From positions 1 through 37,728 of the forward strand of contig JAGKSX010000113.1 in the NCBI GenBank assembly GCA_018993155.1: a DNA stretch of 37,728 nucleotides. The letters run 5' to 3'. The position numbers and the translations under genes are program-made. The notes beneath the pieces are model-generated. The model did no database searches. It was not told the origin of the DNA and saw only the letters and a program-made list of their open reading frames with translations. This DNA is from Hydrogenophaga sp. GTDB taxonomy: Bacteria; Pseudomonadota; Gammaproteobacteria; Burkholderiales; Burkholderiaceae_C. Numbering within the stretch: position 1 is the stretch's first letter; each line of letters begins with the position of its first letter. Shown piece by piece: positions 1 through 37,728 of this stretch.

Positions 1-208
1 GCGCGAAACGCAGACGGGCCGGTGGCCCGGCGAGGCTTCGCAACGCGGCGCATGGCCTTTTTGGCCGCAACCCGAAGGGAATGGGTTGAAAACAGCGCCA
101 CTCTTCGTTGCACTCCTAGGCCAGACATCCAGTCTGGCCGTCGTCGCGCGCCTCGATTGGCGCTGTTTTCAACCCACTCGCACTTGAAAAAAATAGTGTG
201 AATAGGCC
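1..208. other. Non-coding flank, no gene recognised
   Basis: No recognisable gene lies here. The forward frame starting at base 1 stays open to a TGA at 199-201, but the peptide has no family resemblance and runs through the inverted repeat at 82-176, so it is probably not coding. The stretch lies just 3' of the M61 protease gene, which is read leftward and ends at 209. Confidence 0.5.
82..176. repeat. Large nested inverted repeat
   Basis: Bases 82-100 and 158-176 are perfect 19-base reverse complements of each other, beginning TGGGTTGAAAAC and TGGCGCTGTTTT. Inside the loop a second perfect 8-base inverted repeat, GGCCAGAC (119-126) and GTCTGGCC (132-139), has a 5-base loop. The whole could fold as a long stem with an apical hairpin on either strand. 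It lies 3' of the leftward M61 gene. It could be a dispersed intergenic palindromic element, a small structured RNA or a transcript-end structure. No U-run makes it an obvious intrinsic terminator. The pairing is seen directly; the role is unknown. Confidence 0.75.
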
Positions 209-1975
209 CTAGTTCAGCCAGCTGGCGAGCTTGGGCGCATCGCCCACCGCCAGCCGCACGGTGAAGGACTCGGTGGGCCAGTCCAGCGGCAGGCGCAGCA
301 GGCGCTTGTCGCGCGAGACCAGCGCGGTCAGCCTGGCGCGCCGCGCGCGCAGGGGGGGCAGTTCGTCGAGCTTGTGGAGGCGCCAGGCCTCGGCCTCGCC
401 GCCGCGCTGCTCGGGCGCGAACTCCACGCCCAGCCACTCGTCGTTCGCGGCCATGCCGGCGGCCTCGGCCGCGCCGCCGCGCAGCACGGTCTTGAGCACC
501 ACGCCGCCCCCGGTCTCGCTCACGCGCAGGCCGAGTTGCTGCGCCAGCGGCGCCTTGTCGTGCGAGACCTTCACACCGTGGTCTTGCAGCAGCGAGGGCA
601 GGGGCAGCTCGTCGGTGCTGTGCACCCAGGCTGCGATCTCGCCTTCGTAACTGCGTTGGCCCAGGCGCTTGAGCGCACGCAGCACGTCGGCCTCGCGCAT
701 CGGGCCGCCTTCGCAGCGCTGCCAGAGTTCGCGCATCACCGCGTCGAGCGAGCCGTGGCCTTCGGTGCGCAGCGTGAGGTCCAGGCACAGCGCCACCAGC
801 GAGCCCTTGGTGTAGTAGCTCACCGTCGCGTTGGGCGTGTTCTCGTTCATGCGGTAGTACTTCACCCAGGCATCGAAGCTGGCCTCGGCGACGGTCTGCA
901 CCAGGCGGCCCGGCGTCTGCTGCACCTGGTTGAGGGTCTTGGCCACCAGCTGCAGGTAGGTCGCGTCGTCGATCAGCCCGGCGCGGCGCAGCATGAGATC
1001 GTCGTAGTAGCTGGTGAAACCTTCGAAGAACCAGAGCAGCTCGGTGTGGTTCTCGCGGTCGTAGTCGTAGCGCGCGAACTCGGCCGGGCGCAGGCGCTTG
1101 ACGTTCCAGGTGTGGAAGTACTCGTGGCTGATCAGGCCCAGCAGCGTGGTGTAGCCGTCCGTGGCCTTGAGGGGGGCGGGCTTTTCGCCCGGCGCGGGGG
1201 CGCGCGGCAGGTCGGCGCGCTGGCAGATCAGCGCGGTGGAGTTGCGGTGCTCCAGGCCGCCGTAGCCGTCGGCGCTGGCGTACAGCATGAACACGTAGCG
1301 CGAGAAAGGCGGGGGCTGCTGGCCGTGCCAGAAGGCGATCTGCGTCTCGCAGATCCTGCGGGTGTCTTCGATCAGGCGCTCGCCATCCATCCACTCGCCC
1401 GCACCGGCCACCACGAAGCGGTGCTCCACCCCGCCGGCGGTGAAGCTGGCGCTCCAGAAGCGGCCCATTTCCACCGGGCAGTCGGCGAGCTCGTCGTAAC
1501 CCTCGGCGAGGTAGTGGCCGAAGCCCTGGGCGTCCACGGTCTGCGGCGTCAGGCCGGTGGCGACCTGCCAGCCGGCGGTGGCCTCGCTGGTCAACAGCTC
1601 CAGCGCGTGCGGCGTGTCCTCCTGGCCGAGCACGCGCAGGCACAGGCTGGTGGCGTTGAAGAAACCGCGCGAGGCGTCGAGGAAGGCGGTGCGCACCGAG
1701 GCGTCGAAGGCATACACCTCATACCGCAGTTCCAGTGGCTCGCCGGCCTCGGCCTGGGCCTGCCAGCGGTGTTTGTCGAGCTGCCTGAGGGCGACGGGTT
1801 GCCCGTTCTGCCAGGCGCGCAGTTGTTGCAGGTTCTGCGAGAACTCGCGCACCAGGTAGCTGCCCGGTATCCACACCGGCAGGGCCACGCGCTGGTTCTT
1901 CGCGGGCTGCTCGATGCGCAGCGTCACGGCGAACAGGTGGGCGTGCGCGCTGAGCACCGAGACGGTGTAGCGCAC
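209..1975 (-). CDS. M61 family metallopeptidase with PDZ domain
   Basis: Predicted zinc aminopeptidase of the M61 (glycyl aminopeptidase) family, about 588 residues. The zinc motif HEYFH is at about 284-288, followed by TWNVKRLRP. The downstream WFFEGFTSYYDD supplies the third zinc ligand (Glu). The N-terminal part contains LPVWIPGSYLVREFS, typical of the family's beta domain, and the C-terminal ~120 residues look like a PDZ domain. No clear signal peptide is seen, so a cytoplasmic location is likely. The chosen start is GTG at 1975, giving VRYTVSVLSAHAHLF. A TTG at 2020 overlapping the dsbC stop is a possible alternative, but the residues it adds are Arg/Ala-rich and look non-native. The gene lies directly downstream of dsbC on the same strand, so cotranscription is likely. 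Confidence 0.9.
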   Translation of the reverse strand: MRYTVSVLSAHAHLFAVTLRIEQPAKNQRVALPVWIPGSYLVREFSQNLQQLRAWQNGQPVALRQLDKHRWQAQAEAGEPLELRYEVYAFDASVRTAFLDASRGFFNATSLCLRVLGQEDTPHALELLTSEATAGWQVATGLTPQTVDAQGFGHYLAEGYDELADCPVEMGRFWSASFTAGGVEHRFVVAGAGEWMDGERLIEDTRRICETQIAFWHGQQPPPFSRYVFMLYASADGYGGLEHRNSTALICQRADLPRAPAPGEKPAPLKATDGYTTLLGLISHEYFHTWNVKRLRPAEFARYDYDRENHTELLWFFEGFTSYYDDLMLRRAGLIDDATYLQLVAKTLNQVQQTPGRLVQTVAEASFDAWVKYYRMNENTPNATVSYYTKGSLVALCLDLTLRTEGHGSLDAVMRELWQRCEGGPMREADVLRALKRLGQRSYEGEIAAWVHSTDELPLPSLLQDHGVKVSHDKAPLAQQLGLRVSETGGGVVLKTVLRGGAAEAAGMAANDEWLGVEFAPEQRGGEAEAWRLHKLDELPPLRARRARLTALVSRDKRLLRLPLDWPTESFTVRLAVGDAPKLASWLN

Positions 1976-2016
1976 GCCTGCGTTGCGCGCGGCCTTGGCC
2001 GCCCTGGCGCGGGTGC

Positions 2017-2730
2017 TCAAGGCTTGGCTTCCGCGAGCTGTTTCTCGATCTGCTCGGCACCGATGGCGCCGGGCACGCGCGTGCCGTTGGCGAAGATGAT
2101 GGTCGGGGTGCCGGTGATGCGGGCCTTCTTCCCGAACTCGAAGTTGCGCGCCACGGCGGCCGCGTCGCAAGTCGCCGAAGGCGGGGTCACGTCGCGCACC
2201 ATCCAGTCGATGAAGGTCTTGCCCTTGTCCTTGGCGCACCAGATGTTGCGCGACTTCTCACCCGAGTCGGCGCTCAGGATCGGGTACAGGAACACGTGCA
2301 CCGTCACGTTGTCGATCTTCATCAGGTCGCGTTCGAAGCGCTTGCAGTAGCCGCAGTTGGGGTCCTCGAACACCGCCAGCTTGCGCTTGCCGTTGCCGCG
2401 CACGATGGTGAAGGCGTCTTTCAGCGGCAGGTCCTTGAAGGCAATGGCGGTGAGCTTGTCCATGCGTTGCTCGGTCAGGTCCACGCGGGCCTTGGTGTCG
2501 ATCATCGAACCCTGGATCAGGTAGTTGCCCTCGGCGTCGGTGTAGAACAGCTCGCTCTGGTTGACGCGCACCTCGTAGATGCCCGGCATGGGCGTCTTGC
2601 TGACCTCGTCGATGGCCGGCAGGTTGGGCAGGCGCTCGGCCAGGTTCTTGCGGATGGTGGCTTCCTGGGCGATGGCGGCCATCGACAGGGCGGCCAAGGC
2701 CGCGATCAGGAGGGATTTGAAGAGTTTCAT
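2017..2730 (-). CDS. dsbC: Thiol:disulfide interchange protein DsbC
   Basis: Periplasmic disulfide isomerase of 237 residues, the normal length for DsbC. Residues 1-22 form a signal peptide (MKLFKSLLIAALAALSMAAI, cleavage after AQ). The N-terminal dimerisation domain is followed by a thioredoxin fold with the redox motif CGYC at 126-129 and a cis-proline loop in TGTPTIIF. It reshuffles wrong disulfides in exported proteins and is kept reduced by DsbD in known systems; no dsbD is visible here. It is followed closely by the M61 protease gene and preceded by the UbiH-like gene about 50 bases away, all leftward, so the three may share a transcript. Confidence 0.95.
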   Translation of the reverse strand: MKLFKSLLIAALAALSMAAIAQEATIRKNLAERLPNLPAIDEVSKTPMPGIYEVRVNQSELFYTDAEGNYLIQGSMIDTKARVDLTEQRMDKLTAIAFKDLPLKDAFTIVRGNGKRKLAVFEDPNCGYCKRFERDLMKIDNVTVHVFLYPILSADSGEKSRNIWCAKDKGKTFIDWMVRDVTPPSATCDAAAVARNFEFGKKARITGTPTIIFANGTRVPGAIGAEQIEKQLAEAKP

Positions 2731-2779
2731 CGTGGGAGCCTTGGAGGGCGTGCGGGATTCGAAAGGGTGAAAAGGGGCT

Positions 2780-3949
2780 TCAGAGGTGCGGCTGGCCCAT
2801 GGCCTGGCGGGCGATCCAGCGCTTGAGCGGGCCGCTGCGGTCGAAGCCGTTCAGGCCCCAGTTGCGCAGCGCCTGCACACGGGAGTCGCCATGGGCGAAC
2901 AGGCCGAACAGGCCGTCGGTGACCCAGCCCATGGCGCCCACTTCGGCGGCGCGCGCGCGCTCGTAGCGGCGCAGCAGCTTGAGGTCGCCCAGCTCGCGCC
3001 AGTACTCGCGCTGCTGCAGCACGCGCGCCAGCTCGGCGGCGTCGGCCAGGCCCACGTTCAGGCCCTGGCCCGCCAGCGGGTGCATGGCGTGCGCCGCGTC
3101 GCCGGCCAGCGCCACGCCGCCCTGGGCGGTGCGGGCGATCCAGCGTTGGGCGCGCGAGAGTTCGAGGGGCCAGGCCTGGGCGGGGCTTTCCATGTGCATG
3201 TGGCCCAGGGCCTGGGCGCAGCGCGCCTGCACGGCCTGGGTGAAGGTGGTCGGGTCGGCTTGCAGCCAGGCGTCGGCCTGCTGTGCAGGGACAGACCAGA
3301 CCAGCGCCACGGAGTTCCCGAACGCGCCGCCCAGGGGCAGCAGGGCCATCACCTCGCCGTTGGAAAACCACTGCCGGGCGATGCCGCCGTGCGGCTGGTC
3401 GCAGCGCAGCCGCGCGGCCACCGCCTTGTGCGGGTAGGGGCGCACGTCGAATTCCAGGCCCAGCTCCGCGCGCGTCTGGCTGCGCTTGCCCTCGCACACC
3501 ACCGTCAGGGCGGCGTTGGGCGCTTCGCTCACGCGCTCGATGCCGCCCTGGAAACCGATCGCGTCGGACAGGCGCTGCTCCAGCGCGGGCACGTCCACGA
3601 TCCAGGTCAGCGCGTCCGCGCCCTGGTCGTCGGCCGAGAACTGCAGCTCGCCGCCGTCGTCGCCCCACACCTGCATGGCGCTCACCGGGGTGATGGGGGG
3701 CACGCGGTCGTCCTGCGGGTCGGCCTCGGGCCAGGCGCGCACCGAGCGCAGCACGTCGCGCGAGGCGGCGTTGATCGCGTAGGCGCGCACGTCGGGGGTG
3801 TCCTGCGGGCCGCGTGGCGCGCCGACCAGGGCCACGCGCAGGCGGTCGCGGGCCAGCAGCAGGGCCAGGGTCTGGCCCACTACGCCGGCCCCTCGGATGG
3901 CGACGTCGAAACGCCGGGCGGAGCCGGTGCGGGGGGCAGGGGAGTTCAT
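2780..3949 (-). CDS. UbiH/COQ6-type FAD-dependent monooxygenase
   Basis: Flavoprotein hydroxylase of 389 residues in the UbiH/UbiF/VisC/COQ6 family, which hydroxylates the ubiquinone ring precursor. The Rossmann motif GAGVVGQ lies near the N terminus (DVAIRGAGVVGQTLALLLA). The family signature GDAAHAMHPLAGQGLNVG lies in the C-terminal third and binds FAD. The start is ATG at 3949 (MNSPAPRTGSARRFD); upstream in-frame codons run antisense through the MOSC gene and were discarded. The exact ring position cannot be assigned from sequence, so no symbol is given. It is divergent from the MOSC gene, with 78 bases between them that must hold both promoters. Confidence 0.88.
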   Translation of the reverse strand: MNSPAPRTGSARRFDVAIRGAGVVGQTLALLLARDRLRVALVGAPRGPQDTPDVRAYAINAASRDVLRSVRAWPEADPQDDRVPPITPVSAMQVWGDDGGELQFSADDQGADALTWIVDVPALEQRLSDAIGFQGGIERVSEAPNAALTVVCEGKRSQTRAELGLEFDVRPYPHKAVAARLRCDQPHGGIARQWFSNGEVMALLPLGGAFGNSVALVWSVPAQQADAWLQADPTTFTQAVQARCAQALGHMHMESPAQAWPLELSRAQRWIARTAQGGVALAGDAAHAMHPLAGQGLNVGLADAAELARVLQQREYWRELGDLKLLRRYERARAAEVGAMGWVTDGLFGLFAHGDSRVQALRNWGLNGFDRSGPLKRWIARQAMGQPHL

Positions 3950-4027
3950 GAGGGGGATTCTAGGAGCAGGGCACAATCCGGGCCTTCCCCCGGGCGATAC
4001 CCGGTACTCCCATCCTGACCATCCACC

Positions 4028-4903
4028 ATGAGTGCTGAACCCCTTGCCGCCGACGTGCAGGCCACCATCGCCCAGCTCTGGGTCTACCCGGTCAAGTCCT
4101 GCGCTGGCATTTCGCTGACCGAGGCCGAGCTGACCGACACCGGCCTGCTGTACGACCGCGCCTGGATGGTGGTGGACGCGGACGGCGAGTTCGTGACCCA
4201 GCGCGAGCTGCCCCGCATGGCGCTCATCCAGACCGCTTTCAAGATGGGCCAGCTGGTGCTGCGCGCCCCCGGCATGCTCGCGCTGCACCTGGCGCTGGAC
4301 GCGGCCGAAGGCCCGCTCAAGGTGCGCGTGTGGGACGACGAGGTGCAGGCCTATGACATGGGCGATCTGGCCGCGCAGTGGTTCAGCGATTTCCTCGGGC
4401 AGCCCCTGCGCCTGGCGCGCTTCGACCCCGAGGTGCGGCGCGTGTGCAGTCTGAAGTGGACCGGGGGCCGCGAGGCCGTCACGCAGTTCGCCGACGGTTT
4501 CAGCCTGCTGGTGACCAGCACCGCGTCGCTGGACGAACTCAACAGCCGCCTGGGCGCGGCCGGCCACGGGTCGGTGGAGATGCTGCGTTTCCGGCCCAAC
4601 GTCGTGCTGGCCGGCGTCGAAGCGCACGACGAAGACCGCGTGGGCGCGATGCGCATCGGCACCGGGGACGGCGCGTCCGCGCTGATCGAACCGGTCAAGC
4701 CCTGCGGGCGCTGTCCCATTCCCAACATCGACCCCGCGACCGCCACCTCCAGCCCCGAGGTGAACGACACGCTGCAGGTCTACCGGCAGGACCCGCGCCT
4801 CAACGGCGCCATCACCTTCGGCATGAACGCCATCGTTCTCGAAGGCGACGGGCAGGTGCTGCGGGTCGGTCAGCCTGTGAGCGCCGACTGGAAATTCGAC
4901 TGA
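4028..4903 (+). CDS. MOSC domain-containing protein (YcbX-like)
   Basis: A 291-residue protein with an N-terminal beta-barrel MOSC_N domain (LWVYPVKSCAGISLTEAEL, then DRAWMVVDADG) followed by a MOSC domain holding the conserved segment EPVKPCGRCPIPNID. The Cys residues there are the usual molybdenum-cofactor sulfur site. YcbX-type proteins detoxify N-hydroxylated compounds together with a reductase. This protein ends soon after the MOSC domain and lacks the C-terminal ferredoxin domain of E. coli YcbX, so its electron partner would be separate. It converges with the amidohydrolase gene, with only 2 bases between the two stop codons and no visible terminator. Confidence 0.88.
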   Translation: MSAEPLAADVQATIAQLWVYPVKSCAGISLTEAELTDTGLLYDRAWMVVDADGEFVTQRELPRMALIQTAFKMGQLVLRAPGMLALHLALDAAEGPLKVRVWDDEVQAYDMGDLAAQWFSDFLGQPLRLARFDPEVRRVCSLKWTGGREAVTQFADGFSLLVTSTASLDELNSRLGAAGHGSVEMLRFRPNVVLAGVEAHDEDRVGAMRIGTGDGASALIEPVKPCGRCPIPNIDPATATSSPEVNDTLQVYRQDPRLNGAITFGMNAIVLEGDGQVLRVGQPVSADWKFD

Positions 4904-4905
4904 AC

Positions 4906-5784
4906 TCAGCCCTGGGCTGATCGTGGCGGGGCGGCCTGCTCGTTCGCGTAGCGCGCCAGCGTGGCCGCCAGTTCGCCCAGGTCGCGCTGCACCGTGGCAA
5001 AACTGGCATTGCGCTCCCGGGTGATCTCGTCCATGTACACCGGGCGGCGGACCTCGATCTGCAGGCTGTGGCGCCGCTGCGCGGGCTGGCCGATGCGCGC
5101 GATCAGCTGCACGCCCTTGTACGGGTCGTTGCGGGCCACCGTGTAGCCGCGCGAGCGCAGTTCGCGCTCCACCAGGTCGACAAACGCCGGGTCGCAGGTG
5201 GTGCCGTCGCGGTCGCCGAGCACGAAGTCAGCCAGTGGGCGGGTGCTGCGGATCTGGAGCCGCTCGTAGGCGTTGTCGGGCATGGAGTGCAGGTTCAGGT
5301 GCCAGAGCGCGCCGAAGCGGTCCATGGTCTCGTCGATGCATTGCGACAGGGCCGCGTGGTACGGGCGGTAGCAGTGGGCGATGCGCGCCTGCACCTCCGC
5401 CACGGTGAGCCGGCGGCGGTAGATCGGCGTGCTGGCGTCGATGTTGCGCCACACCAGGCCGAACCCCAGGCGGGTCTTCTCGCTCGGGTTCAGCGGCGCC
5501 GGCCATGGGCCGTCGAGCAGGTCCGGGTCGAGGTCGTCCTCCGAGCGGTTGCAATCGATGTAGGTGCGGGGAAAGTGGGCCGCCAGCAGGCTGCCGCCCA
5601 CCGAGGGCACCGCCGCCCACAGCGCGTCCACATGGGTGTCCTCGCCGCGCCGCAGCAGCGCCCGCGGCACGGCGTGGTCGTAGTCCGCCGGGTAGTTGGT
5701 GCCGCTGTGGGGCGAGTCGCACACCAGGGGCACGGGCGTGGCGACGGGGCGGTGCAGCGTGAACGGCGGCGCGTCGATCGGCAT
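4906..5784 (-). CDS. N-formylglutamate amidohydrolase family protein
   Basis: A 292-residue member of the N-formylglutamate amidohydrolase (FGase/HutG-like) family. Diagnostic segments are CDSPHSGTNYP near the N terminus, YIDCNRSEDDLDPDLL around residue 85, and NLHSMPD in the middle, which carry the metal and catalytic residues of the family. In histidine degradation such enzymes release formate and glutamate from N-formylglutamate. No other hut genes are present, so another N-acyl amino acid may be the substrate. It begins 3 bases after the Bug receptor gene ends, so the two are almost certainly one transcript and may act on the same compound (inference). Confidence 0.85.
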   Translation of the reverse strand: MPIDAPPFTLHRPVATPVPLVCDSPHSGTNYPADYDHAVPRALLRRGEDTHVDALWAAVPSVGGSLLAAHFPRTYIDCNRSEDDLDPDLLDGPWPAPLNPSEKTRLGFGLVWRNIDASTPIYRRRLTVAEVQARIAHCYRPYHAALSQCIDETMDRFGALWHLNLHSMPDNAYERLQIRSTRPLADFVLGDRDGTTCDPAFVDLVERELRSRGYTVARNDPYKGVQLIARIGQPAQRRHSLQIEVRRPVYMDEITRERNASFATVQRDLGELAATLARYANEQAAPPRSAQG

Positions 5785-5787
5785 GCG

Positions 5788-6771
5788 TCAGTCCACCGAA
5801 ATCTTGGCCATCTTGGCCACGCGCTCATAGCGCTCCATGGCCTGCTGGATCTGCTGGGCAAACGCCTCGGGTGTGCCGGGGATCAGCGTGGAGCCCGAGG
5901 CTTCCATCTGCTTGATGAACTCAGGGTGCTTCATGCCTTTGTGGATGGCGGCGTTGAGTCTGGCCACCACCTCGGGTGGCGTGCCTGCCGGCGCGACCAC
6001 GCCGAACCAGCCGCCACCGCCCATCTGGGGGAATCCAAGTTCGCCGTAGGTGGGCACCTCCGGCAGCGAGGGCGAGCGCTTCTCGCTCAGCACCGCCAGC
6101 GCGCGCAGCTTGCCGGACTGGATGTTCGGCAGGGCCGACGGCAGGTTGTCCGTGATGGCGGTCACCTGGCCCGCCATGGCGTCGGTCATGGCCTGCCCGG
6201 CGCCCTTGTAAGGCACGTGCAACAGGTTCATCTTGGACAGGGCCATGAAGTGCTCGATGTTGGCGTGGCCCAGGGAGCCGATGCCTGGCGAGGCGAAGCT
6301 GTACTTGCCCGGGTTGGCCTGGGCCAGGGCGATGAACGCCTTCATGTCCTTGGCCGGCGTGGCGGGATGCACCGCGAAGACGCTGGGCGTGGTCGCCACG
6401 TTGGTGATGGGCGCGAAGTCCTTCACCGGGTTGTAGCGCAGCTTGTTGCCATAGACCGCCGGGTTGCTGCCGTGCGTGCTGACGGTGGCCATGCCCAGGG
6501 TGTAGCCATCGGCCGGCGCGCGGGCGACGAATTCCATGCCCGTCGAGCCACCGGCGCCTGCCTTGTTCTCCACCACGATGGACTGGCCGAGCTCGCGACC
6601 GCCGTATTCGGCCACCAGGCGCGCGGCCAGGTCGGTCGAGCCGCCGGGGGCGAAGGGCACGATCAGCTTGATCGGCCGGTTGGGGTAGGCGGTCTGGGCC
6701 TGGGCGGCAGCGCCCAGAACGAGCGCGGTGGTCAGGGTCAGCGCGGTGCGCAGCAGGGTTCGGGTGGTCAT
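5788..6771 (-). CDS. Tripartite tricarboxylate transporter (Bug family) substrate-binding protein
   Basis: Periplasmic solute receptor of 327 residues, TctC/Bug family. It has an N-terminal signal peptide (MTTRTLLRTALTLTTALV, ending AQAQ), then YPNRPIKLIVPFAPGGSTD, the family's ligand-loop signature, and GPGIGSLGH-type and VPYKGAGQA-type loops in the middle. Start ATG at 6771 has a strong ribosome site (AGGAGGAG) 7 bases upstream. No membrane components (tctA/tctB) are nearby, which is common for Bug genes in Burkholderiales. It is cotranscribed with the amidohydrolase and divergent from a LysR gene, the usual arrangement for ligand-induced control. Confidence 0.93.
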   Translation of the reverse strand: MTTRTLLRTALTLTTALVLGAAAQAQTAYPNRPIKLIVPFAPGGSTDLAARLVAEYGGRELGQSIVVENKAGAGGSTGMEFVARAPADGYTLGMATVSTHGSNPAVYGNKLRYNPVKDFAPITNVATTPSVFAVHPATPAKDMKAFIALAQANPGKYSFASPGIGSLGHANIEHFMALSKMNLLHVPYKGAGQAMTDAMAGQVTAITDNLPSALPNIQSGKLRALAVLSEKRSPSLPEVPTYGELGFPQMGGGGWFGVVAPAGTPPEVVARLNAAIHKGMKHPEFIKQMEASGSTLIPGTPEAFAQQIQQAMERYERVAKMAKISVD

Positions 6772-6874
6772 GTGAGGTCTCCTCCTCGAAGATGGGAGTC
6801 GAAGGGTAGGAAATCCGACCAAGGCGGGCAAACGACATTTTCGCCGTGTGCGATGACATGATGTAATCAGCCGC
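6772..6874. promoter_or_regulatory. Divergent control region, Bug gene / LysR gene
   Basis: This 103-base spacer separates the divergent Bug receptor and LysR genes and should contain both promoters and the LysR binding site. The stretch just before the LysR start is AT-richer (GATGACATGATGTAATCAG), but no convincing symmetrical T-N11-A box could be fixed by eye. The function rests on gene arrangement rather than a motif. Confidence 0.45.
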
Positions 6875-7774
6875 ATGCGCATCCGAAGCCCGTCCCTGGT
6901 GGAACTGCACGCCTTCCTGGGCGTGGCCCGCCATGGCAACTTCCACCGTGCGGCCGACGAGCTTTGCGTGACCCAGGCGGCGGTGAGCCGCGCGGTGGCC
7001 CGGCTCGAGAAACACCTGGGTGTCCAGCTGCTGGATCGCGCGGCCAGCGGCGTGCGCCTGACACCGGCCGGCGCCGAACTGCGCCGCCAGGTGGAGGGAC
7101 CCGTGGCCGCGCTGGAGGCCGCGGCGGGCCAGGTCAGGGCCCTGCCCGAAGCCCTGCGGCTGCGCCTGTCCGTGGTGCCCAGCCTGGGCAATCTCTGGCT
7201 GATGCCGCGCCTGGAGGATTTCCGGCACCGCCACCCCGAGGTCGACATCGAGTTCCGCCAGTACCACCACGACGAGGACTTCACGCGCGCGGACGTGGAC
7301 CTGTGGGTGGCGCTCAAGGCGCGGGCCGGCAAGCACTGGCCCCGCCAGGTGGCGGCGCAATACCTCATCGGCCGCGAGATCGTGGCTGTGTGCGCGCCCG
7401 CGCTGGCGCAAGGCATCGACGGCGTGGACGCGCTGCTGAAGCTGCCCCTGCTGTACCACAGCAACTACCGCGACAACTGGGCCCTGTGGGCCGACGCCGT
7501 GGGCGGGCAGCTGCCGCCGCACTGGCGGGGGACGGGCTTCGACCTGGTCATGAACCTGATCGAAGCGGCCCGCGCGGGCATGGGCGTGGCGGTGGTCCAG
7601 CGCTGCATGGTGCAGGCCGAACTGGCCACCGGTCGCCTGGTCACCCCCGTGCCTGGCAGCGCCAACACCGGGCGGGGCTACTACCTGTGCCGCTCGCGTG
7701 CGACCGCCGGCTCCCGCGCGGTGGAGGCTTTCTCGCTCTGGGTGCGTGAACAGGCCCGGCGCGCGGGCGGCTGA
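6875..7774 (+). CDS. LysR family transcriptional regulator
   Basis: A 299-residue LysR-type regulator. The winged helix-turn-helix occupies about residues 9-66 (ELHAFLGVARHGNFHRAADE, then VTQAAVSRAVARLEKHLG), followed by LTPAGAELRRQVEG, the linker helix and a periplasmic-binding-protein-like effector domain. The overall form recalls the GcvA-like subgroup. It is transcribed away from the Bug/amidohydrolase pair, so it probably controls that pair in response to its ligand. No effector can be named. Confidence 0.92.
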   Translation: MRIRSPSLVELHAFLGVARHGNFHRAADELCVTQAAVSRAVARLEKHLGVQLLDRAASGVRLTPAGAELRRQVEGPVAALEAAAGQVRALPEALRLRLSVVPSLGNLWLMPRLEDFRHRHPEVDIEFRQYHHDEDFTRADVDLWVALKARAGKHWPRQVAAQYLIGREIVAVCAPALAQGIDGVDALLKLPLLYHSNYRDNWALWADAVGGQLPPHWRGTGFDLVMNLIEAARAGMGVAVVQRCMVQAELATGRLVTPVPGSANTGRGYYLCRSRATAGSRAVEAFSLWVREQARRAGG

Positions 7775-7947
7775 GCGTTCGGGACGCTTCAGGGCGAGAT
7801 ATTCACCCATCAGTACAATCGACACCCGTTTCCCCTTGGCAGGACGAGGACAACGTCCTTACGTAACCCGGTACCTTCACCTCGGTTCGCAGCACTGCCA
7901 GACAGGCGCTGCACAGCGCCACAGGGGTTGATTCATAAGGAATTTCC
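7775..7947 (+). promoter_or_regulatory. ychF promoter candidate and leader with hairpin
   Basis: TACAAT at 7814-7819 is a good -10 match, although the upstream TTCAGG (7788-7793) is 20 bases away, so the -35 is poor. If used, it leaves a leader of about 120 bases before ychF. The leader contains a perfect 6-bp hairpin, GGCGCT (7905-7910) and AGCGCC (7915-7920), about 27 bases before the start codon, and an AAGGAA ribosome site. No known riboswitch was recognised. Confidence 0.4.
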
Positions 7948-9039
7948 ATGAGCCTCCAATGCGGCATCGTGGGCCTGCCCAACGTCGGCAAGTCCACCCT
8001 TTTCAACGCGCTGACCAAGGCCGGCATCGCGGCCGAGAACTACCCCTTCTGCACCATCGAGCCCAACACCGGTGTGGTGGAGGTGCCCGACCCGCGCCTG
8101 CAGCAGCTCGCCGAGATCGTCAAGCCCGAGCGCATCGTGCCGGCCATCGTGGAGTTCGTGGACATCGCCGGCCTCGTGGCGGGTGCAAGCACCGGTGAAG
8201 GCCTGGGCAACAAGTTCCTCGCGCACATCCGCGAGACCGACGCCATCGTCAATGTGGTGCGCTGCTTCGAAGACCCGAACGTGATCCACGTCGCCAACAA
8301 GGTCGACCCGATCGCCGACATCGAGGTCATCCAGACCGAGCTCTGCCTGGCCGATCTGGCCGCGGTGGAAAAGGCCCTGCACCGCGTGAGCAAGACCGCG
8401 CGCTCGGGCGACAAGGAGTCGATCAAGCAGGTCGCCATCCTCGAGAAGTGCCAGGCCGCGCTCAACGACACCCAGCCGGTGCGCACCATCGACTTCAGCA
8501 AGGAAGAGCAGGCGCAGCTCAAGCAGTTCTTCCTGATCACCGCCAAGCCGGCGATGTTCGTGGCCAACGTGTCGGAAGACGGCTTCGAGAACAACCCGCT
8601 GCTCGACCGCCTCAAGGAGTTTGCGCAGAAGCAGAACGCGCCCGTGGTCGCCATCTGCGCCAAGATCGAAGCCGAACTCTCCGAGATGGACGACGCCGAC
8701 CGCCTCGAATTCCTCAAGGAACTGGGGCAGGAGGAACCGGGCCTGAACCGCCTGATCCGCGCGGCCTACCAGCTGCTCGGTTTGCAGACCTACTTCACCG
8801 CCGGTGTGAAAGAGGTGCGCGCCTGGACCATCCACGTGGGCGACACCGGCCCGCAGGCCGCTGGCGTGATCCACACCGACTTCGAGAAGGGCTACATCCG
8901 CGCCCAGACCATCGGCTTCGACGACTACATCGCCTTCAAGGGCGAGCAGGGCGCGAAGGACGCGGGCAAGATGCGCGCCGAAGGCAAGGACTACGTCGTC
9001 AAGGACGGCGACGTGATGAACTTCCTGTTCAGCAGCTGA
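7948..9039 (+). CDS. ychF: Redox-regulated ATPase YchF
   Basis: Obg-family P-loop protein of 363 residues, full length. The G1 motif GLPNVGKST lies at about 9-17 and the G3-like segment [10 protein letters not shown] follows. The nucleotide-specificity motif is NVSE rather than NKxD, as expected for YchF, which prefers ATP over GTP. The C-terminal TGS domain includes [14 protein letters not shown]. YchF associates with ribosomes and in E. coli dampens the oxidative-stress response. The gene is monocistronic: LysR ends well upstream and a terminator follows. Confidence 0.97.
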
Positions 9040-9062
9040 AGCGACGGCTCACACCGAAGAAC

Positions 9063-9093
9063 ACCCACCCGGCGCAAGCCCGGTGGGTTTTTT
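9063..9093 (+). terminator. Intrinsic terminator after ychF
   Basis: An 11-base stem (ACCCACCCGGC at 9063-9073 with GCCCGGTGGGT at 9078-9088, one mismatch) encloses a GCAA tetraloop and runs directly into six T residues (9088-9093). It lies 24 bases after the ychF stop and separates it from the accessory operon. Confidence 0.9.
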
Positions 9094-9120
9094 GTTGTCG
9101 CCAGCGGTCCTGAAAATGCG

Positions 9121-9212
9121 AGTCCTACAGCCCACCCGCGCCACCGGGCTATAGGACCTGGGGAATCCCCGATCCGAGTCATGTTGAGCTCTAGTCCTTC
9201 ATAGGACTACAG
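9121..9212 (+). promoter_or_regulatory. Operator-like palindromes and promoter of the catabolic operon
   Basis: Four half-sites of the form AGTCCTA/TAGGACT occur in the spacer before the first ABC gene. GTCCTACAGCCC (9122-9133) pairs with GGGCTATAGGAC (9146-9157) with one mismatch. TAGTCCT (9192-9198) and AGGACTA (9203-9209) form a perfect palindrome with a 4-base centre. A possible -35 TTGAGC (9184-9189) is 17 bases from a weak -10 CTACAG (9207-9212), which would put the palindrome between the two boxes, a repressor position. The GntR/HutC protein encoded later in the operon is the obvious candidate ligand. The symmetry is seen; its use is inferred. Confidence 0.55.
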
Positions 9213-9246
9213 TGCCTCAACCCCTGACGAGACGGAGACAAACCCC

Positions 9247-10098
9247 ATGACAGCCCGAGTTGAAATCCTCGCATCCGCGCAGCGGGCGCTGCCCAAAATC
9301 GCCTTTCGCGGTGCCAGCAAGATCTATGGTGGCAGCGGCCGCGCCCGCAACCAGACCCTGGCCCTGGACAGCCTGGACCTGGACATCGCCCCGGCCGAAA
9401 TCGTGACCGTGCTCGGCCCCACGGGCTGCGGCAAATCGTCCACGCTGAACATGATCGCCGGCTTCGAGCAGCCCAGCACGGGCACGCTGACGCTGGACGG
9501 CCAGCGGATCGAAGGCCCCGGGCCGGACCGGGCCGTCGTGTTCCAGCAGCCCTCGCTCTTCCCCTGGCTCAACGTGTTCGACAACGTGACCCTGGGCGTG
9601 AAGTGCCGGGGCGTGCCGCGCGAGACCTATTCGGCGCGGGCGATGCACCTGCTGCGCGAGGTTGGCCTGACCGGCTTCGAGCGCCACTACCCCTACCAGC
9701 TCTCGGGTGGCATGCAGCAGCGTGTGCAGATCGCCCGCGCGCTGGTGTCCGAGCCCAAGGTGCTGTTGCTGGACGAGCCCTTCGGGGCGCTGGACTACCA
9801 GACCCGGATTCAGATGCAGGAATTGCTGCTGCGCCTGTGGCAGGAGTACCGCCCGACGATCTTTTTCATCACCCACGACGTCAGCGAAGCCATCTTCGTC
9901 GCCGACCGCGTGCTGGTGATGACGCGCCGCCCCGGCCGCGTGAAGCTGTCGGTGCGCGTCGAAGCCGACAAGCCGCGCACCGCCGATTTCCTGAGCACGC
10001 CGTACTTCATCGACCTGCAGCGCGAGCTGCTGCACGCCGTGCAGGAGGAAGTCCAGGCCAGCAAGCAGACCGCGCCACCGCAGGCCATGGCTGCCTGA
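9247..10098 (+). CDS. ABC transporter ATP-binding protein (SsuB/TauB-like)
   Basis: A 283-residue ATPase subunit of the nitrate/sulfonate/taurine importer class. Walker [10 protein letters not shown] is at about 57-65, the Q-loop lies in [17 protein letters not shown], the signature [15 protein letters not shown] starts near 152, Walker [13 protein letters not shown] is near 172, and the H-loop is in [10 protein letters not shown]. It powers uptake through the permease encoded two genes later. It is the first gene of a ten-gene operon and follows the operator-like palindromes. The receptor gene starts 41 bases later. The substrate cannot be read from the ATPase. Confidence 0.93.
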
Positions 10099-10139
10099 GC
10101 CTGCGTCGCACCGCCCCATCCACCCACGAGGAGACACCC

Positions 10140-11174
10140 ATGAGGACTTTCATCCGACAGCTTTTGGCCGCCGCGGCCTGTGCCTTCGCGGCGGGCACGG
10201 CCCCCGCCCAGACACCCGCCGCTCCGCTGAAATTCAAATGGGGCCTGCCATCGGCCGACTACTACGCGGTCTATGTCGCCAAGGACCACGGTCTGTTCAA
10301 GGAAGCGGGGCTGGACCCTGAGTTCTTCTTCTTTGCCTCGGGCGCACCGCTGCTGGCTGGCCTCAAGAGCGACAGCCTTGACGTGATCACCACCGGCCTG
10401 GCCACGGTCTTCGCGCTCGGCCAGAACATCCCGCTCAAGATGCTCTATTGGGAGCTCGACCACGCGGCCGCCGAGGCCCTGGTGGTCGACCCCAAGGCCG
10501 GCATCCACAGCGCCGAAGACCTGCCCAAGGCCAAGGCCATCGGCGCGCCCTCGGGCACTTGCGCCCAGGTCTCGCTGGTGCTGATGGCCCGCAAGCTGGG
10601 CACCAAGATGAGCGACCTCAGCGTGGTCAACATCGCCCCGCCGCTCTACGGCAACGCGTTCGCCAGCGGGGCGATCCAGGCCGGCATCGCGTGGTCACCG
10701 TTCTCCCAGTCGCTCTCGCAGCAGGGCTACAAGGTCGCCGGCTGGGCCACCGACTACACCCCGCACGGCGGCGTCTGCCCGGGCATGACGGCGGCGCGCC
10801 CCGCGTTTCTGGAGAAGAACCCGGACGCGGGTCTGCGCCTGGTGCAAGTCAAGGCCAAGGCCATGGACATGATCGCGAAGAACCCCAACCTGGCGATCGA
10901 CGCGCTGGTGAAGAACGTGGGCATCTCGCGCGAGGTGGCCAAGGCCGCCTACGAGCGCGAGTTCGCCCGCATCCCGAGTTTCGAGCAGCAGATCGACCCG
11001 AAGTCGCCGTTCTCCATGACCGCACCCGGCCAGGGGCTGGCGCTGAAGTTCCAGGTGGCCAGCGAAGCCCTGGCGGCGGCTGGCTCCATTCCCGCGCCGC
11101 TCTCGCCCAAGGTGATCGCCGATGCGATCGACCCCAGCCACCTGCAGCGCTACATGAGGGGTGAACGCAAATGA
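10140..11174 (+). CDS. ABC transporter substrate-binding protein (SsuA/NMT1-like)
   Basis: A 344-residue periplasmic receptor with a signal peptide (MRTFIRQLLAAAACAFAAGT, ending around APAQT). The mature part begins LKFKWGLPSADYYAVYVAKD, followed by HGLFKEAGLDPEFF, typical of the NMT1/THI5-like and SsuA-like fold that binds sulfonates, nitrate, pyrimidine precursors and aromatic acids. A good ribosome site (GAGGAG) precedes ATG 10140. It overlaps the permease gene by 4 bases (ATGA). It should define the specificity of the importer and therefore of the whole operon, but the ligand is not deducible by eye. Confidence 0.9.
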   Translation: MRTFIRQLLAAAACAFAAGTAPAQTPAAPLKFKWGLPSADYYAVYVAKDHGLFKEAGLDPEFFFFASGAPLLAGLKSDSLDVITTGLATVFALGQNIPLKMLYWELDHAAAEALVVDPKAGIHSAEDLPKAKAIGAPSGTCAQVSLVLMARKLGTKMSDLSVVNIAPPLYGNAFASGAIQAGIAWSPFSQSLSQQGYKVAGWATDYTPHGGVCPGMTAARPAFLEKNPDAGLRLVQVKAKAMDMIAKNPNLAIDALVKNVGISREVAKAAYEREFARIPSFEQQIDPKSPFSMTAPGQGLALKFQVASEALAAAGSIPAPLSPKVIADAIDPSHLQRYMRGERK

Positions 11175-12016
11175 GTATCCGCAACGCCTCCGCCGAAACC
11201 GGCGTGGAACACGCCGCACGCCAGCGCCACACCGGTCTGATGAAGATGCCTCGCACCATGCCCCTGGTTGTCTATTCCATCGCCGCCGTGCTCGGCCTGC
11301 TGCTGCTGTGGACCGCCGTCACGGTCTCCGGCCTGGTCGGCCCGGGCTACCTCCCCACGCCGCAGGGCATGGCCACCGAGTTCGCCGCGCTGCTGCAGGA
11401 CGGCTACAAGGGCAAGTCGCTGTGGGCCCACATCGAGGCCAGCCTGTTCCGCACCGTCGTCGGTTTCCTGATCGGTGTGGCGATCGGCATCCCGCTGGGC
11501 TTGCTCAGCGGCTACAGCAAGGTGGTCGGCGCGATGTTCTCGCCCATCATGGCCTTCGTGCGGCCCATCCCGCCGATCGCCTTCATTCCCATGGCCGTGC
11601 TGTACTTCGGCCTGGGCGAGACCGGCAAGATCGTGCTGATCCTGTTCACCGCCTTCAACTACGCGTTCGTCAACGCCCACGCCGGTGCCGCCGGTGTGCC
11701 GCTGGCCTACTTCCGCGCCGCGCAATCCATCGGCCTGAGCCGCTCGCAGACATTCTTCCGCGTCGTGCTGCCGGCCGCGGTGCCGCAGATCTTCACCGGC
11801 CTGAAGGTCGCCATGGCGCTGAGCTGGGCGGTGGTCGTGGCCGCCGAACTGGTGGGTGCGCAGGCCGGCCTCGGTTTCATGATCTCGGACGCGGCGCAGC
11901 TCTTCCGCATTCCGGTCGTCTTCATCGGTATCGCCCTCATCGGCGTGATCGGCCTGGTCCTCAACGCGCTGCTCACCGGCGCCGAAGACAAGCTCGTGCA
12001 CTGGAAGGGACGCTGA
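11171..12016 (+). CDS. ABC transporter permease (SsuC/TauC-like)
   Basis: A 281-residue inner-membrane permease of the BPD_transp_1 type with about six membrane segments, starting with VVYSIAAVLGLLLLWTAVTV. The coupling-helix (EAA-like) region is AAQSIGLSRSQTFFRVVLPA, which contacts the ATPase. Its start codon overlaps the receptor stop (ATGA), so translation is coupled. The aldehyde dehydrogenase gene starts 4 bases after its end, binding transport and metabolism into one unit. Confidence 0.92.
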   Translation: MSIRNASAETGVEHAARQRHTGLMKMPRTMPLVVYSIAAVLGLLLLWTAVTVSGLVGPGYLPTPQGMATEFAALLQDGYKGKSLWAHIEASLFRTVVGFLIGVAIGIPLGLLSGYSKVVGAMFSPIMAFVRPIPPIAFIPMAVLYFGLGETGKIVLILFTAFNYAFVNAHAGAAGVPLAYFRAAQSIGLSRSQTFFRVVLPAAVPQIFTGLKVAMALSWAVVVAAELVGAQAGLGFMISDAAQLFRIPVVFIGIALIGVIGLVLNALLTGAEDKLVHWKGR

Positions 12017-12020
12017 AGCC

Positions 12021-13478
12021 ATGAGCACCGTGCACTCCTACCTGTCTTCGCTCTCGCTGCACATCGCGGGCGAGTGGCGCGGCATCAGCGGCCGCGACAC
12101 CCTGCCGGTCATCAACCCGGCCACCGGTGCCGAGCTCGGCCGTCTGCCCATGGCCACCGAGCGCGATATCGACGACGCTCTGGCCGCCGCGCAGGCTGCC
12201 TTCCCCGCGTGGTCGCAGGCCAGCGCATGGGAGCGCGATCGCATCCTCCAGCGCGCCGCGGTCCTGATCCACGAACGGCGCGATGCCATCGCGCACAGCC
12301 TCACGCTGGAGAATGGCAAGCCACTGGCGGACGCGCAGGGCGAGATCGACCGCGTGATCGAAACCATCACCTGGTGCGCCGAAGAAGGCAAGCGGGCCTA
12401 CGGCCGCGTGCTGCCCCCGCGTTCGCACCGCCTGACGCAGACCACGCTCAAGCGCGCCATCGGGCCGGTGGCCGCCTTCGTGCCCTGGAACTTTCCCATG
12501 GTGCTGGCGGCGCGCAAGGTCGCCGCGGCGCTGGCCGCCGGTTGCACCGTGGTGCTCAAGCCCGCCGAAGAAACCCCGGCCAGCTGCATCGAACTCGTGC
12601 GCGCCTTCCTGGACGCGGGCTTGCCCCCGGGCGCGCTGAGCCTGCTGTTCGGCGTGCCGGCACAGGTCTCGCAGCGCCTGATCGCATCGCCCGTCATCCG
12701 CAAGATCTCGTTCACCGGTTCGGTTGCGGTCGGTCGGCTGCTCGCCACCCAGGCGGCCCAGCAACTCAAGCCGGCCACCATGGAGCTGGGTGGCCATGCC
12801 CCGGTCGTGGTGTTCGACGACGTCGATGTCGACAAGGTTGCCGCCGCCTGTGCCGCCTTCAAGTTCCGCAACGCGGGCCAGGTCTGCCTCTCGCCCAGCC
12901 GCTTCTACGTGCACGACAGCATCGCCGAGCGTTTCGCCCAGCGGCTCGCGGCGCACGCCCAGGCCTTGCAGGTCGGCGACGGCCTCACACCCGGCGTGCA
13001 GATGGGGCCTCTGAACAACGAGCGGCGCCTGCAGGCCGCGCAAGCCCTGGTGGACGATGCCCGCGCCGCCGGCGCCCGCGTGCTCACCGGTGGGCAGCGC
13101 ATCGGCACCCAGGGCTTCTTCTTCCAGCCAACCGTGCTCACGCAATTGCCCGCCTCGGCCCGGTTGCTGAAGGAAGAGCCGTTCTGCCCGGTGGCACCTG
13201 TCATGTCCTTCGCCACGCTGGACGAGGTCATCGCCCTGGCCAACGACAGCGACATGGGCCTGGCCGCCTACGCCTTCACCAACCGGCTGGACCGCGCGGC
13301 GGAGTTCTCCGAGCGCGTCGAGGCCGGCTGGATCGGCATCAACAGCTTCACCCCCGCGCTGGCCGATGCCCCCATCGCCGGCATGAAGGACAGCGGCCTC
13401 GGCATGGAAGGCGGACCCGAAGGGCTGGATGCCTACCTGCACAGCCGCTTCGTCAGCCAGTCCAGCCTCGCGACCTGA
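12021..13478 (+). CDS. NAD(P)-dependent aldehyde dehydrogenase (GabD-like)
   Basis: Aldehyde dehydrogenase superfamily member of 485 residues, closest in style to succinate-semialdehyde dehydrogenases. The catalytic general-base Glu lies in MELGGHAP (about E255) and the nucleophile Cys in GQVCLSPS (about C289). The cofactor region has PWNFPMVLAARKVAAALAAG and SFTGSVAVG. The usual C-terminal motif is present in altered form (GMKDSGLGMEGGPEGLDAYL). It oxidises an aldehyde to a carboxylate, and here most likely takes the product of the GMC dehydrogenase encoded six genes downstream (inference from the shared operon). The substrate range of this family is broad, so GABA metabolism is not implied. 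Confidence 0.92.
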   Translation: MSTVHSYLSSLSLHIAGEWRGISGRDTLPVINPATGAELGRLPMATERDIDDALAAAQAAFPAWSQASAWERDRILQRAAVLIHERRDAIAHSLTLENGKPLADAQGEIDRVIETITWCAEEGKRAYGRVLPPRSHRLTQTTLKRAIGPVAAFVPWNFPMVLAARKVAAALAAGCTVVLKPAEETPASCIELVRAFLDAGLPPGALSLLFGVPAQVSQRLIASPVIRKISFTGSVAVGRLLATQAAQQLKPATMELGGHAPVVVFDDVDVDKVAAACAAFKFRNAGQVCLSPSRFYVHDSIAERFAQRLAAHAQALQVGDGLTPGVQMGPLNNERRLQAAQALVDDARAAGARVLTGGQRIGTQGFFFQPTVLTQLPASARLLKEEPFCPVAPVMSFATLDEVIALANDSDMGLAAYAFTNRLDRAAEFSERVEAGWIGINSFTPALADAPIAGMKDSGLGMEGGPEGLDAYLHSRFVSQSSLAT

Positions 13479-13521
13479 CGCCCCCCAAATTCACACGAAC
13501 CGCATCCAGGAGACCCACGCC

Positions 13522-14937
13522 ATGACCACCGACAACGTGCACCCGCTTCGCTTCTCGGGCTACAAGAACCGCGACATCCCGGGGCCGGACACCGAACTCA
13601 CCAGCACCGACCCGGGCACGCCCATGGGCGAATACATGCGCCGCTTCTGGCAGCCCGTGTGCCTGTCCGAGGAACTCAAGGACCTGCCCAAGGCGATCCG
13701 CATCATGGGCGAGAACCTGGTGGCCTTCCGCTCCAAGCGCGGCGAGATCGGTGTCATGCACCGCCACTGCGCGCACCGCGGTGCGTCGCTGGAGTACGGC
13801 ATCATCACCCACGACGGCATCCGCTGCTGCTACCACGGCTGGTCCTACCGCATCGACGGCACCCTCATCGAGGCGCCCTGCGAGCACGACGACACCCGCC
13901 TGAAACAGACGGTCTGCCAGGGTGCCTACCCGGCGTTCGAGCGCAACGGCCTGGTGTTCGCCTACATGGGCCCGCCCGACCAGCAGCCGCCGTTCCCCGA
14001 GTTCGACAGCTACACCTTTCCCGGCGACAACAAGCTGGTGGCGTTCTCGAACATCTACCCCTGCAACTGGCTGCAGGTGTACGAGAACATCATGGACCAC
14101 ATGCACACGGCCGTGCTGCACAACAAGATGGTCGCCGAAGGCGTGGACGACAGCACTGCCGCCGGGCTCTCGCTCGAAGGCTTTGGCGACATGCCCGTGA
14201 TGCAGTGGGAAGCCACGCGCAGCGGCAACGGCTGCGTGTTCGTCGCCGGCCGGCGCCTGCCTGGCAACAAGGTGTGGCTGCGCATCACCGAGATGGTGTT
14301 CCCCAACTACCTGCAGATCGGCTCGCTGTTGCCCACCGCCGCGCGCGAGCGCCACGGCAACTCCGGTTGCACCCGCTGGAACGTGCCCATCGACGACCAC
14401 CACATGATGATCCTCGGCTACCGCCACTTCAACAGCACGGTGGACCCCGACGGCATGGGCAGCGAGGCCGATTGCGGCGTCGACAAGATCGACTTCCTGG
14501 ACGGGCAGACCGGCAACCGCAGCTACGAGGAAGGCCAGCGCGCTCCTGGCGACTGGGAGGCCATCGTCAGCCAGCGCAAGGTGGCCATCCACGGCTCGGA
14601 GCACCCGGGTTCGTCCGACGTCGGCGTGTACCTGTGCCGCCGCCTGCTGCGCGACCTCCTGCGTGGCAAGACCCAGCCCGACCCGCTGTACGAAGAGCTG
14701 GTGGCAAAGGGCCGCACCTTGCCCCTGTATTCGCAGGACAGCGTGCTCGACATCCCCGAGCTGCCGGCCGCCGAGGACCGCAAGCAGATCCTCGCTCTGG
14801 GCAAGAAGCTCATGGAGATCAACCGCGCTGCCGATGGCCAGGCCGATGCCGCTGCGCGCGATGCGTACATCCGCCGCGAGCTCGATCGCCTCGATGGCCG
14901 GGCCGTGGTGATCGAGAACACCCCCGAGACCGTCTGA
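13522..14937 (+). CDS. Rieske non-heme iron oxygenase, large subunit
   Basis: A 471-residue ring-hydroxylating or O-demethylating oxygenase of the phthalate dioxygenase/vanillate demethylase type. The Rieske [2Fe-2S] ligands are C83-x-H85 (HCAHRGASLEYG) and C102-x2-H105 (CCYHGW). The mononuclear iron site is in ENIMDHMHTAVLH, with H195 and H200 as ligands and D192 as the electron-bridging Asp. EYMRRFWQPV at the N terminus is typical of homomultimeric oxygenases without a beta subunit. It is somewhat longer than phthalate 4,5-dioxygenase (~440). The start is ATG 13522 with CAGGAG upstream. The next gene encodes the matching reductase. Whether it hydroxylates, demethylates or removes sulfonate cannot be told from sequence. 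Confidence 0.93.
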   Translation: MTTDNVHPLRFSGYKNRDIPGPDTELTSTDPGTPMGEYMRRFWQPVCLSEELKDLPKAIRIMGENLVAFRSKRGEIGVMHRHCAHRGASLEYGIITHDGIRCCYHGWSYRIDGTLIEAPCEHDDTRLKQTVCQGAYPAFERNGLVFAYMGPPDQQPPFPEFDSYTFPGDNKLVAFSNIYPCNWLQVYENIMDHMHTAVLHNKMVAEGVDDSTAAGLSLEGFGDMPVMQWEATRSGNGCVFVAGRRLPGNKVWLRITEMVFPNYLQIGSLLPTAARERHGNSGCTRWNVPIDDHHMMILGYRHFNSTVDPDGMGSEADCGVDKIDFLDGQTGNRSYEEGQRAPGDWEAIVSQRKVAIHGSEHPGSSDVGVYLCRRLLRDLLRGKTQPDPLYEELVAKGRTLPLYSQDSVLDIPELPAAEDRKQILALGKKLMEINRAADGQADAAARDAYIRRELDRLDGRAVVIENTPETV

Positions 14938-14960
14938 GCACGGGCACACGGAAGACCACG

Positions 14961-15911
14961 ATGAAACTGCGCGTCCGCTCTGTGACCTGGGAAGCCGAGG
15001 GCATCCTCTCGTTCGAACTCGTGCACCCCGAAGGCCTGCCGCTGCCGGTCTTCGAGGCCGGCGCGCACATCGACGTCCGCATCCCCGGCGGCCTGTCGCG
15101 CCGCTACTCGCTGTGCAACACGCCGGGCGAGCGCACGCACTACCGCATCGCGGTGCTGCGTGTGCCCGAAAGCCGGGGCGGCTCGCGGGCCATGCACGAG
15201 CGCGTGCATGCCGGCGATTTCATCGAGGCCTCCGAGCCGCGCAATTTCTTCCCGCTCGACGACAGCGCCGGCCACGCCCTGCTGCTGGCCGGGGGCATCG
15301 GCGTCACACCCTTGCTGGCCATGGTGGAGCGGCTGCAGGCCAGCGGTCGCCCGTTCGCCATGCACTACTGCACCACATCGCCCGAACGCACGGCCTTTGC
15401 CGGGCGCCTCCAGCCGCTGGCGGCGCAGGGCATCGTCACCCACCACCACGACCGGGGCGACCCGCGCAACGGCCTGGACATTGCCCGGCTGCTGCGCGAC
15501 CCCGCGCCGGGCACCCACCTCTACTACTGCGGGCCGGCCGGCTTCATGAAAGCCGTGAAGGCCGCCTCGGCGCACTGGCCCGCCGGCACCGTGCACTTCG
15601 AGTACTTCGGTGCCGAACCGCAGGCCGCCCCCGTGAACGTGGGCGCCTGCGCCGACACCGTGCCGGTGCACCTGCTGCGCTCCGGACGCACCGTGCAAGT
15701 CTCGCCCGTGCAGACCCTGCTGCAGGCGCTGCGCGACGCCGGCGTGGAGTGCGAAAGCTCGTGCGAGGCCGGCGTGTGCGGCACCTGCCGGGTGGACTAC
15801 AGCGAGGGCGAGCCCGAGCACAACGACCTGATCCTCAACGAGGAAGAGCGTGCCCGCAGCGTGTTGCTCTGTTGCGGGCGCGCTCGCACACCGCTGAGCC
15901 TGGATCTCTGA
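14961..15911 (+). CDS. Oxygenase reductase, phthalate dioxygenase reductase family
   Basis: A 316-residue electron-transfer protein that passes NAD(P)H electrons to the Rieske oxygenase. Domain order is flavin-binding barrel (RRYSLCNTPGERTHYRIAV), nucleotide-binding domain (LLAGGIGVTPLLAMV, then YYCGPAGFMKAV) and C-terminal plant-type [2Fe-2S] ferredoxin with Cys268, Cys273, Cys276 and a fourth Cys at 304 or 305 (CEAGVCGTC, later LLCCGR). This is the phthalate dioxygenase reductase/VanB layout, normally FMN-dependent. It begins 23 bases after the oxygenase gene, and the two form a complete two-component system needing no separate ferredoxin. Confidence 0.94.
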   Translation: MKLRVRSVTWEAEGILSFELVHPEGLPLPVFEAGAHIDVRIPGGLSRRYSLCNTPGERTHYRIAVLRVPESRGGSRAMHERVHAGDFIEASEPRNFFPLDDSAGHALLLAGGIGVTPLLAMVERLQASGRPFAMHYCTTSPERTAFAGRLQPLAAQGIVTHHHDRGDPRNGLDIARLLRDPAPGTHLYYCGPAGFMKAVKAASAHWPAGTVHFEYFGAEPQAAPVNVGACADTVPVHLLRSGRTVQVSPVQTLLQALRDAGVECESSCEAGVCGTCRVDYSEGEPEHNDLILNEEERARSVLLCCGRARTPLSLDL

Positions 15912-15955
15912 CGAGCTCAGCCCATCACAACGACCCCGAAGGTGAGGAACCTGCC

Positions 15956-16741
15956 ATGAACAACGCCGCCGTGAACGCCGCCCAGAACGTGTTCCAGGTG
16001 CTCCAGATGCCCGACCGCAGCGGCCGCCCGAAGTACCAGCGACTGGCCGACGTGCTGGTCGAAGCCATCCGCCAGGGCATCTGGCGCCCCGGCGACCGAC
16101 TGCCACCGGAAGAGGAACTTACCCAGCTCACCCCCTTCAGCCTGGGCACGGTGCAGCGCGCGCTGCGCGATCTGTCGGAGCAAGGCCTGGTGGTGCGCCA
16201 GCACGGCCTGGGCAGCTTCGTCGCCGACCCACCGCGCGAACTGCAGGACCCCTGGCATTGCCGCTTCGTCAACGACGAGGGCGAGGTGCTGCCCATCTAT
16301 TCGCAGGCCATCGCCCGTGTGAGCGTGTTCGAACGCGGCCCCTGGAGCACCTACCTTGGCCCGCAGGCCGACGTGATCCGCGTCGACCGCGTGATCATCG
16401 TCAACGACGAGTTCCGCATCTTCAGCCGCTTCTACGGCGACCGCAAGGTGCTCAAACGCCTGTGGGAAATGCCCATGGACGAACTCAACGGCGCCAACTT
16501 CAAGAAGGTCATCGTGCGGCAATGCCGCCTGCCGATCACCGAGGTGACGCACTTCGTGCGCATGCAGCCCTACGATGACGAGGCCTGCATCCGCATGGGC
16601 CTGGCCGCGGGCACCAGCGGCATGTTCATGTACGCCGTGGCCTTTGCCGGCAAGGAGCGCTGCGTGTACTACCAGGAGTTCTCCGTCGCCCCCAACGCGC
16701 ACTCGCTCAAGTTCCCGGAAACCACGGTGTCCTCGGTTTGA
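15956..16741 (+). CDS. GntR family regulator, HutC subfamily (UTRA domain)
   Basis: A 261-residue regulator. A GntR winged helix-turn-helix spans about residues 25-95 (IWRPGDRLPPEEELTQL, SLGTVQRALRDLSEQGLVV, HGLGSFVADPP). A UTRA-like effector domain fills the rest (VIRVDRVIIVND, YYQEFSVAP). HutC-type proteins are usually repressors released by a pathway intermediate. The gene sits in the middle of the operon, after the oxygenase reductase and before the sulfatase, so it may autoregulate. The palindromes at 9121-9209 are the best candidate operators. A good ribosome site (GGTGAGGAA) precedes ATG 15956. Confidence 0.88.
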   Translation: MNNAAVNAAQNVFQVLQMPDRSGRPKYQRLADVLVEAIRQGIWRPGDRLPPEEELTQLTPFSLGTVQRALRDLSEQGLVVRQHGLGSFVADPPRELQDPWHCRFVNDEGEVLPIYSQAIARVSVFERGPWSTYLGPQADVIRVDRVIIVNDEFRIFSRFYGDRKVLKRLWEMPMDELNGANFKKVIVRQCRLPITEVTHFVRMQPYDDEACIRMGLAAGTSGMFMYAVAFAGKERCVYYQEFSVAPNAHSLKFPETTVSSV

Positions 16742-16784
16742 CCGAGCACACCGCCCCCTCATTGACCACCCAATGGAAACACCC

Positions 16785-18242
16785 ATGAAAACCTCTCCCA
16801 AGAACCTTCTGGTCATCATGTCCGACGAGCACTCGCCCAAGGCCCTGGGCTGTTACGGCAGCGAGATCGTGAAGACCCCGAACCTCGACGGGCTGGCCGC
16901 GCGCGGCACGCGTTTCTCGTCGGCCTACTGCGCCAGCCCCGTGTGCATCCCGGCGCGCGCGTCCTTTGCCGTGGGCAAGTACATCCACCAGATCGGCTAC
17001 TGGGACAACGCCGACGCCTACGACGGGGCGATCCCCAGCTGGCACCACAAGCTGCGTGACCGGGGGCACGACGTGGTGTCCATCGGCAAGCTGCACTTCC
17101 GCACGCCCGAGGAAGACCATGGCTTCAGCTCCGAGGTGATCCCCATGCACATCATCGAGGGCAAGGGCGACCTCATGGGTCTGGTGCGCAGCGAGCTGCC
17201 GGTGCGCAAGGGCGCCTACAAGATGGCGCATTACGCCGGCCCCGGTGAGAGCCAGTACACCTTCTACGACCGCGAGATCACCGCCCGTGCCCAGGTCTGG
17301 CTGCGCGAAGCCGCGAAGCGCGAGGCCGACAAACCCTGGGTGCTGTTCGTCTCGCTCGTGGCGCCGCACTTTCCGCTCACCGCGCCGCCGGAGCACTACT
17401 ACCCCTACTACAACCAGAACCTGCCCATGCCCAAGCTGTACGAGCAGCACGAACGGCCCACGCACCCCTACCTGGTGGACTACGCACGCAGCTTCAACTA
17501 CGACGACTACTTCAGCCGCGACGCCGTCAAGCGCGCCATCGCCGGCTACTACGGCCTGTGCAGCTTCCTTGACGAAAACATCGGCAAGATCCTGCGCACG
17601 CTGGAAGACGCGGGCCTGGCTGACGACACGCGCGTGATGTACACCTCCGACCACGGCGACAACATGGGCGCGCGCGGCCTGTGGGGAAAGTCCACCATGT
17701 TCGAGGAAACCGCCGGCGTGCCGCTCATCATCGCGGGCGACGGCATTGCCCAAGGCCAGTCGGTGGCCACGCCGGTCAGCCACGTGGACGTGTACCCCTT
17801 CATCCTGGATGCCGTGGGCAACCAGGAAACGGCCCTGCGCGAAGGCTTCCCGGGCACCACCCTCTTCGACCTGGCCGATGGGGAAGTGCCCGACCGCAAC
17901 GTGCTGGTGGAATACCACGGCATGGGCTCCACCACTGGCGCCCTCATGATCCGCCACGGTCGCTACAAGTACGTGCACTACATCGGCTACCCGGCCCAGC
18001 TGTTCGATCTGGAGACCGACCCGGAGGAACTCAGCGACCTCGCCGCGAACGCCAGGTACGCCAGCGTGCTCGACGAATGCCGCGAGCGTCTCTTGCGCAT
18101 CTGCGACCCTGATGAGGTCGACCAGCGTGCGAAGCAGCGCCAGGCCGAACTGCTGGCGCAGAACGGGGGGCGTGAAGCGGTCATTGCCCGTGGCGACCTG
18201 GGCTTCACACCGGCACCCGGTGCCGTCATTGCCTTCGACTGA
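16785..18242 (+). CDS. Cytoplasmic type I sulfatase-like hydrolase
   Basis: A 485-residue alkaline-phosphatase-superfamily sulfatase. The formylglycine motif C-x-P-x-R is CIPAR with Cys54 as the residue to be converted. Metal-site segments are the N-terminal MSDEH and SDHGDNMGARGLWGKSTMFE in the C-terminal half. No signal peptide is visible, so it should act in the cytoplasm on imported substrate. Expected reaction: hydrolysis of a sulfate ester to alcohol plus sulfate; phosphonate monoester hydrolase activity is an alternative in this superfamily. An in-frame ATG at 16773 is possible, but GGAAA lies just before ATG 16785. The alcohol-oxidising GMC gene follows 17 bases later. Confidence 0.88.
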   Translation: MKTSPKNLLVIMSDEHSPKALGCYGSEIVKTPNLDGLAARGTRFSSAYCASPVCIPARASFAVGKYIHQIGYWDNADAYDGAIPSWHHKLRDRGHDVVSIGKLHFRTPEEDHGFSSEVIPMHIIEGKGDLMGLVRSELPVRKGAYKMAHYAGPGESQYTFYDREITARAQVWLREAAKREADKPWVLFVSLVAPHFPLTAPPEHYYPYYNQNLPMPKLYEQHERPTHPYLVDYARSFNYDDYFSRDAVKRAIAGYYGLCSFLDENIGKILRTLEDAGLADDTRVMYTSDHGDNMGARGLWGKSTMFEETAGVPLIIAGDGIAQGQSVATPVSHVDVYPFILDAVGNQETALREGFPGTTLFDLADGEVPDRNVLVEYHGMGSTTGALMIRHGRYKYVHYIGYPAQLFDLETDPEELSDLAANARYASVLDECRERLLRICDPDEVDQRAKQRQAELLAQNGGREAVIARGDLGFTPAPGAVIAFD

Positions 18243-18259
18243 ACCTCGCCGGACATGCC

Positions 18260-19900
18260 ATGAACCAAGAAGACCACTATGACTACATCGTCGTCGGCGC
18301 CGGTTCGGCCGGTGCCGCGCTCGCCACGCGCCTGGCCGAGCGGCAGGCGGGCCGGGTGCTGCTTGTCGAAGCCGGCGCCTCGCGCGAACGCGACTTCTGG
18401 GTGCGAGCCCCCATCGGCATCGCCAAGGTGGTCGGTGACCCGCGCTACGTCTGGCAGTTCCGAACGCAGGAACAGCAGGCCCTGGTCGGCCAGTCGGTCT
18501 ATTGGCCGCGCGGCCGCATGCTGGGGGGCAGCAGCGGGGTGAACGGCACGATCTACGTGCGCGGCGAAGCCGAGGAGTACGACCACTGGCGCGGCCAGGG
18601 CTGCGCTGGCTGGGGCTACCGCGAACTGCTGCCGTACTTCAAGCGCCTGGAAAACACCACGCTAGGCGACCCCGTGTGCCGGGGCCGCGAAGGCCCGGTG
18701 ACCATCAGCTCGCTCGGGGCAATGCCCGACGCCTTGTCGGATGCCTTCCACGCCGCCTGCGTCTCGGCCGGCATCCCTGCCAACGAGGACTACAACGGCC
18801 GCCAGTACGAAGGCGTGGGTTACCTGCAGCTCAACACCCGCCACGGTCAGCGCTGCGACACCGCCACCGCCTACCTGCGCGGCCGCCCCGCCAGCAACCT
18901 GCGCGTGGCCACCGAGATCCAGGTCACGCGGGTGCTGTTCGAAGGCACGCGCGCCGTGGGCATCGAATACCTGCGCGAGGGCGTTCGCGGCATCGCGAAA
19001 GCCGCGCGCGAGGTCATCCTTTCGGCCGGCCCGATCAAGTCGCCGCAGTTGCTCGAGCTCTCGGGCATCGGCCAAGGCGAGCGCCTGCAGGCCATGGGCA
19101 TCCCTGTCGTGAGCGACCTGCCGGGCGTCGGCGAAAACCTGATCGACCACGTGCAGACCCGCGTCACCTTCGAGGCCAACCGGCCGCTCGGCCTGAACCA
19201 GGTCGTGGGCCACCCGTGGCGGCAGACCCTGCTGGGTCTGCGCTACCTCACCACCCGCAAAGGCCTCATGGCCACGCCGGCCTTCACCATCCATGCGCTG
19301 GCGCGCACCGAGCGCGACCGCCGCCTGGGCCGCCAGCGGCCGAGCGTGAAGATCCAGCTCGCCCAGCTCAGCGGCAACACCCGCTTCGAGATGACCACCG
19401 GCGGCACGCCCGGCGCCATGCTCGACCCGTACCCCGGCTTCTCGATCGGCTGCTTCCAGCTGCGCCCGCAATCGCGCGGCCAGGTGCATCTGGCCAGCCC
19501 CGACGCCCTGGCCGATCCCCACATCGACCCGCGCTACCTCGCCGAACGCGAAGATCAGGAAGACGTGGTGGCCTCGGTGCGGCTGGCGCGCGAGGTCGCG
19601 GCGCAAGGCGCACTGGCCAGCTTCATCGTGCGCGAGACCCGGCCCAGCGCCCAGGCGCGCACCGACGAGGAACTGCTCGACTACGTCAAGCAGTCCGCCG
19701 CCACCTCGTTCCACCCGGTGGGCACCTGCCGCATGGGCGTCGACGACCTCGCCGTGGTCGATCCTCAGCTTCGCGTGCGAGGTGTGCAGGCGCTGCGGGT
19801 GATCGACTCGTCGATCATGCCGACCATGCCTGCGTCCAACACCAACGCGCCCTCGATCATGATCGGGGAAAAGGGCGCGGACCTCGTGCTGCAGCGCTGA
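18260..19900 (+). CDS. GMC family oxidoreductase (choline dehydrogenase-like)
   Basis: A 546-residue FAD-dependent alcohol dehydrogenase/oxidase. The dinucleotide motif YDYIVVGAGSAGAALATRLA opens the protein. The GMC signature lies in GRMLGGSSGVNGTIYVRG and a second in GPIKSPQLLELSGIG. The catalytic His is H485 in SFHPVGTCRMG, and an Asn around 527-529 (SNTNAPSIMIGEKGAD) completes the pair. It oxidises a primary alcohol to an aldehyde, passing electrons to oxygen or a quinone. Its product is the natural substrate of the aldehyde dehydrogenase of this operon, and its own substrate may be the alcohol released by the sulfatase (inference). Confidence 0.93.
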   Translation: MNQEDHYDYIVVGAGSAGAALATRLAERQAGRVLLVEAGASRERDFWVRAPIGIAKVVGDPRYVWQFRTQEQQALVGQSVYWPRGRMLGGSSGVNGTIYVRGEAEEYDHWRGQGCAGWGYRELLPYFKRLENTTLGDPVCRGREGPVTISSLGAMPDALSDAFHAACVSAGIPANEDYNGRQYEGVGYLQLNTRHGQRCDTATAYLRGRPASNLRVATEIQVTRVLFEGTRAVGIEYLREGVRGIAKAAREVILSAGPIKSPQLLELSGIGQGERLQAMGIPVVSDLPGVGENLIDHVQTRVTFEANRPLGLNQVVGHPWRQTLLGLRYLTTRKGLMATPAFTIHALARTERDRRLGRQRPSVKIQLAQLSGNTRFEMTTGGTPGAMLDPYPGFSIGCFQLRPQSRGQVHLASPDALADPHIDPRYLAEREDQEDVVASVRLAREVAAQGALASFIVRETRPSAQARTDEELLDYVKQSAATSFHPVGTCRMGVDDLAVVDPQLRVRGVQALRVIDSSIMPTMPASNTNAPSIMIGEKGADLVLQR

Positions 19901-19904
19901 ACGC

Positions 19905-20708
19905 GTGGACACGCTTGCCGCACTCGCGGCCTCCCTCTGGCCCGGTCCCGCCTGGGTGCTGGGTCTGGCCGTCGCCATCTCGTTCGGCGCGGGCGTGGTG
20001 CGGGGCTTCTCGGGCTTCGGCTACTCGGCGCTCGTCGTGGCAGGCCTGTCGCCCTTCGTCCTGCCCGGTCCGCTGGTGGTCGCGGTGCTGATGCTGGAAG
20101 TGGTCGCCTCCGCGGGCAGCGTGCGCCAGGTGTTGCCCGACGTGCACCGCGGCTGGCATCGCTCGCTGCTGACGGGCAACCTGCTGTTCGTGCCGGTGGG
20201 GCTGGCCGGCCTGGCCTGGCTGGACCCGGCCGTGGTCCGCGTGCTGCTCAGCGCCCTGGTGCTCGTGGGCGCCACCAGTGTGCGCTTCACGCTGGGGCAC
20301 CGGCTGGCGCCCACGCCTGGGCTGCGCCACCTTGCCGGCGTGAGTTCGGGCCTGCTCAACGGCTTCGCGGCTTCGGGTGGCATCGTGGCCGCGCTGCTCA
20401 TGACCGCCAGCGGCCTGCATCCCCGGCTGCTGCGCGCCACCATGATCAGCGTGCTGCTCTGGATCAGCGCCTACGCCCTGGTGTGGAGCGGGCTTGCCGC
20501 CTGGGCGGGCGAGCCGTCGCTGCTGGGCGCGCAGGCCGTGGGCTGGGCCTTGCTGCTCTGGCCCACCATGGCGCTGGGCATGCGCATGGGCAGCCGCGCC
20601 TTCGTCCACGCCAGGGCGGACCGGCAGGCCATGCTCGTGCTCGACACGCTGATCGTGGTGGCCCTCGGCGCCCTGGTCACGGCCTGGGTGCGCTTGCCCG
20701 CGCCCTGA
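19905..20708 (+). CDS. TauE/SafE family membrane transporter
   Basis: A 267-residue integral membrane protein with about eight hydrophobic segments, starting at GTG 19905, 4 bases after the GMC stop. GVVRGFSGFGYSALVVAGL and the repeat-like VSSGLLNGFAASGGIVAALL are the two inverted TauE/SafE signature regions. Characterised relatives export sulfite, sulfoacetate or other anions. As last gene of the operon it may discard a sulfur-containing or organic-acid product. The hypothetical gene beyond it is convergent, 11 bases away. Confidence 0.85.
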   Translation: MDTLAALAASLWPGPAWVLGLAVAISFGAGVVRGFSGFGYSALVVAGLSPFVLPGPLVVAVLMLEVVASAGSVRQVLPDVHRGWHRSLLTGNLLFVPVGLAGLAWLDPAVVRVLLSALVLVGATSVRFTLGHRLAPTPGLRHLAGVSSGLLNGFAASGGIVAALLMTASGLHPRLLRATMISVLLWISAYALVWSGLAAWAGEPSLLGAQAVGWALLLWPTMALGMRMGSRAFVHARADRQAMLVLDTLIVVALGALVTAWVRLPAP

Positions 20709-20719
20709 ACGGCCGGGCC

Positions 20720-20980
20720 TCAGTCCGGCGGCAGCGCCCGGCCGCGCCAGTGGCGAACATTGAAGGGGAACACCGGGCGGTGGTCCTTCATCGCCAGGGC
20801 GGCGTCCGGCGTCGCACCCAGATCGCCCCACCCGCTGCCGTCGCCCCAGTGCCGGAAGCCGTGCTGGAGCACGCCGTGGCTTTCGCCGGGAATGCCCAGC
20901 GCCGTGGTCTCGTAGACGCCCTCCCGGGCGGGGTTGCCGTTGGTCTCGATCGTGAACCAGGAAGAGAACTCAGTGGACAT
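20720..20980 (-). CDS. Small hypothetical protein, 86 residues
   Basis: I do not recognise this family. The protein is soluble and rich in Gly, Trp and His, with the segment HGFRHWGDGSGWGDLG in the middle and no signal peptide or membrane helix. It is supported as a gene by a start at 20980 with AAAGG about 10 bases upstream, a balanced non-shadow composition, and a position that fills the space between the convergent TauE gene and a non-coding region. It may be a lone gene; nothing ties it to the operon. Confidence 0.65.
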   Translation of the reverse strand: MSTEFSSWFTIETNGNPAREGVYETTALGIPGESHGVLQHGFRHWGDGSGWGDLGATPDAALAMKDHRPVFPFNVRHWRGRALPPD

Positions 20981-21059
20981 GGCACAACCTTTATCAAACA
21001 GGTAGGGGCCACCTTAAGACAGAACAGTGCCTGTGGACTGTTCGCTGGGAGACACTCGT

Positions 21060-21089
21060 TATACTGCGCGGGTTGTACTACCAAAGTAC
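21060..21089 (+). promoter_or_regulatory. Candidate promoter and small inverted repeat
   Basis: TATACT at 21060-21065 is a strong -10 match with only weak -35 candidates upstream. Just after it, GTACT (21075-21079) and AGTAC (21085-21089) form a 5-bp inverted repeat around ACCAA. Transcription from here would run into the structured RNA at 21178 and then the NYN gene. Use is inferred. Confidence 0.4.
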
Positions 21090-21177
21090 GACCGGAAGTG
21101 GCATTCCGAATTTGAGACTCACCTGGATAGCTGCCGCGTTCCCGCGCTGCGGCTATCTTCATCTGCGCCGCTTTTAT

Positions 21178-21274
21178 GGTGGCCCGGATGGGGAGCCGCA
21201 AGGCTCGCCGGTGTTGAGTTTCAAGCCGGTATGCCACACCCGTTCGGGCCACCGCCACCCCTTACCCGAGGTGG
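21178..21274 (+). ncRNA. Three-way-junction structured RNA, c4 antisense RNA-like
   Basis: An outer helix pairs 21178-21192 (GGTGGCCCGGATGGG) with 21239-21253 (CCCGTTCGGGCCACC) over 15 positions, two of them G-U. Inside it sit two hairpins: GAGCC-GCAA-GGCTC at 21193-21206 with a GNRA loop, and CCGG...CCGG at 21208-21229 with an inner TTGA/TCAA stem. The unpaired stretch TATGCCACA and the 3' tail CGCCACCC follow. CCACC (21255-21259) can pair further with GGTGG (21270-21274). The architecture and several sequence blocks match my memory of the c4 antisense RNA of P1/P7-like phages (Rfam C4 family). The fold is seen directly; family identity and strand are less certain. No phage gene is nearby; an NYN-domain gene follows 38 bases later. 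Confidence 0.5.
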
Positions 21275-21312
21275 TGTGTGGTTGAGTGATCGCATACCAA
21301 GGGATCTCATCC

Positions 21313-21793
21313 ATGCAACAGGAAAACACCGTGTTCACCCGCCCGCTCCGTCTGGGGCTGCTCGTCGATGCCGAAAGCTTCAGCGGTGCGCACGCGCCGC
21401 GCATGCTCACGCGGGTCAAGCAACTGGGCCGGCCCATCATCCGCCGTGCTTATGGCGACTGGACCACTTCGCAGCTCGCGCTGTGGAAGGGGGCGCTGCA
21501 CACTCTGGCCATCCGCCCCTGCCAGCAGTTCCACTACCGCCATGGCCGCAACGCCTCCGACGCCGCGCTCATCATGGACGCCATGGAGATGCTGCATGAA
21601 CGGCGCGTGGATGGCCTGTGCCTTGCCTCTACCGACAGCGATTTCACCGGCCTGGCCGCGCGCTACCAGGAGGCCGGCCTCCTGGTCTTCGGCTTTGGCA
21701 CGAGCAACGCCGCCGCACCCTTCAAAGAAAGCGGCGTGCGATGCGTTCTTCTGTCTGGACACACCCGAAGAGCGCGTAGAGTCGGCGCAATGA
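21313..21793 (+). pseudogene. NYN domain (LabA/PIN-like) protein gene, frameshifted
   Basis: An NYN-domain putative ribonuclease. LRLGLLVDAESFSGAH, RRAYGDWTTSQLALWKGALH, HGRNASDAALIMDAMEML and ASTDSDFTGLAARYQEAG follow the family order and keep the acidic residues. The conserved end (normally like F-x-x-A-C-x-x-F-x-x-L-E) is lost in the starting frame after residue ~138 but continues in the +1 frame as ACDAFFCLDTPEERVESAQ, ending in TGA at 21791-21793 that overlaps the next ATG. AAAG is tandemly duplicated at 21724-21731; removing one copy restores FKAACDAFFCLD. Start ATG 21313 has AAGGGA upstream. It may be a true mutation, an assembly error or, less likely, programmed frameshifting. Confidence 0.7.
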
Positions 21794-22566
21794 CCGAAGC
21801 ATCGACCCGACCCGAACCCCAGCGCCTGGCCAAACGCCTGGCGGCACAAATTTCCTGCTCGCGCCGCGACGCCGAGCTCTACATCGCGGGCGGCTGGGTG
21901 CGGGTCGATGGCGCCGTGGTGGAAGAACCCATGGCGCGCGTGCGCGACGAGCAGGCCGTGGTGCTCGATTCCCAGGCTCGGCTGGAGCCGCTGGTGCCGG
22001 TCACGCTGGTCTGGCACAAGCCTGCGGGCCAGGCCTTGCCTGAAGAGCCTTTCCTGCCCGATGAAATCGCCGTGCGGTGGTTTGCATCAGGTGCGCGCTC
22101 CCAGGGCGACCGCTCGGGCGTGCGCCCACTCAAGGCGCATGGCCACAAGCTGCTGCCGGTCTCGCCTCTGGAGGTGCTCGCCAGCGGCCTGATGGTGTTC
22201 ACGCAGAACCCGGGCGTGGCGCGCAAGATCACCGATGCCTCCTCGCCGCTGGAACACGAGTGGCTGGTGGAGGTGCAGGACGATCCCGAACTCGACGACG
22301 GCGCGCGGCGCGAGGCGGTGCTGCAGTCCCTGGGCAAGGCGCTGTTCTTCGACGGCTGGGCGGTGCCCGCAGCGCGCGCGAGCTGGCAGAGCGAGCGGCG
22401 CCTGAGGCTGGCGATCAAGGGCACGCTGCCGGGGCAGGTGGCGCACCTAGCCGAGCGCGCCGGCCTGCGCCTGGCCTCGGTGCGGCGCCAGCGCCTGGGC
22501 CGCATCGGCCTGGACGGCCTGCCTTCAGGCCAGTGGCGCTACCTCGCCGCGCACGAGCGTTTCTGA
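21790..22566 (+). CDS. S4-domain pseudouridine synthase homologue (RluB/RluF-like), catalytic Asp missing
   Basis: A 258-residue protein with an N-terminal S4 RNA-binding domain (QRLAKRLAAQISCSRRDAEL, then YIAGGWVRVDG) followed by an RsuA/RluF-like synthase fold. At the position of the usual catalytic RLD motif the protein has VSPLEVLASGLMVFTQ: Glu128 replaces Asp and Pro126 replaces Arg. Activity is therefore doubtful and it may be an RNA-binding relative. Its ATG overlaps the shifted-frame stop of the NYN gene (ATGA), which suggests ancestral translational coupling. Because of the frameshift it is now also in frame with the NYN start, giving a 417-residue fusion reading frame. Its 3' end overlaps the convergent MFS gene by 28 bases. 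Confidence 0.8.
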   Translation: MTEASTRPEPQRLAKRLAAQISCSRRDAELYIAGGWVRVDGAVVEEPMARVRDEQAVVLDSQARLEPLVPVTLVWHKPAGQALPEEPFLPDEIAVRWFASGARSQGDRSGVRPLKAHGHKLLPVSPLEVLASGLMVFTQNPGVARKITDASSPLEHEWLVEVQDDPELDDGARREAVLQSLGKALFFDGWAVPAARASWQSERRLRLAIKGTLPGQVAHLAERAGLRLASVRRQRLGRIGLDGLPSGQWRYLAAHERF

Positions 22567-23717
22567 AGCCACGCGGCCCACAGGCTCACGGCCATCGCCA
22601 CCAGCATCACGGCCAGGCCGACCTGGTGCAGGTTCATCATGCCGCCCTGGGCGATCATCACGCCGCCCAGCGCCGCACCCAGGGCCTGCCCGCCATACAA
22701 GGCCGACGTGTTGAGCGCCACGGTGGCCGGTGCCAGCTCGGGTGAGATCTGCACCAGCCGCGCTTGCTGCGCCGAGTTGCACGAGAAGCAGCCCAGCGCC
22801 CAGGGGATGAGCACGAAGGCCTGGGCCCAGACGCCGTAGCGGCCCAGCGGCCAGAGCAGCAGGCTCAGCACGATGGCGCCCAGCGTGATCAGCACGGCCC
22901 GGGGCGCGCCGATGCGGTCGATGGAGCGCGTGACCGCGACATTGCCCGCCAGGCCGAAGACGCCGAACCACAGGAAGATCAGCGACAGCAGTCCGCCGCC
23001 CGCGCCCAGGGTCTGCGCGAAGTAGGGGGCGAAGTAGGAAAACAGCGTGAACTGCCCGAAGGAGAAGAGCAGCGTCACCGCCACGGCGGTCATCAGCGGG
23101 GCCGAGCCCAGGGTGCGGCCCCAGGCTTCGCGCGACAGCGCGGCCGGTTTGATGCCGTCGGGCATCTCGCGCCACACCCAGGCGCCGCTGAGGAACGAGG
23201 TCAGCGCCACCAGCCCGAAGGCCCAGCGCCAGTTGAGTTCGCTGCTGATCCAGGCCGACAGCGGCATGCCCAGCACCGAGGCCAGCGACCAGCCCAGGAA
23301 GATGAAGGTGATGGCGCGCCCGCGCATCGCCGGGCCGACCAGCAGGCCCACGCTGGCCGCCGCCTGCGGCGTGAAAATGGCCGGCGCGATGACGGCCAGC
23401 ACGCGCAACGGCATCAGGCTGGCGTAGTTGGGTGCCAGCGCGCAGGCCAGCAGCAGCACGCCGTACCAGATCAGCGAGATCGTGAGCAGGCGGCGCCGGT
23501 CCCAGCCCGCGACCAGGCTGGCGAACAGCGGCGCGCCCAGGCCCATCAGGATGGCCGCGGCCGTGATGAGCTGGCCAGCCTGCGGGATCGACACGCCCAG
23601 CGACTGGCTGATGTCGTTGAGCGTGCCGGGCACCACCATCACGCCGGTGCCGATCACGAAGTTGCCCACCATCAGGGCCCAGAGGGCGCGTGGCAGGCGG
23701 TTGCTGGCAACGGTCAT
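22539..23717 (-). CDS. MFS transporter, DHA1-like
   Basis: A 392-residue major facilitator with about 12 membrane segments. The N-terminal half has ALWALMVGNFVIGTGVMVVP and the motif-A-like loop FASLVAGWDRRRLL. The loop MPDGIKPAALSREAWGRTLG divides the two halves. Resemblance is to drug/sugar efflux (AraJ/YdhP-like) proteins; the substrate is unknown. Start ATG 23717 overlaps the YqaA-like stop (ATGA), so the two genes are translationally coupled. The stop lies inside the end of the convergent pseudouridine-synthase homologue. Confidence 0.9.
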   Translation of the reverse strand: MTVASNRLPRALWALMVGNFVIGTGVMVVPGTLNDISQSLGVSIPQAGQLITAAAILMGLGAPLFASLVAGWDRRRLLTISLIWYGVLLLACALAPNYASLMPLRVLAVIAPAIFTPQAAASVGLLVGPAMRGRAITFIFLGWSLASVLGMPLSAWISSELNWRWAFGLVALTSFLSGAWVWREMPDGIKPAALSREAWGRTLGSAPLMTAVAVTLLFSFGQFTLFSYFAPYFAQTLGAGGGLLSLIFLWFGVFGLAGNVAVTRSIDRIGAPRAVLITLGAIVLSLLLWPLGRYGVWAQAFVLIPWALGCFSCNSAQQARLVQISPELAPATVALNTSALYGGQALGAALGGVMIAQGGMMNLHQVGLAVMLVAMAVSLWAAWLQKRSCAAR

Positions 23718-24196
23718 GGGTGCAGGGTTCCAGGGAAGAACCACAACAGCGCGGCCGTCATGGTGAGGTACCGGGCGAACTTGCCGATGGCCATGTAGGC
23801 CAGGCAGGGCCAGAAGGGGAATTTCAGCCAGCCAGCCACCGCGCACAGCGGGTCGCCCACCACCGGCAGCCAGGACATCAGGCAGGCCTTGGGGCCGAAG
23901 CGCTCCAGCCATTGCAGCGCGCGCAGATCGACATGATTGCCGCGCGCACGGTCCACCACCTTGTGCGTGCCCAGTCCCATGAGCCAGCTCACGGCGCCGC
24001 CGGCGGTGTTGCCGGCGGTGGCCACCAGGATGGCCGGCCAGAAGAGATGCGGGTTGAGCTTGATGAGGCCGAACACCGCGGGCTCCGAGCCCAGGGGCAG
24101 GAGCGTGGCCGAAATGAAGGACACCACCAGCACCGTGCTCAGGCCGAACTCGGGCAGGGCCAGCAGTTCCATCAGGTAGGTGATCCAGTCGGGCAT
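23714..24196 (-). CDS. YqaA family (DedA/SNARE-associated) membrane protein
   Basis: A 160-residue inner-membrane protein. STVLVVSFISATLLPLGSEP, VATAGNTAGGAVSWLMGLG and FGPKACLMSWLPVVGDPLC are the conserved segments of the YqaA branch of the DedA superfamily. The GxxxGxxxxY-type loop of longer DedA proteins is reduced, as usual for YqaA. It probably has four or five membrane segments. Function in the family is poorly defined (lipid scrambling or envelope homeostasis is proposed for DedA relatives). It is divergent from dusB and heads a two-gene unit with the MFS gene. Confidence 0.85.
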   Translation of the reverse strand: MPDWITYLMELLALPEFGLSTVLVVSFISATLLPLGSEPAVFGLIKLNPHLFWPAILVATAGNTAGGAVSWLMGLGTHKVVDRARGNHVDLRALQWLERFGPKACLMSWLPVVGDPLCAVAGWLKFPFWPCLAYMAIGKFARYLTMTAALLWFFPGTLHP

Positions 24197-24262
24197 TGGG
24201 CGGTGTGTTCGGGGGCGGGAAGACCGGCGATCGGGAAGTCGGATGGCGGGCGAAAAAAGAGG

Positions 24263-24331
24263 GGCGATATATCGCCTGCTGAAAAAACAGGCAGATACAA
24301 TCGCCTTCCTTCGCCCCCCGCGTCAGCGGGG
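24263..24331 (+). promoter_or_regulatory. dusB-fis promoter candidate with 14-bp palindrome and leader hairpin
   Basis: GGCGATATATCGCC at 24263-24276 is a perfect 14-base palindrome. GCCTG (24274-24278) and CAGGC (24288-24292) form a further inverted repeat. TACAAT at 24296-24301 is a good -10. The region lies 73 bases before dusB and in the 177-base divergent spacer to the YqaA-like gene. A perfect 6-bp hairpin CCCCGC-GTCA-GCGGGG (24316-24331) then sits in the leader. An operator or a growth-rate discriminator function is plausible but unproven. Confidence 0.45.
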
Positions 24332-24373
24332 ATCGCGGCAGATCCACCACTCGACACCGATTCTCCCACCGCC

Positions 24374-25411
24374 ATGCAACTCGGGGCTTTCACCCTGCCC
24401 AATGCCCTGTTCGTCGCGCCCATGGCGGGGGTGACGGACCGGCCATTCCGCAAGCTGTGCAAGCGCCTGGGCGCGGGCTACGCGGTCAGCGAGATGGTGA
24501 CCTCGCGCCCCGATCTGCAGGACAGCCTCAAGACCTCGCGCCGCGCCAACCACGAAGGCGAGGCCGCGCCGATCTCGGTGCAGATCGCCGGCACCGACGC
24601 GCAGATGATGGCCGACGCCGCGCGCTACAACATCGACCGCGGCGCGCAGATCATCGACATCAACATGGGCTGCCCGGCCAAGAAGGTCTGCAACAAGTGG
24701 GCCGGCTCGGCGCTGATGCAGGACGAGGCGCTGGCCATCGAGATCGTGCAGGCCGTGGTGGCCGCCTGCGAGCCGCACCGCGTGCCCGTCACGCTCAAGA
24801 TGCGCACTGGCTGGTGCGCCAGCGTGCGCAACGCCCCCACGCTCGCGCTGGCCGCCGAAGCCTCGGGTGTGCAGATGCTCACCGTGCACGGCCGCACGCG
24901 CGAGCAGGGCTACAAGGGCCAGGCCGAGCACGACACCGTGGCCCACATCAAGAGCCGCGTGCGCATTCCGGTGGTGGCCAACGGCGACATCGACAGCCCC
25001 GAGCAGGCACGCGAGGTGCTGCGCCGCACCGGGGCCGACGCCATCATGGTCGGCCGCGCCGCCCAGGGCCGGCCCTGGATCTTCCGCGAGATCGCCCACT
25101 TCCTCGCCACCGGCGAACACCTGCCGCCGCCCGACCTGGCCGATGTGCGGATCTGGCTGCTCGACCACCTGCACGACCACTACGACCTGTACGGCGAATC
25201 CACCGGTGTGCGCAGCGCGCGCAAGCACCTGGGCTGGTACGCGCAATCGCTGCCGCTGCCCCCCGGCGCGGCGGCGGTGTTCCGTTCGCGCGTCAACGCC
25301 GTCACCACGGTCGAGGCGCAGCTGCGCTGCGTGAGCGAGAGCCTGGACGAGTGGTCGTCCGGCGAAACCACAACAACAACCCCGAGCGACAACTGGAAAC
25401 TGGCCGCATGA
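24374..25411 (+). CDS. dusB: tRNA-dihydrouridine synthase B
   Basis: A 345-residue FMN-dependent enzyme that reduces specific uridines in the tRNA D-loop. APMAGVTDRPFRKLCKRLGA starts the TIM barrel. The catalytic Cys is in DINMGCPAKKVCNKWAGSAL. The FMN-phosphate loops are VVANGDI and GADAIMVGRAAQGRPW. The C-terminal helical domain includes RSARKHLGWYAQSLP. It is followed by fis with a 4-base overlap (ATGA), the conserved dusB-fis arrangement, which supports the B assignment over DusA or DusC. Confidence 0.95.
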   Translation: MQLGAFTLPNALFVAPMAGVTDRPFRKLCKRLGAGYAVSEMVTSRPDLQDSLKTSRRANHEGEAAPISVQIAGTDAQMMADAARYNIDRGAQIIDINMGCPAKKVCNKWAGSALMQDEALAIEIVQAVVAACEPHRVPVTLKMRTGWCASVRNAPTLALAAEASGVQMLTVHGRTREQGYKGQAEHDTVAHIKSRVRIPVVANGDIDSPEQAREVLRRTGADAIMVGRAAQGRPWIFREIAHFLATGEHLPPPDLADVRIWLLDHLHDHYDLYGESTGVRSARKHLGWYAQSLPLPPGAAAVFRSRVNAVTTVEAQLRCVSESLDEWSSGETTTTTPSDNWKLAA

Positions 25412-25644
25412 AACAGAACAAATTGCACGACTGTGTGCGTGCCAGCATGGAAGACTTCTTCCGCGACCTCAACGGCACCGACCCCGCCAATCTGCACGAC
25501 ATGCTGGTCAAGGCAGTGGAAAAGCCCTTGCTCGAAGTGGTGATGGAGCAGGCGCAGAACAACCAGTCGCGCGCCGCGCAATGGCTGGGGCTGAACCGCA
25601 ACACATTGCGCAAGAAGCTGCTCGAACACAAGCTGATTGATTGA
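25408..25644 (+). CDS. fis: DNA-binding protein Fis
   Basis: A 78-residue Fis homologue. The C-terminal helix-turn-helix is NNQSRAAQWLGLNRNTLRKK, ending LLEHKLID. The N-terminal part is shorter than in E. coli Fis (98 residues), as is normal in betaproteobacteria. It is a nucleoid protein that bends DNA and tunes transcription of rRNA and many other genes with growth rate. The ATG overlaps the dusB stop, so it depends on the dusB promoter. A GC-rich repeat follows the stop. Confidence 0.95.
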   Translation: MKQNKLHDCVRASMEDFFRDLNGTDPANLHDMLVKAVEKPLLEVVMEQAQNNQSRAAQWLGLNRNTLRKKLLEHKLID

Positions 25645-25650
25645 TGGAAC

Positions 25651-25688
25651 ACCCCCGCCGCGCTTCGCGCGACCCCCTCAAGGGGGCG
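25651..25688. repeat. GC-rich intergenic repeat, copy A
   Basis: Immediately after fis there is CGCGC-TTC-GCGCG followed by CCCCC-TCAA-GGGGG and GCG, two adjacent short hairpins. It shares the blocks CGCTTCGCG and CCCCT..AAGGGGGCG with the stretch after purH. There is no T-run, so it is not a standard terminator, but the hairpins could still end or protect the transcript. Confidence 0.55.
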
Positions 25689-25758
25689 TTTCACGCGATG
25701 CGTGCCACGCACCGGCGGTGCATGGACAATTGATTTCAAACCTTCCCAAGACCTCTCT

Positions 25759-27345
25759 ATGCGCGCACTCATCTCCGTCTCCGACAAGACCGGCATCGTC
25801 GAACTCGCCCAGGCCCTGCACGGCCTCGGCGTGGCCCTGATCTCCACCGGCGGCACCGCCAAGCTGCTGGCCGAGAAAGGCCTGCCAGTGACCGAGGTGG
25901 CCGAGGTGACGGGCTTTCCCGAGATGCTCGACGGCCGCGTGAAGACGCTGCACCCCAAGGTGCACGGCGGCCTGCTGGCGCGCCGCGACCTGCCCGAGCA
26001 CATGGCCGCGCTCAAGACGCATGGCATCGACACCATCGACCTCCTGATCGTCAACCTCTATCCCTTCGAGTCCACGGTGGCCAAGGCCGGTTGCACGCTG
26101 GAAGACGCGATCGAGAACATCGACATCGGCGGCCCGGCCATGGTGCGCAGCGCCGCGAAGAACTGGAAGGACGTGGCGGTGCTGACCGACGCGGCCCAGT
26201 ACCCGGCCGTGATCGACGAACTCAAGGCCGGCGGCAAGCTCAGCGACAAGACGCGTTTCGCGCTCTCGGTCGCCGCGTTCAACCGCATCAGCAACTACGA
26301 CGCCGCCATCAGCGACTACCTCTCGTCCATCGAGTTCGAGGAAGGCGCCAGCGTGCCCCGCCGCAGCGAGTACCCGGCCCAGAGCAACGGCCGCTTCGTC
26401 AAGCTGCAGGACCTGCGCTACGGCGAGAACCCGCACCAGAGCGCCGCGTTCTACCGCGACCTGTACCCGGCACCGGGCTCGCTGGTCACGGCCAGGCAGC
26501 TGCAGGGCAAGGAACTCAGCTACAACAACATTGCCGACGCCGATGCGGCCTGGGAATGTGTCAAGAGCTTCGAGGCGCCAGCCTGTGTGATCGTCAAGCA
26601 CGCCAACCCCTGCGGCGTGGCCGTGGGCAAGGACGCGCTGGAGGCCTACGGCAAGGCTTTCCAGACCGACCCCACCAGCGCCTTCGGCGGCATCATCGCG
26701 CTCAACCGCGTGCTCGATGGCGCGGGTGCGCAGGCGATCAGCAAGCAGTTCGTCGAGGTGCTGATGGCGCCCGGCTACACGCCCGAGGCGCTGGAGGTCT
26801 TCAAGGCCAAGGCCAATGTGCGTGTGCTCGAAATCGCGCTGCCCCCGGGCGGCGCCAGCGCCTGGGACAAGGGCCTGAACCTCAGCGATGTGAAGCGCGT
26901 GGGCTCAGGCCTGCTGATCCAGAGCGCCGACAACCACGTGCTGCAACGCAGCAACCTCAAGGTGGTCACCAAGCTGCAGCCGACCGAACAGCAGATCGAA
27001 GACCTGCTGTTCGCCTGGAAGGTGGCGAAGTTCGTGAAGTCCAACGCGATCGTGTTCTGCAAGGACGGCATGACCATGGGCGTGGGCGCGGGCCAGATGA
27101 GCCGCCTGGACTCGGCGCGCATCGCCAGCATCAAGGCCGGACACGCCAAGCTCTCGCTGCAGGGCACGGCGGTGGCCAGCGACGCCTTCTTCCCGTTCCG
27201 CGACGGCCTGGACGTGGTGGTGGACGCGGGCGCGAGCTGCGTGATCCAGCCGGGTGGGTCGATGCGCGATCAGGAAGTGATCGATGCGGCGGACGAGCGC
27301 GGTGTGGTGATGGTGTATTCGGGCGTGCGCCACTTCCGCCATTAA
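25759..27345 (+). CDS. purH: Bifunctional AICAR transformylase / IMP cyclohydrolase
   Basis: A 528-residue enzyme for the last two steps of IMP synthesis. The N-terminal IMP cyclohydrolase (MGS-like) domain starts [19 protein letters not shown] and includes [16 protein letters not shown] and [17 protein letters not shown]. The C-terminal AICAR formyltransferase domain has [11 protein letters not shown] and [11 protein letters not shown], ending SGVRHFRH. The start is ATG 25759; an upstream in-frame ATG at 25702 adds an unrelated peptide. The ribosome site is weak. The gene lies between two related GC-rich repeats. Confidence 0.97.
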
Positions 27346-27348
27346 AAA

Positions 27349-27394
27349 CCACCCCTGCGCCGGCGCTTCGCGTCCCCACCCCTAAGGGGGCGCC
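27349..27394. repeat. GC-rich intergenic repeat, copy B
   Basis: Directly after purH: ACCCCTGCGCCGGCGCTTCG, then CGTCCCCACCCCTAAGGGGG and CG. It shares its core blocks and order with copy A after fis, and both copies begin within 7 bases of a stop codon. It lies in the 104-base space between the convergent purH and hemL genes, where a bidirectional transcript end is expected. Confidence 0.55.
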
Positions 27395-27449
27395 GCTGGC
27401 GGCCCGGCAGAGCCGGTTCCGCGGCGGCCTTGAGCAAACCCCTGGCTCG

Positions 27450-28748
<1,299 letters not shown>

Positions 28749-28758
28749 GGAGCGAAGG

Positions 28759-29700
28759 TCAATGTCTCGTGGTGTCGAGCGGGAAATCGTTGGCGTCGAG
28801 TGTGCTGTCGGGCGTGCCTTCAGTGGGGGCTTCCTCTTCCTCGCCCTCGTCATCGTGTGCCCAGAACAGGCGGTCGGGCACGGCATGGCCCATGCCGGGC
28901 TGGAAGCCCGCGTCCAGGCACTGGTCGAGGTAGGTGAGGGCTTCGGCGCAGGCCGCCTGCAGGTCGCTGCCACCCGCGATGAGCGCGCACAGCGCGGCCG
29001 AAAGGGTGTCGCCCGCGCCGGTGAAGGTGGCTTCGAAGCGCTCGTAGCGCGCCGTGGCCAGCACCGTCTCGGGCGTGGCAAGGTGGCTTTCCAGGTACTG
29101 GTCGGCCGCGTTGAACCCGGTCACCAGGGTGTAGGGCACGCCGTGCACGGCCGCCGCGCGCGCCACCTCGCGGGCGGTTGGCGGGCGATCGCCTTCCCAT
29201 TCGGGCAGGAGCCACCGGCACAAGGTGCTGTGGTTGCCCACCAGCACCGTGGTCTGCGGCAGCAGCAGTTCGGCGCAGGCGTCCAGGTAGGTGTCGATCG
29301 CCATCTCGTCCCACCAGGAGAGGTCGGGCATGTAGGTGATGACCGGCACCTCGCTGTAGTCGGTCGTGATCTCCGCGATCACGCTCAGGTTTTCCGGGCT
29401 GCCCACGAAACCGACCTTGAAGGCCTGCACCGGCATGTCCTCCAGCGCGCAGCGCGCCTGGTCGGCCACCGCTTCTTCATCGAAGGCGCAGTGGTCGTGG
29501 ATGTCGGAGGTGTCGCGGATGTAGGCGCCCGTGACAATGGGCAGCACGTGCGTCGACGCGCTCGACATGGCGGTGATGTCCGCGCTCAGGCCGCCCGCGC
29601 CGCTGGGATCGCTGGCGTTGAAGGTCAGCACGCACGGCAGGGAAATCTCGCCGGGCTTCTCGACCGTTTCGGGCGCGGAAGTTGCGGGTGTATCGGGCAT
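28759..29700 (-). CDS. thiD: Hydroxymethylpyrimidine/phosphomethylpyrimidine kinase
   Basis: A 313-residue ribokinase-fold kinase of the ThiD family, which phosphorylates the HMP moiety of thiamine. [18 protein letters not shown] near residue 25 is the substrate-binding signature, and [19 protein letters not shown] contains the catalytic Asp (GAGD). It is longer than typical ThiD (~270) because of an N-terminal ~18 residues and an acidic C-terminal tail ([13 protein letters not shown] and on to the end). The start is taken at ATG 29700; no strong ribosome site is seen. It is followed by hemL and divergent from rubredoxin. Confidence 0.88.
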
Positions 29701-29791
29701 GGGTACGGAGGGGGGGAAGGGTTGTGGCGCGGTCACCCGGGTGGTGCGTTGCGCAGGGCGCCAAACGTGATCGACAGCCGGTCCAACTGGC

Positions 29792-29822
29792 TTGCGGAGC
29801 GGCTTATGTCGCTCGATACAAT
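29792..29822 (+). promoter_or_regulatory. Rubredoxin promoter candidate
   Basis: TTGCGG (29792-29797) and TACAAT (29817-29822) are separated by 19 bases, slightly long. The -10 is strong and transcription would start about 25 bases before the rubredoxin ATG. It lies in the 154-base divergent space to thiD. Confidence 0.45.
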
Positions 29823-29854
29823 GCTTGCATTCTAAGACAATGCCCCCTATAACC

Positions 29855-30028
29855 ATGACCGAAACCAAGACTTGGATGTGCCTGATCTGCGGCTGGATTT
29901 ACGACGAAGCCGCAGGTGCACCCGAGCATGGCGTGGCCGCCGGCACTCCCTGGGCTGAGGTGCCGATGAACTGGACCTGTCCCGAGTGCGGCGCCCGCAA
30001 AGAAGATTTTGAAATGGTGCAGATCTGA
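29855..30028 (+). CDS. Rubredoxin
   Basis: A 57-residue iron protein with the two CxxC knuckles CLIC (Cys9, Cys12) and CPEC (Cys42, Cys45) that bind one Fe. WIYDEAAGAPEHGVAAGTPW between them is the usual spacer. It is a small cytoplasmic electron carrier. An in-frame ATG at 29840 would add five residues; ATG 29855 fits family length better. It stands alone between the divergent thiD gene and the pil operon. Confidence 0.95.
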   Translation: MTETKTWMCLICGWIYDEAAGAPEHGVAAGTPWAEVPMNWTCPECGARKEDFEMVQI

Positions 30029-30045
30029 GGCGGGGGTCTGCGCGC

Positions 30046-30075
30046 TTGATGGTTTCCTGGCGAACCCGGTAGGGT
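30046..30075 (+). promoter_or_regulatory. Possible promoter of the pil chemosensory operon
   Basis: TTGATG (30046-30051) and TAGGGT (30070-30075) are 18 bases apart in the 101-base gap between rubredoxin and pilG. The -10 is weak. Read-through from rubredoxin is an alternative, as no terminator is seen. Confidence 0.3.
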
Positions 30076-30129
30076 ATTTCTCCGGTCTCGCTTTCCTCGT
30101 TCTGTCCCACCCTCTGGAGCTAGTGAAAC

Positions 30130-30525
30130 GTGAGCACAACGCCTGCCCTCAAAGTCCTGGTGGTTGACGACAGCAACACCATCCGCCGCAGCGCCGAGAT
30201 TTTCCTCAAGCAGGGTGGACACGAAGTCCTGCTGGCCGACGACGGCTTCGACGCCCTGGCCAAGATCAACGACTACCAGCCCGATCTGGTGTTCTGCGAC
30301 ATCCTCATGCCGCGCCTCGACGGCTACCAGACCTGCGCCATCATCAAGCGCAACGCCCGCTTCGCCACCATCCCCGTGGTGATGCTGTCGTCCAAGGACG
30401 GCGTGTTCGACAAGGCGCGTGGGCGCATGGTCGGCTCGCAGGACTACCTCACCAAACCCTTTACCAAAGACCAGCTGCTGCAAGCCGTGCAGCAGTTCGG
30501 CGCCAACCTGACAGGAGCAGTGTGA
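30130..30525 (+). CDS. pilG: Twitching motility response regulator PilG
   Basis: A single-domain CheY-like receiver of 131 residues. The acidic pair D13-D14 (VVDDSNTIRRS), phospho-acceptor D57 (VFCDILMPRLDG) and K109 (YLTKPF) are all present. In the Pil-Chp system PilG is phosphorylated by the ChpA/PilL kinase and promotes pilus extension. Start is GTG 30130, with GGAG 10 bases upstream; a downstream ATG would cut into the fold. The next gene, pilH, overlaps by one base (TGATG). Identity rests on operon order, since the receivers alone are generic. Confidence 0.9.
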   Translation: MSTTPALKVLVVDDSNTIRRSAEIFLKQGGHEVLLADDGFDALAKINDYQPDLVFCDILMPRLDGYQTCAIIKRNARFATIPVVMLSSKDGVFDKARGRMVGSQDYLTKPFTKDQLLQAVQQFGANLTGAV

Positions 30526-30890
30526 TGCCCATTCGGAAAATCCTCGTGGTGGACGACTCGAAAACCGAGCTGATGGTCCTGTCCGATCTGCTGGGAAAAA
30601 ACGGCTACACCGTGAGCACCGCTGAGAACGCGGACGAGGCCTTCCGTCGGCTTGGCGAGGAAAAGCCCGACCTGATCCTGATGGACGTGGTGATGCCCGG
30701 TCAGAATGGGTTTCAACTCACGCGTGCCATCACGCGGGACCCTCAGTATTCGAGCATTCCCATCGTCATGTGCACGAGCAAAAATCTGGAGACCGACCGC
30801 GTCTGGGGCATGCGCCAGGGCGCACGCGACTACGTGACCAAACCGGTCGACGCGGAAGAGTTGCTGTCGAAGATTCGCGCGCTGGGTTGA
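30525..30890 (+). CDS. pilH: Twitching motility response regulator PilH
   Basis: A second single-domain receiver of 121 residues, with D10-D11 (LVVDDSKTEL), phospho-site D54 (LILMDVVMPGQNGF) and K106 (YVTKPVDAEELL). PilH opposes PilG in known Pil-Chp systems and promotes retraction or acts as a phosphate sink. ATG 30525 overlaps the pilG stop and has AGGAG upstream inside pilG, so expression is coupled. Confidence 0.92.
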   Translation: MPIRKILVVDDSKTELMVLSDLLGKNGYTVSTAENADEAFRRLGEEKPDLILMDVVMPGQNGFQLTRAITRDPQYSSIPIVMCTSKNLETDRVWGMRQGARDYVTKPVDAEELLSKIRALG

Positions 30891-30919
30891 CCGCACCAAC
30901 GACCTGAACCGCACCGAGC

Positions 30920-31459
30920 ATGGCCAAACGTCAATCACTCAAGGAACTCCAGGAACGATTGGCCCAGCGTTTGACGGCCGCCAAGACCGAAGCCGTCACC
31001 GCCACCTGGTTGGCGGTCGAAGCCGGCGACCGGCGTTACCTGCTCCCTCTGGTGCAGTCCGGTGAAATCTTCCCCTGGTCCGCGCTGCAGCGCGTGCCCT
31101 ACACCAAGCCCTGGTACGCCGGGGTCGCCAGCCTGCGCGGCGGCCTGCATGGCGTGATCGACCTGGCCCGCCTGGTCGGCTCGGCGGCCTCGGCGCTCCC
31201 TTCCCAGACCAGCGAACGCGTGACCTCCGAGTCGCGCCTGGTCAGCCTGCACACCGCGCTCGGCTTCAATGCCGTGATCTGGATCGACCGCCTGCTCGGT
31301 CTGCGCAATCCCTCCATGTTCACCGCGCTCGGGGCCAATCCCGAGGGCGCGCCTTCGTATTTCACCCGCTCGCTGGTCGATGCCCAGGGTCAGTCCTGGC
31401 AGGAGCTGGATCTGCAGATGCTGGTGGCCGAGCCCGAGTTTCTGGCGATCGCCGCCTGA
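30920..31459 (+). CDS. pilI: CheW-like adaptor PilI
   Basis: A 179-residue CheW-domain protein. WLAVEAGDRRYLLPLVQSGE, VPYTKPWYAGVASLRGGLHG and VIDLARLVG follow the CheW fold, with the last two forming the receptor/kinase contact region. It couples the PilJ receptor to the PilL/ChpA kinase. It sits between pilH (29 bases upstream) and pilJ, in the order of the P. aeruginosa pilGHIJ cluster. Sequence identity outside the core is low in this family, so order carries much of the assignment. Confidence 0.88.
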   Translation: MAKRQSLKELQERLAQRLTAAKTEAVTATWLAVEAGDRRYLLPLVQSGEIFPWSALQRVPYTKPWYAGVASLRGGLHGVIDLARLVGSAASALPSQTSERVTSESRLVSLHTALGFNAVIWIDRLLGLRNPSMFTALGANPEGAPSYFTRSLVDAQGQSWQELDLQMLVAEPEFLAIAA

Positions 31460-31523
31460 AGGTTGAACCCGCGGACCGCATGGGGTCCATTCGTCATTCT
31501 GTTTTCAGTTGGAAGGTTTTTAC

Positions 31524-33770
31524 ATGGCTATGCTTGATCGATTCCAGGGTCTCTTCAAGAAAAAAGCCGGCGACGAACCCGACCTTTCCAATGCCACCGA
31601 CCAGGAGGTCGCCGAACTCGCGGCGGCCCGCCTGGCGCCGACGCTTGCATCGGAAGGCCTCGTCGGCAACCCGATGGTGGACGAGGACAGCCCCGACGCC
31701 AGTGGCCAGGTGACCCTGCCGCTGTTGGGCAGCAAACCGGCCGAGCAGCACCAGCGCACGCTGGCCATCCTGCTGGCGCTCGGCCTGGTCGTTCTCGGTG
31801 GCGTGACACTGTATGCCCTGACCCAGACCGAAAAGGTCGGTCAGCAGGTGGCTGCCAGCGGCCAGGCCCTGATGCAGTCGCAGCGCTTGGCCAAGAGCGT
31901 GTCGCAGGCCCTGATCGGCAGCCCGGCCGCCTTCCCCGAGGTGCGCGACAGCTCGACCGTGATGGCCCGCACGCTGCGCGGCCTGCAGGGCGGCGACAGC
32001 GAGATGTCGCTCGACGCGTTGGGCGCCGAATATTCGGAAGACCTCGGCAAGATCCTGCCCAAGGTGGACCAGGCCGAGCGCAATGCGGCGGCGGTGCTGG
32101 CGCAGCAGAACATCCTGACGCAGGTGGGCAACGCCTTGCGCACCATCAACCGGCAGTCGTCGGACCTGCTGGAGATCGCCGAGACCGTGTCCTCGCTGAA
32201 GCTGCAGCAGAACGCGCCAGCCGCCGAGATTTCGGCCTCGGGCCAGCTGGTGATGCTGACCCAGCGCATCGGCAAGTCCGCCAACGAGTTCCTGACGATG
32301 GAGGGCGTGAGCCCCGAAGCGGTGTTCCTGCTCGGCAAGGACTTGAACACCTTCAAGGAAATCGCCGAGGGCCTGCTCAACGGCAGCGACGAACTGCGCC
32401 TGGCCGCCGCGCGCGACCCGCAGGTGCGCGAGCGCCTGGACGCCCTGCTCAAGCTGTACGAAGCCACGCGCGTCGAAGCCGGTGCGATTCTGGGCAACCT
32501 GCAGGGCCTGGTCTCGGCGCGTGAAGCGCAGGCCGGCATCATTGCCGACAGCGAACCCTTGCGCTTGAGCCTGGAGAAGCTGCAGGGCGACCTGTCGTCG
32601 CGCTCGGGCCTCGGTGGCGGCCAGTTGGCGGCCCTGGCGCTCTCGGCCCTGTTCGCCCTGCTGTGCGCGGGCGGCCTGGCCTATGTGCAGCTGCTCGACA
32701 GCCGCCAGCGCCAGTCGGTGGCGGAATCGCAGCGGCTCGCCGCCGAGTCGCTGGAGCAGGACGCCAAGCGCGTCAACGACGCCAACCAGGCGGCCATTCT
32801 TCGCCTGATGAACGAACTGCAGACGGTGGCCGAAGGCGATCTGACGCAGGAAGCCACCGTGACGGAGGACATCACCGGCGCCATCGCCGACTCGGTGAAC
32901 TACACGGTGGAAGAACTGCGCTCGCTGGTGGGCAACGTGCAGGCCACGGCCACGCGCGTGGCCCAGACGACATCGGCGGTGGAAAGCACCTCGACCGAGC
33001 TGCTGGCGGCGTCCACCGAACAGCTGCGCGAGATCCGCGAAACCGGCCAGTCGGTGCTGGACATGGCGCAGCGCATCAACCAGGTGTCGGGCCAGGCGCA
33101 GGAGTCGGCCACGGTGGCCCGTGCGTCGCTGCAGGCCGCCGAGTCGGGCCTGCAGGCCGTGCAGGACGCCATTGGCGGTATGAACGCCATCCGCGACCAG
33201 ATCCAGGAAACCTCCAAGCGCATCAAGCGGCTGGGTGAGTCGTCGCAGGAGATCGGTGAAATCACCGAACTGATCTCGGACATTACCGAGCAGACGAACG
33301 TGCTGGCCCTCAACGCCGCCATCCAGGCGGCGTCGGCCGGTGAAGCCGGCCGGGGCTTCTCGGTGGTGGCGGAAGAAGTGCAGCGGCTGGCCGAACGCTC
33401 CGCCGATGCCACGCGCCAGATCTCGGCGCTGGTGAAGGCGATTCAGACCGACACGCAGGACGCGGTAGCCGCCATGGAGCGCTCCACGCAGGGTGTGGTC
33501 GAAGGGGCCAAGCTGTCGGACAACGCCGGTACCGCGCTGTCGGAGATCGACCGCGTGTCGCGCCGCCTCGCCGAGCTGATTGAACAGATTTCCGCTGCCG
33601 CGTCCCGCGAAGCGGATTCGGCCAACGAGGTGGCCGGCAACATCCAGCACATCTTCGCGGTGACCGAACAGACCGGCGAAGGCACGCGCTCCACGGCGGC
33701 CCAGGTGCGCGAGCTCTCGGCCATGGCCGAGGAACTGCGCCAATCCGTGGCCCGATTCAAGATCGCCTGA
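31524..33770 (+). CDS. pilJ: Type IV pilus methyl-accepting chemoreceptor PilJ
   Basis: A 748-residue chemoreceptor. Membrane helix 1 is at about 79-99 ([20 protein letters not shown]), then a periplasmic sensor with two PilJ-type repeats ([19 protein letters not shown] and [19 protein letters not shown]), helix 2 at about 366-390, a HAMP-like linker ([18 protein letters not shown]), and a signalling domain whose tip [20 protein letters not shown] is near 586-605. The N-terminal cytoplasmic extension of ~75 residues is longer than in Pseudomonas. Start ATG 31524 has GGAAGG upstream. It senses surface contact or the pilin subunit in known systems. Confidence 0.95.
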
Positions 33771-33809
33771 CGACCTCGCTCGGCGCCCGCGTCAACCCAC
33801 TGGAAGAAC

Positions 33810-36800
33810 ATGCTCGACTCCGCCATCGACACCGACAGCCTGCCAGCGGACGCGCCGGTCGCCGACCTCGGCCCCCTGGCCTGGGTTTTCGAGGAACTGC
33901 GCAAATCGCTCGACGGCGCCAACAAGGCCATCAGGCGCTTCGTGCGCGAGACCGAACTGTCGCGCAACAACGACCTGGAGGCGGTGGACCCCGGTTCGCT
34001 GCGGCTGGCGCGCCAGCAGTTGCACCAGGCCGTGGGCGCCCTGGAGATGGTGGGGCTGACCTCGCCGGCCCAGGTGCTGCGGGCCATGGAAACCGCGGTG
34101 CAGCGTTTCGTGCAGCGCCCGAACACCTGCAACGAAGAGGCCGCGGGCAAGGTCGAGCGCGCGAGCTTCGCGCTGATCGAGTACCTGGAAGCGGTGCTCA
34201 ACAACAAGCCGATCCAGCCGGTGGCGCTGTTCGCGCAGTACCGCGAGGTGCAGGAATTGGCCGCGGCCGAGCGCGTGCACCCGGCCGATCTGTGGCCGTT
34301 CGAACACCGGGGCAAGGAGGTCGGCGCGCCGGCCGACGTCGCCGCGCTCGAATCCAGCGCGGCGGTGCGCTCGCTGTTCGACCGTCTGGTGCTGCTGGTC
34401 GTGAAGACCCAGAGCGTGGCCGCCGCGCTTCAACTGGCCAAGCTCAGTGCGGGCCTGTCCGCCGGCGCCGCCGATGCGCGCTCGCGCACGTTCTGGCGCG
34501 TGGCCGCCGGTTATTTCGAGGCGGTGGCGCAGCGCCTGCTGCCGCCCGACGTCTACGTCAAGCGCGCGACCTCTCGCATCCTGCTGCAGTTCGTCAACCT
34601 CAGCCAGGGCAAGGCCCAGGTCTCCGAGACCCTGTTGCACGACCTGCTGTTCTTCTGTGCCCAGCCCACGTCGGTTTCCGCCACCACCACGCCCCACCTG
34701 GCGGCGGTGCGCGACGCCTTCGGCCTGGGCCAATTGCCGCCGGTGGACTACCACCAGGCCACGCTGGGCCGCTACGACCCGGCGGTGCTGGCCCAGGCGC
34801 GCAAGCGCATCCACGCGGCCAAGGAAGTCTGGTCGCTGTACTCCAGCGGCGACAACAGCCGCGCCCGGCAGGTGGCCGACCAGTTCAGCCTGATCGGCGA
34901 TTCGCTGCTCAAGCTGCACCCGGCCAGCACCGTGCTGGCCCAGGCCCTGGTGAAGGCGGCCGATCAGGCCGTGCAGGAAGCCGGCAACGTGCGCCCCGAG
35001 CTGGCGATGGAAGTCGCCACCACCACGCTGTACCTGGAAGCGGCCTTCGAGGATTTCGACCCCAGCGCGCCTGAGCTGACCGCGCGCACGCAAGCCCTGG
35101 CCGAACGCCTGGAAGGCGTGCTCGCCGGGCGGCCCGCGCAGCCGCTGGATGTGTGGATGGAGCAGCTGTACCGGCGCGTGAGCGATCGCCAGACCATGGG
35201 CAGCGTGGTCGGCGAACTCAAGGCCTCGCTGGGCGAAGCGGAAAAATCACTCGACCAGTTCTTCCGCAACCCGCGCGAGAAGGCCGGTCTGCACGTGGCG
35301 GTGTCCCAACTGGGGCAGATGCGCGGCGTGCTCTCCGTGTTGGGGCTGGAGCAGGCCGTGCTCACCGTGGCCCGCATGCGCAACGCGGTGGACCAGATCC
35401 TCGACACCGAGGTGGACGAAGCGCTGGCGCGCGAGGCCGGCACCTTCCAGCAGCTGGGCAACAACCTGAGCGCGATGAGCCTCCTCGTCGACATGCTCAA
35501 TTACCAGCCCGCGCTGGCCAAGAAGCTTTTCGTGTTCGACGAAGAGAAAGGCGAGTTGCTGCCCCTCATGGGCCGCAGCGTGGGGGCCGATGCGGCGCAC
35601 CAGCCCGCCCTGGAAGAGGCGCAGGCCATCAGCGATGGCGTGCAGCGCGTGGTCGACAGTGTGCAGGGGGGCCTGAGCCTGGTGGATCTGAGCGAACAGC
35701 TCGACTCGCTGGCGGATCAGGCTTCGCTGGCCGAGCAGTCGGGCGTCGCGCGTGCCGCGCGAGAAGCCGCCGAGGCGGTAGTCGGCGAAGATGCCGCCGC
35801 CGGTGCGCAGGCCCTGGTGGGCCTGTCGGCGTCGTCCACGGTGGCCCAGGCGCCCGAGCCCGAAGCGCCCAGCGACTCGGACAGCGACGAAGACGACCTG
35901 CTCGACATCTTCCTGGAAGAGGCCCGCGAGGTCGTGGCCAACGGCCTGGAAGCCGTGTCGCACCTGCAGGTGCAGCCCAGCGATCTGGAGCACCTGACCA
36001 CGCTGCGCCGGGCGTTCCACACGCTCAAGGGCAGTTCGCGCATGGTCGGTCTGGACGAATTCGGCGAAGCGGCCTGGGCCATGGAGCAGTTGCTCAACAC
36101 GGTGCTGGCCGAACAGCGGCCCGCCAGCCCGCCCCTGCTCACGCTCGCGGGCGAGGCCATGACCGAGTTCGGGCGCTGGGTGGACGACATCTCGGCACGC
36201 CGTGCCGTGCCCTGGCGCTCCTTGCCCTTCCGCGCCAGCGCCGAGGCGCTGCGCGACCAGGGGCAGTACCTGCCGCTGGCCTCGCCGGAGGCGGCCACGT
36301 CCGCGCCGGCGCCTCTGGTGGACGCCACCGTGTTCGTGCCACCGGAGGCGGCCGAACCGGCCCCGATGGGGGAGGCCCTGGCCGAGCCTTCGTTCGACCT
36401 CGATCTCGATGCCGTGGCGGCTGCCGCAGCCGCGGCAGCGACCGCAGAGGCGCCTGCCGATGCACCGCCCACCCAGGATTTCCCGCCGGTGGACGCGGCC
36501 GCCGAGCCGCCGGTGGTGGCCCCGCCGCTGGACGCCGAACCGCTGCTGGCCGACATCGATTTCGGCAGCCTCGCCGCGTTCTCCTCCGCCGCGCAAGCCG
36601 TGCCGGCCGAAGCCACGGTCGAACCCGAGCCCGCCCTGGTTGAGCCGGTCGTGGCCGAGCCCGAATGGGCCGACCCCGAACTGGCCCAGGTGGTCGATCC
36701 CGTGGACGAGCCGCTGCCGGCGAGCGTGCCCGAGGGGGTGGACGAGGCGGTGGTGGAGCCGCTGCCCGAGCCCGTCGAGGCGCCCCTCGCGGACGACCAC

Positions 36801-37728
36801 CTGGCCCTGGAAGTGGCGCAGTCGGTCGAACCTTTCGCGCTGCCCGAACCCGAGCCCGAGGCCATCCCCGACGAACAGACCAAGGTCATCGGTTCGCTGC
36901 GGATCGGCCTCAAGCTCTACAACGTCTACCTCAACGAGGCCGACGAGTGGTCCCGCCGCCTCAACACCGTGCTGACCGAGTGGGCGCTGGAGCGCCACGA
37001 GCCGGTGCCCGAGCAGGCCGAGGCGCTGGCGCATTCGCTGGCCGGCAGTTCGGCCACGGTGGGCTTCCAGTCCCTGTCCGACATCGCGCGCGCGCTGGAG
37101 CATGCGATCGAATCGGTGGGCATGCACCAGCGCTCGGGCCACCCGGCCAGCGCGGGCCAGGCCCAGCTGTTCGTCGAGGCGTCGGACGACATCCGCCGCC
37201 TGTTGCACCAGTTTGCCGCCGGCTTCCTCAAGGAGCCCAACGCCGAGTTGATGGACGCGCTGTACCGCGTGGTGCACGACCCACAGCCCGAACCCGGGCC
37301 CGCCGTCGAGGAGCCTGCGCCCGCCGAGGTGCAGGCGCCCCAGGACGACGGCGCGCCGGTGCTGGCGCTGACCGGTTTCGAGGTGCCCGACCGCGCCGAA
37401 CACACCACCGCCTTCACGGCGCCGCACGCCGACGTGAGCCGCGTGCACGAGGTGGTGCAGGACATCGACGACGACATCGACGTGGCCGACACCGTGGACG
37501 TCGACCTGTTCCCGATCTTCGCGGAAGAGGCACAGGAGCTCATTCCGCAGCTCGACGGCGCCTTGCGCCAGTGGGTGGCGCGCCCCGACAACAGCAGCGC
37601 GCGCGCCGAGGTGCTGCGCAACCTGCACACGCTCAAGGGCAGCGCGCGCCTCGCCGGCGCCTTGCGGCTGGGCGAGATGGCGCACCGCATGGAAACCACC
37701 GCCGAGCGGTTGGGCTCCGACCTTCAGC
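33810..37728 (+). CDS. pilL: Hybrid chemotaxis kinase PilL/ChpA, 3' end outside window
   Basis: At least 1306 residues are visible and the gene runs off the right edge. An N-terminal helical PilL_N-like region of ~600 residues is followed by three Hpt modules with candidate phospho-His at 737 (FHTLKGSSRMVG), 1075 (AHSLAGSSATVG) and 1273 (LHTLKGSARLAG). The modules are separated by Ala/Pro/Glu-rich linkers, notably about residues 830-1020. The CheA-type kinase core, CheW domain and terminal receiver would lie beyond the window. It phosphorylates PilG and PilH. ATG 33810 follows pilJ by 39 bases with a GGAAGAA site. Confidence 0.93.
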   Translation, partial: MLDSAIDTDSLPADAPVADLGPLAWVFEELRKSLDGANKAIRRFVRETELSRNNDLEAVDPGSLRLARQQLHQAVGALEMVGLTSPAQVLRAMETAVQRFVQRPNTCNEEAAGKVERASFALIEYLEAVLNNKPIQPVALFAQYREVQELAAAERVHPADLWPFEHRGKEVGAPADVAALESSAAVRSLFDRLVLLVVKTQSVAAALQLAKLSAGLSAGAADARSRTFWRVAAGYFEAVAQRLLPPDVYVKRATSRILLQFVNLSQGKAQVSETLLHDLLFFCAQPTSVSATTTPHLAAVRDAFGLGQLPPVDYHQATLGRYDPAVLAQARKRIHAAKEVWSLYSSGDNSRARQVADQFSLIGDSLLKLHPASTVLAQALVKAADQAVQEAGNVRPELAMEVATTTLYLEAAFEDFDPSAPELTARTQALAERLEGVLAGRPAQPLDVWMEQLYRRVSDRQTMGSVVGELKASLGEAEKSLDQFFRNPREKAGLHVAVSQLGQMRGVLSVLGLEQAVLTVARMRNAVDQILDTEVDEALAREAGTFQQLGNNLSAMSLLVDMLNYQPALAKKLFVFDEEKGELLPLMGRSVGADAAHQPALEEAQAISDGVQRVVDSVQGGLSLVDLSEQLDSLADQASLAEQSGVARAAREAAEAVVGEDAAAGAQALVGLSASSTVAQAPEPEAPSDSDSDEDDLLDIFLEEAREVVANGLEAVSHLQVQPSDLEHLTTLRRAFHTLKGSSRMVGLDEFGEAAWAMEQLLNTVLAEQRPASPPLLTLAGEAMTEFGRWVDDISARRAVPWRSLPFRASAEALRDQGQYLPLASPEAATSAPAPLVDATVFVPPEAAEPAPMGEALAEPSFDLDLDAVAAAAAAAATAEAPADAPPTQDFPPVDAAAEPPVVAPPLDAEPLLADIDFGSLAAFSSAAQAVPAEATVEPEPALVEPVVAEPEWADPELAQVVDPVDEPLPASVPEGVDEAVVEPLPEPVEAPLADDHLALEVAQSVEPFALPEPEPEAIPDEQTKVIGSLRIGLKLYNVYLNEADEWSRRLNTVLTEWALERHEPVPEQAEALAHSLAGSSATVGFQSLSDIARALEHAIESVGMHQRSGHPASAGQAQLFVEASDDIRRLLHQFAAGFLKEPNAELMDALYRVVHDPQPEPGPAVEEPAPAEVQAPQDDGAPVLALTGFEVPDRAEHTTAFTAPHADVSRVHEVVQDIDDDIDVADTVDVDLFPIFAEEAQELIPQLDGALRQWVARPDNSSARAEVLRNLHTLKGSARLAGALRLGEMAHRMETTAERLGSDLQ

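Follow-up and report, generated by a model that had tools for sequence, protein, structure and literature searches.

Ten open reading frames on the forward strand of the window, by which we mean the whole analysed stretch of 37,728 nucleotides from Hydrogenophaga sp., occupy positions 9247 to 20708 and may, with about even confidence on our part, serve the catabolism of a short alkyl sulfate carrying a methyl group next to the sulfate-bearing carbon, propan-2-yl (isopropyl) sulfate being our best guess. The intact ester would be imported via a sulfonate-type ABC importer, whereupon an MdpJ-like Rieske oxygenase and its reductase would hydroxylate the methyl group with the sulfate still attached. 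A GMC alcohol dehydrogenase would then provide the aldehyde and an aldehyde dehydrogenase the acid, lactate 2-sulfate, from which a cytoplasmic formylglycine sulfatase, acting last, would release D-lactate and sulfate. A TauE protein would carry the sulfur anion out of the cell, a GntR protein would regulate the route, and a D-2-hydroxyacid oxidase, which roughly half of the relatives encode within the cluster and which here is presumably encoded elsewhere, would convert D-lactate to pyruvate. We infer substrate, step order and stereochemistry; that oxidation of the intact ester precedes desulfation is suggested by the MdpJ kind of the Rieske protein together with the linkage of the sulfatase to D-2-hydroxyacid oxidases and carboxylate-type receptors.

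The ten genes share one orientation, and the intergenic distances amount, in order, to 41, -4, 4, 43, 23, 44, 43, 17 and 4 bases. The recomputed coordinates exactly reproduce the original prediction of ten same-strand genes with gaps of -4 to +44 bases and support its claim of one operon, a single transcript for all ten genes being likely. A terminator-like site is found by consensus scan immediately upstream of the operon (9076 to 9090), while the sole other such site on the forward strand of the scanned stretch lies inside the binding protein gene (10306 to 10320); altogether this stretch holds four terminator-like sites, fewer than the mean of 5.7 in shuffled sequences. No sigma-70 promoter was found in a promoter scan, which was itself uninformative. 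The protein families named in the original prediction are confirmed by Pfam and NCBIfam models, but its title omitted the seventh gene (gntR, 15956 to 16741), which encodes a GntR-family protein (GntR 2.9e-16; the UTRA match is below its cutoff) and is probably a substrate-responsive regulator of the operon.

Conservation of the gene set was assessed in 21 loci harbouring a close Rieske protein (at least 62% identity), genes being counted within about 10 kb, and in a control set of 41 loci with a more distant Rieske protein. Aldehyde dehydrogenase, reductase, GMC and GntR genes are each present in all 21 close-Rieske loci, and the sulfatase gene in 20 of them versus none of the 41 control loci. 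This recurrence of the core indicates that the grouping goes beyond chance. It also lends support to the proposal that import, sulfate ester, GMC protein, aldehyde dehydrogenase, Rieske protein with reductase and sulfur-anion export belong to one catabolic route; with respect to co-conservation that proposal held for the core, while importer and exporter turned out to be variable. Relatives of the operon occur in Diaphorobacter, Hydrogenophaga, Achromobacter, Cupriavidus, Paraburkholderia, Caballeronia, Azospirillum and Pseudomonas. Viewed from the side of the sulfatase, the link to the Rieske protein is loose: the sulfatase is also found without it, and among 399 sampled genomes of the order the sulfatase (E up to 1e-190) is present in 11, the Rieske protein in only two.

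The first three genes encode an ATPase of the TauB/SsuB (taurine/sulfonate) type (abcA, 9247 to 10098; Pfam ABC_tran), a periplasmic binding protein of the NMT1/SsuA family (sbp, 10140 to 11174; NMT1 3e-12), whose N-terminus, judged by eye, resembles a signal peptide, and a TauC-type permease (11171 to 12016; BPD_transp_1). By sequence, this importer is placed in the TauABC/SsuABC superfamily as a branch of its own, as each subunit remains under the curated cutoff: 256 of 357 bits for the best NCBIfam match of the ATPase (taurine ABC ATPase), 115 of 163.5 bits for the binding protein against TIGR01728 (SsuA_fam), and 190 of 342 bits for the permease against the TauC model. Moreover, the binding protein is distant from the solved taurine and sulfonate binding proteins. 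Of 23 clusters (the window and 22 others) just three, those of the window, L091 and L093, have all three importer genes; in L010, L011 and L020 ATPase and binding protein are present while a matching permease was not found. Consequently, we rejected the importer as a defining part of the operon, contrary to its treatment as a fixed component in the original prediction. The last gene (tauE, 19905 to 20708, start codon GTG; TauE 3.8e-10) encodes a TauE/SafE-family protein which would export the released sulfur anion, export being the presumed direction of transport. TauE proteins are found in 11 of the 22 other clusters and, including that of the window, fall into four sequence families; the cluster of Hydrogenophaga borbori LA-38 (L023), for instance, combines the core with a TauE gene.

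The Rieske non-haem iron oxygenase (13522 to 14937; PF00355) displays the motifs C83-x-H-x16-C-x2-H and D192-x2-H-x4-H. It is 55-58% identical to the tert-butyl alcohol (TBA) hydroxylase of Methylibium PM1 (MdpJ), with which it shares a clade of 30 tree rows (support 99/98), although a separate clade comprising the sulfatase-linked rows and L019, apart from MdpJ, is not rejected (p 0.54); the clusters split into several Rieske subgroups. We assign the protein, on these grounds, to the MdpJ kind, a class that oxidises methyl groups next to a carbon bearing oxygen, and propose it as the hydroxylase of the methyl group beside the sulfate-bearing carbon. The adjacent gene (14961 to 15911) encodes its predicted reductase, which combines a flavin/NAD domain with a plant-type 2Fe-2S domain (Fer2, NAD_binding_1). 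The proposed conversion of sulfooxy-alcohol to aldehyde falls to the GMC flavin alcohol dehydrogenase (gmc, 18260 to 19900; GMC_oxred_N/C), whose counterparts are 81% identical in L023, 73% in L091 and 41-45% in most other clusters. That of sulfooxy-aldehyde to sulfooxy-acid would be catalysed by the NAD(P) aldehyde dehydrogenase (aldh, 12021 to 13478; Aldedh 9e-158), which scores 476 bits against the SSADH subfamily (cutoff 646).

The sulfatase (16785 to 18242; Sulfatase 7.6e-43) is of the formylglycine (Cys-type) class I, its motif C54-I-P-A-R conforming to the C-x-P-x-R type, and is a candidate 2-hydroxyacid-2-sulfate (D-lactate-2-sulfate) sulfatase. Equivalents of Cys54, His201 and Lys309 are present in all 21 operon sulfatases compared, and no signal peptide is apparent by eye. 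The same genome encodes an FGE-family protein (PF03781, 202 bits, cutoff 23.3), which may provide the formylglycine-generating activity, although this family includes other enzymes too. Several charged residues, e.g. H16, H122, H378, R135 and R371, are invariant in 23 operon sulfatases and absent from SmCS, the choline sulfatase of S. meliloti. As they also occur in the more distant relatives L097 and L070 and may mark a subfamily, we dropped them as candidate carboxylate contacts.

Indication of the acid handled by the sulfatase comes from its neighbourhood. D-2-hydroxyacid oxidases are encoded in 8 of the 22 other clusters as fetched and in 11 once six had been extended: Dld in L002, L003 and L029 (941 bits in L002 and 911 bits in L029, cutoff 391), GlcDE(F) in L004, L005, L008, L091 and L093, and a GlcD-like FAD protein of 934-959 amino acids in the extended Pseudomonas clusters L012, L013 and L016. 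The tested GlcD proteins remain under the GlcD cutoffs (478-520 of 568 and 711-792 of 897). The control set of 41 Rieske loci yielded no match to Dld, GlcD or GlcE at E up to 1e-8, and 30 of these loci, or kin of theirs, were screened a second time, likewise without a match. Eleven of the 22 clusters lack a D-2-hydroxyacid oxidase, of which only L001 was extended, still revealing none; the operon of the window contains none either, and its genome harbours no Dld above cutoff, only other FAD-oxidase_C proteins. Of 15 loci that have an orthologous sulfatase but show no Rieske gene in the stretch viewed, nine place a TctC-type receptor gene directly next to that of the sulfatase and two more within 2.5 kb of it; these carboxylate-type receptors (11 of 15) suggest that the sulfatase acts on an acid sulfate. 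In L113 a D-isomer 2-hydroxyacid dehydrogenase gene is located directly upstream of the sulfatase, and L110, L113 and L116 carry AcnX or ComA genes close to that of the sulfatase, so that the family may act on more than one acid sulfate.

Desulfation could, however, come first, freeing a short secondary or tertiary alcohol such as 2-propanol, which the Rieske protein would convert, in the manner of MdpJ, to a 1,2-diol and the GMC protein and aldehyde dehydrogenase to the 2-hydroxyacid. We consider this unlikely, albeit deserving of attention, as the identical end product would equally explain the D-2-hydroxyacid oxidases and as relatives of MdpJ, to go by titles in the reference list of PMC7176365, use free alcohols. 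The carboxylate-type receptors at most Rieske-less sulfatase loci speak against it. Furthermore, ordinary dehydrogenases usually turn 2-propanol into acetone. With the MdpJ-type Rieske protein and the sulfatase linkages described above, the originally predicted order, desulfation first and Rieske reaction last, thus appears less likely than oxidation of the intact ester. Somewhat less probable still is the same route acting on other chain lengths, with glycolate arising from ethyl sulfate, or 2-hydroxybutyrate from 2-butyl sulfate, and the preference varying by cluster. Such variation would agree with the several Rieske subgroups and with the finding that five clusters encode GlcDE(F) and three Dld, and since GlcDEF also fits glycolate, ethyl sulfate is possible. 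Yet Dld and enzymes of the GlcDEF kind both accept D-lactate, so a single substrate suffices.

An aromatic methyl sulfate or sulfonate, e.g. p-cresyl sulfate, undergoing TsaM-like side-chain oxidation and late desulfation, is improbable. TsaMBCD does comprise a Rieske protein, an alcohol dehydrogenase and an aldehyde dehydrogenase, as found here, but it is D-2-hydroxyacid oxidases that recur and the Rieske protein groups with TBA hydroxylase; the aromatic or aryl-alkyl substrate of the original prediction is therefore not supported. As a separate observation, a ring-cleavage-type protein was met incidentally, in L127 only, and matches a 4,5-DOPA dioxygenase model.

A choline-O-sulfate route, in which BetC-, BetA- and BetB-like enzymes would be followed by a GbcA-like Rieske protein, is rejected as very improbable: choline sulfatase and choline dehydrogenase models are indeed nearest to sulfatase and GMC protein, and choline sulfatases are the nearest solved structures to the former, but the curated cutoffs are missed by the sulfatase (TIGR03417, BetC, 316.5 of 433 bits, matching model positions 3-454 of 500), the GMC protein (choline dehydrogenase subfamily, 533 of 605 bits; betA, 442 of 732), the aldehyde dehydrogenase (BADH, 369 of 669 bits) and the Rieske protein (GbcA, NF058607, 26.6 of 670 bits), and SmCS Glu386 is replaced by Met in all 21 operon sulfatases. 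This glutamate binds the quaternary ammonium group in choline sulfatase, as stated in a passage of PMC5870055. The earlier view that BetCBA does not fit is thereby borne out.

In Pseudomonas syringae GG, propan-2-yl sulfate is reportedly oxidised before desulfation to give D-lactate, a finding ascribed to Crescenzi, Dodgson and White (1984). The route proposed here would share with it a short alkyl sulfate, oxidation ahead of sulfate removal, a D-lactate-2-sulfatase and D-lactate as end product. Against the proposed order it counts that MdpJ itself acts on free alcohols and that we know of no Rieske protein which hydroxylates an intact alkyl sulfate. Tentatively, and short of even confidence, we regard the operon as the first gene-level view of the P. 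syringae GG route, its sulfatase as the family of the orphan EC 3.1.6.17 and its Rieske protein as the first to act on the methyl group of an intact sulfate ester. D-lactate-2-sulphatase, an activity purified in 1984, is named in the title of that year by these authors listed among the references of PMC5870055, an excerpt of which states that its sequence was "never determined" (none as of 2018), and the relevant part of a 2007 survey counts EC 3.1.6.17 among the validated orphans and rates it good for salvage (PMC1940265). The operon and its relatives hence offer a concrete candidate for this missing gene and for the whole pathway. If the proposal is true, an organosulfate oxygenase is closely related to MdpJ, the MTBE/TBA enzyme, which hints at the nearest kin of the latter, sulfate esters join the substrates of Rieske oxygenases, and TauE exporters become tied to sulfatases. 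A literature search on short alkyl sulfates, lactate sulfatase and the enzyme set revealed, by titles and abstract openings, no description of this operon, most subscription papers lying outside its coverage.

With BetC/BetA/BetB (SmCS, 6fny) the operon shares a class I sulfatase with the same Cys54, His201 and Lys309 and the GMC and aldehyde dehydrogenase superfamilies; it differs in the Met in place of Glu386, the scores under the family cutoffs and the added Rieske protein, and nothing found here points to a quaternary ammonium substrate. In the slf operon of Psychrobacter plasmid pP62BP1 a sulfatase, a GMC protein and an aldehyde dehydrogenase are likewise proposed for alkyl sulfates, but, as far as the accessible text of PMC3346939 goes, a different, secreted alkyl sulfatase acts first, dodecyl sulfate is the proposed substrate, a CoA ligase acts last and a Rieske protein is lacking. 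The Shinella acesulfame cluster, too, encodes beside a TauE/SafE exporter a formylglycine sulfatase that is a distant relative of choline sulfatase; in contrast, the accessible part of PMC11500405 describes an amidase and no oxidative route, and Rieske, GMC and aldehyde dehydrogenase proteins are not named there. As to the TBA/MTBE pathway, relatives of the operon sulfatase are absent from the whole PM1 plasmid record (E up to 1e-40), and its product, 2-hydroxyisobutyrate, is used by a B12 mutase and not by a D-2-hydroxyacid oxidase. Nevertheless, Rieske protein and reductase are homologous to MdpJ and MdpK (Mpe_B0555/B0554 in PM1; functions as given in part of PMC4517660), which are followed there by 2-methyl-1,2-propanediol dehydrogenase and hydroxyisobutyraldehyde dehydrogenase, the 2-hydroxyacid being reached through alcohol and aldehyde dehydrogenases (excerpt of PMC7176365), and in both cases a methyl group next to an oxygen-bearing carbon would be converted to an acid in three steps.

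The ten genes of the operon (9247-20708) are all located on the + strand, with intergenic gaps of 41, -4, 4, 43, 23, 44, 43, 17 and 4 bases. Assignment by Pfam and NCBIfam yields an ABC ATPase, an NMT1/SsuA-like binding protein, a permease, an aldehyde dehydrogenase, a Rieske oxygenase, a flavin/2Fe-2S reductase, a GntR regulator, a formylglycine-type sulfatase, a GMC oxidoreductase and TauE, and thus corroborates the parts list of the original prediction. Across the ten proteins, no listed NCBIfam model reaches its cutoff, the listing comprising the best 25 in the case of the ATPase and of the aldehyde dehydrogenase. The nearest ones, describing a taurine importer, a succinate-semialdehyde dehydrogenase, a choline dehydrogenase (GMC) and a choline sulfatase, score well below it and, therefore, the annotation names of these components must not be taken as functions. 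The upstream border of the operon is marked by a housekeeping GTPase gene (7948-9039, YchF-like by eye) and a subsequent terminator-like site (9076-9090) immediately upstream of the operon; the sole other such site found on the + strand lies within the binding protein gene. A single open frame at 21286-22566, in which, by eye, an NYN/LabA-type domain is followed by an S4-type pseudouridine-synthase-like one, represents either a fused gene or two adjacent genes read as one.

A scan of 84,980 species genomes for the Rieske protein, which reaches only genomes containing one of six short peptide patterns and hence undercounts, returned 62 loci falling into two identity groups (21 at 62-78%, 41 at ≤57%). 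Within the fetched span of about 10 kb per side, the aldehyde dehydrogenase, reductase, GMC and GntR genes are present in all 21 close-Rieske loci and the sulfatase gene in 20 of them, whereas the sulfatase is found in none of the 41 distant loci, many of which are short contigs. Co-conservation of the core genes, a point which the original prediction had named as a check for the gene set, is thereby supported, bearing in mind that L010/L011, L002/L003, L004/L005 and L009/L012/L016 are near-copies among the 21. In the one exception, L019, a 72% identical sulfatase is encoded on a separate contig. Among 299 genomes of the window's family, the sulfatase occurs in 11 (E ≤1e-150) and the Rieske protein in 10 (E ≤1e-120); both are present in five, including the window's own genome and two harbouring new clusters, L091 and L093. 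As neither gene is present in the three same-genus genomes of this sample, the operon is patchily spread. In Pseudomonas, the genus of G308 (the genome of locus L047), the sulfatase was found in three of 298 genomes, taken as those of L012, L013 and L016, and all three possess the core cluster. Order-wide, 11 of 399 genomes contain the sulfatase (E ≤1e-190) and only two, the window's and that of L019, the Rieske protein (E ≤1e-150). The operon is real and conserved, its sulfatase-Rieske link is one-sided, and the family of its sulfatase extends beyond such operons. In the following, the 20 sulfatase-carrying close-Rieske loci together with L091 and L093 are referred to as the 22 other clusters.

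The solved structures closest to the operon sulfatase are those of choline sulfatases. The catalytic residues Cys54, His201 and Lys309 (S. meliloti numbering; PMC5870055, section 10) are retained in all 21 operon sulfatases, one from the window and 20 from other loci. In contrast, Glu386, which the same paper connects with sensing of the choline nitrogen, is replaced by Met in all 21. The genome of the window encodes an FGE-family protein.

Fifteen further loci harbour sulfatase orthologues (56-72% identical) with no Rieske gene in view, four of them (L105-L108) belonging to genomes with a related Rieske on another contig. In nine of the 15 (L095, L096, L105, L110, L111, L112, L114, L115, L116) the sulfatase gene is immediately adjacent to that of a TctC-type receptor, whose usual ligands are carboxylates. 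In two more, L113 and L118, such a receptor is encoded no further than 2.5 kb away, that of L118 being a weak match (33%), while none was seen in L106, where the contig ends just past the sulfatase, L107, L108 and L117. Immediately upstream of the L113 sulfatase lies a D-isomer-specific 2-hydroxyacid dehydrogenase gene. Genes for AcnX and ComA are close to this sulfatase family in some genomes. ComA-like (phosphosulfolactate synthase) proteins are encoded beside relatives of the operon sulfatase in L113 (3185-4000, by Pfam), where another sulfatase as well as a D-2-hydroxyacid dehydrogenase are also encoded, and in L108 (10382-11200, by similarity to that of L113); these loci possibly represent a different three-carbon acid sulfate route. 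The large and swivel subunits of aconitase X recur near this sulfatase family both with a Rieske gene (left flank of L010/L011/L020) and without (L110, 12857-14592; L116, 5115-6775), and we know of no role for them there.

D-lactate dehydrogenase Dld is encoded in L002 (941 bits), L029 (911 bits; cutoff 391) and L003 (by 96% identity). GlcD is present in L004, L005, L008, L091 and L093, in each case with GlcE (that of L091 within its extension L127), so that Dld or GlcD occurs in eight of the 22 clusters as fetched. The three GlcD proteins scored are all below the GlcD cutoffs, which makes any assignment of an exact substrate tentative. Six clusters were extended (L001, L012, L013, L016, L091, L093). 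In extended L091 and L093, a GlcF match scoring above the model's cutoff is present. Those of L012, L013 and L016 reveal, beside an MFS gene, a protein of 934-959 residues with GlcD-like FAD domains, similar in size to the D-lactate dehydrogenase of pseudomonads, one of the three showing a weak Fe-S subunit match. No D-2-hydroxyacid oxidase was found in extended L001, and the total rises to 11 of 22. At E ≤1e-8, Dld, GlcD and GlcE are absent from the 41 distant Rieske loci as fetched and from L019; at a stricter setting none occurs in 30 unextended control loci (466 kb versus 452 kb for the 22 clusters). Since distinct enzyme families appear to serve one D-2-hydroxyacid step, they point to a D-2-hydroxyacid as the putative cluster product. 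The window itself lacks such an oxidase, and its genome encodes no Dld above cutoff, though it does encode other FAD-oxidase_C proteins.

Across 84% of its residues, the window's Rieske protein is 58.5% identical to MPE_RS22205, a Rieske protein encoded on the plasmid of Methylibium petroleiphilum PM1; a different alignment gives 55%. A 56-row tree unites every sulfatase-linked Rieske with L019, the MdpJ group and three further rows in a clade of 30 (support 99/98); a single clade of the 23 sulfatase-linked rows and L019 is putative and compatible with the data (p 0.54). The location of the plasmid enzyme (L068) within the clade bears on the origin of MdpJ, which reportedly also produces diols from secondary alcohols. 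From its gene order, beside a reductase and near mutase genes, MPE_RS22205 is taken to be Mpe_B0555, given as tert-butyl alcohol hydroxylase in a table of PMC4517660. As outlined in PMC7176365, tert-butyl alcohol is converted to 2-methylpropane-1,2-diol and, via alcohol and aldehyde dehydrogenases, to 2-hydroxyisobutyrate.

The ABC importer with all subunits is confined to the window, L091 and L093. An MFS carrier, closest to, yet below the cutoff of, a galactonate transporter model, is encoded in 14 of the 22 other clusters, OprD porins in the six Pseudomonas loci, and a TRAP (DctM) component in L007, the same family recurring in L014, L019 and L023. TauE-family exporters are present in 11 of the 22 (L023 and L091, of the window type; L001 and L029; L003; the six Pseudomonas loci), and in L008 a SulP-family permease is placed between the sulfatase and GlcDE. 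TauE also adjoins a formylglycine sulfatase in the acesulfame cluster of Shinella (PMC11500405). The GMC gene occurs as the window type (L023, 81%; L091, 73%) or as another one (41-45%) at a different place in the cluster, this step apparently being kept across both. DUF202 membrane proteins recur in the clusters, as small proteins in L001 (16446-16799), L009 (15781-16548), L029 (5877-6547) and others, paired in some loci; they are candidates for sulfate export. In E. coli, yidG/yidH likewise adjoin a sulfatase gene, yidJ.

We infer both the substrate and the order of steps as follows. The Rieske oxygenase, the GMC protein and the aldehyde dehydrogenase would convert a methyl group next to the O-sulfate-bearing carbon to a carboxylate, and the sulfatase would act last, freeing a D-2-hydroxyacid from the sulfated acid. 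With evenly balanced confidence, we propose propan-2-yl sulfate as the substrate, which would give D-lactate. The proposal is weakened by the absence of the oxidase from the window, by the lack of a Dld above cutoff in its genome, and by the breadth of the sulfatase family with its AcnX and ComA neighbours in some genomes. The original prediction placed desulfation before oxidation, an order which is probably wrong in view of the D-2-hydroxyacid oxidases, the MdpJ-clade Rieske and the TctC-type neighbours; its sulfated aromatic or aryl-alkyl alcohol is likewise improbable, given these oxidases and the tert-butyl alcohol hydroxylase clade. The same pathway, from propan-2-yl sulfate to D-lactate, is said to operate in P. 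syringae GG, whose D-lactate-2-sulphatase was reportedly purified in 1984. At the level of genes, the operon would be a novel version of chemistry already described rather than a system of a new kind.
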